From positions 3,038,001 to 3,102,000 of the forward strand of contig NZ_CP008884.1 in the NCBI RefSeq assembly GCF_000725385.1: 64,000 nucleotides of DNA. The letters run 5' to 3'. Below the pieces are notes generated by a model, which made no database searches, was not told the origin of the DNA, and saw nothing but the letters and a program-made list of their open reading frames with translations. A program made the position numbers and the translations under genes. This document shows, piece after piece, positions 1 through 64,000 of the stretch. The stretch is from Dyella japonica A8 (GTDB taxonomy: Bacteria; Pseudomonadota; Gammaproteobacteria; Xanthomonadales; Rhodanobacteraceae). How positions within the stretch are numbered: position 1 is the first letter of the stretch; the number at the start of each line of letters is the position of its first letter.

Positions 1-2
1 CG

Positions 3-704
3 CCCACGCAGCAGCGGTTGCTCGAAACAGCGGCGGGTCGTGGCAAGCCGCTGGTGGTGGTCCTGATGAGCGGCAGCGCCGTAGCCATGACCTGGGCCAG
101 GGATCATGCGGACGCGATACTGGCGGCATGGTATCCCGGCGAGCAGGGCGGCACCGCCATCGCGCAGACGCTTGCTGGCGTCTTGAATCCCGCTGGGCGC
201 CTGCCAGTGACGTTCTATCGAGACGCCCGCGATCTGCCGCCTTTCATCGATTACGGCATGAGGGGACGCACCTACCGGTATTTCCAGGGTGAGCCGTTGT
301 ATGCGTTTGGCGATGGGTTGAGCTACACGACTTTCGCCTATGACGCGCCGCGTCTGTCCGCCCGGCAGTTGAGGGCGGGCGAACCACTGGGCGTCACCGT
401 GGATGTGCGCAACACCGGCACGCGTCGTGGCGATGAGGTGGTGCAAGTGTATCTGGCGTATCCCGATGCGACTGATGCGCCACGCCGCGCCCTGGTGGGC
501 TTTCAGCGTGTGTCACTGGCGGCGGGTGAGCAGCGGGCCGTGCCGTTTCATCTTGATTCGCGCGCCCTGAGTCTGGTGGATGCAGAAGGCGTGCGTGCCG
601 TGAGGGAGGGGCGTTACGAACTGTTCGTGGGCGGTCGCCAGCCCACGGCAGGGCAAGCGCCGGTGACATTCACCATCACCGGGCACGCGGACCTGCCGCG
701 CTGA
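3..704 (+). CDS. GH3 beta-glucosidase, C-terminal part (5' end outside window)
   Basis: This is the C-terminal third of a family 3 glycoside hydrolase; the reading frame is already open at the left edge, so the start and the N-terminal TIM barrel lie outside the window. The first ~100 residues form the end of the GH3 C-terminal alpha/beta domain, with the family signatures AWYPGEQGGTAIA and LNPAGRLPVTFY. The last ~100 residues are a fibronectin type III-like domain (VRNTGTRRGDEVVQVYL). Such enzymes release terminal beta-linked glucose or xylose in the periplasm or outside the cell. A GH29 fucosidase gene lies convergently just downstream, so the pair may act on the same plant or fungal glycans, although they are not co-transcribed. 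Substrate cannot be told from this fragment. Confidence 0.93.
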   Translation, partial: PTQQRLLETAAGRGKPLVVVLMSGSAVAMTWARDHADAILAAWYPGEQGGTAIAQTLAGVLNPAGRLPVTFYRDARDLPPFIDYGMRGRTYRYFQGEPLYAFGDGLSYTTFAYDAPRLSARQLRAGEPLGVTVDVRNTGTRRGDEVVQVYLAYPDATDAPRRALVGFQRVSLAAGEQRAVPFHLDSRALSLVDAEGVRAVREGRYELFVGGRQPTAGQAPVTFTITGHADLPR

Positions 705-784
705 GAGCGCCAGTTCGGCGGAAGACATGCACCGATCCCCGCACGTTTTCCAGCACGCCGTTCCGCCAGCCGGGTTATCGATGG

Positions 785-812
785 CCGGCGCGCGAGCACC
801 GTCGCGCGCCGG
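785..812. terminator. GC-rich hairpin between convergent genes
   Basis: An 11-bp perfect stem (CCGGCGCGCGA at 785-795 and its complement at 802-812) with a 6-nt loop lies between the convergent GH3 and GH29 genes. It has no T tract, so it is a plausible but not canonical bidirectional terminator. Confidence 0.45.
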
Positions 813-819
813 TGGCGAT

Positions 820-2187
820 TCAGGGCGAGGGCAGCGGTGCCGCGTTGAAGACCTGGAATTCGCGGATGGATGCGGCGCCCACACTGGACAGGATGTTCAG
901 GCGCACGCGCTGCGCCGTGACCCTGGGGAACACGTCGATCTTCATGTGCCCGATGGCTTCGGCGCCCGCGACGGCATGCCATGCTTTGCCATCGAAGATT
1001 TCGATGGCGTATTTGCGCACATGCTGACCGTCGTCCAGCCATTCCATGGCGAGCGTGCGGTCGAACGTGACCGGGTGGCCGAAATCCACCTCGATCGTCG
1101 CGTGTCGCGAGCCGGCGGGTGCAGACCAGAACGTGTCCTTGTTGCCATCCAGTGCCGCTTCAGTGTTTTCATCCGTGGCTGCATGGTGGCGGGCCAGGTT
1201 GCTCGCGTCACCGTAGCGCTCGCGCAGCGCCTTGCCGAACGCATCGAGGCGGGCGACGTCGGCCTCTGGGAGCTGGCCGTGGCGATCCGGCGCGATGCCC
1301 AGCATCAATTGTCCGCCGCGCCCCACGCTGTTTTCCCACGTGTCCACGAGCTTGGCCACGCTCTTGAGGGTGCTTTCGTCATGGGGGTGCCAGAACCAGT
1401 GCAGGTCATGCAGTGGCGTGTCGACCTCGACCGGACGCCAGCGCTGGTAGCCATGCCGATCGATGACGTTCCAGTTCTCGCCACGGATATAGCCGTCCTC
1501 CTGGCCCACCCAGCGGATGTCGCCGTACTCGAACAGGCCCATGTCGGCAAATACCATGGCGTTCGGTTGATAGGTTCGCAGCGTTTCGATGTAGCGCGGA
1601 AAGTCGTAAACGTGCCCGGCACTGCCCGCGCCATCGAGCCACCACTCGACGAGCGGGCCGTAGTGTTGCGCCAGCTCCTCGACCTGGGCCTGGTAGTAGG
1701 CGTCGTAGGCCTTTGGTTCGCCGTAGCGGGGCTCGTGTCGGTCCCAGGGCGAAAGATAGACGCCAAACTCAAGTCCCTCGGCGCGCGCCGCGTCGGAGGC
1801 AAGCTTGACCAGGTCGCCCTTGCCACCCATCCACGGGCTGCTCTTCACCGAGTAGTCGCTCTGGGTCGTCGGGTACAGCGCGAAGCCGTCGTGGTGCTTG
1901 GCCACCATGACCATGTAGCGCGCCCCGGCAGCCTTGCTGGCCCGGGCCCATTGCACGGTATCCACGTGGTCGGGATCGAACACTTTGGGGTCGGCCTTGC
2001 CATCTCCCCATTCCCGGTCGAGGAAGGTATTCGTGCCGAAATGCACGATCACGCCGAATTCAAGATCCTGCCAATGAATCTGCTGGGGAGAGGGTTTGAT
2101 GTCAGTCGTGCCTTGCGCCATCGCCGCATGTGGCAGGAGGGCGCAGGCCATGGCGGCGCCAAGAAGTGTGCGGGCAAGTCGCGTCAT
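820..2187 (-). CDS. alpha-L-fucosidase, GH29, exported
   Basis: A 455-residue GH29 alpha-L-fucosidase that hydrolyses terminal alpha-linked fucose. It begins with a Sec signal peptide (about residues 1-25, ending AAMA). The catalytic TIM barrel follows (about 30-320) with family motifs VHFGTNTF, AKHHDGFALY and EWWLDGAG; Asp185 in the last motif fits the nucleophile position. The C-terminal ~120 residues resemble a discoidin/F5-8 type C carbohydrate-binding domain. The start has a good AGG ribosome site (AAAGGTAGAGC before ATG). The protein is likely periplasmic. It converges on the GH3 gene. An inverted repeat lies 26-41 bp upstream of the start and could be an operator. Confidence 0.93.
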   Translation of the reverse strand: MTRLARTLLGAAMACALLPHAAMAQGTTDIKPSPQQIHWQDLEFGVIVHFGTNTFLDREWGDGKADPKVFDPDHVDTVQWARASKAAGARYMVMVAKHHDGFALYPTTQSDYSVKSSPWMGGKGDLVKLASDAARAEGLEFGVYLSPWDRHEPRYGEPKAYDAYYQAQVEELAQHYGPLVEWWLDGAGSAGHVYDFPRYIETLRTYQPNAMVFADMGLFEYGDIRWVGQEDGYIRGENWNVIDRHGYQRWRPVEVDTPLHDLHWFWHPHDESTLKSVAKLVDTWENSVGRGGQLMLGIAPDRHGQLPEADVARLDAFGKALRERYGDASNLARHHAATDENTEAALDGNKDTFWSAPAGSRHATIEVDFGHPVTFDRTLAMEWLDDGQHVRKYAIEIFDGKAWHAVAGAEAIGHMKIDVFPRVTAQRVRLNILSSVGAASIREFQVFNAAPLPSP

Positions 2188-2212
2188 GCTCTACCTTTGA
2201 CATGGGTCATCG

Positions 2213-2228
2213 GGACGTAAAGACGTCC
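2213..2228. promoter_or_regulatory. inverted repeat upstream of the fucosidase
   Basis: GGACGT-AAAG-ACGTCC is a perfect 6+4+6 inverted repeat 26-41 bp ahead of the fucosidase start. Its position fits an operator overlapping the promoter or leader. No matching regulator gene is adjacent. Confidence 0.4.
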
Positions 2229-2375
2229 ATAAGATAGAGGTCATTAAAGGCTACATAAAAGCGTACTGTCAATGAATTGCAGTAAGAATTCTTGTGTGAA
2301 ATCAACTGGATTTCGCCAGGGTTTTTCTTTGCCTGCCGGCTTGCGTGACCAAGCCTTGAGTCGTGGCCAGTGGAC

Positions 2376-3236
2376 TCAAGCGCCCGCTTGCAGGAGGGCG
2401 GCAACCTTTCGGGCCGTGGCCTTCGCCGAGCCGGGGTTCTGGCCCGTGACCAGCCGCCCATCGACGACCACGTTCGACACGAAGGGCAGCAGCGCCTTTT
2501 CGTACAGCGCGCCACGATCCTTCATGGCCTGCTCGGCGTTGTAGGGCACGTCCTTGGCGACTCCGGCGAGAACTTCCTCTGGCCAGGCGTAGCCGGTGAG
2601 CTTGCGGCCAGCGACCAGCAGGGTGCCGTCCGAGAGTGTGGTGTTAAGCAGGCCGCAATATCCGTGGCACACGGAGGAGACGATGCCGCCGCGCTCGTAG
2701 ATGTCCCGGGTGATGTGCTGCAAGCCGGCATCATCGGGGAAATCCCACATGACGCCGTGGCCACCGGTGAAATAGATGGCATCGTATTCCATGGGGTTGA
2801 TGTCTTCGGGGCGCGCTGTGGTCCTCAGCAGTTCCTGGCTGCGCGGGTCGGTCAGCCATTGCTTCACCGAGGCATCCGCCAACGGCCATTTCAGGGAGCG
2901 CGGCTCCAGTGGCGATACGCCACCCTTGGGGCTTACCAGGTGTTGTTCGAAGCCATGTTCCGCAAAGACGTGCCAGGCATGCGTAAGTTCAGAAAGCCAC
3001 AGGCCAGTCAGGTGATGGGGGTCGGCATAGTGCGACACGTTGGTGACGACGTGCAGAATGCGCTTGGCCATGGTGGAACCATCCTTCAAGGGAGTGCGGT
3101 CTGGGGTGAGTTCACTCGCCACGCTTCTGGAAGAAAGCAGGGGTAGCGCCACGGAGGCCGCGGCCAGGACACCGGCACCGATCACCACCCTGCGGCGAGA
3201 CCTGTTGACGACGTCGACGTTATCTTTGGCGCCCAT
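2376..3236 (-). CDS. Tat-exported DJ-1/PfpI family protein
   Basis: A 286-residue protein with a twin-arginine signal (SRRRVVIGAG, about residues 13-45) followed by a class I glutamine-amidotransferase-like DJ-1/PfpI domain. The nucleophile elbow is SSVCHGYCGLL with Cys190; TGGHGVMWDF is the usual preceding loop. DJ-1 relatives of this subgroup are glyoxalase III/deglycase or chaperone-like enzymes, but the periplasmic location predicted here is unusual. The signal peptide is nearly the same in sequence as that of the alpha/beta hydrolase at 7947-8945, although the catalytic folds are unrelated. The ribosome site is weak. It is transcribed in the same direction as the fucosidase but well separated from it. 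Confidence 0.87.
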   Translation of the reverse strand: MGAKDNVDVVNRSRRRVVIGAGVLAAASVALPLLSSRSVASELTPDRTPLKDGSTMAKRILHVVTNVSHYADPHHLTGLWLSELTHAWHVFAEHGFEQHLVSPKGGVSPLEPRSLKWPLADASVKQWLTDPRSQELLRTTARPEDINPMEYDAIYFTGGHGVMWDFPDDAGLQHITRDIYERGGIVSSVCHGYCGLLNTTLSDGTLLVAGRKLTGYAWPEEVLAGVAKDVPYNAEQAMKDRGALYEKALLPFVSNVVVDGRLVTGQNPGSAKATARKVAALLQAGA

Positions 3237-3335
3237 ACTAGAACCATGGCTTCAGGTGAGTACGGCCGCCGGCATCCATCCGGCGGACCGTCTACGGGTT
3301 TATGTCGAACCCAGGGCTTCATCAACCCTGGAGCA

Positions 3336-4817
3336 TCAAGCCCCTTGATGCAGCCCCGGGGCCGGTGTTTCGGGAGGCGGCAGTCGCCTGGATTTGAGTG
3401 TCGCCGCCAGGGCCAGATCCATGAATTTGCCGAACGGCGCCCGGAGCAGGCTCGGCAGGTTCCAGCGGCCCTGGATGAACACGCCCTTGGCGTGGCTCAT
3501 CGCCCGGAAGCCTTCAATGCCGTGATACGCACCCATGCCGCTCGGCCCGATGCCTCCGAAGGGCAGGTCATCCTGCGCAACGTGCATCATGGTGTTGTTG
3601 ATGCCGACATTGCCCGAGGTGGTGCGGGCCAGCAGTTCTTCGCCGTCGGCATCACGGTTTCCGAAGTAGTAGAGCGCCAGTGGCCGGGGGCGGGCATTGA
3701 TGTAATCGATGACTTCGCCCATCGTCCGATAGGTTCGCACTGGCAGGATGGGGCCGAAGATCTCCTCCTGCATGATGGCGGCCTCGTCACCGGCACTGAC
3801 AACCAGCGTGGGGGCAAGCGTGCGCACGCGATTGGCGGCGTGCTCCGGATGATTGCCCGCCTTGATCACCCGCGCACCTTTTCCACGTGCATCCTCGAGC
3901 AGATTTTTCAGGCGCTCGTAGTGACCGTGGCTGACGATGGATGTGTAGTCCGCGCTGGTGGGGCCAGCCGGATAGAAGCGGCGTACCGTGGCATCGAACT
4001 GCGTGATGAATGCTTCGGCATCATCTTCGTGCACCAGCGCATAGTCGGGAGCCACGCAGGTCTGCCCGGCGTTGGCCAGCTTGCCGAAGACAATGCTTCC
4101 CATGGTGCGTTCGTTGACCTGGCCGCGCGCCACCACCGTCGGGCTCTTGCCGCCCAGTTCCAGAGTGACGGGTACAAGATGGTCGCTGGCAGCCTTCATC
4201 ACCTTGCGACCCACCTGCGTGCTTCCCGTGAACAGCAAATGGTCGAAGGGCAGGCCGCTGAATGCCGCACCCACCTCCGGCCCGCCGAGCACCACCGCCA
4301 CTTCATCGGGGCGAAACGTCTCGGTCAGCAGTTTTTTCAATACGTCACTGGTGCGCGGCGTCAGTTCCGAGGGCTTGAGCATCGCGCGATTGCCTGCGGC
4401 CAGGGCCGTCGCCAACGGGATGAGCGTCAACGAGATCGGATAGTTCCACGGCGCCATCACGCCGATGACGCCCTTGGGCTGGTGTTCTACGTAAGCCTTG
4501 CCGCTGCGGTAGGTGAAGGCGACATGTCGACGTTCGGGCCTCATGAAGCGGCGCAGTTTCCGGGTCAGGTAATCGACGGACTGGATCACGCCGACCAGTT
4601 CCATCACCGCCGTCTCGTGTCGCGAGCGGTGTCCGAAATCGGCGCTCACGGCTGCCTCCAGTTCGTCGCGGTAGGCCAGCACCGCGGCGCGCAGGCGGGC
4701 GAGGTGATCTTTTCGCTGCTGGATCGACGGGGCGCCTTCGCGGAGAAAAGCGGCGCGCTGCCGAGTCAGCAGGGCTGCAGCGTCAATCTGGGAAGTGGCT
4801 TCTGGGGCGAGCGTCAT
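3336..4817 (-). CDS. coniferyl-aldehyde dehydrogenase-like NAD(P)+ aldehyde dehydrogenase
   Basis: A 493-residue aldehyde dehydrogenase that oxidises an aldehyde to the acid with NAD(P)+. The general base Glu220 lies in LELGGKSP and the nucleophile Cys254 in GQTCVAPDY. The Rossmann and linker motifs APWNYPISL and FTGSTQVG are also present. The PDY context after the cysteine and the short N-terminus place it near the coniferyl-aldehyde dehydrogenase group. The frame stays open for 120 codons upstream, but that stretch overlaps the next gene and is low-complexity Arg/Pro/His, so the ATG at 4817 is preferred. It lies 35 bp downstream of the acetoacetate-decarboxylase-family gene and is probably co-transcribed with it from the MerR-type promoter at 5816-5846. 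Confidence 0.92.
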   Translation of the reverse strand: MTLAPEATSQIDAAALLTRQRAAFLREGAPSIQQRKDHLARLRAAVLAYRDELEAAVSADFGHRSRHETAVMELVGVIQSVDYLTRKLRRFMRPERRHVAFTYRSGKAYVEHQPKGVIGVMAPWNYPISLTLIPLATALAAGNRAMLKPSELTPRTSDVLKKLLTETFRPDEVAVVLGGPEVGAAFSGLPFDHLLFTGSTQVGRKVMKAASDHLVPVTLELGGKSPTVVARGQVNERTMGSIVFGKLANAGQTCVAPDYALVHEDDAEAFITQFDATVRRFYPAGPTSADYTSIVSHGHYERLKNLLEDARGKGARVIKAGNHPEHAANRVRTLAPTLVVSAGDEAAIMQEEIFGPILPVRTYRTMGEVIDYINARPRPLALYYFGNRDADGEELLARTTSGNVGINNTMMHVAQDDLPFGGIGPSGMGAYHGIEGFRAMSHAKGVFIQGRWNLPSLLRAPFGKFMDLALAATLKSRRLPPPETPAPGLHQGA

Positions 4818-4852
4818 GATGCACCTGTCGGGCAACGGCAACGAAAACGGAT

Positions 4853-5767
4853 TCAATGCGGATCGAAGGCGTTCAGCGGTGTGGGCATGTTCAACACCAC
4901 CTGGGCGTCCTTGATCACGTCGTATCGAACGATCCTTGATGCGCCCAGTCCGTCCAGCAGCTGGCTCATGGGGCCGCCTTGACGCAGGAGTTCCACGTCC
5001 TGAGGAAACAGGCGCTGGGCAAAGGCCAGCGTATTGGTCTGCACAACCGTTTGATGCCAGGCCCCGTCGATCTGATGGACCATGGTGGCGGTGCTCATGC
5101 GGGACTGAGGGGTGACACGCCGGAGGGCGGGAAGCGGCGAGCGAACGGAAAGGTCGGGCCTGCCGTCCGGGCCGTACATGCATGCGCGAACCTCGTCATC
5201 GATCGAGACGTCCATATCCGCGAGCCACTTGGGCAATTGATAGCCCTGGACGCCACGCACGCGTGCAATTTCGGTCGTGACCGGCAGGGCCAGCACATGC
5301 GCGCAGAAGCTGCGTCGCCGCATGGAAGACAGCAACTCCCGTGTTGGCGAGCCCGTGGCGCCGGGTCGGCGGATTACTACGGCGATCGACGCCTCGTCAT
5401 AGGGGTCGTTATCGCAGACCGCATACGAAAAGAACGTCAGCGCCACCAGGCCGGTGCCGGGCAGGGCGCGCAAAGGTTCCAGGGGTGCCGGAAGCATGGC
5501 GCGCAGCCGTGCAAGCGGCGCCTGCATCAGGAGTTGGACGTTGCTGGTTCGATAGTAGAAGTTCGGCGCCCAGGTTGGGCCCACGCGGGAGGGCACCTGC
5601 TGCTTGGGAATGCGGCGAAAGAAATCGATGTTGCCGGCGGCGGGATCGCGGGCGACTTCGTCCAGATTCGGGTTCATCCGAAAGCGGTCGTAATACCCGC
5701 CTTCCCGTACCGGAACAAGGTAAGGACCGTAGTTGACCTGAGTGAACCGCCTTTCCATGTACGCCAT
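4853..5767 (-). CDS. acetoacetate decarboxylase family protein
   Basis: A 304-residue member of the acetoacetate decarboxylase (ADC) fold family. The region around residues 75-190 carries the family pattern, ending in VQGYQLPKWLA; Lys180 is in the position of the Schiff-base lysine of true ADCs. Many family members act as decarboxylases, hydratases or aldolases on beta-keto acids, so the reaction is not assigned. It is the first gene of a probable two-gene operon with the aldehyde dehydrogenase, and its promoter has the architecture of a MerR-activated promoter. The adjacent divergent MerR gene is the obvious regulator. Start ATG at 5767 has AAGG close upstream; an alternative ATG is three codons in. 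Confidence 0.85.
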   Translation of the reverse strand: MAYMERRFTQVNYGPYLVPVREGGYYDRFRMNPNLDEVARDPAAGNIDFFRRIPKQQVPSRVGPTWAPNFYYRTSNVQLLMQAPLARLRAMLPAPLEPLRALPGTGLVALTFFSYAVCDNDPYDEASIAVVIRRPGATGSPTRELLSSMRRRSFCAHVLALPVTTEIARVRGVQGYQLPKWLADMDVSIDDEVRACMYGPDGRPDLSVRSPLPALRRVTPQSRMSTATMVHQIDGAWHQTVVQTNTLAFAQRLFPQDVELLRQGGPMSQLLDGLGASRIVRYDVIKDAQVVLNMPTPLNAFDPH

Positions 5768-5815
5768 GACCTTAGAGAGGGAGAAAGGCCGGGTTTCGAG
5801 TGCCCCAGCTCCACA

Positions 5816-5846
5816 ACTCTAAGGTTCAATTCAACTTTAATGTCAA
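5816..5846 (-). promoter_or_regulatory. MerR-type promoter of the ADC/ALDH operon
   Basis: On the minus strand, TTGACA (5841-5846) and TAGAGT (5816-5821) are separated by 19 bp, the overlong spacing of MerR-activated promoters. The spacer holds the dyad AAAGTTGAATTGAACCTT, whose two halves match except for two positions. The same dyad recurs upstream of the OYE gene and both MerR genes. Confidence 0.72.
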
Positions 5847-5865
5847 GCTGCCCGGCCAGGGCGGT

Positions 5866-6336
5866 TCAGCCCCCGGAGGAACGGCGGGGCTTGGGCGGTT
5901 TGTGTGTGGCGCTTGGGCTCGGAGCTATCCCGTCTCCGTGGAGGCGTTCCATCACCCATTTGGCCCGGTCGATGCAGCTGAGGTCTTCGGGGCGGTTCTT
6001 GATGCTTTCGTAGGCCGTCAGGAGTTGGGCCTTGGTCGCTTCCAGGCGCTTTTGCATGGCCTCGATCTCGACCACTTTGCGCTGGATCGCTTCCAGGAGC
6101 TCCTCGTGCTGCCAGTGGCCCTTGGAGGCAATCGGGAGCAGGTGGCGAATTTCGTCCAGCGTGAACCCGGCGCTCTGGGCGCTGGCGATGATGTCCAGCA
6201 TCGCGGCTGCTTCGGGCGGGTAATCGCGGTAGCCGTTGGCTTTGCGGTCGACGGCATGGATCAGGCCGCTGGCCTCATAGAAGCGGATACGTGAGGCGCT
6301 TAGGCCACTCAGTTTTGCCAATTCACCAATTTTCAT
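5866..6336 (-). CDS. MerR family transcriptional regulator (copy 1)
   Basis: A 156-residue MerR regulator. The winged helix-turn-helix opens with MKIGELAKLSGLSASRIRFY (residues 1-20) and is followed by the long dimerisation helix (about 75-120). It has no conserved cysteine cluster, so it is not of the metal-sensing type and an organic or electrophilic effector is more likely. The start is placed at MKIG, matching its paralogue at 10312 and the family; an ATG three codons earlier is possible. No ribosome site is visible, so the message may be near leaderless. It sits between the ADC/ALDH operon and the OYE gene, both of which carry its presumed dyad, and has a dyad in its own promoter (6350-6376), implying autoregulation. 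Confidence 0.92.
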   Translation of the reverse strand: MKIGELAKLSGLSASRIRFYEASGLIHAVDRKANGYRDYPPEAAAMLDIIASAQSAGFTLDEIRHLLPIASKGHWQHEELLEAIQRKVVEIEAMQKRLEATKAQLLTAYESIKNRPEDLSCIDRAKWVMERLHGDGIAPSPSATHKPPKPRRSSGG

Positions 6337-6349
6337 ACATCGCATCGAG

Positions 6350-6376
6350 AAACGTTGACCTGCAAGTCAACTTTAA
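6350..6376 (-). promoter_or_regulatory. MerR operator in the copy-1 promoter
   Basis: A dyad with arms AAAGTTGAC and GTCAACGTTT (minus strand) lies 14-40 bp ahead of the MerR copy-1 start. It is almost the same as the element upstream of MerR copy 2 (10270-10297). Confidence 0.6.
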
Positions 6377-6465
6377 GCCTGTGCCCGACAAGACTGTCAA
6401 GGGTTATCTCCGGTGACTCACGGTTGAACGAGGCCAGGAGAAGGGAATAAGCGGGCCATTGGGGC

Positions 6466-6496
6466 TTGACATTAAAGTTAACTTTAACTTTATAGT
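6466..6496 (+). promoter_or_regulatory. MerR-type promoter of the OYE gene
   Basis: TTGACA (6466-6471) and TATAGT (6491-6496) flank a 19-bp spacer that contains the perfect dyad AAAGTTAA-CT-TTAACTTT (6474-6491). This is a textbook MerR-activated promoter layout. It also rules out a start codon upstream of 6500 for the OYE gene. Confidence 0.82.
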
Positions 6497-6524
6497 TAAG
6501 CCATTGCCTATGAGAGGTCACCCC

Positions 6525-7799
<1,275 letters not shown>

Positions 7800-7911
7800 G
7801 CGAGCGCAGTGGGAAAGGTGGCCGCGCCCTGCGCGATGCGCGGGCTGGCTTCTGCGCCGCTCCGGGAGTTTCAGCGGCGGGTGAGGGCAGGTGAGTGGTC
7901 GGGTGGTGGTA

Positions 7912-7941
7912 AAGGCGGACTCTCCGCGGAGAGTCCGCCTT
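7912..7941. terminator. perfect 30-bp palindromic terminator
   Basis: A 13-bp stem (AAGGCGGACTCTC at 7912-7924 and its complement at 7929-7941) with a CGCG centre lies between the convergent OYE and hydrolase genes. The palindrome is complete through its centre. The A/T ends give weak tracts on both strands, so it probably serves both genes. Confidence 0.72.
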
Positions 7942-7946
7942 GACGC

Positions 7947-8945
7947 CTAGCCCTTGATGAACGCCAGGATGTCCGCGTTGAGGACATCTGCGTTGGTCGT
8001 CAGCATGCCGTGCGGGTAGCCCGGATAGATCTTCAGCTTGGCGTTCTTCAGGAGCTTGGCGGACAGCACGCCGGCATCTTTGTACGGAACCACTTGATCG
8101 TCGTCGCCGTGCAGCACCAGGGCGGGCTGGGTGATCTTCTTCAGATCCTCGGTGAAATCCGTTTCCGAGAACGCCTTGATGCAGTCGTAGTGCGCCTTGA
8201 TTCCACCCATCATGCCTTGGCGCCACCAATTGCGAATGATGCCTTCGGACACTTTGGCGCCCGGTCGGTTGAATCCGTAGAACGGACCCGACGGCACGTC
8301 GAGAAAGAACTGGGCCCTGTTGGCGGCGAGCTGCTTCCTGAAGCCATCGAAGACTTCAATGGGCGTTCCGCCCGGATTGCTTGCGCTCTTCACCATGACC
8401 GGAGGCACTGCGCCAACCAGCACGATCTTGGCGGTGCGCTGCATGCCGTGTCGTGCAACGTAGGCCGCCACCTCGCCACCACCGGTGGAATGCCCGATGT
8501 GGATGGCGTCCCTCAGTTCGAGCGCTTCCGTCAGGGCCGCCAGATCGGCGGCGTAGTGAACCATGTCGTTGCCATCGGCCGTCTGGGTGGAGCGCCCGTG
8601 ACCTCGACGATCATGGGCGATTACCCGGAAGCCGTGTTCGACAAAGAACAGCATCTGGGCATCCCAGTCATCCGCGGACAGCGGCCAGCCATGACTGAAG
8701 ACAATGGGCTGGCCCTTGCCCCAGTCCTTGTAGAAGATCTCGACGCCGTCTTTCGTGACGATCTTGTTCCCTTCTTGCCGGCCACTCGCCGACGGGTGTG
8801 CCGGCTTCTCCGGTGTCGCCGCGCTCGCTGCGTCCGTGAAAGAAAGCAGGGGCAGCGCAACAGAAGCGGCAGCCACCACGCCCGCGCCAACGACCACTCT
8901 GCGGCGGGACTGGCTGACGATGTCGACCTTGTCTTTGTCACTCAT
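7947..8945 (-). CDS. Tat-exported alpha/beta hydrolase (chloroperoxidase/esterase type)
   Basis: A 332-residue alpha/beta hydrolase of the non-haem chloroperoxidase/arylesterase group with an N-terminal Tat signal ([10 protein letters not shown], residues 13-45). The triad is visible as Ser153 in GHSTGGGE, an Asp in GDDDQVVP (281-283) and His312 in YPHGML. It is a close paralogue of the cytoplasmic enzyme at 9133-9963, but only this copy carries an export signal, and that signal resembles the one on the DJ-1 protein at 2376-3236. The ribosome site is good (GAGAGGAG, 8 nt before ATG). The family hydrolyses esters or lactones, and perhydrolase activity is common; the substrate is unknown. Confidence 0.9.
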
Positions 8946-9132
8946 GACAACACTCCTCTCGTGATGATGCGGCGCTACACCCGTCCATGCGCACGATCAA
9001 ACGCCTCGATAAGGCCATCGAGCCATGGGCAAGTGCCCCCTCTTAACTCAGCCACCGTTGAAAAGGGCGATGGGCCGCCGATGGGCAGCCCACGGTTTCC
9101 ACAAGCGCCGGTGAGCGACAGGGATCCGCCGG

Positions 9133-9963
9133 CTAGCTGCGAATGAACGCCAGGAGATCCGCGTTGATGGTCTCTGCTTCGGTGGTGGGCATACCGTGCG
9201 GAAAGCCCTTGTAGATCTTCAGGGTGCTGTTCCTGGCGTACTTGGCGGAAAGCACGCCGGCATCCTCGTAGGGGACGATTTGATCGTCGTCGCCATGCAT
9301 TACCAGCACGGGAAGCGTGGCGCCCTTCAGGTCGTTCGTGAAGTCGGTCTGCGAAAAGGCGACGATGCCATCGTAGTGGGCCTTGGCGCTGCCCATCATG
9401 CCCTGGCGCCACCAGTTCCAGATGATGCCCTCGGAAGGCTTCGCATTCGGCCGGTTGTAACCATAGAACGGCCCCGCCGGTACATCGTGGTAGAACTGGG
9501 CGCGGTTGGCGGCCAGCTTTGCCTGGAGGTCGTCGAAGACACTCTTGGGCAGGCCGCCCGGATTGTTTGGCGTCTTCACCATGATGGGTGGCACGGCGCT
9601 GATCAGGACAGCTTTGGCGACCTTGTCTTCGCCGTGCCGCGCAACGTAGTGGATGACTTCGCCGCCGCCCGTGGAATGCCCGACGTGAACCGCCTTTTGT
9701 ACGCCGAGGTGTTTGACGACCGCCGCCACGTCGTCGGCGTAGTGATCCATGTCGTGCCCATCCCATACCTGGCTGGATCGGCCGTGGCCTCGCCGATCAT
9801 GCGCGATGACACGAAAGCCGTGCTGCAGGAAAAAGAGCATCTGGGCATCCCAGTCGTCCGCGCTGAGTGGCCAGCCATGGTGAAAGAAGATGACCGGGGC
9901 GTCCTTCGGACCCCAGTCCTTGTAGAAGATGTCAACGCCATCTTTCGTTGTGACGTATCCCAT
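9133..9963 (-). CDS. alpha/beta hydrolase (chloroperoxidase/esterase type), cytoplasmic
   Basis: A 276-residue paralogue of the hydrolase at 7947-8945 without any signal peptide. The nucleophile elbow is GHSTGGGE (Ser97), and the acid and His lie in GDDDQIVP and FPHGMP. The ATG at 9963 is chosen because GGGAG sits 8 nt upstream; a TTG five codons earlier is in frame. The two copies lie in tandem on the same strand with about 190 bp between them, which suggests duplication in place. A MerR copy lies upstream in the opposite direction. Confidence 0.9.
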   Translation of the reverse strand: MGYVTTKDGVDIFYKDWGPKDAPVIFFHHGWPLSADDWDAQMLFFLQHGFRVIAHDRRGHGRSSQVWDGHDMDHYADDVAAVVKHLGVQKAVHVGHSTGGGEVIHYVARHGEDKVAKAVLISAVPPIMVKTPNNPGGLPKSVFDDLQAKLAANRAQFYHDVPAGPFYGYNRPNAKPSEGIIWNWWRQGMMGSAKAHYDGIVAFSQTDFTNDLKGATLPVLVMHGDDDQIVPYEDAGVLSAKYARNSTLKIYKGFPHGMPTTEAETINADLLAFIRS

Positions 9964-10269
9964 GGTCGCTACTCCCAAGTGAGGTATCAGTTATCGGTCG
10001 AAGGCACACATTGCTGATGGCTGCTGGTGAGTGGTCGAGTGTTGCTCCTTGATGGAAAAGGATGAGAAGGAACCTGGTCGCCGATGGTTGAGGCAACGAG
10101 GTATGCAGAACGAGGGGAGGGTGCCGCTGTTTTTCGCAAGGCAAACGTCCGCCAAGGAAATCCAGGGGACGACCTGGATGGGCGGCTCGAATGATTCGAG
10201 CCGCAGAGGTACTCGCTGGTCGAGCCCATTCATCGTGCCGCCTTGTTGGACCGCCGTTCGACTGTAGGC

Positions 10270-10297
10270 TTAAAGTTGACTTCAATGTCAACTGTTT
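10270..10297 (+). promoter_or_regulatory. MerR operator in the copy-2 promoter
   Basis: AAAGTTGAC-TTCAAT-GTCAAC (10272-10292) with flanking TTAA and TGTTT lies 15 bp ahead of the MerR copy-2 start. It differs in only a few bases from the operator at 6350-6376. Confidence 0.6.
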
Positions 10298-10311
10298 CAT
10301 CGATGTAACTG

Positions 10312-10776
10312 ATGAAGATCGGAGAGCCGGCAAAACTAAGCGGTCTGAGCGCCTCCCGCATCCACTTTTATGAGGCCAGTGGCTTGCTGCGGACGGTCGA
10401 GCGTCAGGCCCATGGCCATCGCAATTACCCTCCCGACGTGGTGTCGATCCTGAGTGTCATTGCATGCGCCCAGGCTGCAGGTTTCTTACTTGATGACATC
10501 CGCCACTTGCTGCCGATCACGCTGGGCGCTGGTTGGCATCAGGAGGAATGGCCGAGCGTGATTGAGCGGAAGATGGTTGAGATCGAGTCGTTGCAAACGC
10601 GCCTGGACTCAAACAAGGCCCGACTGCTCATGGCAGACGAAGACATCAGGAACCGGCCCAAGAACCTCGGTTGTGTCGATCGAACCCAGTGGGTGTTGGA
10701 TCGCCTCCATGAGCGGAACGCCATCTCCGCGCATCATGCAGTGACACCTGAAGCCCGTCGCTCGCCCACGCGTTGA
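10312..10776 (+). CDS. MerR family transcriptional regulator (copy 2)
   Basis: A 154-residue MerR regulator, paralogous to the one at 5866-6336 along its length (MKIGEPAKLSGLSASRIHFY at the HTH, then a long helix around 75-115). It lacks a cysteine motif. The protein is more diverged than copy 1, with for example a Pro in the first helix (GEPAKL) where copy 1 has Leu. The start has no ribosome site, as for copy 1. It is divergent from the hydrolase pair and has the shared dyad immediately upstream. Whether the two copies bind the same or different members of the dyad set cannot be settled from sequence alone. Confidence 0.88.
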   Translation: MKIGEPAKLSGLSASRIHFYEASGLLRTVERQAHGHRNYPPDVVSILSVIACAQAAGFLLDDIRHLLPITLGAGWHQEEWPSVIERKMVEIESLQTRLDSNKARLLMADEDIRNRPKNLGCVDRTQWVLDRLHERNAISAHHAVTPEARRSPTR

Positions 10777-10831
10777 CGCTCGCCAGAGCAGTTTCGGCCT
10801 GCGTTTCATCTTTGTAACTCGTCTGGATGGC

Positions 10832-10862
10832 TTGACCTTAAAGGCATATTGAGCCTTAAGGT
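10832..10862 (+). promoter_or_regulatory. possible MerR-type promoter upstream of the MscS gene
   Basis: TTGACC (10832-10837), a 19-bp spacer and TAAGGT (10857-10862) enclose a dyad with arms TTAAAGGC and GCCTTAA. The spacing matches the other MerR-type promoters here, but the dyad sequence differs. It is 237 bp ahead of the channel gene, in an otherwise empty 320-bp gap. Confidence 0.4.
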
Positions 10863-11098
10863 GCGTGACTGGAGCGTCTATGACGGAGAAGGGTCAGGGG
10901 GCATCCAGCGCGGTCTACGAAAGTCGACGCGGCCGCGTCAGATCAATACACCGACTGCCGGATTTCCTGACTGGTTTGAGTTGACTCCTCGCCGGGGATG
11001 CCGTTGGCGCCAACATGAGTGGCAAGATGTCTTGCCCTATCGTTGGATGCGAAGGCAAGGGTGACGGATCGCGCTTAACTTTCCGGGTCTGAGCTGCC

Positions 11099-12571
11099 AT
11101 GAATCCCATTGATCGCGGCATGATATTTGGCTTCGGCGTCCTGCTCATAGACTTCCTGACCTGGCGCTTCCTGAAGCTCAACCATGAGCTGGCGCGCCTC
11201 GGGATTCGGTCGGCGCTTTTCCTGCTTCTTAGCTATGTGTTGTGGACTGTGCCGATCAGTCCCTTTCAGGTGGCGCCCTGGGCGGATCAACCCGTACGGC
11301 ACATCCTGGCGCAAGGGCTCGAATTTCTCTGGTGGCTGCAGGCCGCACAGATCTCAGCCGCGGTTCTCGGAAGAATTGTGCTGCCCTCGGCGTTGCACCG
11401 GGAGCGATTGTTTCAGGACCTGCTGCGAGCCATCGTTTTTCTGGCGGCGGCGGTGGCCGCCGTGGCTTATGTTCTGGAACTTCCCCTCGGCGGGTTGCTC
11501 GCCACATCGGGCGCCTTGGCAATCATTCTTGGTCTTGCCGTCCAGAGCACGCTCAGTGACGTATTTTCAGGTCTGGTACTCAGTGCCACCCAGCCATTCC
11601 AGCTGGGCGACACGGTGGCGATCGGTGACATCCAGGGCAAGGTCGTGGAGAGAAACTGGCGGGCGACGACCTTGTTGAACAGCCAGGGGAATTTTGTCCA
11701 GGTGCCCAACAGCGCTGCTGCCAAAGCCAACATAGTCAACCTGAGTCGGCCACCGCAGATTCATGGACTGACCATGCGGATTCGCATATCGCCAACGATC
11801 CGCCCTGCGGTAGTTATCTCTGCGCTCGAAGATGCAGTCAGAAGTGCTTCTGAACTATTGGCCGATCCCGGGCCGGTGATCACCGCGCTGGAGGTGCACC
11901 GAAAGTACATCGAGTACGAGATCCAGGCCTATGTTGCGTCGGCCGACAGGAAGGCGACCACCCAGAACGAAATGGTGGATCAGGTGCATCGTCATCTGAA
12001 TGCCCATGGCATCTGCTTGGGGCAGGAGCAGCAGGGTGGTGAATTCATGAGCGATCCGGAGAGGCTTCTCCGCCATATCGAAATGTTCAAGTCCTTGAGC
12101 GAGGCTCAGATCGGGCAATTGGCTGCAGCCTCCCTGAGGCAGCAGTTTTCCGCTGGAGAGATGATCTACGACGCCAAGTCCGATTGCCCGGATCAGGAAC
12201 GGGCCCTGTGTATCGTGGCATCAGGGGTTGCCGTGCTCCTGGCTCCGCACGAAGGAGAGAACATCGAGCTAAGAAGATTGGGGCCCGGGGATGCGGTTGG
12301 TCGATCAAGCATTCTCGCCGGCGTCAGCAGCTCGATCAGGCTGCGCGCGCTGAGCAGCGTCTCGATCCTTCGACTCGACAAGGATGCGATTACACCTCTG
12401 CTGCAGCAGTTTCCGGATCTCGCGAAAACCATGCTCAGCGACATGCTGGAGGTTCAGGCGCGGGAGGCGGAGGTCCTTAGAGAAATCCCCGCCCAGGCAA
12501 TGGGGAGGGAAGGGCTTTTTCAGCGACTGATGGAGGGCTTGCGGCGGCTTCACGGGATGGCCCCCAGGTAG
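11099..12571 (+). CDS. MscS-type mechanosensitive channel with cyclic-nucleotide-binding domain
   Basis: A 490-residue inner-membrane channel. Four hydrophobic segments occupy about residues 5-150. The pore helix and adjoining beta domain follow the MscS pattern (GLAVQSTLSDVFSGLVL, then FQLGDTVAIGDIQGKVVE). After the MscS C-terminal domain, residues about 320-440 form a cNMP-binding beta roll (RLGPGDAVGRSSILAG is the phosphate-binding cassette region). This layout belongs to the bacterial cyclic-nucleotide-gated (bCNG) branch of MscS, which responds weakly to tension and may be gated by nucleotide. The cassette reads GRSSILAG where classical sites have an E and an R around the phosphate, so nucleotide binding is uncertain. 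No partner gene is adjacent. Confidence 0.88.
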   Translation: MNPIDRGMIFGFGVLLIDFLTWRFLKLNHELARLGIRSALFLLLSYVLWTVPISPFQVAPWADQPVRHILAQGLEFLWWLQAAQISAAVLGRIVLPSALHRERLFQDLLRAIVFLAAAVAAVAYVLELPLGGLLATSGALAIILGLAVQSTLSDVFSGLVLSATQPFQLGDTVAIGDIQGKVVERNWRATTLLNSQGNFVQVPNSAAAKANIVNLSRPPQIHGLTMRIRISPTIRPAVVISALEDAVRSASELLADPGPVITALEVHRKYIEYEIQAYVASADRKATTQNEMVDQVHRHLNAHGICLGQEQQGGEFMSDPERLLRHIEMFKSLSEAQIGQLAAASLRQQFSAGEMIYDAKSDCPDQERALCIVASGVAVLLAPHEGENIELRRLGPGDAVGRSSILAGVSSSIRLRALSSVSILRLDKDAITPLLQQFPDLAKTMLSDMLEVQAREAEVLREIPAQAMGREGLFQRLMEGLRRLHGMAPR

Positions 12572-13338
12572 CCAGGTGCGGCAGCTAAGGCCAGGTGCGA
12601 ACAAAAGGCTGCGTGGCATCCATCTCCACGCCCCCGAAACTTCCAACGGCATCCCTGATGACGGTTGCCTCGTAGCCAGGCTCGGCTGCAAAGCGTATCG
12701 AGGTCGGTGCCGGCAAACCCACTGGACATCCAGTGCTCGTGCACGACCACAGGGCGTCTACCCACGACAATCATCACTTATCGCCAGTACGAACCCAATT
12801 CGGAAACTGACTATAGTTCCAATTATCAATAATTGTACATTCTTGGTAGTTGTGGATGCCGTTGCGCCTTCGGAATTCTAGTTCCTGTGAGGAATTTGAG
12901 CGCATGGTGCCTCTTATGCCGTTGCGCGCGAACGCGGGGCGCTGTGTTGCGCCACGCCCGGCCTGCGCGCAACGGGTAAGTTCGAGGTGTTGCACTCGAT
13001 AGTTTTGCACTGTTGCAGGCGCCGGGGGCGAAGCATTGCCTACCTGACCCCAGGAGCTACCATCCCTGGCCCATAAAGTGGAGTATGGATGGAGCATCAG
13101 CCTCGCGCCCACGCGAGGCGCTATTGCTCCATTGGAAGAAGCGCTGCCAGGTGCATGACGACATTCCACTCAAAACCTGGAGCAAGCAGCCTAAACTCCA
13201 GAGCCGCCTGTGAGCGACATCCCTGCCTCATTCAACACAGAACCAGCATCAAATACACCCAACTTTCGGCCAGTTGTTTGAAATGACGTTCAGCGGCTTT
13301 ATCGCGGCCATTGGCGTTCAAGTCGGGAGGTCGTTGCA
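12572..13338. other. intergenic region without a recognisable gene
   Basis: No convincing coding sequence is seen in these 770 bases. The part at 12,780-12,850 is AT-rich and could hold a promoter. A GC hairpin with 8-bp arms (GCCTCGCG at 13100-13107 and its complement at 13112-13119, CCCA loop) has no T tract. A strong ribosome site (GGGAGG) for the next gene ends the region. Confidence 0.5.
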
Positions 13339-14886
13339 ATGCATCGTTTAGATAAGTTGCCAGTTCTCGCGCTGCTTGCCTTGGCGTTGATTCCTATGCA
13401 AGCCAATGGCCTGTCGAATGGCGCGGGGAAGAATACAAACGTTTCGAGCAAAGTGGGAGGCTCGAAATCTGATCAGAATGCCGACGTTAAACAAGAAACG
13501 ACAAACAAATCCAAGGATGAGTCCACTCAGCAAAACAGCAAAGGCGGCGACGCCGAGGTGGCATCCTGGCTGGCGAGCGTCGCCGCTCAACGGGCGGGCT
13601 ACGAAATCGCCTATGCGGTAAAGAATCTATGCAGCCAGGGCAACTCCTGCCTGATTAGCAACTGGAAAACCTTTCGTGCCGCATCCCTGAGAGGCAGAAA
13701 GATAGTCGAGCAATTCGATGAAGCTAGTCGCGGATTTTCCAAAGCACAACAGGAAATCCGCGGCATTGACAGCACAGCATGCTCGACACCAACCCCAATC
13801 ATTCCACAGCCCGCTCACGTGATACCTCGCCAGGCCATGGTGTGGTCATCTGCAACAAATAAAGTCCTCGACGAAAGGGTTATCGATGCCCTCAAGAACA
13901 ATTACGGCTCGGCGTATGAAGCCCTAGCTAACAGTACATCGTCCACCGGGGCGACGACTGAAGCGGCTGCACCTGTCTTTACACCACTGCTTCATGCGAA
14001 TGCTTGGGTAACGGCTGTTGGGGCTCTAGGCACCGGAGTAGTTGCGATAGCGAAGTCGTTTGCGCCAACAGTGTCGATGTCACCCGACTCGGCTAGCGGG
14101 TTGGTTTCCGACGACTTGATGGCGGACGTCTTGCAGTCCATGGAGGCTAGAGGCTTAGTAGCCAAATTGCCCGATGGCGCGAGCGACGATATCGAGACTC
14201 GCGCAGAAGATGTACGAGGTAAACTAAGCAAATTGAAGAGCGAGATTAATGCAAAGTTAAATGCGCTTGGCCCAGCGACGCCACAGAAATGCTCGGCGAT
14301 CAAGAAAGCCCTGACAGACCTGGATGACGACATTGGCAGCGTCTCCACCAAACTTACGGTAAACCTCGACAGCGCACTTCCCGCCACTGATCCAGAGAAA
14401 GATCCTGGAGAAATGTCTGCTGCCATGCTTGCAGATGAGGCCTACCAGGCAGCGATGTATCGCCAGAATGCAGCGATCAACAAGAATCTTGTGCTCCAAG
14501 TAGATCTGGGCAGTAGTGCCGTCGATCGAGGGACATACACTCACTGGTGGGGAACATATGATCTTGTGATGCATGCGGCGGTGCATGCACGCTATCAAGT
14601 TGTGGACGCGAAGACTGGAGCGCTTCTTCATGCGGGCACGGTTGCCGTGATTTGCCAATCATTGGAAACCATCAAGGCTGGCGCAAAGCCCTACGCGGAA
14701 GAGTTTTCCGGTCCTGGTGGTGGACTTCCTGCGGATGCGCACAGTAAACCCATGTGTACGAGCCAGCCGACATTGGGGCGAGATGAAGAACAGGGGGTGG
14801 CAAGCCTTCCTTCTCCTTTACAAATCATAAGCCAGACAGCAAACGAAAGCGGACCGACCGGAGCAACGTCTCCATCGCAGCCGTGA
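13339..14886 (+). CDS. secreted protein of unknown function
   Basis: A 515-residue protein I do not recognise. It starts with a clear Sec signal peptide (residues 1-24, cleavage near QANG-LS), then a low-complexity Ser/Lys/Asn/Gln-rich linker to about 70. A mixed alpha-helical body follows with several Cys (CSQGNSC, CSTPT, CSAIKK, ICQS, CTSQ), and a short Ala/Gly-rich hydrophobic segment at about 225-245 could be a membrane helix. The C-terminal ~50 residues are again low-complexity. The start has GGGAGG 8 nt upstream. Base composition is lower in G+C than its neighbours, and it stands alone between two empty regions, which suggests lateral acquisition. It could be a surface or envelope protein. 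Confidence 0.82.
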   Translation: MHRLDKLPVLALLALALIPMQANGLSNGAGKNTNVSSKVGGSKSDQNADVKQETTNKSKDESTQQNSKGGDAEVASWLASVAAQRAGYEIAYAVKNLCSQGNSCLISNWKTFRAASLRGRKIVEQFDEASRGFSKAQQEIRGIDSTACSTPTPIIPQPAHVIPRQAMVWSSATNKVLDERVIDALKNNYGSAYEALANSTSSTGATTEAAAPVFTPLLHANAWVTAVGALGTGVVAIAKSFAPTVSMSPDSASGLVSDDLMADVLQSMEARGLVAKLPDGASDDIETRAEDVRGKLSKLKSEINAKLNALGPATPQKCSAIKKALTDLDDDIGSVSTKLTVNLDSALPATDPEKDPGEMSAAMLADEAYQAAMYRQNAAINKNLVLQVDLGSSAVDRGTYTHWWGTYDLVMHAAVHARYQVVDAKTGALLHAGTVAVICQSLETIKAGAKPYAEEFSGPGGGLPADAHSKPMCTSQPTLGRDEEQGVASLPSPLQIISQTANESGPTGATSPSQP

Positions 14887-15419
14887 CCAGTAGCGGCTAT
14901 GAACACGATCGACAACCTACCGGGCGGTATTGGTAGGCAATCCAGTGGTAAAGGGCGAACGGCGTAGCCCGCACCACCCAGGGAACACCCCGCTCTCTTG
15001 CGACCGTTCCGTCCCGCTGCGTCTAGCTGCAGCGGCGCCACGGATCGTCCAGCACGGGGATGTGAGTAGGTGCATCCGATAGCTCGGGCCAGGGGCGAAT
15101 TCGGGGCAACGTCAACCAGTCACAGGTTGCGCGCACACCTTCAGATCAGGCGTCTACGGAGAGAAGGTCGCTGGCGGTAAGCATCGATGATGTCCTTGTT
15201 GTGGACGAGAAGTCAGCGGCGCACTGCATTTGCCTCACGAAGAAACACTAATACCCGTTTAAATTCATCGAGCTGGGTCGACCCGCCTTGATCGCCATTT
15301 GAGGCTGGTGATTCGGACGCGCTTCGGGGGTAGGGCGAGCGCCCATTTGCCCCAAGGTGAACATTGTAAAGCTGGTATTCCGGCTATTGAGGGACATCTC
15401 AGCGAGGTGTTCATTGTCT
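14887..15419. other. intergenic region, no recognisable gene
   Basis: These 530 bases hold only short frames of unlikely composition. No repeat, hairpin with T tract or RNA gene was recognised. Confidence 0.45.
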
Positions 15420-15665
15420 TCAGGGAAACTCCCGAACAGTCCGCCTGCGACTCAATTCGGTCAGGGAGTGTCGCTCCATCATCGAGTAGACCTGCTCCCA
15501 CCACCAGACGCGGTCTCGCTGATCGATGGCGAGCGATGGCATTTGAACCATTCGCTCGAACGCGTCCCACAGAGCCTCCTCGGGCTGCCCTTCCACCTCA
15601 AGCTTGGTCAGCTCAACCTCCAGCAGATTGAATGTCTCCGACAGCTCTCCTCTCGAGAGGCTCAT
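15420..15665 (-). CDS. small hypothetical protein
   Basis: An 81-residue frame with protein-like composition: acidic, amphipathic and rich in Glu/Leu, with a Trp-rich stretch (VWWWEQVYSMMERHSL). It has GGAG 11 nt upstream of the ATG. I recognise no family. It probably folds as a helical bundle. It is downstream of the cytochrome gene but on the same strand, separated by about 110 bp, so it could be the distal gene of that transcript. Confidence 0.45.
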   Translation of the reverse strand: MSLSRGELSETFNLLEVELTKLEVEGQPEEALWDAFERMVQMPSLAIDQRDRVWWWEQVYSMMERHSLTELSRRRTVREFP

Positions 15666-15777
15666 GACGCACCCGCTCCGTTTACCATTGACAGCCTACT
15701 TCACCGACGACCTCTGGTCCTCCTCGTCAGGATGCGCACCAGGAGAAATTGATCCCCAACTCACGGATGACCACACC

Positions 15778-17160
15778 CTAAGGATGCTTCATTCGGGGAT
15801 CGTAACTACTCATCATAGTCTCGTCAGTAGACGGAAGTGCGCGCAGGCGCGCCACCTGACGGGGATCCACCGGACCGCCACGATTTCCCCAGCTGGAGCG
15901 CACGAAGGTAAGCAACGCTGCCACTTGCGCATCACTTAAGCGATTGCGAAAAGCAGGCATACTGAACTGCGTCGGTGCATCTCGTCCCGAGGGCATCGTG
16001 CCGCCCTGCAGCACCAGGCGAATCAATGAATCCGGGTTGTCGCTATTGAGCAATGGATTGTCTGCTAATGCTGGGAAGACCTGTACATAACCTCGACCAT
16101 CTGTGCGGTGGCAGGTCGCGCAATTATCAAGGTAGAGCTGGGATCCAGGCGCACTGACGTTACCCGCATGTAGCGCGCTTTGCGTCGCTTGGTCATAGAC
16201 CAATGTGGCCTCCTTTCTCTCGGGTGGGAGCGATTTCAGGAAGAGGGCGACAGCGCGGAGATCCTCATCATTCATGTACTGGGTGCTGTGTTGCACTACA
16301 TCAGCCATCCCACCAAAGATGGCACTGCGATCGCTTCGCCCCATTTTAAGCAAGACGACAAGATCGTCTGCGCTGACATTACCGAGTCCGCTCTCACTCT
16401 CTCCCCTCAGACTAGGTGCAATCCAATTGTCGCTTTCGCCGCCGCTGAGGTACACCAAACCGCCGGACGTGCCAAGCGCCTTCTCCTGCAATGTCACGGA
16501 CCGCGGGGTATGGCAGGCGCCACAATGGCCGAGCCCCTCGACGAGGTATTCACCACGCTGCTGCTCCGGAGTTAGTGTTAAAGCCGTTTGCGGTGAAGTG
16601 ACGTTTGGTCCAAATAACCAACGCCAATACGTGAGCGGCCAGCGCATTGAGAGTGGCCAAGTGATGCCGTTGCGGTGATTTTCCTGTTTCTCCGGCGCCA
16701 CACCATGTAAAAAGTAGGCGTACAGCGCCTGGACGTCTTCGTCGCTCACCTTCGCATATGAGGGGTATGGCATGGCCGGATAGAGCGTGTCTCCCGAAGC
16801 GGCAACGCCACGCCGCACGGCACGCTCGAATTGACCATAGCTATACCTGCCGATACCAGTGTCGCGGTCAGGAGTAATGTTGGTGCTATAGATGACGCCA
16901 ATGGGCGACGCGATGGGTAGCCCTCCCGCGAAAGGTTTGCCATCCTTCGCTGTGTGACAAGCCACACAATCGCCTAGCTTCGCCAGATATTCTCCCTGCC
17001 TAATTTGCTCTTCCGTTGGTGGGGGGGCCGTGGCGGTCGCATCCCCGCCTCGCGGAACCAAAAGCGTCACCAGCCACGCCAATAAAAGTAGCGCGATCAG
17101 AACCATGATCACGCGCCACAAGGCGTTGCGACGGAATAGGGGAGCTAGCCGAGCAGTCAT
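15778..17160 (-). CDS. tri-haem cytochrome c subunit of a membrane dehydrogenase
   Basis: A 460-residue cytochrome with three c-type haem sites: CVACH (65-69), CGACH (213-217) and CATCH (347-351). A single N-terminal transmembrane anchor (about 15-35) would hold it in the inner membrane, facing the periplasm. This is the electron-accepting subunit of the gluconate/alcohol/sorbitol dehydrogenase type, passing electrons from the flavoprotein to ubiquinone. Its start overlaps the stop of the GMC flavoprotein gene by 4 bp (ATGA), showing translational coupling. It is the third gene of the operon. Confidence 0.93.
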   Translation of the reverse strand: MTARLAPLFRRNALWRVIMVLIALLLLAWLVTLLVPRGGDATATAPPPTEEQIRQGEYLAKLGDCVACHTAKDGKPFAGGLPIASPIGVIYSTNITPDRDTGIGRYSYGQFERAVRRGVAASGDTLYPAMPYPSYAKVSDEDVQALYAYFLHGVAPEKQENHRNGITWPLSMRWPLTYWRWLFGPNVTSPQTALTLTPEQQRGEYLVEGLGHCGACHTPRSVTLQEKALGTSGGLVYLSGGESDNWIAPSLRGESESGLGNVSADDLVVLLKMGRSDRSAIFGGMADVVQHSTQYMNDEDLRAVALFLKSLPPERKEATLVYDQATQSALHAGNVSAPGSQLYLDNCATCHRTDGRGYVQVFPALADNPLLNSDNPDSLIRLVLQGGTMPSGRDAPTQFSMPAFRNRLSDAQVAALLTFVRSSWGNRGGPVDPRQVARLRALPSTDETMMSSYDPRMKHP

Positions 17161-18932
17161 GTTTGCACCAATGGGCCCGGGCGCTTGAGGTAGATCTCGC
17201 GTATGGCCTTGGCTGACAGATAGGTGAGGCCGCCGATCAGGCCTGTCGGGTTATACCCGAGATTCTGCGGAAACGCCGACGCGCCCGTCACGAACACGTT
17301 AGGTACATCCCAGCTCTGCTGGAATCGATTCAATGCACTTGTACTTGGATCATTACCCTGAATCACGCCTCCGGTGGTATGCGTGGTCTGATATTGGCGG
17401 ATGTCGTAATGATCTCCGGGCTTGCGTAAATTCAAAGACGAAGCCTTGGGCTTCATCTGATCGACGATATCCTTCGCGCGGTCGGTCACAAAGCGCGACA
17501 TCTTGTACTCGTTTTCGTGCCAGTCGAAGGTTATGCGAAGCAATGGAAGTCCAAACGCGTCTTTGTACGTAGGGTCCAAGTCCAGGTATCGATCGCGATA
17601 GGACATCACTGAGCCGTGCGTAGCCACCGTGGTGGAATGCAGGTAGCTGTCCTTTGCCGCACGCTTCCAAGCAGCGCCCCACGACGGGGTGCCAGGTGGA
17701 ACACTTAGCTGCTGAATCGGCCTGCCGCCTGTTTGCCCACCGAAGATATACGCTCCGCCAATGAAGCCATGGCTGGCATGATCGAAGTGATCGGAATTGA
17801 AGTCGTCGACAATCTGGACGCCCCCGGCGCCTGCTCCAATGAAGGGGTTGATGGCAACATCCTTATCGAAGAACACGCCGATGCTGCTCATCATTTGGTA
17901 GGCGTAATTCTTTCCGATGACGCCCGCGCCGGTGGCCGGGTCGTAAGGCCGACCAATACCGGAAAGGAGCATCAGCCGTACGTTATGCATCTGGAATGCG
18001 GCTACGATGACCAGATCTGCCGGCTGCTCCACTTGCTGCCCCTTGGCGTCGATATAAGTCACGCCGGTGGCGCGCCTGCCAGTGGAGTCGAGGTTGATTC
18101 GCGTAACGTGGCTATTGGTACGCAGAGAAAAGTTTGGTCTGCGCATTAGGATGGGCAAGATAGTGGTCTGCGGCGATGCCTTGGAGTACATGAAGCAACC
18201 GAATCGTTCGCAATAGCCGCATAGATTGCATGGTCCGAGGCGGGCGCCGTATGGATTGGTGTATGGCCGCGATGCATTTGATGCTGGTTGCGGAAAGGGG
18301 TGGTAACCCAGCGTGCGCGCCGCGTCGGCAAACAGCTTGGCACCGTAGCCGTCGGCAACCGGCGGATTGGGATATTCCTTCTTGCGCTGTCCTTCAAAGG
18401 GGTTCCCGCCCTCCTGGAGGCGACCGTTGAGATTGCCTGCGCGACCGGAGGTTCCGCACACATACTCAAACTTCTCAAGAAACGGCTCGAGCTCATCGTA
18501 TGTAACGCCGTAGTCTTGAATTTGCATATCTGCCGGCATGAATCGTTCGCCATAACGATTACGGATATGGCTTCGGAACTCCAAATCTTCCGGAGAGGGG
18601 CGGTAGTGCTGGCCGTTCCAGTGCGTACCCGCACCACCCACGTTGTTACCAAGTAGGAATGATCCGTATTGACGGTAGGGTACCGCCGTGTCGCCAACTG
18701 CATGGCGGACAGTGACCGTCTCCCGCGCCAATGGCTGGAACAACTTACCCCGGATGCCGTATGCCAATTCGTCGGCAATATTCGGATAGGCCCAATCCGG
18801 CGATGTGTCCTGGTAATCACCGCGCTCGAGCGCAAGTACGCTCACGCCAGCATCGCTCAGCTCGATGCCCATGATCGCACCGGTCCAACCAAACCCAATG
18901 ATCACCACATCGACCGACTTCATGCGGATCAT
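17157..18932 (-). CDS. GMC flavoprotein subunit (gluconate 2-dehydrogenase-like)
   Basis: A 591-residue GMC oxidoreductase that would oxidise a sugar or sugar acid in the periplasm. The FAD-binding Rossmann motif is IGFGWTGAIMG (residues 12-22), and the C-terminal active-site region runs from HTTGGVIQG to ASAFPQNLGYNPTG. A Cys cluster (CNLCGYCERFGC, near 235) is typical of the gluconate/fructose dehydrogenase large subunits and may bind an iron-sulfur cluster. It has no signal of its own; in this family it is exported as a complex with the Tat-tagged small subunit encoded just upstream. Both ends overlap the neighbouring genes by 4 bp. Confidence 0.93.
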   Translation of the reverse strand: MIRMKSVDVVIIGFGWTGAIMGIELSDAGVSVLALERGDYQDTSPDWAYPNIADELAYGIRGKLFQPLARETVTVRHAVGDTAVPYRQYGSFLLGNNVGGAGTHWNGQHYRPSPEDLEFRSHIRNRYGERFMPADMQIQDYGVTYDELEPFLEKFEYVCGTSGRAGNLNGRLQEGGNPFEGQRKKEYPNPPVADGYGAKLFADAARTLGYHPFPQPASNASRPYTNPYGARLGPCNLCGYCERFGCFMYSKASPQTTILPILMRRPNFSLRTNSHVTRINLDSTGRRATGVTYIDAKGQQVEQPADLVIVAAFQMHNVRLMLLSGIGRPYDPATGAGVIGKNYAYQMMSSIGVFFDKDVAINPFIGAGAGGVQIVDDFNSDHFDHASHGFIGGAYIFGGQTGGRPIQQLSVPPGTPSWGAAWKRAAKDSYLHSTTVATHGSVMSYRDRYLDLDPTYKDAFGLPLLRITFDWHENEYKMSRFVTDRAKDIVDQMKPKASSLNLRKPGDHYDIRQYQTTHTTGGVIQGNDPSTSALNRFQQSWDVPNVFVTGASAFPQNLGYNPTGLIGGLTYLSAKAIREIYLKRPGPLVQT

Positions 18933-19642
18933 GACTTGTCTCCGCGAATCGATACAGGGCCAATGGGATACACTTTTCCCGGCTGCTCAGCCCAGTCGGC
19001 AAAGTCGGCGCGGGCACCGGGAAAGCCAATCATTTTCCAGCTGCCCATCTGCTTGTTTCCGCCATACATGGGATCGGCGAAATAGCCTTCCTTGGTGTTC
19101 TGAAGCAACTGCGCGAAGAAGATCTGGGAAGGTACTGCCTCCAGCACAATCTGGCCCTTCTCCAGCTGATGAAGTACCTCATCGCGCATTTCTTGCGCGA
19201 GTGACGCAAACACCATGTTATGTTGCTTTTTGCACCACCCATCTACTGCAGCAATGGCGGCACGATAAAGTTCACGCGGAGTAAACCGCAATTGGTAACC
19301 GAGCGTTGGCGGTGCTTCGGGCGTAAACGGTCCCTGCATATACCAGAGCCCGCCATGGCCGTACGCGGTCTCCATCTCGCGATCAATAAACTCAGCAACG
19401 CCCGATTCGAGTGCCCCTGGACCGTCTTCGTTGGAAGGAATTAGCCGGTCAACCGCAGCTTGCAGAAATTGCCACTCTGGGGCAGTGAAGTAACGTGGCG
19501 TGTATGCGGCTTCGGTGAATGCAATCGATGCACTCCGCGCTTGCGAAAGCGACGCTGGGCCCAATAGGCCGATCGCCGGCACGACAACGAGCGACTTTCG
19601 GAGAAACTCACGGCGCTGTGTAGAGCGAGGTTTGTTCGACAT
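18929..19642 (-). CDS. gluconate 2-dehydrogenase subunit 3 family protein, Tat signal
   Basis: A 237-residue small subunit with a Tat signal RREFLRK near the N-terminus and a hydrophobic stretch to about residue 35. Residues 45-220 follow the subunit-3 pattern (FTAPEWQFLQAAVDRLIPS; LRFTPRELYRAAI). It acts as the export escort of the flavoprotein and as a stabilising subunit. The ATG at 19642 has GGGGAG 5 nt upstream; the frame stays open 30 codons further but the Tat signal fixes the start. It is the first gene of the three-gene operon. Three phased TTTCCCCTAG boxes lie 220-310 bp upstream. Confidence 0.93.
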   Translation of the reverse strand: MSNKPRSTQRREFLRKSLVVVPAIGLLGPASLSQARSASIAFTEAAYTPRYFTAPEWQFLQAAVDRLIPSNEDGPGALESGVAEFIDREMETAYGHGGLWYMQGPFTPEAPPTLGYQLRFTPRELYRAAIAAVDGWCKKQHNMVFASLAQEMRDEVLHQLEKGQIVLEAVPSQIFFAQLLQNTKEGYFADPMYGGNKQMGSWKMIGFPGARADFADWAEQPGKVYPIGPVSIRGDKS

Positions 19643-19864
19643 GGCGCTCCCCAACACGATCGAACGAAAGCGTGAGTCATCGTGGCGCGCGAGGTGCGAG
19701 CAAAGCGTGAAGTTGGCTTCCCAAGCAGCCACTTATCTGTAGCACGCTCGACCATAGATCGACGCGAACAACTAACGACGAGTTTCAAATCGACGTCATC
19801 AGGGGGGCGTGGAGAGCGAAAACCTTGGCCGCTTCACCGAACGCAACCTAGGATTCGAGGCCTT

Positions 19865-19965
19865 CCTATTTCCCCTAGAAAGACCTAGACAAATCACCTG
19901 AAAATTTCCTATTTCCCCTAGGAAACCCGGCGCTACCTGCTCAGTGGCTTCTTGTTTCCCCTAGG
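19865..19965. repeat. three TTTCCCCTAG boxes at exact 43-bp steps
   Basis: TTTCCCCTAG begins at 19869, 19912 and 19955, an exact 43-bp period (about four helical turns). The first two copies share the longer CCTATTTCCCCTAG. They lie upstream of the dehydrogenase operon, whose start is at 19642 on the minus strand. On that strand the box reads CTAGGGGAAA, which resembles one half of the TAGGGG operator near the LuxR gene. They look like cooperative regulator sites. Confidence 0.65.
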
Positions 19966-19989
19966 CGGTCCAATAGAGACCGCCTAGGG
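19959..19989. promoter_or_regulatory. 12-bp inverted repeat overlapping the third box
   Basis: CCCTAGGCGGTC (19959-19970) and its complement (19978-19989) flank a 7-nt loop. The left arm includes the third CCCTAG box, so the right arm supplies a fourth, inverted copy. It lacks a T tract, so a protein-binding dyad is as likely as a terminator. Confidence 0.5.
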
Positions 19990-20112
19990 AAGGACACGCA
20001 CATCCACGCGAAATATGTCCATTGCAGCCGTTGGGCATTAATCCAAATCTGGCTTACCGTCGTGAGCGTGCAGGTCGATGGTCATATCGCCGTGGCTCGT
20101 TATCTGGTCAGG

Positions 20113-21144
20113 TCATACAGAGCGCTGCGCGGCGGTAGTGAGCACGATCTTGCCAAAATGTATGCCCGAGTCGATCAGCGCGTGAGCAGAGCGCGCATCC
20201 TCAAGCGCAAAGGACCGATATACCTGGGGCTTAATTTTGCCACTTTCGATGAGGGGCCAAACATGCGCCTCGAGATCGGCAATGATGGCGGCCTTTTCCT
20301 CGTAGGTGCGCGAACGTAGCGTTGAGCCGATGAGTGCGAGGCGCTTGGTCATCAATGGCCATAGGTCAAGCTCCTTTGCCGGCCCCTTTAGCACGCTGAC
20401 CTGCAAGATGCGCCCATTCATGGCTGCGGCCTGGAGGTTTCGGGCCACGTAATCTCCCGCAATGATGTCGAGAATGACGTCCACACCCTTGCCATGCGTG
20501 AATTCTTCCACCTTTGTCACGTAGTCGTCTTCAAGGTAATTGATCGCGTGGTTTGCCCCGAGGCGCACGCTAGCTTCACGATGTGCGTCCGACCCCACGG
20601 TGGTGATGACCTTCGAAGCGCCCATGGCTTTCGCAATCATCGTCGCGGCCGTCCCAATTCCAGACGCTCCACCGTGAATTAGTACCGATTCGCCAGCCTT
20701 CAACTTGCCGCGCTGGATAAGATTGAGCCATACGGTCATGAATGTTTCTGGCATCGCCGCAGCCTCTGCCACGCCGAGGCCAATAGGTAGTTTCATCGTG
20801 ACGTTGTGATTGGCGACTGCATATTCTGCATATCCGCCGCCGGTCACGAGCGCACAGACCATGTCACCTTGGGAAAAGCGATTTACGGCGGACCCTACGG
20901 CGATGACCTCACCGGCAATTTCGAGCCCCGGGATGTCCGATGCGCCCGGCGGTGGGTTGTACTGGCCCTTTCGCTGGAACACGTCGGGGCCATTCACGCC
21001 CGCGGCGTGAATGCGGATCAACACTTCGTCGTGGCCCGGGGTCGGCACTGGGCGCTGCCTTGGCACCAGGACCTCCGGGCCGCCAGGTCGGCTAATTTCA
21101 ATGGCCGTCATTTCGGCGGGCAGGATGGGCATGGTGTCTAACAT
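20113..21144 (-). CDS. NAD(P)H-quinone oxidoreductase, PIG3 type (copy 1)
   Basis: A 343-residue zinc-independent medium-chain reductase of the quinone oxidoreductase (PIG3) group, which reduces quinones or enones with NADPH. The GroES-like N-terminal domain has AAGVNGPDVFQRKGQY, and the nucleotide motif GGASGIGTAA lies near residue 155. A paralogue is encoded at 28118-29134. The start has GGAGG 7 nt upstream (CGGAGGTTTCCC before ATG). It is divergent from a LysR gene across a 125-bp region with three palindromes, so that LysR protein is its likely regulator. Confidence 0.92.
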   Translation of the reverse strand: MLDTMPILPAEMTAIEISRPGGPEVLVPRQRPVPTPGHDEVLIRIHAAGVNGPDVFQRKGQYNPPPGASDIPGLEIAGEVIAVGSAVNRFSQGDMVCALVTGGGYAEYAVANHNVTMKLPIGLGVAEAAAMPETFMTVWLNLIQRGKLKAGESVLIHGGASGIGTAATMIAKAMGASKVITTVGSDAHREASVRLGANHAINYLEDDYVTKVEEFTHGKGVDVILDIIAGDYVARNLQAAAMNGRILQVSVLKGPAKELDLWPLMTKRLALIGSTLRSRTYEEKAAIIADLEAHVWPLIESGKIKPQVYRSFALEDARSAHALIDSGIHFGKIVLTTAAQRSV

Positions 21145-21184
21145 GGGAAACCTCCGAAGAAGCTAAGGGATTTTTGGCGAGGGG

Positions 21185-21251
21185 AAGCATATGCTTGGCC
21201 AATGATGAAATCGCGCAGCGATTTTCACGTCCACTGATGCAAAATTGCATC
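21185..21251. promoter_or_regulatory. three palindromes in the QOR/LysR divergent region
   Basis: AAGCATATGCTT (21185-21196), AAATCGC-GCA-GCGATTT (21208-21224) and GATGCAA-AA-TTGCATC (21236-21251) are all perfect and spaced about 25 bp apart. The last fits a LysR T-N11-A box. They probably form the binding array that controls both divergent genes. Confidence 0.6.
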
Positions 21252-21269
21252 GAAGCGGAGGGCTCGTCC

Positions 21270-22181
21270 TTGAACTGGGATGACACTCGAATCTTTCTCG
21301 CTATCTATCGGGAGCGCAGCCTGCGAGGCGCCGCACGACTGGTCGGCCTCGATCAAGCCACGGTCGGTAGACGCCTGGCAGCGCTCGAGCGTGCGCTCGG
21401 CGCGACGCTCTTCTTACGCACGTCCAATGGGTACGTGCTGACCCCGGTCGGCGAGGTCGCCTTGCGGTGGGCAGAAAAAATGGAGCAGTCAGCAATCGAT
21501 CTCGTACGACAAACCCAGGGCGTGGACGAGCGCCTGGCGGGCGAAGTCCGCGTGACGACGACGGATGCGATTGGGCTCGAATTCGTGATGTCAGCGATCC
21601 GACACCTCCATGACGAGCATCCAAATGTGCGCGTACTGCTCGACACGTCAACTCAGGTGCAGAATCTGGCGAGGCGGGAAGCCGACATCGCGGTTCGTAC
21701 GATCAAGCCTGATAATCCCGATCTTCTCACGCGCCGGCTCGCTGTGTGGCCAGTGGGACTCTATGCGTCGGTCGACTATCTTGAGCGGCATGGAGAGCCT
21801 GTCCCAGGGGAAAGCTTTGAAGGGCACGACCTGGTCTGCTACCTACCGCACATGCAGGCGCGCCGGCTGCTCACGTTCGTGGGAGAGCCTATTCATGCGG
21901 GCCGAATTGTCTCGGGGCTGAATTCGAGCCTGCTGTTGCGCGCGGCCGTAGGCGCAGGTCTCGGTCTTGGCGAACTCGCAGTTCCAATTGCAGAGCGCGA
22001 CGGCCTCGTGCGCATATGGCCTGATCGCGTCAGCGCAATGGCGTACGAAGTATGGATGGTGACCCACAAAGACCTGCGACATACCGCGCGCGTCAGTGCG
22101 ATGATCGATCACATCGCGAAGGTTTTTGAAGAGACGCCCGGCGACAAGAAAAATTCCGTGGAATTCCCACCCTCCAGCTAG
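21270..22181 (+). CDS. LysR family transcriptional regulator
   Basis: A 303-residue LysR regulator. The winged HTH occupies residues 1-60 (RSLRGAARLVGLDQATVGRR) and the periplasmic-binding-protein-like effector domain about 90-290. A TTG start at 21270 is proposed because GGAGG lies 8 nt upstream and the protein then begins at the usual LysR point (NWDDTRIFLAI); an upstream frame open to 21174 would add 32 residues unlike the family and overlap the palindromes. It is divergent from the quinone oxidoreductase gene, the standard layout for LysR control. Confidence 0.9.
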   Translation: MNWDDTRIFLAIYRERSLRGAARLVGLDQATVGRRLAALERALGATLFLRTSNGYVLTPVGEVALRWAEKMEQSAIDLVRQTQGVDERLAGEVRVTTTDAIGLEFVMSAIRHLHDEHPNVRVLLDTSTQVQNLARREADIAVRTIKPDNPDLLTRRLAVWPVGLYASVDYLERHGEPVPGESFEGHDLVCYLPHMQARRLLTFVGEPIHAGRIVSGLNSSLLLRAAVGAGLGLGELAVPIAERDGLVRIWPDRVSAMAYEVWMVTHKDLRHTARVSAMIDHIAKVFEETPGDKKNSVEFPPSS

Positions 22182-22441
22182 TTTGATGGGAAAGTCCTCC
22201 AGCGTCAGGGCTTCGCCTGCGAAGCCCCTGATGCGGTCATTTCGCTTCGTCGTGAATATGCGGCTTGCTCACGAAGACAATTATAGGATTTCGGCATGGT
22301 TGCAGGCCGTTTGCTTACCTATATCGCGCCATGACTGCACGTCAGGTTGCTCTCTGCAGTTTTGATTCGGGTGCAATCCCTGAGCCAGCTCTCTGTCAGC
22401 ACCCCCTTTCCGCAATCAGCCTCGGCTGCCGGGTTGAGCAG

Positions 22442-22457
22442 TAGGGGATATCCCTCA
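22442..22457 (+). promoter_or_regulatory. LuxR-type operator copy upstream of the luxR remnant
   Basis: TAGGGGATATCCCTCA is identical to the element at 27266-27281 in front of the intact LuxR gene. The bases that follow (CATGTCG and onward) also match, so the whole promoter region is duplicated. Confidence 0.6.
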
Positions 22458-22484
22458 TGTCGATTGGATGCCAAGGGCGAGACT

Positions 22485-22544
22485 ATGGTGGCCGGGAATG
22501 CATCTGCGATCGAGCTAGCCCAGACACCATTGAATCGTCGCTGA
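22485..22544 (+). pseudogene. 5' remnant of a LuxR-type gene
   Basis: About 75 bases from 22455 match 27279 onward, including the start of the LuxR reading frame. Here the frame reads MVAGNASAIELAQ, against VPMSASTTELAK in the intact gene; the similarity then breaks and a TGA follows at 22542-22544. It appears to be the truncated 5' end of a second copy, with its operator still in place. The 290 bases between it and the enoyl-CoA hydratase gene hold no other recognisable gene. Confidence 0.5.
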
Positions 22545-22837
22545 GCATTGATGCCACCGCTGGGCCCTGTTTGCGATGTCGCAGGCGCAAGCCGCGATCG
22601 CCGAGATGGCCGGATGATCAATCGCTACTGGCAATAGCGCTCGTAAAAAGAGGTCGCGTATGTATGGCGCCACGGCCGCAATCAAACTCGTGGCGGGAGA
22701 AGCGATGCAGCAGGTTCGCGGCCAACCCTGATGAAAGTTGCACGTGAAGTTTCCGTGGAAGCCAGGCACGTCGGCCGTCTTCGGCGCAAAACAATTGCCG
22801 AAACCGGTCAATCAAGATGAACCATGAGGAGTCCGCT

Positions 22838-23824
22838 ATGTCTAGCATTTCAAGGCGTTCGTTCGTCAAGTTCATGGGTAGCGCAACCCTCGCCCCTGCG
22901 CTCCTACCCTCTGCCCTGATGGCGGCCGAGAGCACTGGGTCGCATGATACCAGTGGCGCAATGCCGCTCCAGGCTTCAGCCGCAACCGACGGCTACTCGG
23001 GATACAAGCTCATCCAAGTCGCAGTAGACAGTGGCGTTGCAATGGTGACGTTGAATCATCCGCCACTGAATCTACTTGACGAGGCGCTTTCGGATGAGTT
23101 CGATCGCCTCACCAGACAACTGGAGATCGATACCCACATTCGCGTCATTGTTTTACAGAGTGCCCTGCCGAAATTCTTCATCGCTCACTCTGGTCTACAT
23201 CGCGTAGCGCAGGCGCCAAAGACGGTTTCCAATACACGCAGTTTTCGCCTGACCCAGCTGCTCGGGGAGCGCCTGCGCAACATGTCGAAGGTAGTGATCG
23301 CCAAAGTTGAAGGCATTACCCGCGGAGGAGGCTCCGAGATCGCCCTGGCTGCGGACATGTGCTTCGCTGCCAAGGGGAAGGCCATTTTCGGACAGCCAGA
23401 GGTGGGGTTTGGGCTCGTCCCAGGCGGCGGCAGCACACAGCGTTTGCCGCGCCGAATGGGGCGGCCGCGTGCTATGGAGGCACTCTTGGGAGGCGAAGAT
23501 TTCTCGGCCGAACTGGCTGATCACTACGGCTACATCAATCGTGCACTGCCAGCGGCGGAACTTGGACCGTTTGTGGACAAGCTTGCGAGGCGCATCGCAA
23601 CTTACCCGTCAGTCGCGATCGAGCACATCAAAAGAGCAGTGGACATGGGCGCAGACGCCCCGTTTTCTGAGGCGCTACTTGTGGAAGCACACGAATCCGA
23701 TCTCTGCGTGGCCAATGATTTGGTTCAGGAGCGCATCAAGGCGGCCATCGCCGCCGGCGCCGAGACGTACGATGTCGAGCTCAATCTTCCCGACTTGTTT
23801 TCAAAACTGCCTCCTGCGAGCTAG
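22838..23824 (+). CDS. enoyl-CoA hydratase/isomerase family protein with a Tat-like signal
   Basis: A 328-residue crotonase-fold protein. The N-terminus reads SRRSFVKFMGSATLAPALL (residues 5-23), a Tat-type signal followed by a hydrophobic stretch ending near AAES. The crotonase domain starts near residue 55; both catalytic glutamates of enoyl-CoA hydratase are present (Glu167 in RGGGSEIA, Glu188 in FGQPEVG), as is the oxyanion region. CoA thioesters are cytoplasmic, so an exported hydratase is hard to explain. The protein may be retained in the cytoplasm, act on another substrate in the periplasm, or be a chimera. Start ATG 22838 has GAGGAG closely upstream; an ATG seven codons earlier is weaker. 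Confidence 0.88.
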   Translation: MSSISRRSFVKFMGSATLAPALLPSALMAAESTGSHDTSGAMPLQASAATDGYSGYKLIQVAVDSGVAMVTLNHPPLNLLDEALSDEFDRLTRQLEIDTHIRVIVLQSALPKFFIAHSGLHRVAQAPKTVSNTRSFRLTQLLGERLRNMSKVVIAKVEGITRGGGSEIALAADMCFAAKGKAIFGQPEVGFGLVPGGGSTQRLPRRMGRPRAMEALLGGEDFSAELADHYGYINRALPAAELGPFVDKLARRIATYPSVAIEHIKRAVDMGADAPFSEALLVEAHESDLCVANDLVQERIKAAIAAGAETYDVELNLPDLFSKLPPAS

Positions 23825-24081
23825 ACATTCGAGCTTCCTGCGATCCGGAAATTAGGCGCTCAGACAAGGTCTACGGTCCTCACAAGCGGATGAGAGGGCA
23901 GTCCGCGTGCTTTTCTCGTAAGTAAGAATTGCGCAGAAAAGGGGTTGAATAACACCCTGATGGAGTGGAAACGTGGTGCTGATGGCCAATCGCAGGCACC
24001 GCTGCATCGAAACGCGGTAGCTCAAAAGGTCGAACCGCCACTGGCTTAAAGCTTACCAATGGCCACGGTCGTCGTCGGGCT

Positions 24082-24948
24082 TCACGCTTCGGATCCAATA
24101 GGATTGATTAGTGTACCTAGCCCATCGATACGCACGCGGCAGATGTCGCCCGGCTTCATCCATAGAGGTGGTGTACGCGTCATGCCAATACCGCCAGGCG
24201 TTCCGGTGACGATCACGTCGCCGGGATCCAAAGTCATTGCTTCACTCAAGAGGGCAATTAGGGTGGATACGTCAAATATCAGCTGATTGGTGTTGGCCTT
24301 CTGGACGATCTTGTCGTTGAGGGTGGTTTCAAGCACAAGTCCGGATGCACCCTGCGGTAGCTCATCAATTGTCACAAGCTCCGGCCCGAACGCGCCGGTA
24401 TGGTCAAAATTCTTCCCTAGCGTCCACTGCGGCGTCCGCATCTGGTAGTCGCGCACGGAGGCATCGTTGAACACGCTGTAACCGCAGACATGCGACAGGG
24501 CGGACTGTCGCGAAATTCGTCGACCCGCTCGGCCTATGACGACGGCCAGCTCCCCTTCGTAATCCAGCTGGTCGGATTCCAGAGGGACCTGCAAGGTGGA
24601 TTGGTGGCCGAGAAGACTAGTCGTAAATCTGGCGAAAATCGTCGGGTACTCCGGAGCTTCAAAATGGGTCTCTGCGGCATGCTCGGCGTAGTTCAGGCCG
24701 ACACAAATGATCTTTCCGGAACGCATCAGCAACGGGATGTGTCCAATGTCGTCATGTGGAATCGGCGCCCCCTTTGCTAATAGGGTGGTACTTGCGTTCT
24801 TCATGGCTTCAAGGCCTGAAGCAACTAGGCGATCCAAATCACCAGGGAAGTCTGGAGAACTTTCGGCGATACCAAAGAACTCCCCTGTGCGTGCTTTGGC
24901 AGCCAGTCCAAGATGCCCATCTGAATTAAGGAATCTTGCGAAGCGCAT
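24082..24948 (-). CDS. fumarylacetoacetate hydrolase (FAH) family protein
   Basis: A 288-residue FAH-fold enzyme of the acylpyruvate hydrolase / 2-hydroxyhepta-2,4-diene-1,7-dioate isomerase group. The C-terminal catalytic domain (about 75-285) carries VGLNYAEHAAE, the metal ligands in DYEGELAVVIG, and the substrate loop TGTPGGIGMTRTPP. Such enzymes cleave C-C bonds in aromatic-ring or dioic-acid catabolism. It is divergent from the NTF2-fold gene across a 435-bp region with a LuxR-type operator. The ribosome site is weak. Confidence 0.92.
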   Translation of the reverse strand: MRFARFLNSDGHLGLAAKARTGEFFGIAESSPDFPGDLDRLVASGLEAMKNASTTLLAKGAPIPHDDIGHIPLLMRSGKIICVGLNYAEHAAETHFEAPEYPTIFARFTTSLLGHQSTLQVPLESDQLDYEGELAVVIGRAGRRISRQSALSHVCGYSVFNDASVRDYQMRTPQWTLGKNFDHTGAFGPELVTIDELPQGASGLVLETTLNDKIVQKANTNQLIFDVSTLIALLSEAMTLDPGDVIVTGTPGGIGMTRTPPLWMKPGDICRVRIDGLGTLINPIGSEA

Positions 24949-25264
24949 TGAGGTATCTCAGAGCGTTGATGTTCCGAAGTGACATCCAGCGTGATTTGAT
25001 CTTTGGTTGGCGGAAGCTGGTTGAACACTTGACGGGTCCCGGCGCGGCCAAATAGACCCCTCAGGCAACTGCACCATACCGCCGGCTTGTGTTTTCAACC
25101 AAGCCTAAAGCGGCACGTGCCGACCAACATCGCACCTCGGCGATGCCATAGTCATCTTTACGCTGACACGGGTGAAAGTCGTGTGGCGACAATCACAGGG
25201 CTCCTGTTGGAGATGCCCTTTATGGCATGGCACAGCAAACCTGCCATATCCGCCGCTCCACATG

Positions 25265-25280
25265 TGAGGGTTTTCCCCTA
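25265..25280 (-). promoter_or_regulatory. LuxR-type operator in the FAH/NTF2 divergent region
   Basis: On the minus strand this reads TAGGGGAAAACCCTCA, differing only in the central bases from the copies at 22442 and 27266. It lies 104 bp before the NTF2-fold gene and 317 bp before the FAH gene. Confidence 0.5.
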
Positions 25281-25383
25281 TGTGAGAGGGCGGAGAGATG
25301 GATAATGATCATAGTTGGGGGTAAACCAAGTGCTGATGAGTTACGGGGCAGCAGGATTTTCCTCAACACTTCGGAGATCCATC

Positions 25384-25803
25384 ATGCAAATCCGAGAGCT
25401 TGCAAATACGTTCTTCGCCGCATACCGATCGCACGATGTGGCAACCATGGTCGACCTATTCGAAGCTGACGGATTGGTCGAGTACGTGCCTTTGGAGATG
25501 CGAGGTACGGCCTCGAAAGAAGGAAAGGGAGTATGGGGCGCTTTGATCGACGCATTCCCTGATCTGACAAACGTCGTTAGTCGGATGTATGCATCAGACG
25601 CCGAAGGTTACGCCACCGTTGAGGTCGTCATCGGTGGACGACAAGCAAAAGAATTTATGGGGATTGCCAGCCAGGGTCGATCGTTTCGCCTGGAGCACGC
25701 GTTTATTATCACGTGCGGCTCCGACGGAAAGATCTCACGCATGACCGCCTACTGGGACAATTTGAAACTTCTTAAGGAACTGGGTGGTCAGGTTCCCACC
25801 TGA
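25384..25803 (+). CDS. NTF2-fold (SnoaL-like) protein
   Basis: A 139-residue protein with the NTF2/SnoaL alpha+beta cone fold pattern: N-terminal helix (IRELANTFFAAYRSHD), the VDLFEADGLVEYVP strand, then a beta sheet ending in GKISRMTAYWDN. Members are polyketide cyclases, ketosteroid isomerase-like enzymes or ligand-binding proteins; nothing here fixes the activity. The start at 25384 has GGAG about 9 nt upstream; the open frame upstream is unlikely to be coding. Confidence 0.85.
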   Translation: MQIRELANTFFAAYRSHDVATMVDLFEADGLVEYVPLEMRGTASKEGKGVWGALIDAFPDLTNVVSRMYASDAEGYATVEVVIGGRQAKEFMGIASQGRSFRLEHAFIITCGSDGKISRMTAYWDNLKLLKELGGQVPT

Positions 25804-25972
25804 AGGATCGACAGGGTGAATATCTGACTGGCTGGTGTGAGCAACGGCCATTAACTGTCTAGCTCAGCCGTCCGAAACACGACCATCAAGGGCAGAGTGG
25901 GGCCAATGCGCCCCACTCGCTCGGGTATGGATCAGACTGCAAGGCGATGCATCTGCGGTCTGAGTAGTGCAC

Positions 25973-26857
25973 TCAAACGGTGACGCCTACTTCCTTCAGG
26001 AGTGCCTTGGCGGCCGCCTTGCCAAGATTATTGGACGCCAAAGGACTGTCGCCGGTAATCAGCTTCCGGTCCTGGTGAGTCATGCCAGTAATGTCGCCAT
26101 TTAGGATCTCGACGCCAAGCTTCTTCAATTCCTCACCGATGTGCCACGTGAGCTGGCCTGGCATGTAGCCGATATTTGGAGTTTGTCGGTCGATAGAGTC
26201 AGGAAACACACAGATCTTGTATCCCTTGTACATATAGTTCTCTTTGGCTTCGCCCACCGCAGCAGACAGAAGTGATGCCGGTCCGTGGCAAAGAGTAATG
26301 ACATACTTGTCATTGGCCATGGCCCACTTGAGCACCGACTTGACTTCTTTGCTGTGTGGAATACCGACAAGCGCCCCGTGCCCTCCCGGTATGAACACAG
26401 CAATGTAGTCCGAGTCATCTCCAAGCTTCTTCTCGATGACGTCAGACAGCTTCTGTGGACTCTTGAGCTGCGCGAGGTACTGCTGATAGATGCTTTGCAC
26501 TTCCTTGTCTTCTGTTGGAAATGCCCAAAGCTCCAGCTTGGCGGGATTGCCAGACAACGTCGCAATCTCGATGTCAAATCCCGCCTTAGCCATGTGATAC
26601 ATCGGTAGCAACATCTCCCACGGATGGTTACCCGTCGAGAACATGGTGCCGTTCTCCATGAGAACGTACCGTTCATCCGTCGCGATCATGAGCACTTTCC
26701 ACTTCCCTCCCTTGTAGGGGTCCGGGTAGTTGGCATCGCTCAGATCGGATTTGGGTGCGGTGTACGTATGGAGCGAATAGGGGGACGGGAAATACGCATT
26801 GTTTTCCGCCGGATCCGGAGTTGGGGTTCTATCCGCGTCGGCGCTTTGTTTGGTCAT
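25973..26857 (-). CDS. hchA: Hsp31-type glyoxalase III / protein deglycase
   Basis: A 294-residue DJ-1 superfamily protein of the Hsp31 branch, close in length to E. coli HchA. Cys190 and His191 in [11 protein letters not shown] form the nucleophile elbow, and [10 protein letters not shown] is the partner loop. The N-terminal extension (about 1-50) is characteristic of Hsp31. It converts methylglyoxal to lactate without glutathione and repairs glycated proteins. It is divergent from the LuxR gene; the operator at 27266-27281 lies between them, 410 bp from this start. The ribosome site is AGAGGA. Confidence 0.93.
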
Positions 26858-27265
26858 GACTGCATCCTCTGTGATTGACGTCGATTCAGGAATCTAAGCT
26901 CACGTACCAATGGTTCGACTGGGCGACAGGTGGAAAGCGTGCTGCCGCGTGACCGGGATAGGTGTATCGGGAATGCAACACATAACCGCACCTTCAGGGG
27001 CACGCTCGACCGTGGGGCCGCCGCTTTCACGGGGCTGCGGCGGGGTTTGGCCGGAAATTCAGGCCGTTATGTGCCGGAACCTGAAAAGGGCTGGTTCGCA
27101 TTCGCCGATATCGCGATCTCCAAGTAGTTGCCGAGCACAATAGTGAAGACTTGCGCTGGGTTTCCAATGGTGCCGGGGCATTTGCCGACGATGCTCCTTC
27201 GTGCGCGATCACGAGGTGATCGCCTGGCCCGGTCAACAGTAAGCCCGACTTCAAGAGTCGGGATA

Positions 27266-27281
27266 TAGGGGATATCCCTCA
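27266..27281 (+). promoter_or_regulatory. LuxR-type operator upstream of the LuxR gene
   Basis: TAGGGGATATCCCTCA lies 25-40 bp before the LuxR start, a position suited to autoregulation. The core GGGATATCCC is a perfect palindrome. Confidence 0.6.
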
Positions 27282-27305
27282 TGTCGGCTAAACGCCGAGG
27301 GCGCG

Positions 27306-28058
27306 ATGATAGTGCCCATGAGCGCATCGACCACAGAGCTTGCCAAGGTCCTTTTTGAGGCTTCGTCGCGCATTCGCAGGGCCCCCACGGCCGAGGCTGT
27401 ATGCGGCGCGCTCGTCGAGTTCGCGAAAGCAATCGGCTTTGACCGAGTCATCGTGTGCAGCGTCTCGCCGAGATCGTCTGACCGTCTTGTTGATGAAATC
27501 TTTTTCGTCCACGGCGATTGGGCCGAAGGGCGTAGCGCGCGAGAAAGAGATGCGTACCTGCTCCATTGCCCCGTCACGCGGCATGTCCTGGAGTTCGATG
27601 AACCTTTCTTCTGGTCCAAGAGCACCTCGTCTTCACCGGATCGAATGGTCTATCGCATCGTGCACAGCGCACGTGATCTCGGCGAGGTGAATGGAATTCA
27701 GGTTCCCATCTTCGGCCGCACCGGTCTGGAGGGAGCGATTTCCTTCGCTGGTGAGATCCTGGATATGAGTTCGGACCTTCGCTTACTACTTCAGTCTGTC
27801 TGCACGTTTGCCTTTCATGAGTTCAGGCGACGCCGCGCCAAGGTTATCGAAGAGGTTCATCAGCAGTTGACCGAGCGCGAGCGGGAAATCCTTCGCTGGA
27901 CGGCTCAAGGAAGATTACAGTCAGAGGTGGCTTCCATACTCTCGATCTCAGAGAGAACCGTTGAGAACCATCTCCGATCAGCTAGACGTCGACTTAATGC
28001 GTCATCGACAGCACATGCCGTAGCCAGGGCACTGGCGCTCGGTGAAATCGAGCTATAA
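27306..28058 (+). CDS. LuxR family regulator with autoinducer-binding-type domain (LuxR solo)
   Basis: A 250-residue regulator. The N-terminal ~165 residues follow the autoinducer-binding domain pattern (the FFW aromatic cluster; GIQVPIFGRTGLEGAISF), and residues 182-245 form a LuxR HTH (LTEREREILRWTAQGR; SISERTVENHLR). No luxI-type synthase is in the window, so this is a solo that may sense foreign signals or a different small molecule. Its promoter holds a TAGGGG-N4-CCCTCA dyad. Start ATG 27306 or ATG 27318 are both possible. Confidence 0.9.
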   Translation: MIVPMSASTTELAKVLFEASSRIRRAPTAEAVCGALVEFAKAIGFDRVIVCSVSPRSSDRLVDEIFFVHGDWAEGRSARERDAYLLHCPVTRHVLEFDEPFFWSKSTSSSPDRMVYRIVHSARDLGEVNGIQVPIFGRTGLEGAISFAGEILDMSSDLRLLLQSVCTFAFHEFRRRRAKVIEEVHQQLTEREREILRWTAQGRLQSEVASILSISERTVENHLRSARRRLNASSTAHAVARALALGEIEL

Positions 28059-28117
28059 GCCCTTCTTATCGACAGCTTTCGGTGATTGTTGACGGGCAAT
28101 ACTTTGAGGTGTGGTCA

Positions 28118-29134
28118 ATGTCTGCGCTCCCAAAAGTTATGCACGCGGTGACATTTCAAGAGCCAGGCGTGCCCGAAGTGTTGAAACTATCGGTTGAACC
28201 GGTCCCCATCCCGGGAAAGGGAGAGGCTTTGATTCGTGTGCAAGCGGCGGGCGTCAATCGCCCCGATGTCTTGCAGCGGCAGGGGCGATATCCGATTCAA
28301 GCGCATGCCACCCCAGTGCTGGGTCTCGAGGTAGCCGGTGAAATCGTTGCTATGGGGAGCGCCTCAGAAGAATTTGAGGTCGGGGATCGCGTTTGCGCGT
28401 TAATACCGGCGGGCGGCTATGCCGAATATGCTGTTGCACCGATACCGCAGATGTTGCGGTGGCCAGAGGGGTATGGCGCCGAATTGGCGGCGTGCTTGCC
28501 AGAGACGCTGTTCACCGTGTACGCCAATTTATTCCAGATGGGACGCCTGAAGTCGGGCGAGACAGTTTTGATCCACGGTGGTAGCGGCGGGATTGGGACG
28601 ACCGCGATTCAACTGGCAAAAGCTTTTGGAGCGCGCGTCATTGCTACGGCGCGTGGTGCCGATGCCTGCCGAGCCTGCGTGGAGCTCGGTGCTGACCGCG
28701 CCATTGACTACTCGATTGAAGATTTCGTCGCTGCTGTCAAAGAGGAGACCCACGGCCACGGGGTCAATGTCATCCTCGATGTTGTGGGTGCTGACTACTT
28801 TCAGCGCAATCTCGATTGCCTGGCTACGGACGGTCGCCTAATCCTGCTCGGCTTTCTTGGCGGAGAGATCGTCACCTACTTTAACCTCGTGGAAGTGCTT
28901 GCCCGGCGACTCGTCATTACTGGCTCGGCCATGCGACCACGTACGATCGCCGAAAAGGGCGAAATTGCCCGCCAACTAAGGGCGAAGGTTTGGCCGGTAC
29001 TTGATCGGGGACTGTGCCGCCCGGTCATTGCAAAGACCTTTCCACTGGCCGAGGCTGCCAGTGCTCATCGAATGATGGAGTCGGGCGGTTACACCGGTCG
29101 CATCGTGCTCGTGGTCAAAGACACTCATTCGTGA
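28118..29134 (+). CDS. NAD(P)H-quinone oxidoreductase, PIG3 type (copy 2)
   Basis: A 338-residue medium-chain reductase, clearly paralogous to 20113-21144 (AAGVNRPDVLQRQGRY; GGSGGIGTTAIQLAKAFGAR). No structural zinc cysteines are seen. It lies 59 bp downstream of the LuxR gene and may be co-transcribed with it. The start at 28118 (MSALPK) has GAGG upstream; a TTG 12 codons earlier is less likely. Confidence 0.92.
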   Translation: MSALPKVMHAVTFQEPGVPEVLKLSVEPVPIPGKGEALIRVQAAGVNRPDVLQRQGRYPIQAHATPVLGLEVAGEIVAMGSASEEFEVGDRVCALIPAGGYAEYAVAPIPQMLRWPEGYGAELAACLPETLFTVYANLFQMGRLKSGETVLIHGGSGGIGTTAIQLAKAFGARVIATARGADACRACVELGADRAIDYSIEDFVAAVKEETHGHGVNVILDVVGADYFQRNLDCLATDGRLILLGFLGGEIVTYFNLVEVLARRLVITGSAMRPRTIAEKGEIARQLRAKVWPVLDRGLCRPVIAKTFPLAEAASAHRMMESGGYTGRIVLVVKDTHS

Positions 29135-29259
29135 AGGAGTGCCTGATGATTCAGGAGCACGAATATCACGGGATAAGCAGGGACGTGCTACTCAAAGACT
29201 TCTTGATAGTCGAACCACGCCTCACCAAGGCAAAGACCTAAACAGATCGGAGCGCATGC

Positions 29260-30108
29260 ATGTCTCTTCAGTCAAAGGTGTGGCTAATAACTGGGGCGTC
29301 GAAGGGACTTGGGTTGGCGTTGGTAAAGGCCGTTCTCGCGAGGGGCGATCGTGTCGCTGGAACCTCACGTGATGCTGCACACCTTGCCGCTCAAGTGAAT
29401 GGTGCTCCAGGGCAATTTCTCGCACTTGAGACAGATTTGCCCGATCCATCGAGCGTGGAGAAGACCGTCCAGGATGTCGTCCAACAATTCGGAAGCGTCG
29501 ATGTGTTGGTCAACAATGCGGGCTATGCGGTGCTTGGAGCCGTAGAGGAGGTCACTGACCATGAGACGCGGGCCAATTTTGATATCAATGTTTTCGGTCT
29601 GCTGAATATGCTTCGGTCCGTGCTGCCCGTCATGCGGCAGCGGCACTCCGGCCACATTATCAATGTTGGATCGATCTCCGGATCGATCGGTGGTCTGTCG
29701 ACGGGTATTTACAGCGCCACCAAGGCAGCGGTCATTCTCCTCTCTGAGTCTCTCGCGGACGAAGTGGCCGAATTCGGTATTTCGGTGACGGCAATCTGTC
29801 CTGGTGGATTTCGTACTGATTTCCTGGACGAGCACAGCTCTTCCAGGCGTGCCAGCGCCCCCATTCCCGAATACGAATCGGTCCACCAGGTGCTTGAGCT
29901 CTATCGGCAACTGAACAAGCACCAGGGCGGGGATCCAGACAAGGCAGCCGAACTCATGATTCAGTTGAGTCAGATGGCTCATCCGCCGACGCGACTCTAT
30001 GTCGGTGCGGACGCAGTGCGGGCGATGGAGAAGCAGCTTGATCGCCTCACTCAGGGATTACAGCGCTACCGTGAACTCAGCCTCAGCACGGGATTTGCCA
30101 AGCATTGA
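29260..30108 (+). CDS. short-chain dehydrogenase/reductase
   Basis: A 282-residue classical SDR. The cofactor motif is ITGASKGLGLAL (residues 10-21), the catalytic Ser lies in VGSISG and the Tyr/Lys in YSATKAAV. It would oxidise or reduce an alcohol/carbonyl with NAD(P)(H). CGGAG precedes the ATG. It follows the quinone oxidoreductase by about 125 bp on the same strand, so the LuxR, QOR and SDR genes may form one transcription unit. Confidence 0.93.
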   Translation: MSLQSKVWLITGASKGLGLALVKAVLARGDRVAGTSRDAAHLAAQVNGAPGQFLALETDLPDPSSVEKTVQDVVQQFGSVDVLVNNAGYAVLGAVEEVTDHETRANFDINVFGLLNMLRSVLPVMRQRHSGHIINVGSISGSIGGLSTGIYSATKAAVILLSESLADEVAEFGISVTAICPGGFRTDFLDEHSSSRRASAPIPEYESVHQVLELYRQLNKHQGGDPDKAAELMIQLSQMAHPPTRLYVGADAVRAMEKQLDRLTQGLQRYRELSLSTGFAKH

Positions 30109-30129
30109 GTGTAGGTCGTGTAACAGTGG

Positions 30130-30594
30130 TCAATGATCGGGTTCGAGCGGTCCTCGATTGACGATCGCCTCAGCATCAATATCACGACGATAGACGTCGG
30201 TGTTCGTATAGACCGAGCCGTCGGAAAGTCTGCCATGCACATGTATTGTCAGTAGCTTGTCATCCGCAAGCTCACGCTCCGCCCACATCATCACGCGTCC
30301 GTTTAGCCATGCACTGGAACGGAGTAGTCCGGTTGAAGTGAGCTCAAACTTCAGGCTATCGGCGATCGATGTACTGTTATACGGATAAGGATGCCCATCT
30401 ATCCTTCCGCTGAACTCGATTTGGTGGCGGCGCCCTGAAGCGCTTACCCAATCAGATTCAATCGTGATTTCACCATCTCTTCCGAGCCAAACGATGTAAA
30501 TCCCGCTCCGAGGCGGGAGACCCAACTGGTAGCGAGACAGTTCTGGCTGGAGAATCCAGGATCCCTCAAAAGAACCAGTCACATCACTGCTCAT
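30130..30594 (-). CDS. hypothetical beta-rich protein
   Basis: A 154-residue protein I cannot assign. It consists of alternating strands (GSFEGSWIL; GIYIVWLGRDGEITIESDW; KFELTSTGLLRSSAWLNGR), suggesting a beta-barrel or lipocalin-like fold. No signal peptide. The ATG at 30594 is preferred over an upstream start because the extra 38 residues look non-coding. It is convergent with the SDR gene and divergent from the GMC gene. Confidence 0.68.
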   Translation of the reverse strand: MSSDVTGSFEGSWILQPELSRYQLGLPPRSGIYIVWLGRDGEITIESDWVSASGRRHQIEFSGRIDGHPYPYNSTSIADSLKFELTSTGLLRSSAWLNGRVMMWAERELADDKLLTIHVHGRLSDGSVYTNTDVYRRDIDAEAIVNRGPLEPDH

Positions 30595-30791
30595 ATGGCG
30601 CTCTGTGCTTTTCGAAAAGGGTTCGGAGCCAACGCTGGACGACGGACGGGTGGCATCGACGTCGATGTAGAGCCATTGTTGGTATGACAGAGAGCACGGC
30701 GACGCCAATGACGAGCCATATACGCTACCGGAGCGTAAAGTCGAACTAAGTGCGCAACTGGCCTACCGCCCTGTCTTTTCTGGAGATGATT

Positions 30792-32624
30792 ATGGCGGAC
30801 CATACTACTGCGGAACATGACTTCATCATCGTAGGCTCAGGGGCCGGCGGCGGCCCGCTCGCAGCTAATTTGGCTGAGGCGGGCTTCTCGGTCCTGCTAC
30901 TAGAGGCCGGTGGCGAACACGAGTGCCCCTATTATCAGGTTCCGATCATGCAGGCCCGCGCAAGCGAGGACGCGGACATGCGCTGGGACTTCTTCGTTCG
31001 GCATTATGTCGAACGTGACAAGCGCGTGCGCGATCCGAAATATGTCGAGAACGAGGATGGCATCCTTTATCCGCGTGGGGCGACGTTGGGCGGATCTACT
31101 GCCATTAGCGCCATGATCACCCTTTACCCAAGCAATTCGGATTGGGAGTATCTCGCCAAGCTGACCGGAGACGACGACTGGAGCCCAGAGGCCATGCGTC
31201 GCCGCTTCGAGCGGCTGGAATCGTGGCGTGGACCCGACCCCGATCCTACCCATCCGGCGCGGCCTGGCGACGGCTCGCGCCACGGTTTTAACGGCTGGCT
31301 GCCCATCAGTCGCGCCAATCCAAAGATTGCCTCGCGCGAGCCGTGGTTTCTAAAGATCATCAACGCTATCGACGCCGAGAGCCGTGCCACCTACCGCACG
31401 CCCGACGAGGTGGTTCTGCCTAACGACCCGAACGACTGGGGTTTTGTCGAGAAGCGGGGGGAGGGCATGATCTTCGTCCCCGTCGCAGTAGACGATGGCA
31501 ACCGTAATGGCTCGCGCGAGCGTATCCTGGCGGCTCAGCGCAAGCACCCTGACAAGCTGGAGATTCGCCCTCACTCACTGGTATCCGAAGTGCTGTTCGA
31601 GGGCGATCTTGCCGTGGGCGTGGCGTTTCTCTCCGGAGCGCGCCTCTACATGGGGGATCCAAGCGCTGCTGACGCACATGGCCCCGGCACCCCTAAGAGG
31701 GCCTACGCCAGGCGCGAGATAATCCTCGCCGGCGGGGCCTACAACACGCCTCAGATCCTCAAGCTGTCTGGTATCGGTCCTCGGGCAGAGCTTGAGCGCC
31801 ATGGCATCCCCGTGCGCCTCGACATGCCCGGTGTGGGCGCGAACCTACAGGACCGCTACGAGGTCTGCGTGGTCCATCGACTGATCCATGACTACGCGAT
31901 CTTCAAAGATCAGACGCTGAACGTACCGGGCCGCGATGGCAAGGCTGATAGCCTCTTTGCGGAGTGGGACGCAGACCGCGATGGGCCGTACAGCACCAAT
32001 GGCTCGCTTGCAGCCTTTGTTGCCAGATCCAGTGTCGCAGAAGAGGATCCAGACCTGTACGTCATGGCACTGCCGATTGATTTTCACGGCTACTATCCCG
32101 GCTATGCCGCCGAAGGCGCGCTAGAGCATGACAGACTGACGTTGCTGGTGCTCAAGGGCCATACCCGGAATCGTGGTGGCCAGGTGACGCTGGTGAGTAC
32201 CGACCCAAGAGATCGGCCGCAGATTGACTTCCGCTATTTCGAGGAAGGCACCGACGTCGAGGGACGGGATATGCAGGGCGTGCTGGACGGCATCGCAGTT
32301 GCTAGGCGGATCGCCGCGCGTCTGGACGACATCATTGCCGCCGAGGTGATGCCTGGAAAGGACACCGACGAGCAGGGACTGCGCGACTGGGTCCACAACA
32401 ACGCTTGGGGGCACCACGCTTCCTGCACCTGCAAGATCGGCTCGAGCGATGATCCGCAAGCGGTATTAGACGGCGATTTCCGGGTGCGCGGCGTAAGGGG
32501 TTTGCGTGTCGTGGATGCCAGCGTCTTTCCGCGCATCCCAGGAATTTTCATCTGCAGCGCGGTCTACATGGTGAGCGAACGTGCGAGCGACGTCCTCATT
32601 CGCCAGCATAATCAATTGGGATAG
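30792..32624 (+). CDS. GMC family oxidoreductase (choline dehydrogenase-like)
   Basis: A 610-residue FAD-dependent GMC enzyme. The FAD motif is IIVGSGAGGGPLA, the GMC signature RGATLGGSTAISAM follows, and the active-site histidines lie in WGHHASCTCKIG. The C-terminal FAD loop is DASVFPRIPGIF. It would oxidise an alcohol to the aldehyde or acid. Unlike the operon at 15778-19642 it has no dedicated small subunit or cytochrome. The ATG at 30792 has TGGAG upstream. It is probably followed in the same transcript by the UBP zinc-finger gene. Confidence 0.93.
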   Translation: MADHTTAEHDFIIVGSGAGGGPLAANLAEAGFSVLLLEAGGEHECPYYQVPIMQARASEDADMRWDFFVRHYVERDKRVRDPKYVENEDGILYPRGATLGGSTAISAMITLYPSNSDWEYLAKLTGDDDWSPEAMRRRFERLESWRGPDPDPTHPARPGDGSRHGFNGWLPISRANPKIASREPWFLKIINAIDAESRATYRTPDEVVLPNDPNDWGFVEKRGEGMIFVPVAVDDGNRNGSRERILAAQRKHPDKLEIRPHSLVSEVLFEGDLAVGVAFLSGARLYMGDPSAADAHGPGTPKRAYARREIILAGGAYNTPQILKLSGIGPRAELERHGIPVRLDMPGVGANLQDRYEVCVVHRLIHDYAIFKDQTLNVPGRDGKADSLFAEWDADRDGPYSTNGSLAAFVARSSVAEEDPDLYVMALPIDFHGYYPGYAAEGALEHDRLTLLVLKGHTRNRGGQVTLVSTDPRDRPQIDFRYFEEGTDVEGRDMQGVLDGIAVARRIAARLDDIIAAEVMPGKDTDEQGLRDWVHNNAWGHHASCTCKIGSSDDPQAVLDGDFRVRGVRGLRVVDASVFPRIPGIFICSAVYMVSERASDVLIRQHNQLG

Positions 32625-32686
32625 TCCGCCGCCTCTGCGTAGGGCGCTCACGCTCCGGAAGAAACCCAGAGCAAAGGAGGTGAATT

Positions 32687-33037
32687 GTGGTTACGGAACA
32701 TCTTGGTATCAAGCCGCATACCCCGCCCAGTGGGACTGGGTGTATGGAGTGTCTTGCATCAGGCCAGTGGTGGCTCCATCTTCGACGTTGTGCGGAGTGT
32801 GGTCACATAGGTTGTTGCGACAATTCGCCCAATCAGCATGCCACGAAGCACGCTTTGGCAACCGGGCATCATGTCATTGCTAGCTTTGAACCAGGCGAGG
32901 ACTGGTTCTACGACTATCGTACCCAACAATTCTTCGACGGTCCGCAATTGGCGCCTCCGACGTCCCACCCCTTGGCTCAAGCGGTACCCGGCCCAGCCGG
33001 AAATCTACCGAAAGACTGGGAAAGATTTCTTCGTTGA
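32687..33037 (+). CDS. UBP-type zinc-finger protein
   Basis: A 116-residue protein made of a single UBP-type zinc finger, with Cys/His ligands spread through CMEC, CAECGHIGCCD and HATKHALATGHHV. In bacteria such small proteins are of unknown function; in eukaryotes the fold binds ubiquitin C-termini. A GTG start is set by an unusually strong ribosome site, AAAGGAGGTGAATT, directly before it. It lies 60 bp downstream of the GMC gene. Confidence 0.88.
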   Translation: MVTEHLGIKPHTPPSGTGCMECLASGQWWLHLRRCAECGHIGCCDNSPNQHATKHALATGHHVIASFEPGEDWFYDYRTQQFFDGPQLAPPTSHPLAQAVPGPAGNLPKDWERFLR

Positions 33038-33508
33038 TTGAACGGACTTTCTACGCGGGTTGGACATTCTAGCTATCGCAGATGGTGACCCGACGATTGC
33101 AACCGCTGAAGGCCATTGCTTCGCGCCGAGTGCCGAACATACGCATCGTTTGGTTTGATGCTTATGGCATTGTTGCGAACTGGTGAGCAGTTGCCACCGT
33201 GAACTCCTGGCCGGAAGTGGAAGGTGGGGCGATTGGGGCAAGTTATCAGGGGTAAGGGGCGATTGCCTTCGGCTCCAAGCGGACGCCTGCCATGCGGCGC
33301 GCCAGTCGTAGGACCTCCGCGCTCGCTATAGCCAAGACCCTGCTGCTCATTCAGCCAGGGCAATTAGGTAGCGTGCCGCTATTCAGCATGCCGAGCCAAT
33401 CCCGATTGCTGTAAAAAATGGCGCACCCTGCGAACACGCCGTCCTGCAGCTCCGCTGAATCCACACTTGCAGTCGCCTTCGCCGGCATGCGGACATTGGT
33501 GACTGCAA
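33038..33508. other. intergenic region, possible left junction of the accessory region
   Basis: No gene is recognised in these 470 bases. They separate metabolic genes from the run of uncommon genes to the right and could hold an island junction, but no direct repeat pairing with a distal end was found by eye. Confidence 0.35.
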
Positions 33509-34120
33509 TCAAGCGTGGTCAGGCGCGTGTGCGAGTCGAAGCCAGATCTCTACTCGCCTGTTGGGAGCTTCGCAGGCAATTTTCTTGTCGAGAGACAATC
33601 CGTCGCACTGGACTGAAGCCTTTGCGGGCGCACGATCACCCACGCCGATTGCTTCAATTTTGTCGTGCGCAAATCCTGCACTTTCGACATAGGACTGAAT
33701 GGCCTGGGCTCGCTCCAGGGACAGCTTGTCGTTGTAAGACGACTGCCCGCCGATGGAGTCGGAATGACCAATCACGAGGATGGAGTCAGCGTCGCCAGCC
33801 TTTCGCATTTCAGATATGGCCGGCTGGAGGAGCTTGGCGGAGTCTTCGGTCAGCTTGGCTGAATTGAACTCGAAAAGGGAGTCGCTCGGAAGAACAATGT
33901 GAGCGGCGGCCTGGGGGAGGCCTGGGCCTATTGCCGCGTCAACATAGACAACGGTGGGCTGCGCGGGGGGTGCTGCCCGAGACGCATACTCCAGAACGGG
34001 AAAGAGAATGGCGATAAAAAGAAGAACGGACGCAATGACAAGCGCCGGCGCGGCAGCGGGCAATACTTTCTGAAGGAAACCATAGGCACCCCCATCGTCC
34101 GTTCGTTTGCTATCTGGCAA
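33509..34120 (-). CDS. OmpA-family peptidoglycan-binding protein with one TM helix
   Basis: A 203-residue protein with one N-terminal transmembrane helix (about 22-45) and an OmpA/MotB-like C-terminal domain (about 75-195), with GHSDSIGGQSSYNDKLSLER as the conserved core and NRRVEIWL at the end. It would be anchored in the inner membrane and bind peptidoglycan. A TTG start is proposed because AGGGGGAG lies 6 nt upstream. It follows the two small genes at 34178 and 34560 in the same direction. The layout resembles MotB/ZorB-type proteins, but no MotA/ZorA partner is seen. Confidence 0.85.
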   Translation of the reverse strand: MPDSKRTDDGGAYGFLQKVLPAAAPALVIASVLLFIAILFPVLEYASRAAPPAQPTVVYVDAAIGPGLPQAAAHIVLPSDSLFEFNSAKLTEDSAKLLQPAISEMRKAGDADSILVIGHSDSIGGQSSYNDKLSLERAQAIQSYVESAGFAHDKIEAIGVGDRAPAKASVQCDGLSLDKKIACEAPNRRVEIWLRLAHAPDHA

Positions 34121-34177
34121 GCTGGCTCCCCCTAGTCCAAAGACATCGTGTTGCTCCGATGTCAGCCCGAGAATCCT

Positions 34178-34531
34178 CTATTTGCGATTCAATTGCGCCG
34201 TTCGTGAGCCAAAGTAGAAACCGATGGCCGACGAAAGCAGGGTGACAATAGGTCCCACAAGCACATCGAGAACAGCTTTGAGGTTCTCAAACGCTTGTTT
34301 CTGATCAATGGCCCGCTCTACGAAAAAGAGTCCGACGAAAGCGAGTGCCACGATTGAGCACAGCAATCCAACGAGCCAGAGAGCGATAATTTCTCTGGTG
34401 CGATTATGAGATTCCTCATAGGGGTCCCCGATCGGAGTCACCTTGTCGACTTCATCGACGATGGGCGGACTCCCGATCGGGTCGACCGCACTCTTAACTA
34501 CACTAATACCGTCGCCTTCCGTAATTGGCAC
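34178..34531 (-). CDS. small membrane protein of unknown function
   Basis: A 117-residue protein with a ~45-residue polar N-terminus, then two hydrophobic helices (IIALWLVGLLCSIVALAFVG; VLVGPIVTLLSSAIGFYFGS). A GTG start follows GGGGGTGTCCG. I recognise no family. It is 57 bp upstream of the OmpA-domain gene and 28 bp downstream of the 85-residue gene, so the three may act together at the envelope. Confidence 0.7.
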   Translation of the reverse strand: MPITEGDGISVVKSAVDPIGSPPIVDEVDKVTPIGDPYEESHNRTREIIALWLVGLLCSIVALAFVGLFFVERAIDQKQAFENLKAVLDVLVGPIVTLLSSAIGFYFGSRTAQLNRK

Positions 34532-34559
34532 CGGACACCCCCAAAAGGCTGCAAATCAA

Positions 34560-34817
34560 TCAGCGGTTTAGCGAAATCTTTGCTGGCAAGTGCGGGGTGG
34601 ATATCTGAACAAAATGAGTGAGGTCCGGATCGACTGCGACCACTGCTTTGCCTGCCTTGGTCTGCTCAACGAACCATTTATAGACCGCCAGCGCTTCTCG
34701 GCCAATGTCATTGACTGACAGCGGCTTATCGCTGGCCTCGGCACCCAAGACTTCTTTCAAATTGTTGTTAATCCCCTCGACGACGGCGCTAGGGACATTC
34801 AATCGCAGCTCAGCCAT
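34560..34817 (-). CDS. small RHH-like protein
   Basis: An 85-residue protein with a short N-terminal strand (AELRLNV) followed by two helices around SVNDIGREALAVYKWFVEQT, the pattern of a ribbon-helix-helix DNA-binding protein, and a conserved-looking tail (TPHLPAK). The start has GGAGG about 9 nt upstream. It may regulate the two genes that follow. Confidence 0.62.
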   Translation of the reverse strand: MAELRLNVPSAVVEGINNNLKEVLGAEASDKPLSVNDIGREALAVYKWFVEQTKAGKAVVAVDPDLTHFVQISTPHLPAKISLNR

Positions 34818-34974
34818 AGCGGCACACCTCCAGTCGCTCTACAGGTAACGTATAAATAGTCCTAAAACCTCCCATTGTCAATGGAAAATTCATCCATAAT
34901 TTATCCGGTTTCGCGCCAAACGGACCCGATTCGGGGCTGCCTCCGAGCCAATGCGGAACAGGCCGGTTGACGAC

Positions 34975-34987
34975 GGGGGGGGGGGGG
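34975..34987. repeat. 13-G homopolymer in an intergenic region
   Basis: A run of 13 G lies in the 280-bp gap between two minus-strand genes (34,818-35,099), which otherwise has an AT-rich left half and no recognised gene. Such runs are prone to slippage and to sequencing error. Confidence 0.8.
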
Positions 34988-35099
34988 AGGGGCGGAGCCC
35001 TGTCTTATTTAACCGTGAGACGCCAGGGGGCGCCTCTACTCGGCCTCCGGGCTCAACCCTCGGCCCAAATGGGGGTGTCCGAACTCTCAAGGGTTGCGC

Positions 35100-35570
35100 T
35101 CAGAGCCCAGGGGCGCCCACATAGGCCTGGAGCATCGCTCTTACTGTCGCGCATGGTTCAGCGGGAATGTTGCAATGCCGCTCTATGCCATAGCTGAGTG
35201 CAATGACGATCAAATAGGCATAGCCGAGAATTGCAGGAAGTGTCTGCAACCAGAACTGATGCCTCGATCTAAAGCTGATTCGTTGACCCTGGGGCTCCGA
35301 CGGCCCTGTCGGCGCTCGCTCACGGAAGTGCTTCGGCATCAGGTCAATCCCTGAAAACCATACCGCCAAGATGAAGGCGAGGCACAAAGTTGCATTGATC
35401 GAAGGCGTTTTGGTTGTGAGACAGGCAAGCCCTAGCGGGAACCCCAAAAAACCCAATGACTCATTGAGAAATTTGCTCCATTTTTTTTCGGCTTGCTCGC
35501 GACGCTGGCTTTCAGTCTGTTTTCGTTGCTGGTGTTCGTTCTGATGAGCGCGTTTGATGTGATTCTTCAT
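35100..35570 (-). CDS. membrane protein of unknown function
   Basis: A 156-residue protein. The N-terminal ~32 residues are very polar and rich in Gln/Lys/Arg, followed by three hydrophobic segments (about 38-55, 60-75, 108-130). No family recognised. It begins 15 bp after the nuclease-like gene on the same strand and has a weak ribosome site, so it is probably translated as part of that transcript. It could be the membrane effector of a defence pair with its neighbour (speculation). Confidence 0.62.
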   Translation of the reverse strand: MKNHIKRAHQNEHQQRKQTESQRREQAEKKWSKFLNESLGFLGFPLGLACLTTKTPSINATLCLAFILAVWFSGIDLMPKHFRERAPTGPSEPQGQRISFRSRHQFWLQTLPAILGYAYLIVIALSYGIERHCNIPAEPCATVRAMLQAYVGAPGL

Positions 35571-35585
35571 GAATTGATTGATGGC

Positions 35586-36170
35586 TCAAAAACGGAGTGC
35601 GAAGGTAGGTTCATTGACTGGCGTTGGAGCAAAAATTTCTGAAAGCGATGAGATTGCTCGTATGTGTCCCTCATTCGTCACGGCCGCGATAAGGGAGTAG
35701 TCAGGGCCGCCCTGACTGCCCTGTGCCGATTCTTTTTGTTCCACGAGCCTATGCAGATATTCCCAAAAGAACTCGCGGTCACGGGTCCCCTTCGTGTCCA
35801 ATAGTTCGCTCACGGAAAGCATGGGCGATTGCTTCCAATAGGGCGTGGCAGTGAGTTCCAGCTGACGGCCGCCGCTTGGCAACGTTCCGTAGACGAAGAA
35901 ATGAAGACACTCCCCATCCCCACTGAGTGCCTCTTTGGCAAGAGCGTGTGATGCGAACTTGCGCTCCTCACTGCTAAAGTCACCGGCTGCGCGCTTGAAC
36001 TCGATCAGCAACCATTTGGAATCTTCGATCGTGAAAATGGCATCGGCTGCCCGCTCATGATTGCCATCCAAGGGCGTGGCCCATGTCAGGTGTCGGGCAT
36101 GGTTCATTACAAACGCATATTCGACCGTCTTCTCAAACCAGTGAAGTTGCTTGGGAGTTGCGGAAGCCAT
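35586..36170 (-). CDS. PD-(D/E)XK nuclease-like protein
   Basis: A 194-residue protein. The stretch ERAADAIFTIEDSKWLLIEF followed by KRA fits the PD-(D/E)XK layout: an Asp at the end of the first strand and E-x-K (IEFKRA) on the second. That would make it a small Mg-dependent nuclease of the restriction-enzyme fold, but the match rests on short motifs. An ATG at 36170 is used; the frame extends to 36314 but there it lies over the gene at 36107-36487. It is followed by the membrane protein and preceded by the FRG-domain gene. Confidence 0.62.
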   Translation of the reverse strand: MASATPKQLHWFEKTVEYAFVMNHARHLTWATPLDGNHERAADAIFTIEDSKWLLIEFKRAAGDFSSEERKFASHALAKEALSGDGECLHFFVYGTLPSGGRQLELTATPYWKQSPMLSVSELLDTKGTRDREFFWEYLHRLVEQKESAQGSQGGPDYSLIAAVTNEGHIRAISSLSEIFAPTPVNEPTFALRF

Positions 36171-36487
36171 GGCTGCGTATGCCTTTGGTCGTCGCTGATT
36201 GTAATCGACGGATTGTCCGCTCGAACGGATATCAATAAAACGCCTGGATCCACTTTGGCCCGCGTTGCCCAGTCGACAAGGTTCTTGGGGCGGCAGGTGC
36301 TGCCGCGCCGCCAACGATCGAAAATGGATTTGTCGATGGTTTCATTGACGAAGTTGTTGGCGATGCCCTGCGCGGAAGATGCGACTGTTCCGCCACGGGG
36401 CAGGGTGATTAGTCCGTTCCGTGTAGTACACCCGCATGGGGCGAAGCGCCTGCCCGCGACGACCTGGCGGTACGTCGTTGCTACCAC
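36107..36487 (-). CDS. possible small HTH-like protein
   Basis: A 126-residue frame with a GTG start 7 bp after the stop of the FRG-domain gene. The middle part (NETIDKSIFDRWRRGSTCRP then KNLVDWATRAKVDPG) looks like a helix-turn-helix protein. It has no ribosome site but could be translated by coupling to the FRG gene. Its 3' end overlaps the nuclease-like gene by about 60 bp in another frame. The alternative is that this is non-coding and the nuclease gene is longer. Confidence 0.42.
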   Translation of the reverse strand: MVATTYRQVVAGRRFAPCGCTTRNGLITLPRGGTVASSAQGIANNFVNETIDKSIFDRWRRGSTCRPKNLVDWATRAKVDPGVLLISVRADNPSITISDDQRHTQPWLPQLPSNFTGLRRRSNMRL

Positions 36488-36493
36488 GTGCGA

Positions 36494-37282
36494 TTAAGCG
36501 AAATCGAGTCTCAAGTCGACTTTAAGCGTGATCATCCGGGCCTGACCCGATGCGACGGGATTGAACATCAGCGATTTGATTTCCGACGCCGCCCCAGCGA
36601 GTCCCGGGTAGATGTGGGACGTCGATATTCCCAATACGCGGAGGCGTTTTCTGATTTCCGGCTTCCACTTCGCCGGTATAGTGATTGTGCTGATGCCGGG
36701 GATGCGCAGTGGCGTGAAAGGGTCTGCAGGACACGCGAAGACCGATTTCTGGTTTAGATACCGCGCATCGGAGTAACGCGGCCTAACAAAGATGACCGTT
36801 CCCTGGTGTGGCTGAAGAGCGAAAAGCCCCATGGGCTTTGCGCGGTGCTCAACCGTGAATTGTGCAGTCGATGGGTCAAACAGCTCGTATTGGTCAGTGA
36901 CCGCTGTCTGTACGTGGATGAATGCGCCATCCGTAGTGTCGCCTTCTGCTGCCGCAAAATAAAGAGCGACAAGTGGATTGGTTGACCAGTCCAGAAGGCG
37001 TGTCGGCAGCCCATAGTGCTGCGCAAGGAACAACCACTCGAAGTCAGTGCGCGGAGGATTCACCAGCAACGGTACTGTGAGTCGACGAAATTCGGTCATC
37101 AAACTGCGTTCGAGCGTGCTCACATCGCCACCGGTGTTTTCCCCGGTCTTCCGCCCAAGCGACGAGATAAGCTCGTAGCTCTCATCGGAAATGCCACGAT
37201 AAAGCATCTCTCCCCCTCCTGATGAGGAGACTCCTGCCGCCATGATCCTTGACCACAACTCGTCTAATGTTTGTTCCAACAT
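36494..37282 (-). CDS. FRG domain-containing protein
   Basis: A 262-residue protein with the FRG domain over about residues 20-230. LYRGISDE is the strand-1 signature, WLFLAQHYGLPTRLLDW the most conserved block and NPLVALYFAA the following helix. The domain is named after its conserved residues and is common in mobile and defence loci, where its biochemical role is still open. It is the start of a run of same-strand genes with the HTH-like, nuclease-like and membrane proteins. Confidence 0.88.
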   Translation of the reverse strand: MLEQTLDELWSRIMAAGVSSSGGGEMLYRGISDESYELISSLGRKTGENTGGDVSTLERSLMTEFRRLTVPLLVNPPRTDFEWLFLAQHYGLPTRLLDWSTNPLVALYFAAAEGDTTDGAFIHVQTAVTDQYELFDPSTAQFTVEHRAKPMGLFALQPHQGTVIFVRPRYSDARYLNQKSVFACPADPFTPLRIPGISTITIPAKWKPEIRKRLRVLGISTSHIYPGLAGAASEIKSLMFNPVASGQARMITLKVDLRLDFA

Positions 37283-37314
37283 GGGGTGTTACTCATTTGA
37301 ATGAACCTTGGGGA

Positions 37315-38226
37315 CTATGTATGGCGTTCCGCACTTACCTTGTGCGGGGGATCAGTCAGCCACATGCCATCGATCTCATTATTCTTGGTGTCGTCATTGC
37401 GTTGCAATTTCTCAGCGTCAGTGACCAATCTCGGGGAAGGAAGGCCCAAGCGTCCGCACAAGGACGCAACTTCGTCGAAGTGCTCTGGGTGTATCACGCC
37501 AATTTCTTCGGCCAGAACTTGCGGATCTGCCTGAAGATACAGGTGCCTCACCAACCCATCGGTCTCAAAATCCACCGTTAGGCCTGCGTGGTCGATGCGA
37601 AGATGGTCTGCGCCGTGAACAGCTTGCGCGCCATTGACCTCAATGCCCGTCCGTACCGCGATTTGGGACGCGTCCACAATGAGCCGATGCTCCCGCTGAA
37701 ATTCCCAGCGCGTTCGCTTGTTCTTGTGGAAAACTAGTGACAGTAGGTCCATGCGCGCTTTGATCGCTTCAGGCGCTAGAAGCCGGGGAATATAGCGTGC
37801 CTCGAAGAATGGCGGGTCCTGTTCACCGTCTGCGGGGTCCAACAGCATCAGCAGCTCGCGACGAATCGAACGAATCAGTCGGTCATTCGACGTCTTGATA
37901 TAGACACCACCCTCACCATACATGGCCGACATACGTGGGGAGAAGGCTGAGTTCTCATGCCAACAGCTAATAAATGTTTGGCGCTTCGAGGCAAGGGCCA
38001 TTCTATGCGTAAGAGATCCAACTCGCGCCAGGGTGCCATCGTCTGGTCCATTTCCAAGGCAGTGCGCCTCCCGCGCCATGTCCTCGACAAGAGCGTTTAC
38101 CGCCTGTCGAGTCAGATGACCCTCCCTTTGGTCATCAAAGCAGCAGGCGAGACCAAAATAGACACCCTTTGTCAACCAAGTCTCAAGATGTTGCACCCGC
38201 ATGTAGTTGTACAGCGCCTTGATCAC
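37315..38226 (-). CDS. DUF2971-like protein
   Basis: A 303-residue protein. The conserved block FISCWHENSAFSPRMSAMYG matches the DUF2971 signature (a Ser-Cys-Trp followed by a spaced M.-Y), and LVFHKNKRTRWEFQREHRL is the second conserved region. No enzymatic function is established for the family, which recurs in defence islands. A GTG at 38226 is chosen because AGGGGA lies 6 nt upstream and the protein then begins IKALYNYM, close to the family start. It is 32 bp upstream of the FRG-domain gene and probably co-transcribed with it. Confidence 0.75.
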   Translation of the reverse strand: MIKALYNYMRVQHLETWLTKGVYFGLACCFDDQREGHLTRQAVNALVEDMAREAHCLGNGPDDGTLARVGSLTHRMALASKRQTFISCWHENSAFSPRMSAMYGEGGVYIKTSNDRLIRSIRRELLMLLDPADGEQDPPFFEARYIPRLLAPEAIKARMDLLSLVFHKNKRTRWEFQREHRLIVDASQIAVRTGIEVNGAQAVHGADHLRIDHAGLTVDFETDGLVRHLYLQADPQVLAEEIGVIHPEHFDEVASLCGRLGLPSPRLVTDAEKLQRNDDTKNNEIDGMWLTDPPHKVSAERHT

Positions 38227-38331
38227 GAACTTTCCCCTTGTGCTCTTCCCCGTTAACGCCCTATCGCTCCTGACTCCGCCAACCGTGCTGGTAAAGGCAT
38301 AACTTTCCCGATACAAGGGTTTACCACGCCC

Positions 38332-38880
38332 TTACCACTCATCGGCCGCGCTGCCATCCGCTACGTACTCGCTGTCATCTTCAAATTCATCAAAGAAGAC
38401 TTGCGGGTTGGCGATGAGCCCCATAATTTCGAGTCGTGCCTTCCTCTTCTCCGGATCCATGTCTTCGTAGTGCGACTCCAGCTCATCCATGACCTCGGCC
38501 TTGGATGCATCAGACTTGAAGCAGTCAAGGTAGTCTTTAATCAGGGCAGGGTCGAAGTTCAGTGGATAATCGCGAGCAAGAAGGCGAGACCAAAGCGAAG
38601 CAATGGTTTGCGGGCTTGCCAGGGCAAGCTCCTCTACTTCGCCAGGAGCCAGGTAACTGACAAAGTTCAAGTAGCTAGCCGCCGTGCCTTGGGAAGATCC
38701 GGGACTAAGAAGCCTGACAAAGGAGTGCTTGAGGAGTAGGGCAACAGGACCAGGAAATTTTCGGAAATCTACGACAATTTCATTACCGCTGTAGTGCACC
38801 CTAATGCTATCGGATTCCTTGATGTGCGCGATTGACCTCTGTGTTTCCTCAAATTCATCAAAGTACGCAACTCTCTCCAT
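38332..38880 (-). CDS. stand-alone homologue of the GinB recombinase N-terminal domain
   Basis: A 182-residue protein. Residues 4 to about 115 align without gaps to residues 33 to about 145 of the tyrosine recombinase at 48722-50251, sharing YFD.F, ES, LLKH.FVRL.S and LWSRLL; I count about 40 identities over about 100 positions by eye. No catalytic recombinase domain follows; the C-terminal 65 residues are acidic (ESHYEDMDPEKRKARLEIMG, then FFDEFEDDSEYVADG). It could bind recombinase sites or partner proteins without cutting, as a regulator, a directionality factor or a domesticated fragment. Confidence 0.78.
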   Translation of the reverse strand: MERVAYFDEFEETQRSIAHIKESDSIRVHYSGNEIVVDFRKFPGPVALLLKHSFVRLLSPGSSQGTAASYLNFVSYLAPGEVEELALASPQTIASLWSRLLARDYPLNFDPALIKDYLDCFKSDASKAEVMDELESHYEDMDPEKRKARLEIMGLIANPQVFFDEFEDDSEYVADGSAADEW

Positions 38881-38962
38881 GTCCCGTTGCGCGCAGAAGG
38901 CTAGCGACTGTTGCAGTGGTAATGCGGATATTCGTTGCGTGTCAATGACCAGCCCAAAACAG

Positions 38963-39163
38963 TCACGCCTTGCGCCATTGATCCGGTTTCCCGGCTTTGG
39001 TGTGGCGCACGCGCTCTACGTCCGGATTTGTAGATCCCATCTTTCGAGCCATTTCTATGGCCTCTGCCTGAGTGGGGGCGGTCGCACTTGCGCGTTTGGC
39101 ACCTGCTTTGCGCACCGCATAGTCACCTTGATCACGCCGTTCGACAAACAACTTTTTGCTCAT
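38963..39163 (-). CDS. DUF2188 domain protein
   Basis: A 66-residue protein of the DUF2188 type (FVERRDQGDYAVRKAGAKRA; TQAEAIEMARKM; two-strand plus helix layout). AGGAG lies about 9 nt ahead of ATG 39163. Function unknown. It follows the S8 peptidase gene by 63 bp on the same strand. Confidence 0.8.
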   Translation of the reverse strand: MSKKLFVERRDQGDYAVRKAGAKRASATAPTQAEAIEMARKMGSTNPDVERVRHTKAGKPDQWRKA

Positions 39164-39226
39164 GCCGCTTTTCTCCTGGCTGTTAGGGGAGTCGCGTACC
39201 AGAGGAATCATTTGACTCGCGAAATC

Positions 39227-41431
39227 TCAAGGAGCACCGCCTGAAGTCACTTCTGCGTGCGACTGGACGCTAAGTGTCTGCAGAATGGGAAACTGCGTCT
39301 GGATTCTCGTTAGGAGATCCGTGACACCAGGTGCTTCGATCGTCACGACCAGGGCGAAGGGCATTGGCACGGCATCCTCGCTCCTGACGGCCTCGCTTTC
39401 ATCGCGAACCTGGTAGTTGATATGAAAATATGGATCTTCAAGGTCATCCACGCCAACGCGACACTTATTGTGTAGCACCGTGTCCCAACGCATGGAATCT
39501 CGCCTGAGCTGTTCTTCAGTTTTATACATTCCGCTGCCAAATAGGGGCAGTGACTTCTTCGGACCCTTGTAGCATCGCACCCACAAGCCCGCTCGCGTGT
39601 AGTTGATGGCGTGGGCGGAATCAACTGGGGCGCGATAGCAAAACGTCGCCCCCAGCTTTATGAAGCTGCCGGACGGAAGTCCAGTGGGGATCGGGATCTG
39701 AGCTTTCTGAGGATGACCCGGCCGGGTTACTCCCTGGTATACGACACGCACGACATCTAGTGGGGTGTAGAGAATTTCCTCCGGATTAAGAGGAATGCGC
39801 CCCCAGCCGACCTCCGGGCGAGTGTGGCTGCGCGGACTGTATTCACAGGCATTGATTATGAGTGCTTGAAGGGTGACTGGGTCGAAAGAGGATCTACTCA
39901 TCGAGTCCGCCCCTGCAGCAACGCGTAGTGCCAAGGGGCTCGCGAAGCTGGTACCCGCCACTGCGACAACGCCGCCGGCAATTGGATTAAATACCGGCAC
40001 AGGTTCTTCGTCCGATCCTCCGAATGCCACCGCGTCAGGCTTCACATAGCCAGGACTCCGGCCTGGACCTACCGCACTATACGGTGCGCGCCCCCACTTC
40101 CTCTTCGTTGAGCCAGCGGCGCCAATTGAAAACACGTTGACTGCGTCGCCGGGAGGCTGGATTCGCGCCAACTCTCCGTCAAGTAGCCCGTTATTTCCGA
40201 CCGCGGCGGTGCACAAGGTACGCCCGTCTGCAAGCTCCGTATCGAGTCGAGATGTCCATTCGTGCACATCATCATCAAAGAAGGTTGCGATCGGCCCCAG
40301 ACTTACGTTTGCAAAACGATACGGGGAACCAGATACGCGTGCACTTCGGAGCGCCGTTACGATGCGATCCAGAACATCCAGCGCTTGCTCGGGGCTGTCG
40401 GATGTGGGAAGTACTCGATGATGATCGACTTTGCAAAAGGGAACCGGTAGCGCGATTGTGGCGTGCTCCACATGCCCAAATAGGAACGCAGACGTGACGT
40501 TGAGACCATGAGCTAGTTCACCAGGTAATGGGGGCTGAAGGTTGCTGCTCGCGAACTCGCTAGCGTGACCGGGAAAGGCGTTTGCGATGCCACCGTCAAA
40601 GATCGCAGCTTTTACGTTGGATCCTGCTGTTTGCTCTGGGATCTTGAGTTTATTGAAGGTCTTTGTGAGTGTGCCTTTCAGTTGCCAGTCACCCTGCAAT
40701 TGAGGCATCGAGCGGATTACGCGAATACGGGAAAACTTGGCAAGCTCTGCTACCTTCTCAGGAGCAATTTGAACACCCGCGAAAGTGAGTCCCGGAACGA
40801 ATCTTAGGCCTCGTGCAGTGACATTCCCCCCAAGTTCTTCTACCAGCGATCTGAAGGCTACCAAGATATCTGCATCTGACTCGTTTGCATGCAGCGTGAT
40901 GTGGACATGGTTGGGCCACTTGGAATCACTCCTGATTCTTAGCTTCTCTTCGTTCTGGTAGGGATCAATAAGTTCTATTCGAGCAAACTGCTCCTGCTTT
41001 CCCACTGCCGTAGTTGCGTCGCGGAGCTTTCCATCCATCGACAGAAAGTCATCCGCCGTCCCCGACACAAAAATTGAAGCCGTCTCAAGCGACGAGGTCG
41101 CTCCCCCGCGTTGCTTTCGAGGGCTGATTTTCACTGGCCGCGAACCAAGAATGGTCAGCCCTGCATCACGCAGAAGACTGGCAGGGAAGTACGTCTTGGC
41201 CAGGAAGGCGGGATGAAGGACCACTTTTGCGGTCACTTCTCGCCTAGGGGCAAAGCGCAGCGGTGTTGCCTCCGCAAAATTTTGAACAGCGACCAATTGT
41301 GGATGCAAGGCCTCTCGCGCATCCTCGATAGAGTAGGGGAGCCACTTGGATCCGCCCCCTGCTGGCCACGATAGCTGTCCAATCAATTCCTGGCCATTGG
41401 AGATCAATACATTTCGCTGCTTCTCTGCCAT
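39227..41431 (-). CDS. iteS: S8 family (subtilisin-like) peptidase, paired with AAA ATPase
   Basis: A 734-residue subtilisin-fold serine peptidase. The catalytic triad fits Asp279 (AIFDGGIANA), His308 (AHGLNVTSAF) and Ser495 (AGTSFASPLAL), with oxyanion Asn413 (AVGNNG). The N-terminal ~260 residues are an extra domain and the C-terminal ~200 a beta-rich domain; there is no signal peptide, so it acts in the cytoplasm. It begins 5 bp after the AAA ATPase gene, with its ribosome site overlapping that stop codon. Such ATPase/S8 pairs recur in genomic islands and have been named IteA/IteS as an anti-phage pair; I assign the names from the pairing and lengths, without a search. Confidence 0.85.
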   Translation of the reverse strand: MAEKQRNVLISNGQELIGQLSWPAGGGSKWLPYSIEDAREALHPQLVAVQNFAEATPLRFAPRREVTAKVVLHPAFLAKTYFPASLLRDAGLTILGSRPVKISPRKQRGGATSSLETASIFVSGTADDFLSMDGKLRDATTAVGKQEQFARIELIDPYQNEEKLRIRSDSKWPNHVHITLHANESDADILVAFRSLVEELGGNVTARGLRFVPGLTFAGVQIAPEKVAELAKFSRIRVIRSMPQLQGDWQLKGTLTKTFNKLKIPEQTAGSNVKAAIFDGGIANAFPGHASEFASSNLQPPLPGELAHGLNVTSAFLFGHVEHATIALPVPFCKVDHHRVLPTSDSPEQALDVLDRIVTALRSARVSGSPYRFANVSLGPIATFFDDDVHEWTSRLDTELADGRTLCTAAVGNNGLLDGELARIQPPGDAVNVFSIGAAGSTKRKWGRAPYSAVGPGRSPGYVKPDAVAFGGSDEEPVPVFNPIAGGVVAVAGTSFASPLALRVAAGADSMSRSSFDPVTLQALIINACEYSPRSHTRPEVGWGRIPLNPEEILYTPLDVVRVVYQGVTRPGHPQKAQIPIPTGLPSGSFIKLGATFCYRAPVDSAHAINYTRAGLWVRCYKGPKKSLPLFGSGMYKTEEQLRRDSMRWDTVLHNKCRVGVDDLEDPYFHINYQVRDESEAVRSEDAVPMPFALVVTIEAPGVTDLLTRIQTQFPILQTLSVQSHAEVTSGGAP

Positions 41432-41436
41432 AACCT

Positions 41437-42537
41437 TTATCCTTTTCGGCTTAGCAATCGAGATACCGTTGATGCGTTGATATGAAGCTCTTTGCCTATG
41501 GCGCGCATTGATTTGCCTTCGGCTTGCATGCGCTTAACCTGCAAGTAGCGCTTCACCTCTTCGTCCTTCAAAGTCTCGGGGGCGATTAGGCTCAGCGCGG
41601 CTTCTTCAAACGTTACCCCGTTGAGAGCCACCTGCCGCCGCGCACGATTTATAAGACGAGGTGTATCAGACAACGGGTGTCCTGCAAGCGCGGGTGCGAT
41701 TTGTGCCGCCAACCCTTGATCGCACCCCAGGCGAAGCAAGAGTGTTTCCACCTGCGACTTTGTGCTTTCAGGAAAGCGCAACCAGAGATCGAACCGGCGG
41801 AAAACCGCGCGATCCAGCAACTCCTCATGATTAGTTGCCGCAACAAGAAGAGACGTCGATGGCCACTCATCTATAGCCTGCAGGAGAACATTCACTACTC
41901 GCTTTAGTTCTCCCACATCCTGCCCATCGTCCCTTCGCTTGGCGAACGCGTCGAATTCATCGAGTAAGAGCACGCAAGGCTGTGATCGTGCGTGAGAAAG
42001 CACCCTCACAAGATTGTTGCCGGTCTTACCTAGAAGGCTGTTCACGGCTGCCGCTAAGTTAAGGGTAACTAGGGGGATGTGAAGCTGTTCCGCCAGGTAA
42101 GTGGCGGCAAGTGTCTTGCCGACACCTGGCGGACCAGACAACAACAATGTACGCGATGGCTCCAAATCGAACGCGATCAACTTGTCCGCTTGTTGCCATT
42201 CCTGGATCACACTCTCGAGCCCGGCCTCAATTTCCGGCGCCCATACTGGTTGTACGCCAAGGTGCGCCGGGAACTGGATGGTTGTGAGGGGGAGGTTGCT
42301 GTCGGCATCAACGGGACTCAGCGTTGCTTGTTGAGCAGCAGAATCGCGAGCAAGAGTTAGGCGCGACTCACTTGCCTCGGATAAAGCCTTCGAGAGGATG
42401 GCTGCCAAGGGGGACTTTTCGCGCCGCAGCCTGGCGATCAAACGAGATAGCCTGAGTTGAAACGCTGTCGCGTTGCCAGCGCAGCCCTCTCGCACCAAAG
42501 CGATCCATTCGACCTGGGATGCAGTAGGTGTTGCCAC
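41437..42537 (-). CDS. iteA: AAA ATPase with C-terminal HTH, partner of the S8 peptidase
   Basis: A 366-residue AAA ATPase. Walker A is SGPPGVGKT (about residues 134-142), Walker B LLLDEFDAF, sensor 1 AATNHEE and the arginine-finger region FRRFDLW. The last ~35 residues form a helix-turn-helix (GKSMRAIGKELHINASTVSRL). A GTG at 42537 is proposed, since the frame upstream runs through an inverted-repeat operator. The HTH could bind that operator, making the ATPase both enzyme and autoregulator (inference). Its coupling to the S8 peptidase suggests it senses a trigger or unfolds substrates for proteolysis. Confidence 0.84.
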   Translation of the reverse strand: MATPTASQVEWIALVREGCAGNATAFQLRLSRLIARLRREKSPLAAILSKALSEASESRLTLARDSAAQQATLSPVDADSNLPLTTIQFPAHLGVQPVWAPEIEAGLESVIQEWQQADKLIAFDLEPSRTLLLSGPPGVGKTLAATYLAEQLHIPLVTLNLAAAVNSLLGKTGNNLVRVLSHARSQPCVLLLDEFDAFAKRRDDGQDVGELKRVVNVLLQAIDEWPSTSLLVAATNHEELLDRAVFRRFDLWLRFPESTKSQVETLLLRLGCDQGLAAQIAPALAGHPLSDTPRLINRARRQVALNGVTFEEAALSLIAPETLKDEEVKRYLQVKRMQAEGKSMRAIGKELHINASTVSRLLSRKG

Positions 42538-42570
42538 ATGTATTCTCGGGTTTGTTGCGTGTGTTGCGAA

Positions 42571-42594
42571 GTGTTGCACATAACAATGCAACAC
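42571..42594. promoter_or_regulatory. GTGTTGCA inverted repeat upstream of the ATPase gene
   Basis: GTGTTGCA (42571-42578) and TGCAACAC (42587-42594) flank an 8-bp spacer, with further direct half-sites GTGTTGC at 42561-42567 and TTGTTGC at 42552-42558. The spacing of the half-sites is about 10 bp. This is a probable operator of the ATPase/peptidase genes. Confidence 0.6.
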
Positions 42595-42909
42595 TACAAG
42601 TCCTTGAATCCCTCGCGCAACCGGTGTCGTTTATTCGTAAAATCAATACCTTGGTAAACACAATCCTGGGCGAGAGTTTCTGGGGCCCCAGAGGAATCGC
42701 CCCGCAAGGGCCGAGGGCGCCGCAGCGCAACAAGGGCATTTCACCAGACCAGCCTTGCCAATTCGCTAACCTTGCGCCGGCTCGGCTGATGACCTGATGG
42801 CTTGTTCGCAGGACTGAGCCGCACAGAGCTGCGACAGGGAGCTCAGTTGCGCCGAACCCGCGGGCGGCGGTGATCGACGTGACAATTGTTCGGGTCAGGT
42901 GCTGAGACG

Positions 42910-43248
42910 ATGACGGCGTACGTTGAACGCATGAACAACATCGTCATCGAATGGTCGAAGCCCGGCTTCACTGCCGATCACGAGCTTTGGCTCGCCAGGA
43001 TTGTGGAGCCGCATGTCACCGGCAACTTCGCCACGCTGGTCCATATGCGCATCGACGGGCAGTGGCACCTGTTTTGGTATCCAAGCACCGACTCAAGCAA
43101 GAACAAGTCGTTTGAGATTGGCTCAAGAGAGAAGGGGACAGCCTGGGTCGAGAAGTGGGCAAGCCATCATGGAACAACCCTGAGACCCAGCCCTCAAGGT
43201 CACCCAGGCCACTGCGCCTTCTCAAGCTATGAGATCAGGCGCCTATAG
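42910..43248 (+). CDS. hypothetical protein
   Basis: A 112-residue protein of unknown family with Trp-rich amphipathic strands (NIVIEWSKPGFTADHELWLA; VHMRIDGQWHLFWYPS; AWVEKWASHHG). The start has GAGACG directly before the ATG. It is the first of three plus-strand genes ending with the SRAP protein. Confidence 0.6.
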   Translation: MTAYVERMNNIVIEWSKPGFTADHELWLARIVEPHVTGNFATLVHMRIDGQWHLFWYPSTDSSKNKSFEIGSREKGTAWVEKWASHHGTTLRPSPQGHPGHCAFSSYEIRRL

Positions 43249-43257
43249 CTTGCCGAC

Positions 43258-43473
43258 ATGACTACCCGCGCTCAGCTCCAAAAGGCGTTGAATCGCCTTG
43301 AGGCCTATCTGCCTCACCTCTTGGATCAGTTCCCAGAGCCCGAGAACTTCTGGCCGGCGTTCGCCGGCGAGGCCGATCCCGTCCTAGATGGTGCGCCTGC
43401 TCATGACCACGACTGGGTCGCGGACAGGCTGGAGAGTATGCTGCGCTTTCACGGGGCACCGTCCCCGCGTTAG
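43258..43473 (+). CDS. small hypothetical protein upstream of SRAP gene
   Basis: A 71-residue acidic protein (ALNRLEAYLPHLLDQFPEPE; HDWVADRLESML) of unknown function. It lies 10 bp after the preceding gene and 11 bp before the SRAP gene, so the three appear co-transcribed. Confidence 0.55.
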   Translation: MTTRAQLQKALNRLEAYLPHLLDQFPEPENFWPAFAGEADPVLDGAPAHDHDWVADRLESMLRFHGAPSPR

Positions 43474-43483
43474 GGGTCGTGCC

Positions 43484-44452
43484 ATGTGCTACTCCGCCCA
43501 GGTCGAAGCCGACTACGAAAAGTTTGTCCGTACGTACGGCGCCATCATCAGCATCAAGCGTTTCGTTGAGCTGTTTTGGGAGAAGCGCAAAGACGGCGGC
43601 TGGACCAAGATTCCCAAGGCCATGCGCGAGGCGTTCCGCAAGCCCCATGGTGAAGAAGGCTTTGAACTCGCCAAGATCGTCGCCGAGGGTGATCGCGAAC
43701 TTGAGGAGAAGCTCAAGGCTGAGCATGCCACCCAAACCGAACGGCTCGCCAAAGCTGAAGCCGTATTGGCCGGACCCAAGCCCACCAAGAAAGCCGCCGA
43801 AGACCAGCGCATAGCCAAAAAGAAGATCAAAGCCGCCGAGCGGAACCTGGATGATCTGTTGCGCCGCGAGCCGGAGCCAGACGACTCACGCATTTACCCG
43901 GGCAGCTATGCCCCGGTGATGATCGAGAAAGACGGCCAGCGCATCGTTGTCCCCATGCGCTACCAATGCCGTCTGCCCGGCTGGGACGAAAGGACTGAGC
44001 GGAAATACCCGGGCACCTATAACGCGCGGCGCGACAAGCTGGAAGAGACATGGGGCAAGCTCTTTGGCCATCGTCACGGCATCATGATCGTGACGAAGTT
44101 CTACGAGAACGTCTCACGGCACAAGATGGAGGGGAGGGAGCTTGCGCCGAACGAGGAGGAAGAGAACGTCATCCTCGAGTTCGCCCCGCAGCCGCCCCAG
44201 GAAATGCTCGTAGCCTGCTTATGGAACCTGTCACCTCATGGTGACCACGACACTGACCTGTTCTCATTCGCCGCCATCACGGACGAGCCGCCGCCAGAGG
44301 TCTCAGAAGCTGGCCACGACCGCTGCATTGTCCCGATCAAGCCGGAGCACCTCGAAGCCTGGCTAAGCCCAGATCCGAACAACCTAGAAGCCCTGTACGC
44401 CATCCTGGATGACCGGGTGCGGCCTTATTACGCGCACAAGCTCGCTGCATAA
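43484..44452 (+). CDS. SOS response-associated peptidase (SRAP/HMCES-like), enlarged
   Basis: A 322-residue SRAP-domain protein. The fold's reactive residue is Cys2 after Met removal (MCYSAQ), which in YedK/HMCES forms a thiazolidine link to abasic sites in single-stranded DNA. YPGTYNARRDKLE, TKFYEN and GHDRCIVPI correspond to the other conserved positions (Asn, Glu, His). About 100 extra residues between roughly 45 and 150 include a charged coiled coil (LEEKLKAEHATQTERLAKAE), making it half again as long as YedK. The start is fixed by the Cys2 requirement. Shields against damage in mobile DNA would fit its setting. Confidence 0.88.
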   Translation: MCYSAQVEADYEKFVRTYGAIISIKRFVELFWEKRKDGGWTKIPKAMREAFRKPHGEEGFELAKIVAEGDRELEEKLKAEHATQTERLAKAEAVLAGPKPTKKAAEDQRIAKKKIKAAERNLDDLLRREPEPDDSRIYPGSYAPVMIEKDGQRIVVPMRYQCRLPGWDERTERKYPGTYNARRDKLEETWGKLFGHRHGIMIVTKFYENVSRHKMEGRELAPNEEEENVILEFAPQPPQEMLVACLWNLSPHGDHDTDLFSFAAITDEPPPEVSEAGHDRCIVPIKPEHLEAWLSPDPNNLEALYAILDDRVRPYYAHKLAA

Positions 44453-44479
44453 GCAGCCCTATCCCTCCAGGCAGAGACC

Positions 44480-44740
44480 CTATCGCTGCGGAGCCTCATG
44501 GGCACGCAGAATGGACTCTAGCTCAGACAAGACTACTTCCGAATCCACATATCGACCGGACTGGCGCGCTCGTTCGCTAGAAGCAATGGCTCGAGCGAGA
44601 AACTCGGTCCTTGCCCGGCGACGTGTCACTGCCTGGCGCAGGACTGAGTCAACGAATTCCTCCAGGCCCTCTCGATCTCCAAGCAGTATTCGGGCCTCAG
44701 ACAGTATCTCTTGATCCACGCTGATGCTTGTCCGAGCCAT
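44480..44740 (-). CDS. RHH/antitoxin-like protein
   Basis: An 86-residue protein opening with ARTSISVDQEILSEAR, a strand-helix pattern of ribbon-helix-helix antitoxins, followed by charged helices. It starts 4 bp after the stop of the XRE gene and is probably translated by coupling. No toxin is recognised next to it, though the plus-strand genes beyond the operator have not been excluded. Confidence 0.68.
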   Translation of the reverse strand: MARTSISVDQEILSEARILLGDREGLEEFVDSVLRQAVTRRRARTEFLARAIASSERARQSGRYVDSEVVLSELESILRAHEAPQR

Positions 44741-44744
44741 GGCA

Positions 44745-45071
44745 TTACTTTCCTTTTCGCTGTCCCAAGTCTCGCAGAAGGCGATCCTTATCGCTGGAAG
44801 TGAGCTTATCGAAAGCAAGGATCATTGCAGCAAGCCGATCATCGGTTGCAAATAGGTACGGGAGGGGAACTTGAAGCGCTTTTGCCAGGCGCTGAATGGT
44901 GGCCATGTCAGGCTCGTGGACCCCCTGTTCATACCTGTTGATGCGGGTGCTGGCCACAAATGGGTCGATCCCTGCTTCAATTCCAAGGTTCTTCTGAGAA
45001 AGGGCCCGCTCTTCTCTGGCCTCTTTCAGCCGCCGCTGGAAAGTCAGGCGGATATCGGCATCACTGGGCAT
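44745..45071 (-). CDS. XRE family HTH regulator (copy 1)
   Basis: A 108-residue Cro/CI-type regulator with the HTH at about residues 10-65 (LSQKNLGIEAGIDPFVASTR; INRYEQGVHEPD) and a C-terminal segment VPLPYLFATDDRLAAMILAF. It is paralogous to the XRE protein at 60562-60903 over the whole length. It faces a hypothetical gene across an operator array and precedes the RHH-like gene in an operon. Confidence 0.9.
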   Translation of the reverse strand: MPSDADIRLTFQRRLKEAREERALSQKNLGIEAGIDPFVASTRINRYEQGVHEPDMATIQRLAKALQVPLPYLFATDDRLAAMILAFDKLTSSDKDRLLRDLGQRKGK

Positions 45072-45080
45072 GCGTACGGG

Positions 45081-45144
45081 TCTCGTAGACGGATGCTACG
45101 AGATTCGTAATTTTGCCTTGAGTCGGATACTACGAATTTCGTAG
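45081..45144. promoter_or_regulatory. palindromic operator array CTACGAA-N-TTCGTAG
   Basis: CTACGAATTTCGTAG (45130-45144) is a perfect 15-bp palindrome. A two-mismatch copy lies at 45096-45110, centred 34 bp away, and a half-site TCTCGTAG (45081-45088) forms an 8-bp inverted repeat with 45096-45103. They fill the gap between divergent genes and are the likely sites of the XRE protein. Confidence 0.75.
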
Positions 45145-45187
45145 CATGCAACACAAGGCCCGTACGGCAGAAATTTAGGAAGCGGTC

Positions 45188-45532
45188 ATGCGGCTCTTAC
45201 TCAACGACGAAGATGACCCTGTACCCATCCCGATAGATGATGTGATCCGGGAGGCCTGGGCCCTTCAGTACGATAGAGCGCATCACGGAGGTGGTATGGA
45301 CCATTTTCGAGAGCGCCTTGCAGTTTGCTTTGCGAATAGCCTGGCCGCTTGCCTGGACACTGATCTCCAGCCACCAACGGCGGCACAAATGCAGTACGCA
45401 ACATCCATAGCTCGAGAATTGGGCGTTGCGCTGCCATATGAGGCGCTCCGCTTCCGTGGCACGATGTCCGACTTCATCGACAGATTCGCAGATGCACTGC
45501 GTGCCAAACGCGAAACCTACCTTCGAGAATAG
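45188..45532 (+). CDS. hypothetical protein divergent from XRE copy 1
   Basis: A 114-residue protein of mixed helices and strands, not recognised. It has a long central helix (FRERLAVCFANSLAACLD) and an AGGA ribosome site before the ATG. It is divergent from the XRE gene and followed 8 bp later by another small gene. Confidence 0.62.
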   Translation: MRLLLNDEDDPVPIPIDDVIREAWALQYDRAHHGGGMDHFRERLAVCFANSLAACLDTDLQPPTAAQMQYATSIARELGVALPYEALRFRGTMSDFIDRFADALRAKRETYLRE

Positions 45533-45540
45533 AGGTGCTT

Positions 45541-45852
45541 ATGTCACCCGACGACGACGATCGCTTTGGAATGCCGCCCAGCGCTTTCGAAGCAGCCCTC
45601 GATAGTCATGGTCGAGACAATCCCGTTTATCGAGTCGGGATGTACGTGCCGACGCGCGGCGAGGTCGCGAGGCTGCCCGTAGATGATCTGAGGGGGATTC
45701 TCATCGACTGGATGTGGGAGAGTCCGAGTGAGCTGATTCCGAACAATGAGCAAATTGCCGCAGTGCGATCTATTCTTGCAGAGAGGCCCGATGCTGACGA
45801 CCCCGAACTTCAGCGACTGATCTACGAATGCGATGAATATCTCAAGGTCTAA
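45541..45852 (+). CDS. hypothetical protein
   Basis: A 103-residue acidic protein of unknown function, beginning SPDDDDRFGMPP and containing LRGILIDWMWESPSELIP. GAGG lies just upstream of the ATG at 45541. It appears co-transcribed with the preceding gene. Confidence 0.58.
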   Translation: MSPDDDDRFGMPPSAFEAALDSHGRDNPVYRVGMYVPTRGEVARLPVDDLRGILIDWMWESPSELIPNNEQIAAVRSILAERPDADDPELQRLIYECDEYLKV

Positions 45853-45931
45853 CTCGAATGATTAGCGTGCGGCGCGGATGTCGTATCCGAAGCCCCGATA
45901 CGCCTGCGACGTCCTGCGGCGCCCTGAAAGC

Positions 45932-46408
45932 TTAGCGGCGCTTCTGGAGATGAGTGGATTCGCCTCTTTCCGCTAACATTGTGATGTTATTGGTCGGCAT
46001 GGCGTTTAGGCGAACTAGCGTCTCCCTGGCATCCTCAAAGCCTTCGAATAGCTTAGCCCAAGCTGCGAATCCCCCGATCTCGCCTACCGCGCGAATCATG
46101 GCCATATGTGAAGCGACTAACACTTGAACTTCACGTTCAAGTGCCTCGATTCGGGCATCTCTTGCAGCGATGTCAGTTGAGACAGAAGCTCGCGACCGGT
46201 GCTGGACTCTTTGAGATATCGAACGTATTCGTCTCTGCTCCTCCTGATAGCGAAGGAGGGCGGCTCGGCGGCCGGGCAATCGAGTAAACGAGCTCGCTGA
46301 TTTGAGGGTGGGGTGACGCCTAGCGAGTTCTCTGGCTGTAATGTCCACATCCAGTTCGAGCATTTGCCTCAACAGTTGATCAATTTCTTCTGAGTTGTCA
46401 GTGATCAT
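45932..46408 (-). CDS. ginD: small coiled-coil protein of the recombinase operon (GinD-like)
   Basis: A 158-residue protein with an N-terminal helical DNA-binding-like region (DITARELARRHPTLKSAS) and a coiled coil at about 55-115 (RIEALEREVQVLVASH). Tn554 TnpC and GInt GinD occupy the same place and are of similar size; both are required for efficient recombination in those systems. Its ATG overlaps the stop of the upstream recombinase by 4 bp (ATGA). The name is given by position and size. Confidence 0.72.
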   Translation of the reverse strand: MITDNSEEIDQLLRQMLELDVDITARELARRHPTLKSASSFTRLPGRRAALLRYQEEQRRIRSISQRVQHRSRASVSTDIAARDARIEALEREVQVLVASHMAMIRAVGEIGGFAAWAKLFEGFEDARETLVRLNAMPTNNITMLAERGESTHLQKRR

Positions 46409-48729
46409 TTCTGGCTGCCGTCAGTTGCTTCCGGTTTTGAATAGTCCTTCCCATCAGGAAATGCAGCGCGCCCCGGCTCTGTGGCTAGCAGGGAGCGGAC
46501 ACCTTGAAGCGTGCTTCTCGCATGATCTAGCTGATTCTGCCAGCCGACGTTCCTGATGCCACGCTCCTCAATGTCGTCGACAGCGGCGACGAGCTTGATC
46601 TCAAGTTTCCGCAGATTTGCGTGTGCCACCGGATCTTGGCTACTCGTCAAGTGCCTACAACCCGCGAAGCACTGCAGGTGTTTAGGACATGGACTTACTG
46701 TGAAGCTAGACACGCAAGTGCCGTAAGGCGTGGCGTGAAATCCATCCGCTTCCGCCCTGAGAAAGGTCAAGGCCGCTTCTTCGCCCTCATCTGCCTGGAT
46801 ACGCCTAAAATCATCGACGATGGGGCCGGATGATTTGTTGGCCCTAATCATTTTATAGACGGTGGAGGTCTTCTCGCCGAGGGCGTACTCCACCTCTTCG
46901 GGTATCTCGATGGCGTTCAGGTCCTCGGCCAGTGATCGGTGATCGTACTGATAGCTTTGAGTGACACTCCGTCTGTTGAATTGTTTCGTAATAATCGTGT
47001 CTGCTACCCCTAGCCGATACAGCTCATTGTTCAACAGATGGCGAAGCATGTGTGATCGGATGACCAGGGATCGATCTTCGACAGTTGCCCCATAGCGCTG
47101 AAAGATGGATTCAAATTGATCGCTTTCTCCCAGTGCTGCGGTTAAGAAGTCGGGGGAGGGGCGATTGACAGAGGCGTACCTAGTGATGTCGCAGATTCCC
47201 TCGTTTCTCTCTTCCGCTAGAGACCGTTTCGGGTGGAGAAACATAAGGTCCCAAGTCTGGATGAGGCCCCCTTCGAGTCTCAATGGCTCGACATCGCTCG
47301 CCTTTGTTCGCTTTCCATCCTTAAGGTATTCCTCTAGCTCACCGATCCGAAAAAAGGCCAATTGCCAGCGAATCCGATCCGTGGCGCCATACTCGGATCC
47401 GTCCTCGCGACGGACATATAGGGCGCCTTCTTTCAAGCCAGCTGCTCTCATTCGATTGAAGTAGACGTAGGCGGCGTTTGAGATCGATCGCTTGCCGCTG
47501 GCGAAATCCGCCACCTGCAATTCAAAGAGCCGATCAAACTGGCCACCAGAGACGTCGGCGCGACATGTTGATCGCCAAGATTCGCGCTCTTTCTCGTCAA
47601 ACTCTGTCCAGTAGGGGCTTCCCGAAAGGTAAGGGTAGAGGTGAAGCATCGGGACAAGTTGCGTCGCTCCAAATGACGGCAGTAGGCGCCCAGATTCGAC
47701 CTGGGCCCTGAGTGTCTTGCGCAGCGGCTCGGTGATGGCGTTAACTCGACCGAGAGTTTCCTGTAGAAAGTCCTCAAACATTCGCGGAACGAATGCGGTT
47801 GCCTCGCTAAGCGTTAGTGATGAGCCCCCATCCGTATTCTGCTTTTCGGCGAAGTGCCGAATCATCATAGTGCTATCAACACCGCCAAACGCAGAGGCGG
47901 GCGCCCCGGACGGTGATACGTGGCTACGGCGGCGCAGCCAATCGGAAGGCAGTCTAGTCGCCTCGCCAATCCGAAAGCCTGTGACGATCATTAGGCGTAT
48001 CGCCGCAAAGCGCAGTTCGTCGACAAGGCTCCGTGGCTCTTCCGTCATCACAATGCGGATCAGCTCCCAAAAGGCGCGCTGTGAGGGAAGTCGTTCGGAT
48101 CGTTTTCGCTCCTCCAGGGAGCTTCGGATCGTCTCGGCAGATTTCAAGAACTTTGCGCGCCGACTCTTTCCGGGATTCAATCTTGCGCTAGCTACAACGG
48201 CGTAAATTGGGCCGGCATCGGCGAGGTGATTCTGGTCGAATAGTATCTTGGCCAATGCGGCCACTCGGTCGCCTAGAACTCCGCATGATTGAAGTCCCGC
48301 CGCCACCTTGACTGCGGCAGCAATGTCGTCGGAGTTGATTTCCCAGGGCTCCTTGTCTCGTGCGACTGTGGCAAGTACGCGCAGTGGTCTGATCACACAA
48401 TTGACGACGTGACCTGTGGAATTTTTTCGTACGAGTAGTTGTTCGATCACCGCCGCCTTGATGAGGTTCTGCCACCCATCAGATAGAACTCTCACGCCGC
48501 CGCTCAATTCTGGCGCCTGACCCGCCAACGCCTTGAGAGTGGCGTCGTCGCAGCCAAGATGGTTTAGATGGTGTGCCGGCGTCACAACACCACCGACCAT
48601 CTGCGTGAGGTTCCATCCCCGGCCTCGCAAGGCCTTTCCTTCTTCTGACAACGGGATATCCCAAGCGACTTGCTGGTCGCTAGCGATCGATCGAGAAAGC
48701 GCAACAAACGCGGAGAAATTGTCATTCAT
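46405..48729 (-). CDS. ginC: tyrosine recombinase 3 of the operon (GinC-like)
   Basis: A 774-residue divergent tyrosine recombinase. The catalytic domain (about 240-640) has an Arg in TGFRIGEATRLP, HMLRH as the HxxRH-type motif and Tyr in QSYQYDH; the usual GH/W box is altered (KQFNRRSV). A Cys/His cluster, SPCPKHLQCFAGCRH, lies near the C-terminus and may bind zinc. Its ATG overlaps the preceding gene by 8 bp (ATGAATGA), indicating coupling; an upstream in-frame start is less likely. It is the third gene of the operon. Confidence 0.8.
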   Translation of the reverse strand: MNDNFSAFVALSRSIASDQQVAWDIPLSEEGKALRGRGWNLTQMVGGVVTPAHHLNHLGCDDATLKALAGQAPELSGGVRVLSDGWQNLIKAAVIEQLLVRKNSTGHVVNCVIRPLRVLATVARDKEPWEINSDDIAAAVKVAAGLQSCGVLGDRVAALAKILFDQNHLADAGPIYAVVASARLNPGKSRRAKFLKSAETIRSSLEERKRSERLPSQRAFWELIRIVMTEEPRSLVDELRFAAIRLMIVTGFRIGEATRLPSDWLRRRSHVSPSGAPASAFGGVDSTMMIRHFAEKQNTDGGSSLTLSEATAFVPRMFEDFLQETLGRVNAITEPLRKTLRAQVESGRLLPSFGATQLVPMLHLYPYLSGSPYWTEFDEKERESWRSTCRADVSGGQFDRLFELQVADFASGKRSISNAAYVYFNRMRAAGLKEGALYVRREDGSEYGATDRIRWQLAFFRIGELEEYLKDGKRTKASDVEPLRLEGGLIQTWDLMFLHPKRSLAEERNEGICDITRYASVNRPSPDFLTAALGESDQFESIFQRYGATVEDRSLVIRSHMLRHLLNNELYRLGVADTIITKQFNRRSVTQSYQYDHRSLAEDLNAIEIPEEVEYALGEKTSTVYKMIRANKSSGPIVDDFRRIQADEGEEAALTFLRAEADGFHATPYGTCVSSFTVSPCPKHLQCFAGCRHLTSSQDPVAHANLRKLEIKLVAAVDDIEERGIRNVGWQNQLDHARSTLQGVRSLLATEPGRAAFPDGKDYSKPEATDGSQK

Positions 48730-50251
48730 GCCAATCGCCCTCGATGCCAGCGATGACGCCTTGCACGCCATCGATCGTCCTCTTTAGCTGCAGATAGGCA
48801 GGCGATGCCTGTTCGTCGTGCGACGCGCGCTGAAATTGTGAGACAACCTCCCGCAGGTCACGCAATACCTGCCTATGTATCGAGGCGTCATGCAAGGGCA
48901 TGAATCGACGGCAGGTGTAGCACGATATTGCAGGATTGTATTGGCATGCGCGTTGGCCCGATGTGCAGCCACCAATTCCTGAGATTGGTATCCCATGTGG
49001 CACTCCGCCAATTTGGTGGTCGGCTTTCAGTTGTGCGAGATCTTCGGCCGTGATGTACCTTTGTTTCGCTATTCTTGCGACGTTGACATAGGTATTCGAG
49101 ATCCCGAGAGCTTCGTTAATTCGTTCCGCTTGGCTCGCCGAAGTTTTGAAGTAGACAAGCGCCGTGGTGATGTCCGAGTGTCCAAGAAAGGCGGCCAATT
49201 CCTCGTGATTTGCGCCGGCGTTTACCATGCGCTGCGCCGCGGAATGCCTGAATGTGTATGTCGATACGCTGTCGTTGCTGAGAAGATGCCGCGCACGAGT
49301 GGCAATCCGGAGGCCGGCCTCGCGGCCAGAATCTACCGCGAATATCCTTCTGTCGGCCTCTAGGCCTAACTCATGTGCTCGAGTAAGAAGCTCTATAAAG
49401 ATGGCGTTCCACTCAGGCTTTACACGTCGAACCATTGGCAGGGCACGGACTCCCGCCCTTTGCTTGACCATGGGGAAAGACAAGTGGACGGAGTTGGCGC
49501 CACTTTCGACGTGGGCCCTGTGTTTCACATCCTTGATCTTTAGGCGCGCTATTTGGACGGGCCTAAGACCAAATTGAAATGCGCAAACAAGCATCGCTAT
49601 GTCTGCCAGATCGCGGTAGGGCCACCGTTCACGCTCGACGTTTACAGATAGCGACGCCTCATCAATCAGGCCAACAATCAATGCCTCCTGTTCGATTGAG
49701 AGAAACGCGTCGCCGGTTTTTAGCGCCGCATATTTTTCAAACGGTGCGCCAGGCAGTGACTTGCCGACGAATTCGAGATATGCCGGTGACCAGTCTGCAA
49801 TACGCAGGTCGCAAAGGGTTCGAAGCAGAGCTTTCGCCGCTTCATACGCGGCCCTTGGATAGGCCTTTGAAAGAAGCCGCGACCAGAGTTTGGCAGTCTG
49901 ATGCGGTCCAAAGGTTGCCAGATCGGCAAGCTCATCGGGTGTAAAGTGAACGATATCCGTTACACGGCCGTAGGCGGTGTGGGAAGTGACGCCTCGGGAA
50001 ATAAGACGAACGAATACATGCTTGAGGAGCTTGGCAATAGCGGGATGAAAGCGGGAGAAGTCTGCCGCCAGAGTAGTTCCGTTGTAGCGGATTTCGTATA
50101 CGTTTGACTCATTCAACCTATCGATCGACCGCCGCATTTCATCGAAGTCATCGAAATAGCTGATTCGCGAGGGCAGGGAAGGGATCTGGCCTTCTATCTC
50201 GTGGAGTCGATCTCGCTCGATTCCTGGTGCGAATAGATCCCCATTCTCCAT
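48722..50251 (-). CDS. ginB: tyrosine recombinase 2 of the operon (GinB-like)
   Basis: A 509-residue tyrosine recombinase. An N-terminal SAM-like module (about 30-150) precedes the catalytic domain (about 200-400), with Arg in FGLRPVQIA, TFRHSAAQRM as the second-Arg motif, FLGHSDI and the nucleophile Tyr in LVYFKTS. A C-terminal Cys-rich zinc-binding-like tail (CTSGQRACQ; CYTCRRFMPLHD) follows. The N-terminal module recurs as a separate protein at 38332-38880. It starts 23 bp after the upstream recombinase. Confidence 0.85.
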   Translation of the reverse strand: MENGDLFAPGIERDRLHEIEGQIPSLPSRISYFDDFDEMRRSIDRLNESNVYEIRYNGTTLAADFSRFHPAIAKLLKHVFVRLISRGVTSHTAYGRVTDIVHFTPDELADLATFGPHQTAKLWSRLLSKAYPRAAYEAAKALLRTLCDLRIADWSPAYLEFVGKSLPGAPFEKYAALKTGDAFLSIEQEALIVGLIDEASLSVNVERERWPYRDLADIAMLVCAFQFGLRPVQIARLKIKDVKHRAHVESGANSVHLSFPMVKQRAGVRALPMVRRVKPEWNAIFIELLTRAHELGLEADRRIFAVDSGREAGLRIATRARHLLSNDSVSTYTFRHSAAQRMVNAGANHEELAAFLGHSDITTALVYFKTSASQAERINEALGISNTYVNVARIAKQRYITAEDLAQLKADHQIGGVPHGIPISGIGGCTSGQRACQYNPAISCYTCRRFMPLHDASIHRQVLRDLREVVSQFQRASHDEQASPAYLQLKRTIDGVQGVIAGIEGDWHE

Positions 50252-50274
50252 ATTCCACCGCTCCTTTAAGTTGG

Positions 50275-51489
50275 TTAGGAAAGCGCGCGAAGAACTTCGA
50301 TTTGGCTGTCAAATTTTTCAGACCACACGGAGGTTAGCCTGTTATCGAACACCGCTGCTGCGTACTTCAGCGGCATCGTTGATGCGCGCGTCCAGCCGAA
50401 GAATGTCCGGAGTTTCTGCGTCGCCTCATCCATCGAGTCGCCCTGTCGTAAAAGCTGATTGAGTCTTATGACAGCACACGTGTGGCGAAGATCGTGCGGG
50501 GTGATATTGGGTCTCCCAAGGTGGGCCTTTATTTGCGCCTGTATGTCCTTGGGAAGGGCAAGGCAAGCTTTGACGAAGATCTTCGTCAATGATTCGGTCG
50601 ATAGCGGATGCCCTTTCTGTGAGTTCATAAGAAAGGAGTGGCCTGGGCGACCGCGATAATTGTCGACGTAAGATTGGACTATATGGACAACGGCGCTGCT
50701 CACCGGTAGCTGCCGGATCGAATGATCGGTTTTTATGCTTGGTCTCGTGAAACGAGGGTCACTGTCTTCACCTTCATAGGGATTGCTTTGAATATTGATC
50801 CAGAAGCGCTCCTGATTTCTCTCGCCATCGAAGCCAGATTTTATGGCATCGAGCGGTAGAAGAAGGAGCTCGCCACGGCGAAGGCCTTGATGAAGCAGCA
50901 GTATGAAACTTGCGTAGACAAGCCACCGCGTGTGGTTCCGGGTGAACGGATTCGCTTTAGACGACGGATCAAGATGCTCGTACAGGCTTTGAACTATGTT
51001 CGCCGGTAGCGATCGTATTCGGTCAGCTTGGCGCGGCTTCTGGACACGAAGCTGCTTATACAGGTGCGTGAGGCGATCTAGAGAGCTCTGCAAACCCTTT
51101 AGGTGCACATTGGACACGGGCGAGCGGACCTTCCATGAAACTACAAATTTGACGAACTCGTATCCCGTTTGCCAACGAGCTTCGTCGGACGAACTTTGCT
51201 TGGGTTGATTGGCTATTGAGATGAACCAGGTCTCCAGGATTCGAGAAAGCCGGTCCATGTCGAGAAGGCTCAGGGAGGAATCTAAAGAACCTAGGCCGAA
51301 CTTGCTGTCGCTGTGCGCGTAAAGGCTCTCTAAGTAGCGGAGCCGCTTCTCCTTTGTCGCTGGGGCTGTGTCATTGAGAGCAAGAACGCTCCATGCAACT
51401 GCCCAAAACCGCGGGCGCCCCAGATCGTCGACGATGACCGGCCCCCTGAGAGGGCCTGGCAAATCCGTAAGCGTCAGCCGAGTGAACAT
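50275..51489 (-). CDS. ginA: tyrosine recombinase 1 of the operon (GinA-like)
   Basis: A 404-residue site-specific integrase. Core-binding region about 40-150; catalytic domain with Arg in QGLRRGELLLLP, HDLRHTCAV and Tyr in LKYAAAVF. It is the first gene of the four-gene operon. ATG 51489 is preferred over a GTG two codons earlier. The ribosome site is poor. AT-rich direct repeats lie 70-210 bp upstream. Confidence 0.87.
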   Translation of the reverse strand: MFTRLTLTDLPGPLRGPVIVDDLGRPRFWAVAWSVLALNDTAPATKEKRLRYLESLYAHSDSKFGLGSLDSSLSLLDMDRLSRILETWFISIANQPKQSSSDEARWQTGYEFVKFVVSWKVRSPVSNVHLKGLQSSLDRLTHLYKQLRVQKPRQADRIRSLPANIVQSLYEHLDPSSKANPFTRNHTRWLVYASFILLLHQGLRRGELLLLPLDAIKSGFDGERNQERFWINIQSNPYEGEDSDPRFTRPSIKTDHSIRQLPVSSAVVHIVQSYVDNYRGRPGHSFLMNSQKGHPLSTESLTKIFVKACLALPKDIQAQIKAHLGRPNITPHDLRHTCAVIRLNQLLRQGDSMDEATQKLRTFFGWTRASTMPLKYAAAVFDNRLTSVWSEKFDSQIEVLRALS

Positions 51490-51559
51490 AGCCACAGCCG
51501 CAACGATGGAAACGACCTAAAAGTAAAAGAGAATCAGGTCATTTGGCTAGGACCCGAAG

Positions 51560-51698
51560 CAACTAAAGATGTTATTTCGTTACACAAGTAAAATCAGTCA
51601 CTTAAACCGCAACATCTTCGGTCAGTAACGTTTTTAGTTGTCCGTGAAAACAAGTAAACATGTTATTTGCTCGTGCCCGCAAGTAAACATGTTATTTG
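51560..51698. repeat. AT-rich direct repeats upstream of ginA
   Basis: CAAGTAAACATGTTATTTG occurs at 51651-51669 and 51680-51698 (29-bp step), and a variant CAACTAAAGATGTTATTTC at 51561-51579. The copies lie just outside the recombinase operon and are good candidates for the core/arm sites at the island end; they could instead be transposase-binding sites of the neighbouring Tn7-like element. Confidence 0.68.
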
Positions 51699-51878
51699 GT
51701 CGTTGCTCATGCGGGACGCGGCAGATCCGAATTCGACGCCGATGAATATTGGCGGACGCTCAACCAGGCACTGCGCCAGTGCGCTCCAAAACTCGGTGGC
51801 TGAGCTCCACTCACCCCGCCCAGGCGGTGCGAAAGTTCAACATTGGAGCCATTCGGTCGATGCCGCTCCAGCGCACTT

Positions 51879-52826
51879 TTACTCGGCTTGACGTATAGCA
51901 GGTCGGAACAGGGGGTCTCTTTGCGCCAAGCTTGCGCCATCCGGGGTTGGCTTGGAGTCCAAAAGCGAATGAAGACCCTCAGCTCCGCCAAGTTCCGGAG
52001 TTGCGAATCCGAAAATGCCGTGATGGCTCAGGTCCACCAGGGTTTCCCAGCGAAATCGCGGGCCGGTGCCTAGGCGCTCAACTCCGTAAAGCGTGTGCGC
52101 CCGGTGAATCCGATCTCGTAAGGCAGAAGTGAAGCCTGCGAAGCCATCCAGGCATCGCGAAAACTGCAATCCATCTTTCACTAGCCCCTCGAGAACAACT
52201 TTCGAGGTCAGGTGCCACAGCTTCATTGCAGCTGCCCCATAAAGGGGGTTGATTGCGTGATAGCACAACATCTGAACGAGTGCGCACGCCAGGTCAAAGG
52301 CTCTTGGGATCCTCTTCTCGTTGACCAAGAGGCGAATCTTGGCGACCACCATGGCGGTCGCATTGAGGTCCTGCAAATCATTCGCGACGTTGTAGGGATC
52401 GCCATCGCGGAGGCCTCCAACGATCCGGTCTAGGCGGCTCTCATCAAACGCGTTGACCAGATGGGTGAGGAAGCGCAGCTCACATTGTGGTGACAGGACG
52501 ACCCAAAGAACGCTCTCCCATACTTTTGCGCTCCGTGGCGAGTGTTTCGTCACTGCTTCGATAGTACGGATCTGCGGGTGTTGCCGACCGTCTAGATAGT
52601 TCGTCCGTTTCGGCTTTGGAATCGCCCACCAGCCCTCGCAGGGCAGTTCGAATCGCGTGGTGGATAACTGTGCGTGCTGCCGCCTGAGGTCGACACGCAG
52701 GCGGTCATGCTCTTCCTGGGCTGTTGCAGCCCAAGTTGCGGTCCGCGCTCTTCGCAAATCCCGTTGGAATGCAGGCCATAGCTGGCTAGCGCGGCGCTCG
52801 TTTATCCCTGTGCGGCTGTAGACCAT
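51879..52826 (-). CDS. hypothetical protein between the two recombination modules
   Basis: A 315-residue protein with an Arg-rich N-terminal helix and a helical body (ECELRFLTHLVNAFDES-like segment; LVQMLCYHAINPLYGAAAMK). No family recognised. It lies between the repeats next to ginA and the Tn7-like operon, and reads away from the latter. A leftward terminator-like hairpin lies upstream of it at 53002-53034. Confidence 0.65.
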   Translation of the reverse strand: MVYSRTGINERRASQLWPAFQRDLRRARTATWAATAQEEHDRLRVDLRRQHAQLSTTRFELPCEGWWAIPKPKRTNYLDGRQHPQIRTIEAVTKHSPRSAKVWESVLWVVLSPQCELRFLTHLVNAFDESRLDRIVGGLRDGDPYNVANDLQDLNATAMVVAKIRLLVNEKRIPRAFDLACALVQMLCYHAINPLYGAAAMKLWHLTSKVVLEGLVKDGLQFSRCLDGFAGFTSALRDRIHRAHTLYGVERLGTGPRFRWETLVDLSHHGIFGFATPELGGAEGLHSLLDSKPTPDGASLAQRDPLFRPAIRQAE

Positions 52827-53001
52827 TATTCAGTACACATTAGGAAAAATGCAAAGAATCAGTCGCTTACGAGAGTTTTTTCTTCAAAACACAGGCTTTC
52901 TTTTAAGGTCAGGCGGATGCACTCTTACGGGGAGCGTCCGATCCGTTTCGGTCTATTCGGGTCGCGAGCTTATTTGTTAAATACTCATTAAAAATCAAGA
53001 T

Positions 53002-53034
53002 AAAAAAATAGCCAGCTCGGTCAGGGGCTGGCTA
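53002..53034 (-). terminator. leftward rho-independent terminator
   Basis: On the minus strand, TAGCCAGC and GCTGGCTA arms (8 bp, 10-nt loop) are followed by a run of seven T. It would stop leftward transcripts coming from antisense of the Tn7-like operon before they reach 52826. Confidence 0.72.
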
Positions 53035-53038
53035 TCGG

Positions 53039-53059
53039 CACGGGTATAGCGGACCCGTG
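53039..53059. promoter_or_regulatory. inverted repeat ahead of the TnsA-like gene
   Basis: CACGGGT-N7-ACCCGTG is perfect and lies about 110 bp before the TnsA-like start. It could be an operator for the transposition operon. Confidence 0.4.
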
Positions 53060-53167
53060 TACTGCGTGTTTGAGCTTACGGCGCTTCTAATAAGGCGTCA
53101 AGGGCAGCTATTGCCCCGAGCTGGACAGCGTAGTCACGCGCCGCGCCCATATTGGAGGGTGCGACTG

Positions 53168-53848
53168 GTGGTGGCGAACAAGAAGCAAAAGACGCCTGCG
53201 CAAGCGCAGCGCAGCAAAATCGCTGAGGCGATTCGAAAGAGAGGTGACAAAGGAACCAACATTTGGCTGGTTCGGCCACCATTTGAGCAAAAGGATCTGA
53301 TTTTAAATAGCGATCCGGCGTTCGAGGCTTTCTACTTGCTCGAAGGCGAGCCAGATTTCAAAGACATCCGCTACCTGCCGCATTGGTATGAAGTCCAAGA
53401 TGTGAAGCAGGCATGGCAGCCCTCCAAGCCATTCGCGTCCGTGACCACGCTAGCTGGCGGCACGCTGCAAGTCGAGCTGGCATTTGATGCAGCAGCTCCC
53501 AAGGGAGACGCAGCCAGAGAGTTGGCGCCAGTGGACGGTATCGTCACCGTCAACCTCCATGTCCTTAACAGTCACGTCCAGCGCGTCGAGAACTGGCGGC
53601 GAGTTGTTCCTTGCATTCGCCGCGTGCGGGTGCATTCGACCAGAAGCGTGGAGCGTCAAATACTGATCCGCTTGAATTCTCTCAAACGCTCGACGCTCGG
53701 GAAACTGCAGGCCGAGTTCTCGGATGTCGAAGTGGGCATCTTCTATGGGGCAGTCGCAACGCTGCTCAGGCGGCGCGACCTGTGTGCCAACCTCGATACA
53801 CACCCTTGGTCCACCCACACTCTCGTGTGGAGTGCAGAGGCATGCTGA
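53168..53848 (+). CDS. TnsA-like protein, probably lacking nuclease residues
   Basis: A 226-residue protein in the position of TnsA. FEAFYLLEGEPDFKDIRYLP resembles the TnsA N-terminal helix and QP motif, VENWRRVVPCIRR the middle, and YGAVATLLRRRDL with DTHPWS the C-terminal domain. In TnsA the catalytic residues sit in PDF and E/Q-x-K; the corresponding stretch here (PFASVTTLAGGTLQVELAF) has no Asp and no Lys, so the nuclease is probably inactive. A GTG at 53168 is proposed since GGAGG lies 9 nt upstream. It overlaps or adjoins the transposase gene. The assignment is by position and short motifs. Confidence 0.6.
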   Translation: MVANKKQKTPAQAQRSKIAEAIRKRGDKGTNIWLVRPPFEQKDLILNSDPAFEAFYLLEGEPDFKDIRYLPHWYEVQDVKQAWQPSKPFASVTTLAGGTLQVELAFDAAAPKGDAARELAPVDGIVTVNLHVLNSHVQRVENWRRVVPCIRRVRVHSTRSVERQILIRLNSLKRSTLGKLQAEFSDVEVGIFYGAVATLLRRRDLCANLDTHPWSTHTLVWSAEAC

Positions 53849-53924
53849 ACCCAAGAAGCGCAGATCACTCGCAGATCGCGAGCTTTCGGCAAAGTTGCCA
53901 CTGCGCTTTCGCTGGTGCCGGGCG

Positions 53925-55988
53925 ATGAGTGACATCAAATACACGCGCGAGAATGCTCCTCGCGATTGGTTGAACTATCGCGAATGGGTCGAGGTTAGCA
54001 CGGAGGGCTGGCCAGAGAAGCAGGAGAAGCGGTTTAACCTTCTTTACCAAGCAGTCATTGACTACATCGAGGGGCGCCCGTTCGATGCGGAACTAAAATC
54101 CCAAAATATCTACATTCAGACACTGCTCCGTAGCTTCAGGCGCTGCATTACGCCCGACGGAAGTGGAGAGCTCGTGGGTTGGCGCGGACTCATCAAGAAC
54201 CTTCGATTTCGTCCACCGGAGCGCCGGAAGCCACCTATGGCGAGTGGGCGCAGTAAGAAGGGAGGTTTGGCTGGCGCCCTTGCGCAATTTCTTCGTCAGC
54301 ATAAGGAGATTGCCGCTGACTTTGAGAAATACCTACTAAATAGCGCAAGGCGCGCCGAAGGGTGTGAGGCGCGGTTACGCGAGAAGTCCGCGCACCAAAA
54401 ATTTCTCGAGTTGTGCGAGAAGGGTGGTGTAAACAGCTGGGAGTGGCCATTTTCTACCAAGAAGCTTGGTCGCGAATCGATTCGGGGCTATCTGCACAAT
54501 TTCATCAATCTTCGTTACGACGATATCGTCGCAACTCAGTTCGGTAGTCGTGCTGCTGCCCGTTCAAAGACAGGCACGGGCATGCATAGTCGATTGATGG
54601 CGAACCGTCCATTCGACATCGTCGAGATGGACGAGCACAAATGTCAGTTCATAGGATCCATTGGTATTCCGTCGCCAGAAGGAATGCGTTGGCTGCCGAT
54701 TGAGCGTATCACCATCATCTTGGTCATTGATCGCTGGCTACGAACCATCCTTGGCTACAAGATTGTCTTCCGCAGAGAAGCGAATGCGGATGACGTCTTG
54801 GATGCGCTCAATAGCGCCATGGGAAATGGGCGCCCGCGGACGTTTTGTGAAGGCTTTGAGGAGCAGTCCAGCGCAGGTCTTCCCAGTGAGCTTGGAGATC
54901 CCTTTACGTGGTGCGGTTGGAATCAACTGCTTGTTGACAATGCATTAATCCACCTTGCTGAGGAGGTCGGTCTGCGTTCGCGTGATCTCCTTGGTTGCGA
55001 CATCAACTTTGGGCCGATTCGGCGATTCGATCGAAGGCCGACCGTCGAAGGCATATTCGGCGGGATGGAACGACTTGGATTTCGAAGAATCCGCAGCACG
55101 GTGGGCACATCACCACTGGATCCCATGCGGCAAGATGCTGAGGGCCAGGCTATCGCGGCGAAGGTCCCAATCATTGATATCGTACAACTCATCGAAAGTA
55201 TCATTGTCGACCACAATCGACGGAACTCGAAATCCAACTTTGGATCGGATCCCATGTCGCGGCTGGAAGCTGCGTGGCATGACACGGACAAGTTCGGCCT
55301 CATTGTGCCCGCCCTTCCGCCATTGGCACCAGGAAAGAAGGCACTCAACGTCTCTGTAGCTGAGTTCACTGTCAGGGGGAGCCAGCGCGATGGGCGCCGC
55401 CCCTATATTCATTTCGAAGGAGCGGATTACACCACCGTAGAACTCGCCAGCGATTGGAAGTGGTTGAATCGGCGCGTCATAGGGCACATCAGTCGCGATG
55501 CGATTCGCGAGTTTCCGCTTTTTGCAGAAGATGGCACATTTATCGGGATTGCCAAGGTTCAAGGGCGCTGGCGGCACACCGAGCATTCGCGAGATGTCCG
55601 GAAGCATATCAATGATCTGATCGAAGAGGGATACCTGGCCATTGGTTTCTTGGACGATCCCGTGCATCAGTGGCTTGAACGCATTCGAGAGAAGTCACGA
55701 AGCGAAAAGTCCGCGAAATCGATTTCGCGCAAAGACCTTGCCCATTTGGCAGAACACGAACTTAGTCAGCGAGCTAACGCGGTAGAAGGTCGCGAAATCC
55801 CTGCGCCTCACGTTGAACCATCGGCCCCACCTCCGGTTGTGCATGGGCCTGATCCTCGTACCGATTCCAGCCTGTCTCAATCCAGTAAGCCGAGCGGCCT
55901 TCAGCATCTACCGGCAAGCGCTCCCGAGGTGGCAACTACGGCTGAGGAAGATGACTACCTCGACTACGACGATCTCAATGCATTCTGA
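53925..55988 (+). CDS. tnsB: TnsB/TniA-type DDE transposase
   Basis: A 687-residue retroviral-integrase-fold (Mu/TnsB-type) transposase. The DDE residues are in IVEMDEHKCQF, LLVDNALIHL and PTVEGIFGGME. The N-terminal ~200 residues hold DNA-binding HTH segments; the C-terminal tail after about 600 is Ser/Pro/Asp-rich and ends in an acidic patch, likely the TnsC-contact tail. The start is uncertain: GTG 53832 (overlapping the TnsA-like gene) and ATG 53925 are both in frame. It catalyses strand joining at the element ends. Confidence 0.88.
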   Translation: MSDIKYTRENAPRDWLNYREWVEVSTEGWPEKQEKRFNLLYQAVIDYIEGRPFDAELKSQNIYIQTLLRSFRRCITPDGSGELVGWRGLIKNLRFRPPERRKPPMASGRSKKGGLAGALAQFLRQHKEIAADFEKYLLNSARRAEGCEARLREKSAHQKFLELCEKGGVNSWEWPFSTKKLGRESIRGYLHNFINLRYDDIVATQFGSRAAARSKTGTGMHSRLMANRPFDIVEMDEHKCQFIGSIGIPSPEGMRWLPIERITIILVIDRWLRTILGYKIVFRREANADDVLDALNSAMGNGRPRTFCEGFEEQSSAGLPSELGDPFTWCGWNQLLVDNALIHLAEEVGLRSRDLLGCDINFGPIRRFDRRPTVEGIFGGMERLGFRRIRSTVGTSPLDPMRQDAEGQAIAAKVPIIDIVQLIESIIVDHNRRNSKSNFGSDPMSRLEAAWHDTDKFGLIVPALPPLAPGKKALNVSVAEFTVRGSQRDGRRPYIHFEGADYTTVELASDWKWLNRRVIGHISRDAIREFPLFAEDGTFIGIAKVQGRWRHTEHSRDVRKHINDLIEEGYLAIGFLDDPVHQWLERIREKSRSEKSAKSISRKDLAHLAEHELSQRANAVEGREIPAPHVEPSAPPPVVHGPDPRTDSSLSQSSKPSGLQHLPASAPEVATTAEEDDYLDYDDLNAF

Positions 55989-56294
55989 AGATGGTCGACG
56001 TCTATGCGTGAAAGCGCTTGCTGGCCGGAAGGCGACGAACGTCGAGTGGCTTAATCAGTGTGGCGCATCTGGCGAACTTGAATTGCGACGCAACCGTCAA
56101 ACGATTCCAGGCTCCACTGGTGGTGCTGAAGGTTTAGTCCATTCTGTCTTCGTCCGAATGCGTCACGCCACCGGCGGCTTAGTCTAAGTCTTCAGTGGTA
56201 GGTTGCGTCACTGTTTTTGCGCGCACCCGCGCAGTGTCGTCAATCGCCTAGTGGCGGGTGTCGAGAAGAAGTTCAATGAAAAATACAGGAGTGG
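55989..56294. other. gap between transposase and ATPase genes
   Basis: These 300 bases hold no convincing gene. AGGAG just before 56295 serves the ATPase. A gap this long is unusual between tnsB and tnsC and could hold a lost small gene. Confidence 0.4.
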
Positions 56295-57236
56295 ATGATG
56301 GATGTGTTGAACGAGCGTGATGCCAAGCGTGAGAAGGTTTGGCATGAGCACCCTATCATCTGCGAGTGCGCCGTGCTGCCCACTCGCTCGGTTCGGGATG
56401 CTGTCGCCAGGGTTCTACGCATAACAAGAAAGGCGCGTGCTTCCATTGCCTTCTATGCTGACCCGCAGACCGGAAAATCCTCCTGCATCCGGGCCATTAA
56501 AAGAGAGCTTGAAAGACGCATTCCCGGGGTCGGTATCGTCTCGCTAGAGGCGGTAGATGACAAGCAGCAAGCGGAAGGGAGGCTTCTGATTGGCATCCTG
56601 AATGCGATCGATTTCGCAGGGAAGATCGATCGCGACCTTGCGATGAAGCGAGAGCAGGTGAAGCGCGCACTGATTGCTCTTTCGGGAGACGCCCGGCATA
56701 TCGTTATTGTGATTGATGAGGCACAGGAAGTGAGCAACGACGAGTTTGTATGGATGAAGGCGGTGATCAACGGCCTGGCTGAAAGCGGAGTCAAGGTGAC
56801 GACGATACTATTTGGTCAACGCGAGTTGGTGGCGCGAAAGACAGATCTTGACGCCCATGGCCGATCGGATCTTGCGAAACGATTTATGAAGAAGCTTGTT
56901 CCATTTCGTGGGCTTCGTGTTCGGAAGGATCTGTCGACATTGTTGGAGTCATTGGATAAGCCATCCGGCGATGACGGAAAAGAGGCCTGTTACACCTCCA
57001 ATCTATTCCCTGAGGCGTTTGAGGGTGGATTTAGGTTCCACAATTGGCTGGGTGCATTCTGGGATCGGCTGGCCTTGATGGTTCCTCAGAAGATGCTGTC
57101 CGCTGGTCTTCCCATGGATATCGTGGCGGCGTTCTTGGCGAACATCTGCATGGAGCAAAAGGGACATGACGGACCCGAAATGACGATCTCGGAGCCTGTC
57201 ATCGATAAAGCCCTCAAGCTTGCCCTGCAGGATTGA
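56295..57236 (+). CDS. tnsC: TnsC/TniB-type AAA ATPase
   Basis: A 313-residue AAA+ regulator. Walker A reads ADPQTGKSS (about 54-62), Walker B IVIVIDEAQEV, and the sensor region TTILFGQRE. It links target-site proteins to the transposase and provides target immunity in Tn7-type systems. AGGAG precedes the ATG. Its stop lies 2 bp before the GTG of the TniQ-like gene, so translation is likely coupled. Confidence 0.88.
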   Translation: MMDVLNERDAKREKVWHEHPIICECAVLPTRSVRDAVARVLRITRKARASIAFYADPQTGKSSCIRAIKRELERRIPGVGIVSLEAVDDKQQAEGRLLIGILNAIDFAGKIDRDLAMKREQVKRALIALSGDARHIVIVIDEAQEVSNDEFVWMKAVINGLAESGVKVTTILFGQRELVARKTDLDAHGRSDLAKRFMKKLVPFRGLRVRKDLSTLLESLDKPSGDDGKEACYTSNLFPEAFEGGFRFHNWLGAFWDRLALMVPQKMLSAGLPMDIVAAFLANICMEQKGHDGPEMTISEPVIDKALKLALQD

Positions 57237-57238
57237 TC

Positions 57239-59059
57239 GTGAGTCATGGTCGCAATCGCTTCGTCCCTTGGCGCGATGACTCACTACTCAGTCAGGAATC
57301 TGCTTATGCGCTATGGAATAAGATTTCCTGGTTTTCCGGGGTGGCGCCCATGAAGTTGGTCAAGGCATGCCGCTTGGTCAGTGGCGGCAAGATGACAGGA
57401 TGGGAAGGGTATTGTTATAGAGATCCAAGTCACTGGATCTCTGCCATTGATAATGACTCGATCCTTCCTGCTGTGAATGGCCATTCTGCAGTCGATATGA
57501 TTCGTAGATTGGCAGAGCAAGCGCAAGCAGAAGTTGGGCGGCAGTGGTGGTGCGATAACCTCCGCGTATGTGAGGTTTGTATCGGCCTTGGCGTTCATTT
57601 GCGCCTTCATCAACACAGTGCTGTGATGCGCTGCCCGTTGCATGATCGACCCCTCCGGTCGACATGCTCATCGTGTGGAAGCACGTTGTACTACTCGATC
57701 GCAAAGAAGCGGCACGCCTTCTCTTGTGGCCAGTGCGGTCATTGCTTCTTGAGCAACGGGGATATTCAGTTTTTTCACTTGGATCACGATCGCGCATTCG
57801 TCGATCACGCGTGTGAGAGCGCGCAACAATGGCTTGATGCCCTGAATATTGGAGTCCGGGTCGATTGCATCGAGTATGGCATCGTGAAAAAAGGGGTAAT
57901 CTCGACGTTTGCGTGGGGCAGGGACGGTCGGCTGGATACCCGCGATCTCTATCTTAGTGCGCTTCGGCGATCATCGGATTCGGTCCCGTCGTGGCTGCGG
58001 GAGCCGGTAGCCTTCGAGGGAGAGTTGTCCATTGCAAGCGTGCATCGGGCGGATGGCCGTCCTGGGAAAGGCCTTGCTTGCGCCAGCAAGGTACGTCGCT
58101 GGGTGATCCGGGACGTCAAGGATCAAAACCCACTCGCTGGTTTGTTGGGAGATGGCCGACCCGACCCAGAGGCATTGCAGCAGGTCGCGCACGGGCTCTT
58201 GAGCTATAAGCGACGGTGCGACGGTTTCACACCCAAGCAATGGCGCAGCGATGTACAAAAGCTCATGGCACCCCTGCTTTCGATTTGTGAGCCATCGGTC
58301 AAAGCGGACTTGGACGATCTTCCGCGCGATCATGTCTCTAGGCGGTTTGTTGAGCGGCAGCATTTGGCGATCCGGCGCGTGACAGCAACGTTCCTCAAGA
58401 GCATCGCGCCAAACCATGGAGACTGCTGGGAAGTTGTCGATAAGATTCGTGGCCTGTCGGGCCATGGTCATCGTTTGGAACCTGAGCTGCTGGATTGCTG
58501 CCCTTTGGCTCTCGGGTTTTGGTTATGGCGAGACCGCGCTACCTGGGTCTTTGGTGACGTACAAGATCGCTGCACGGAATTGTCTGGTGGCCTTGGCTCG
58601 CGGATGGATGCAGCAAATCTGGATGTGCTCCTCTATGCGCTGGAGCGGAGCGATCTTCACGCGAGTGTCATAGCCGCACACTATTGCCTCACAGGAAAAA
58701 TCCGGGCCGAAGAGGAGGCTAGCTACCTGCATGCACTAGACCTTTGGCGTGGTGGGCGGCACTACTTCAGCGCGGAGCATGAAATGTGGCTGGACTATGG
58801 CGAACAGGCACATGCCGCGACGTTTGTACGAGCTGATGCGACATGCCTTATGCGTTCAGTGAAATGCACGGGTATGGAGCCTTATTTTCACGCCCTGCGT
58901 AAGTGGCTTCGCGCCATTCCGGCCGCAGATCGTCCGATAGGAGAGACTCGATACAAAGACTTCGAGCACGCGTGGACGGAGTACAGCGAACGTCCGTTTA
59001 GTCCAGTTCCTACGGCACACGATGCGTGGCTATTCTTTGGCGGCGAAGCGGGCGCTTAG
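57239..59059 (+). CDS. tniQ: TniQ/TnsD-type targeting protein
   Basis: A 606-residue TniQ-family protein. The TniQ zinc-finger region (about 100-185) shows CEVC, CPLH, CSSCG and CGQCG ligand pairs. The C-terminal ~400 residues lack known motifs, and the total length is nearer TnsD (site-specific target selector) than the ~400-residue TniQ of Tn5053. A GTG at 57239 with AGGA upstream is chosen; a TTG two codons earlier is possible. No target site could be deduced. Confidence 0.85.
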   Translation: MSHGRNRFVPWRDDSLLSQESAYALWNKISWFSGVAPMKLVKACRLVSGGKMTGWEGYCYRDPSHWISAIDNDSILPAVNGHSAVDMIRRLAEQAQAEVGRQWWCDNLRVCEVCIGLGVHLRLHQHSAVMRCPLHDRPLRSTCSSCGSTLYYSIAKKRHAFSCGQCGHCFLSNGDIQFFHLDHDRAFVDHACESAQQWLDALNIGVRVDCIEYGIVKKGVISTFAWGRDGRLDTRDLYLSALRRSSDSVPSWLREPVAFEGELSIASVHRADGRPGKGLACASKVRRWVIRDVKDQNPLAGLLGDGRPDPEALQQVAHGLLSYKRRCDGFTPKQWRSDVQKLMAPLLSICEPSVKADLDDLPRDHVSRRFVERQHLAIRRVTATFLKSIAPNHGDCWEVVDKIRGLSGHGHRLEPELLDCCPLALGFWLWRDRATWVFGDVQDRCTELSGGLGSRMDAANLDVLLYALERSDLHASVIAAHYCLTGKIRAEEEASYLHALDLWRGGRHYFSAEHEMWLDYGEQAHAATFVRADATCLMRSVKCTGMEPYFHALRKWLRAIPAADRPIGETRYKDFEHAWTEYSERPFSPVPTAHDAWLFFGGEAGA

Positions 59060-59320
59060 CGGCATTGTTTGGAATCGCCGACAGTTCGCCCGCGAGCGAT
59101 CATCGGAAGGAACGGTTGCCTGGGTCACGACATTGGAAGACGCACGGGTATTCTCAAATGGGTGTGCGGCCGAGTTCGGTGCCCCCGGGCATACCAATAC
59201 GAGGTGAGGTGACCGGTAGCTGTAGGCGCGCGCCGGGTCGACTGCGGTTGTCGGTGAGCAGTGCGGCATGTATAAGCGAACACAGGGGTTTGTTGTCCTC
59301 CAAGGGTAGACATTCGTAGT

Positions 59321-60355
59321 ATGCATATGCGCAAGTTCTATACGCTGTCTCACTCCGAGTCCATCGCATTGGGTTGTTTCAACTCCTCGGATGACGAGGT
59401 TCCAATTTGGGTCGGCTCCCCTTTTTTTGGACTACCGTCCAGCGAGGTCGATTGTTTCCGGCCGCCAGCACCACTTAACTGCCTTTTGTTGCTCGACGTG
59501 AATATTCTTGGAGCTATCCGGGCGCGGAAGAACGTAACAAACGTTCGGAGTTTGTTTGCTTGGGCGGCAAGCCAAGGACTGGAAGTAACGCCGATTGTCG
59601 CCGTGGCTGAGCAACATCGGACCCATGGCGCTCCGGATAAGGCGTTTCGACACTACGTTGACGTTCTTCGGACCGACTATCTCTATGATCTTCCGACTCA
59701 GGAGGTCGATAGACTGCTGGGGGTATTCAAGGAGTTCTCGCCGGCAGTAGCTGATAACGTCAATTTTATTGCGAACTACTTCGTGTTGATTAAGCACTTC
59801 TATAACAAGCGCTGGTCCGTGGATAGAAAGGTTAAGGAGTTTGCTGAGCTAGTGCGTGAGCGAAACGTGCCGGTGTTGGCATTTGCTTTTCTGCTCGGCT
59901 GCGTCTATTTCTACGTCCGCGACAATCCAGGGCAGTTCCCGCCCGCGATAGTAAGCAAAGTGCAAAGCGACATGTGCGTTTACGCGGATAAGAAAAAAGA
60001 ACGGGTTCACCTCAGGAATCTGGCGTCCGACTTAATGTTGCTCAGCGCACCTGCCGAAATATTCTTCAATCACGAGACGTCGGAATTCAATTTCTGCTAT
60101 GTAGCATCTGGCGACGTAAGCATCGGCTTGGCTCTAACGGAGATTGCTTACACGCAGGTCGTCGTGAATGATAAGCGATGTTTCGGAAGCCTCGGATTTA
60201 GGCCGTCAGGCACTGTGTCCGACGTCCTAGAGGCTGCGGTTACTAAATATTTGCGTCAAAGCTCTCAGCAAAGTTTTTCCTTCAAAGGGCGTGGCGACGG
60301 ACGCTTCGATAACTTGGAGCGGCTTGCCGAGGAGATGCTAAGCGGCCACCCCTAG
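59321..60355 (+). CDS. PIN-like domain protein of unknown function
   Basis: A 344-residue protein whose N-terminal third begins LNCLLLLDVNILGAIRARK, the strand-Asp pattern of PIN-like nucleases; a later Asp lies in NLASDLMLL and another in VVNDKRC, positions where PIN domains keep their metal-binding acids. The middle is alpha-helical. Function is unproven; it could be an RNase effector in the transposon cargo. It starts 260 bp after the TniQ-like gene with a weak ribosome site (AAGGG). Confidence 0.55.
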   Translation: MHMRKFYTLSHSESIALGCFNSSDDEVPIWVGSPFFGLPSSEVDCFRPPAPLNCLLLLDVNILGAIRARKNVTNVRSLFAWAASQGLEVTPIVAVAEQHRTHGAPDKAFRHYVDVLRTDYLYDLPTQEVDRLLGVFKEFSPAVADNVNFIANYFVLIKHFYNKRWSVDRKVKEFAELVRERNVPVLAFAFLLGCVYFYVRDNPGQFPPAIVSKVQSDMCVYADKKKERVHLRNLASDLMLLSAPAEIFFNHETSEFNFCYVASGDVSIGLALTEIAYTQVVVNDKRCFGSLGFRPSGTVSDVLEAAVTKYLRQSSQQSFSFKGRGDGRFDNLERLAEEMLSGHP

Positions 60356-60561
60356 TTGCCTGTGACGCGTCGCTTATCGATCGCGTCTTTAACGTTCAAC
60401 ATTCATGGCGCGTCAGCCGAGAAGGAGGGCGGTTGCAAATCGCCTGAATAAGGTGGTGTCTGCTCATCGCCTTAGCGACTGTATGGTCGGTCGTTCAGTC
60501 AAGACCGAGAGGGTATGGGATGCCTGCGCCCCTGGGCATGCGAAGAGCAATCTGGAAGTGA

Positions 60562-60903
60562 TTAACTCTTCGGGCGGTTGATGCCCTTCGCCAGATGAAC
60601 TAATTGTCTTCGTTGTGCGCCTGATCCGCGATGGAAGGCGAGGATGCACATGGCAAGAGCGTCGTCCTCGGCGTAGAAATAGGGTAGCGGGACATCCAGA
60701 ACGAGTCCTAGATTGGCCAGGGTGCCAACCCCAGGCATGTGTGTCGAGCGCTCATATTGGTTGATGCGGGCGGATGCCACCGACGGCTCGAGACCCGCGT
60801 TGATCCCCAAAACGCGCTGGGACAGCCCAGCAGCCAAGCGGGCCTCCTTGAGACGCCCGCCCACAACGGCCTGTTTTGAACTCCGTCCTGCCAACTCATG
60901 CAC
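60562..60903 (-). CDS. XRE family HTH regulator (copy 2)
   Basis: A 113-residue Cro/CI-type regulator, paralogous to 44745-45071 (LKEAR, LSQ, LG, AG, VAS.RINQYE, VPLPYFYAEDDALA, ILAFH are shared). A GTG start at 60903 is used. It is divergent from the gene at 61010 across a palindrome, the same layout as copy 1. Confidence 0.88.
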   Translation of the reverse strand: MHELAGRSSKQAVVGGRLKEARLAAGLSQRVLGINAGLEPSVASARINQYERSTHMPGVGTLANLGLVLDVPLPYFYAEDDALAMCILAFHRGSGAQRRQLVHLAKGINRPKS

Positions 60904-60948
60904 CCCGTTTGTGACAGGGCAAAGCTTTGAGTGGCACGGCTTGGCTGC

Positions 60949-60969
60949 ATACTAAGACTTCCTTAGTAT
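60949..60969. promoter_or_regulatory. palindromic operator ATACTAAG-N5-CTTAGTAT
   Basis: Perfect 8-bp arms lie between the XRE gene (60903) and the divergent gene (GTG at 61010). It is a likely XRE binding site. The overlapping ATG at 60971 is therefore an unlikely start for the divergent gene. Confidence 0.65.
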
Positions 60970-61009
60970 CATGACCCCACCCCCTAGCGCCGATCGATTG
61001 AGGAACGTC

Positions 61010-61804
61010 GTGAATCCCAGTGATCTAACCGCCAACCTCTATCTGTCCGCAGCCTTACGTGTCGCCGGCGACGTGGCTATGACGCGACTAATGCCTCTGG
61101 GGATGACTCGCAAGTCATTGTCTCCGCATGAGAATTTTTCCCAGCGCATCTTGTTAGCTCTTCAGGCCCTTGGAGTGATTGAGCCGGAACTCGGTCAGGC
61201 CGAAGCTGAGGACTGGCTGCTCGCCAAGGACTGGCAGCGGTATGGTTTTGACAGTGTGGCGTGGCGAATCCGATGGAGCCCCCGGGATTGCCGACAGCGG
61301 CATGACGACGCGAGGCGGCTGCTCAGCGATATCGAGCCATCCGAAGAAACTCTGGAAGCGCTGCTGGCTATTTGGAGGGATCTGGCGCTCGGGGAGGCCA
61401 TTCAGTACGCCGGGTGGAGCTTGGACAGGTTCGGCTATAACCCTCAATGGGGTATGGCTGCCGCCGTAGAGCTCAGCCAGGCACTGGAGTGGTTCAGTGT
61501 CGGGCAAGTGATGTACCTCGTCCTACAGGCGGCTCGGATTGTCGCAAAGACGCATCAGCAGAGTGGGGCAGGGAGTCAGCGACTCGGTGAGGTATTTGTC
61601 AGTACGGTAGGCAGCCTCAATCGAAGGGCCGTTGCCGAAAAGTGGGACGTCAAGGACCTGGCGCGCCCATCGGAGCTACCTCTGAGCGAAATCTCGTCGA
61701 TATTTGCGTATGAGGTCACTCGTCTGGATGAGGACTATTTTTCTCGGTGCCCCAACGCGGATGCACTGCTCAATGGGCTGCTTCGATTCCGAACCCTTCA
61801 TTGA
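61010..61804 (+). CDS. hypothetical protein divergent from XRE copy 2
   Basis: A 264-residue helical protein of unknown function with Trp-rich stretches (LLAKDWQRYGFDSVAWRIRW; GWSLDRFGYNPQWG). GTG 61010 is chosen since GAGGAA lies close upstream; the ATG at 60971 borders the palindrome. Its position opposite an XRE regulator suggests an effector controlled by that regulator. Confidence 0.68.
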   Translation: MNPSDLTANLYLSAALRVAGDVAMTRLMPLGMTRKSLSPHENFSQRILLALQALGVIEPELGQAEAEDWLLAKDWQRYGFDSVAWRIRWSPRDCRQRHDDARRLLSDIEPSEETLEALLAIWRDLALGEAIQYAGWSLDRFGYNPQWGMAAAVELSQALEWFSVGQVMYLVLQAARIVAKTHQQSGAGSQRLGEVFVSTVGSLNRRAVAEKWDVKDLARPSELPLSEISSIFAYEVTRLDEDYFSRCPNADALLNGLLRFRTLH

Positions 61805-62176
61805 GCTGCCCGATTTTTCGCCGCGTCAACACCCGTGCAGCTCCACTGGTTCGGTAATGGCAAATTGCTCAATGCCAGGGTGAGAAGTTGAGGCGTCATA
61901 GGCGCCACAGTTCTGCGTGGTAGACGGATCTGGCTGATTGCGACGCACCGGCGATAACCAGCGCTTATCGGGCGTAGTCAGATTTGCTGTTCAGGTCGTC
62001 GGTAATAGGGCACAGCTGAGGGCAGGCGCGCCCTTGGGCGATCATCTGGTCGCTGATCACCTTGGCGGGCTGCTTGGGCAGCACAATCAGTCGGTGGCAC
62101 CTGGATCAGGCACTCAAATGAGTCCTATGGGCGGCCTTTGCGGCTACAAGGTGGATTTAGGGCCTCCCTGGGCGCA
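61805..62176. other. gap at the right junction, with a possible gene fragment
   Basis: No intact gene is seen. On the minus strand, 61965-62102 can be read as a 45-codon tail (VLPKQPAKVISDQMIAQGRA; CPQLCPITDDLNSKSDYAR) ending in TAA, which looks protein-like and may be the 3' remnant of a gene cut by the island insertion. Evidence is composition only. Confidence 0.3.
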
Positions 62177-62626
62177 TCAACTACTGTCAGTTCCATCAAT
62201 GAACTTGGCGAGCAATCGCTGGAGCTCGGCGAACTCGGTCTTACTGAAATGCCGAAGCCGACGATTCAGCACCTGCGGTGCGATTCCCGAGGCCTCTTCG
62301 GCCAATGCATGACCGGCCCTGGTCAGCCCTAAATGGATAACTCGACGGTCTTGATCACTCCGGCGACGTGTCAGCCAACCCTGCAATTCAAGCTTGTCGA
62401 GCATGCGCGTCATCAGGCCAGTATCGATGGCTAGCAGCCTAGATAGCTCGAGAGGGGTCTGTGCCAGACCACGAGCTACTGAAAGAATCACGCCCATCTG
62501 TTGACTGGTGATGCCAAGATCTTTCAGGGCTGAATCCAGGTCGGCCGCTACAAGGTTGCGGGATTTGGAAAGCATGAAGCCAATGCTCTGCGTGACGGTG
62601 AAGTTCTTCTTGTTGTAGTGCTCCAT
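62177..62626 (-). CDS. MarR family transcriptional regulator
   Basis: A 149-residue MarR regulator with the winged HTH over about 45-110 (LSRLLAIDTGLMTRMLDKLE, then DQDRRVIHLGLT at the wing). GAGG lies 8 nt before ATG 62626. It follows the MFS exporter gene by 48 bp on the same strand, the usual arrangement in which MarR controls its own drug or phenolic-acid exporter. Confidence 0.93.
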   Translation of the reverse strand: MEHYNKKNFTVTQSIGFMLSKSRNLVAADLDSALKDLGITSQQMGVILSVARGLAQTPLELSRLLAIDTGLMTRMLDKLELQGWLTRRRSDQDRRVIHLGLTRAGHALAEEASGIAPQVLNRRLRHFSKTEFAELQRLLAKFIDGTDSS

Positions 62627-62674
62627 GGCACGCACCTCGCTGTTTGAAACCTAACTGCCCGTAACTGTCGCCGT

Positions 62675-64000
62675 CTAATGTCCGGCTGCCGCAGCGCCGG
62701 CTCCCGCGCCCTTGCCGGGCTTGGTTACCCAGATCAAAGGAATGATGGCGATAAACGTCACCGCAGACAGCCAAAAGATGTCGTTGAGGCCGAGCATGGC
62801 GGCTTGTGCCGTCAGCTTGGTTTCGAAGAATGCCACAGCCCGGTCCGCGCTAACATGGAGCGATCGCTCCAGTGATGTGATCGAGTCGAGGAACACGGGG
62901 TTATATGGAGTCGCCTGCTCCATCAAACGGGCGTGGTGCATGATCGTGCGATTGCTCCAGCCCGTGCTGAGCAGGGACGTTCCTACGGCACCCGCAAACA
63001 CGCGAACGAAATTCGACAGGCCCGCGGCCGCAGGTATTTTCTCTGGCGATAGACCGGAAAGAATGATGGCCGTCAAGGGCACAAAGAACAGGGCCGTGGG
63101 GATTCCTTGCAGCAGGGTAGGTACTACTAGGGTGTGAGCATCGACGCCCGTGGTGTAGTTCGACCGCATAAGGAACACCAGGGCAAAGCCGATGAAGGCC
63201 AGCGTGGCAAGGACCCTAGGGTCGGACTTCGGCATGATCCTGCCCATGATCGGCGCCAACACGACAGCGAAGATACCCAAGGGGGCGGTAACCAAGCCGG
63301 CATCCACCGATCGATATCCGAGGAATTCCTGCATCCATTGTGGCAACAGCACCAGGTTGGCGAAGAAGATCCCATAGGCGACCGAGATGGCGACTGTGCC
63401 GCCAAGGAAATTTCTTCCCGCAAAGAGTCGAAGGTCAACGATAGGCCTTTGTTCGGTCAGTTCCCAGATGAGGAAGAATACGAAGGCTACCGCAGCGAAA
63501 ACCGCCAGAAGGCAGATCACCGGTGAGTTGAACCAGTCGAGATCCTTACCCTTGTCGAGCAGGATCTGTAGAGCGGCCACCCAGGCAATCAACGACAGCA
63601 GGCCTACTTTGTCTATGGGCAACCTATGCGTTGCTGTTTCCCGGTCGCGATAAAGGAACCAGACAACGGCTGCCGCGAACAGGCCCACCGGCACGTTGAT
63701 ATAGAAAATCCAGGACCAGCTATAGCTGTCCGTGATCCATCCGCCCAGTGCTGGACCTGCGATGGGGCCGACAGTCGCTGTCATCGCCCACAAAGACAGA
63801 GCGCTAGAGCTCTTTTCCTTTGGGAACGTGGTGAGTAGCAGAGCCTGTGACAACGGCACTAGTGGGCCTGCGGCAGCGCCCTGCAGAACACGGGCGCCGA
63901 GCAGTATGGGCAGGGTTGGAGACAGGCCACACAGCCAGGAGGAGAGCACGAACAGCAGGATCGCCCCTGTGAACAGCCTCACCTGGCCAATGCGCTGAGT
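62675..64000 (-). CDS. DHA2-type MFS drug exporter (5' end outside window)
   Basis: The C-terminal ~440 residues of a 14-TM drug:H+ antiporter of the EmrB/QacA class. At least ten hydrophobic helices are visible, and the DHA2 motif LGARVLQGAAAGPLVPLSQA lies near the visible start. The frame is open through the right edge (TQRIGQVRLF precedes the first internal start), so the start lies outside the window. A membrane-fusion partner (EmrA) gene would be expected upstream. The last 10 residues are Gly/Ala-rich. It is probably co-transcribed with the MarR gene. Confidence 0.93.
   Translation of the reverse strand, partial: TQRIGQVRLFTGAILLFVLSSWLCGLSPTLPILLGARVLQGAAAGPLVPLSQALLLTTFPKEKSSSALSLWAMTATVGPIAGPALGGWITDSYSWSWIFYINVPVGLFAAAVVWFLYRDRETATHRLPIDKVGLLSLIAWVAALQILLDKGKDLDWFNSPVICLLAVFAAVAFVFFLIWELTEQRPIVDLRLFAGRNFLGGTVAISVAYGIFFANLVLLPQWMQEFLGYRSVDAGLVTAPLGIFAVVLAPIMGRIMPKSDPRVLATLAFIGFALVFLMRSNYTTGVDAHTLVVPTLLQGIPTALFFVPLTAIILSGLSPEKIPAAAGLSNFVRVFAGAVGTSLLSTGWSNRTIMHHARLMEQATPYNPVFLDSITSLERSLHVSADRAVAFFETKLTAQAAMLGLNDIFWLSAVTFIAIIPLIWVTKPGKGAGAGAAAAGH

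Follow-up and report, generated by a model that had tools for sequence, protein, structure and literature searches.

The first gene of a tns operon in the window (the whole stretch of 64,000 nucleotides that was analysed) codes for a TnsA homologue in which the residues of the nuclease centre are gone. In our judgement it has probably been kept as a non-catalytic partner of TnsB and TnsC, in an element that would move by replicative, cointegrate-forming transposition. Judged from the aligned sequences, the loss of nuclease residues is a feature of a lineage and not of one degenerate copy.

The operon and its relatives

Four genes, tnsA-like, tnsB, tnsC and tniQ/tnsD-like, lie on the same strand, run in one direction and are followed by a further ORF:

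53168..53848, + strand: tnsA-like gene, 226 aa, GTG start at 53168, putative pseudo-nuclease with a winged-helix-like C-terminal domain
53925..55988, + strand: tnsB, DDE transposase, 687 aa, D, D and E all present
56295..57236, + strand: tnsC, AAA+ ATPase, 313 aa, AAA_22 match at E 2e-11, Walker-B-like motif VIVIDE
57233..59059, + strand: tniQ/tnsD-like gene, 608 aa, three CxxC motifs
59321..60355, + strand: ORF5, 344 aa, after tniQ, no known family

Only tnsC is named by Pfam above its cut-offs among the four genes (as an AAA ATPase). The product of 53925..55988 is identified as TnsB, a TnsB-type DDE transposase, by a profile of 13 relatives that matches the TnsB part of PseCAST TnsAB (E 1e-10) and also ShCAST TnsB (E 3e-5) in the PDB, and its D, D and E are kept in 68 of 68 aligned TnsB sequences, that of the window included. 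The 608-aa product of the fourth gene, which has no Pfam TniQ match, is TniQ-like by its position and by its similarity to the third genes of related loci; the third gene of one of these loci (L016) has a weak TniQ match (E 0.001, below the cut-off). The interval 53168..55988 that the earlier note assigned to the TnsA-like subunit also takes in tnsB (53925-55988). The host genome measures 4.83 Mb in a single contig.

The comparison covers 68 loci, namely the window, 57 places in other genomes and 10 plasmid records. The 57 places were read from 60 matched by TnsB, leaving out three partial matches (G080, G132 and G352), and the plasmids are 10 of 66 TnsB-matched records; four loci (L034-L037) were first chosen by the TnsA profile in a sample of one order and later found by TnsB too. 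The lineage was met here mainly in the window's own order (Xanthomonadales) and on Burkholderiales plasmids. A TnsA-like ORF stands directly before tnsB, or overlaps it, in 64 of the 68 loci, its length being 200-344 aa in 61 of the 68, and profiles from which each ORF and its close relatives had been removed recovered 64 of 64 at E 1e-3 or better. The other four loci (L041, L046, L139 and L140) have no TnsA-like ORF, the full TnsA profile reaching a best E of 2.3 in them.

Loss of the nuclease residues

The catalytic residues of Tn7 TnsA, whose numbering we take to be E63, D114 and K132, do hold E, D and K at these cells of the Tn7 reference (L146) in the MAFFT alignment, and are faced in the window protein by A51, F89 and A105. 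If D114 is shifted one residue earlier it faces P88, and in neither register does the window protein have an acidic residue or a Lys at the catalytic places. The helix Glu is also gone (S-x-x-E in Tn7 TnsA versus S-D-P-A51 in the window protein), an invariant Glu, E53, being found two residues past A51. The earlier note had read a TnsA-like ORF with PFAS and QVELAF in place of the nuclease motifs, and this reading holds: both motifs are present in the product of 53168..53848, as P88-F89-A90-S91 and Q101-V-E-L-A-F106, and the loss of nuclease residues is borne out by the residues just given. This protein is a TnsA homologue by its sequence, but it should not be classed among the TnsA endonucleases.

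In its 20-member family, position 51 is Q in 17 members, A in two and E in one; position 89 is always F or L; and no member (0 of 20) has a Lys at positions 103-106. Position 88 is D in seven members, E in nine, P in three and Q in one. As to the shifted acidic residue or Lys that the earlier note had raised, the window protein thus has neither, while position 88 is acidic in 16 of the 20 members, which leaves room for a shifted acidic residue in relatives, although not in the window protein. Position 96, in the turn between two strands, is acidic in 13 of the 20, and for this reason the register in which F89 faces D114 is favoured (as judged by eye), the other register being possible.

Across the related loci, 53 of the 63 that are readable have lost the catalytic Lys and 10 keep it. 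These counts are not a census, as the relatives come mostly from one order and otherwise from ten plasmids and a small number of further families in the class. The earlier note had assumed a single element; it proves to be one member of a larger lineage, and since Lys loss recurs in so many readable loci, the residue loss in the window goes beyond chance. The catalytic Asp is lost in 26 of 62 loci and kept in 36, and Lys and Asp are both lost in 26. Lys is replaced by V, I, D, T, A, R and others (by Arg in 8 of the 53 Lys-lost loci) and Asp by S, A, C, F, H or T. All three residues are retained in seven loci (L042, L105, L106, L124, L127, L143 and L145), and E, D and K are kept in five of five Tn7-type references. 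In these counts the identical L022 and L133 are both included; L104, at a contig start, is counted for Lys only; L123, which is short, is not counted for Glu; the Lys cell is a gap in L035, L036, L038 and L107, read by eye as not Lys; and L043, where an IS interrupts tnsA, is excluded from every residue count, its MAFFT-placed Lys not being the strand Lys. As a counterpoint, the Asp kept in 36 of 62 loci, together with the Arg in part of the Lys-lost ones, means that some relatives could stay active.

Migrated active-site residues are a familiar feature of PD-(D/E)XK enzymes, and the window protein could still cut through a rearranged active site, made of D43, D49 and E53, which are invariant in 20 of 20 family members, or, in relatives, of the mostly acidic position 88 with Arg in place of Lys. 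We regard this as unlikely: position 88 is Pro in the window protein, the family is devoid of Lys at 103-106, and the varied replacements of Lys and Asp among relatives fit relaxed catalysis rather than one new centre.

Hardly different in weight, and if anything a little less probable, is that another nuclease, of the host or of the element, cuts the 5' ends, so that the element still moves by cut-and-paste and its TnsA homologue only assembles the complex. Nicking of the 5' ends by the host has been suggested, in a passage of PMC8188705, for rare simple insertions, and ORF5 is of no known family. Against it, in an all-against-all BLAST of the 68 loci, in which smaller gene families were identified in part, no gene family beyond the tns genes and tyrosine recombinases occurs in more than 16 of 68 loci, and nothing related to ORF5 is present at L015-L025 or L034-L037, so that there is no sign of a conserved substitute nuclease.

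Upstream of tnsA, the window holds the following features:

46405..51495, - strand: three tyrosine recombinase genes (406, 509 and 788 aa), the 788-aa product just under the Pfam cut-off
45932-46408: ORF of 158 aa that follows the three recombinases
52995..53060, no strand: A-run and two GC-rich hairpins (hairpins by eye) upstream of tnsA

The earlier note saw no resolvase next to the element, a statement that has to be qualified: the three recombinase genes, found 1.7-6.8 kb before tnsA and on the opposite strand, are no more than candidate members of the element. Together with the 158-aa ORF, they resemble a separate mobile unit. In this sample, a tyrosine recombinase does not go along with the loss of nuclease residues: one lies at most 8 kb from tnsB in 14 of 53 Lys-lost loci, 5 of 10 Lys-kept loci, three of the four tnsA-less loci and also L043, by a search of limited sensitivity, because its seeds were taken from the loci themselves. 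Outside this count, 14892-16232 of L110 passes Pfam as a recombinase, and 6218-7471 of L108, with no Pfam match, clusters with the recombinases.

Over 59 bp, the stretch at 52995..53060 is 88% identical to L015. Defined ends with repeated TnsB sites and a 5-bp target duplication, as in Tn7-like transposons, were looked for and not found: the repeats in 52.5-62.5 kb, a BLAST comparison of the tnsA upstream region with 104 kb of the chromosome, and the genomes of the genus that carry the right flank yielded no convincing terminal repeat, target duplication or empty site. An N-terminal motif of TnsB, considered as a TnsA-docking site, did not separate cleanly between the groups and was dropped.

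Membership in the TnsA family and selection

The window protein is recognised neither by Pfam nor by NCBIfam, and PF08722, the Pfam model of the TnsA N-terminal domain, does not match it at E up to 1. A protein search gave 20 proteins including that of the window, none with a precomputed Pfam domain, the closest named homologue being from Dyella. When PF08722 was tried on 10 relatives, nine had no match and the tenth (L019) fell just under the cut-off, which is passed by L042, L106 and L145. The last two belong to a canonical group of seven upstream ORFs, in which E, D and K are all retained by six and L144 has Arg at the Lys position, and L042 is one of ten intermediates. In profile-profile comparisons, the window family (21 sequences) matches the seven canonical ORFs with 94% probability (E 1e-7, 153 columns; reversed control 0.1%) and the ten intermediates with 99.9% (E 1e-35), and Tn7-type TnsA matches the intermediates with 89% (E 2e-6), the reversed-sequence controls across these comparisons being at most 26%. 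The direct hhalign comparison of Tn7 TnsA with the window family gave 1.2% probability over 27 columns (reversed control 5.3%) and is not significant, so that the relation is shown through the chain of intermediates; by this chain, the window protein belongs to the TnsA family. The comparison of 'group II' with the window family (hhalign) did not beat its controls, PDB sequence searches with the TnsA alignment and with the TnsA of L042 found nothing, and the search for related loci in the genome contigs gave no relative.

An AlphaFold model built from 39 sequences (mean pLDDT 91, pTM 0.84) has TnsA chains at Foldseek ranks 1, 2 and 5, which are weak matches (E 0.02-0.06; 0.02-0.03 for the first two), a TnsABCD transpososome chain at rank 6 and cullins at ranks 3 and 4. 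The Foldseek matches are weak overall (E 0.02-0.08, TM 0.31-0.41), none reaching E 1e-3; with an earlier model, built from 20 sequences, the first three ranks were TnsA. Like Tn7 TnsA (PF08722/PF08721; 1F1Z, 1T0F), which also provides the top Foldseek matches, the window gene precedes tnsB, and the protein is predicted by its model to have an S-D motif opening a helix, strands and a C-terminal winged helix. Unlike it, the window protein has E63, D114 and K132 replaced, is 47 residues shorter and is unseen by Pfam. It could alternatively be an unrelated winged-helix DNA-binding accessory protein, in line with its escaping Pfam and NCBIfam and with VIA-align, which for both models lists no TnsA chain and only matches covering the C-terminal winged helix. 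This is very improbable, since the profile chain reaches Pfam-recognised TnsA, the gene keeps the same position throughout the 64 loci that have it, and the Foldseek list is headed by TnsA with two different alignments.

The tnsA-like genes of relatives are under purifying selection, as estimated from their sequences. Eleven gene pairs were tried, five of them with dS below 1.7 in both genes; in these five, where Lys is absent in all and Asp retained in four, dN/dS is 0.13, 0.13, 0.17, 0.10 and 0.12 for the tnsA-like gene and 0.08-0.19 for tnsB. Three more divergent pairs, including the window with L015, have a dS of 1.7-2.6, close to saturation, and a higher dN/dS of 0.24-0.29 in the tnsA-like gene; a further three had no usable dS for this gene. 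Each ORF was read from the earliest start codon available, and hence the window values refer to a longer ORF of 263 aa. The window gene stands in an operon with an intact tnsB, and the purifying selection in relatives is as expected if the subunit is kept for a structural role, as the earlier note had proposed. That the gene is a decaying, useless remnant, as its missing catalytic residues, its very divergent sequence and the IS that interrupts it at L043 might suggest, is the least credible explanation, in view of the dN/dS values of the five closest pairs, 36 invariant positions across 20 homologues with identity down to 40%, and an ORF of at least 200 aa in nearly all of the loci.

On a tree of TnsB (68 rows, quick IQ-TREE search, SH-aLRT support), whose root is uncertain, the state of Lys changes at least six times and that of Asp eight times. 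One clade (support 100) holds six of the seven three-residue loci, together with L019 and L144, both Lys-lost; L042 and L104 are low branches of the clade to which the window belongs. The four tnsA-less loci form a single branch (support 100) nested inside the window-containing clade.

Proposed transposition with a non-cutting TnsA

According to a passage of PMC11406308, in Tn7 and CAST the 3' ends are cut and joined by TnsB and the 5' ends are cut by TnsA. The D90A mutant of VchCAST TnsA, as reported in part of PMC8188705, yields more than 95% cointegrates while insertion continues; as in the window protein the Asp is gone, and the mutant still supports transposition. In a 2026 preprint (PMC13345079), a section describes a TnsA pocket that receives the N-terminus of TnsB, and a DDE triad that is fixed in the active configuration only when TnsA and TnsC are present. 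In our preferred reading, that of a TnsA homologue kept as a non-catalytic partner, TnsB would still cut the 3' ends and join them to the target, the 5' ends would be left uncut by any subunit, and the strand-transfer product, still joined to the donor, would be turned by replication into a cointegrate, which may be resolved by host recombination or, in some elements, by a recombinase carried or found nearby. We infer a scaffold or activator role and replicative transposition; uncut 5' ends and cointegrates, which the earlier note had also proposed, are suggested by analogy with VchCAST D90A. With a TnsA that docks and does not cut, TnsB would stay under control and the element would be replicative.

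The laboratory mutant D114A of Tn7 TnsA, in which the Asp is gone, also still supports transposition. Unlike D114A and D90A, in each of which one residue is changed, the window protein has lost all three by natural evolution, and Lys is gone in much of its lineage. The Tn5053 family, which is marked by the lack of tnsA and by a resolvase with a res site, and type V-K CAST resemble the window element in combining TnsB, TnsC and TniQ (in the window, a TniQ-like product) with no functional TnsA nuclease, although the window element still has a conserved TnsA homologue. Tn7-like elements without tnsA, often with a resolvase, are described in passages of Benler et al. 2021 (PMC8649781) and of a 2024 review in Annu Rev Biochem (PMC11406308), where replicative transposition is predicted for them, and a description of a natural nuclease-dead TnsA lineage was not found in open-licence PMC literature. 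By their methods text, PMC8649781 uses PF08721/PF08722 plus CAST models for TnsA, and PMC10293859 uses these families with the Pfam cut-off. Such surveys probably miss a TnsA homologue of the window type, because PF08722 has no match to the window protein or to nine of 10 relatives.

The balance tips slightly towards a broader view, that TnsA, once an endonuclease, now serves TnsB here as an activator or scaffold that does not cut, cutting having been lost stepwise and repeatedly, after which one branch became tnsA-less. Living members of the lineage would then span the steps between cut-and-paste Tn7 and replicative elements devoid of TnsA, and Pfam-based surveys have probably scored these members as 'lacking TnsA'.

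TnsA decides whether Tn7-like elements move by cut-and-paste or by copy-and-paste, and a natural lineage that keeps it without its scissors would separate the cutting role from the structural one and show how TnsA-free elements, such as Tn5053 and type V-K CAST, could arise. It also bears on CAST tools, for which cointegrates are unwanted and the activation of TnsB by TnsA is under study, and it leads to the prediction that some 'no TnsA' elements may need a hidden TnsA homologue to work.

Recombinase genes beside the tns operons

Next to the tns operon of the window lies a block of tyrosine recombinase genes, which is bordered on its other side by subtilase, AAA protein, SRAP and FRG-domain genes, and which, together with its 158-aa ORF, resembles a recombinase trio or a Tn554-type unit. 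Recombinase-like genes are also found at tniQ or tnsB in related tnsB loci from other genomes or plasmids (L-numbers), where those of L118 and L119 and the long ORF of L109 could possibly be TnsF-like target selectors.

Window, 45932-51495, minus strand: three consecutive tyrosine recombinase genes and a 158-aa ORF
L118, 8197-9117: tyrosine-recombinase-like gene overlapping the end of tniQ
L119, 6347-7267: tyrosine-recombinase-like gene overlapping the end of tniQ
L109, 3787-6729: 980-aa ORF after tnsB, containing a recombinase-like stretch

Four loci (L041, L046, L139 and L140) form a single TnsB branch that lacks any tnsA and falls inside the clade of pseudo-TnsA, the TnsA homologue without nuclease residues. 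In L041 and L139 tniQ has an integrase next to it, whose relative at L045 is a DUF3701/Phage_integrase protein.

An A-run and hairpin upstream of tnsA

Upstream of tnsA, an A-run is followed by a strong GC-rich hairpin, and its counterpart in L015 shares 88% identity over 59 bp, a closer similarity than in the matching gene segments.

Window, 52995-53060: A-run, then strong GC-rich hairpin
L015, 9408-9465: counterpart of the window element

By eye, a comparable A-run and hairpin precede tnsA in L034, L108 and L110. On the minus strand the element reads, also by eye, like an intrinsic terminator; a consensus scan did not list it.

Shared and possibly exchanged neighbours

A small protein family with a conserved part of about 115 aa and no Pfam domain has members at 16 of the 68 loci, about 3-10 kb from the tns operons on either side, and is accompanied in some by an SseB-like gene; the gene is a candidate cargo or attachment-site gene.

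Window, 45188-45532: small protein gene
L015, 15127-15492: small protein gene

L022 (4592-17835) and L133 (1-13244), from two genomes, have in common a 13.2-kb tns region with 99.9% identity, past whose tniQ side the DNA is unlike, while an outer stretch is alike again (90-91%), a sequence pattern that looks as if cargo had been exchanged at one site.
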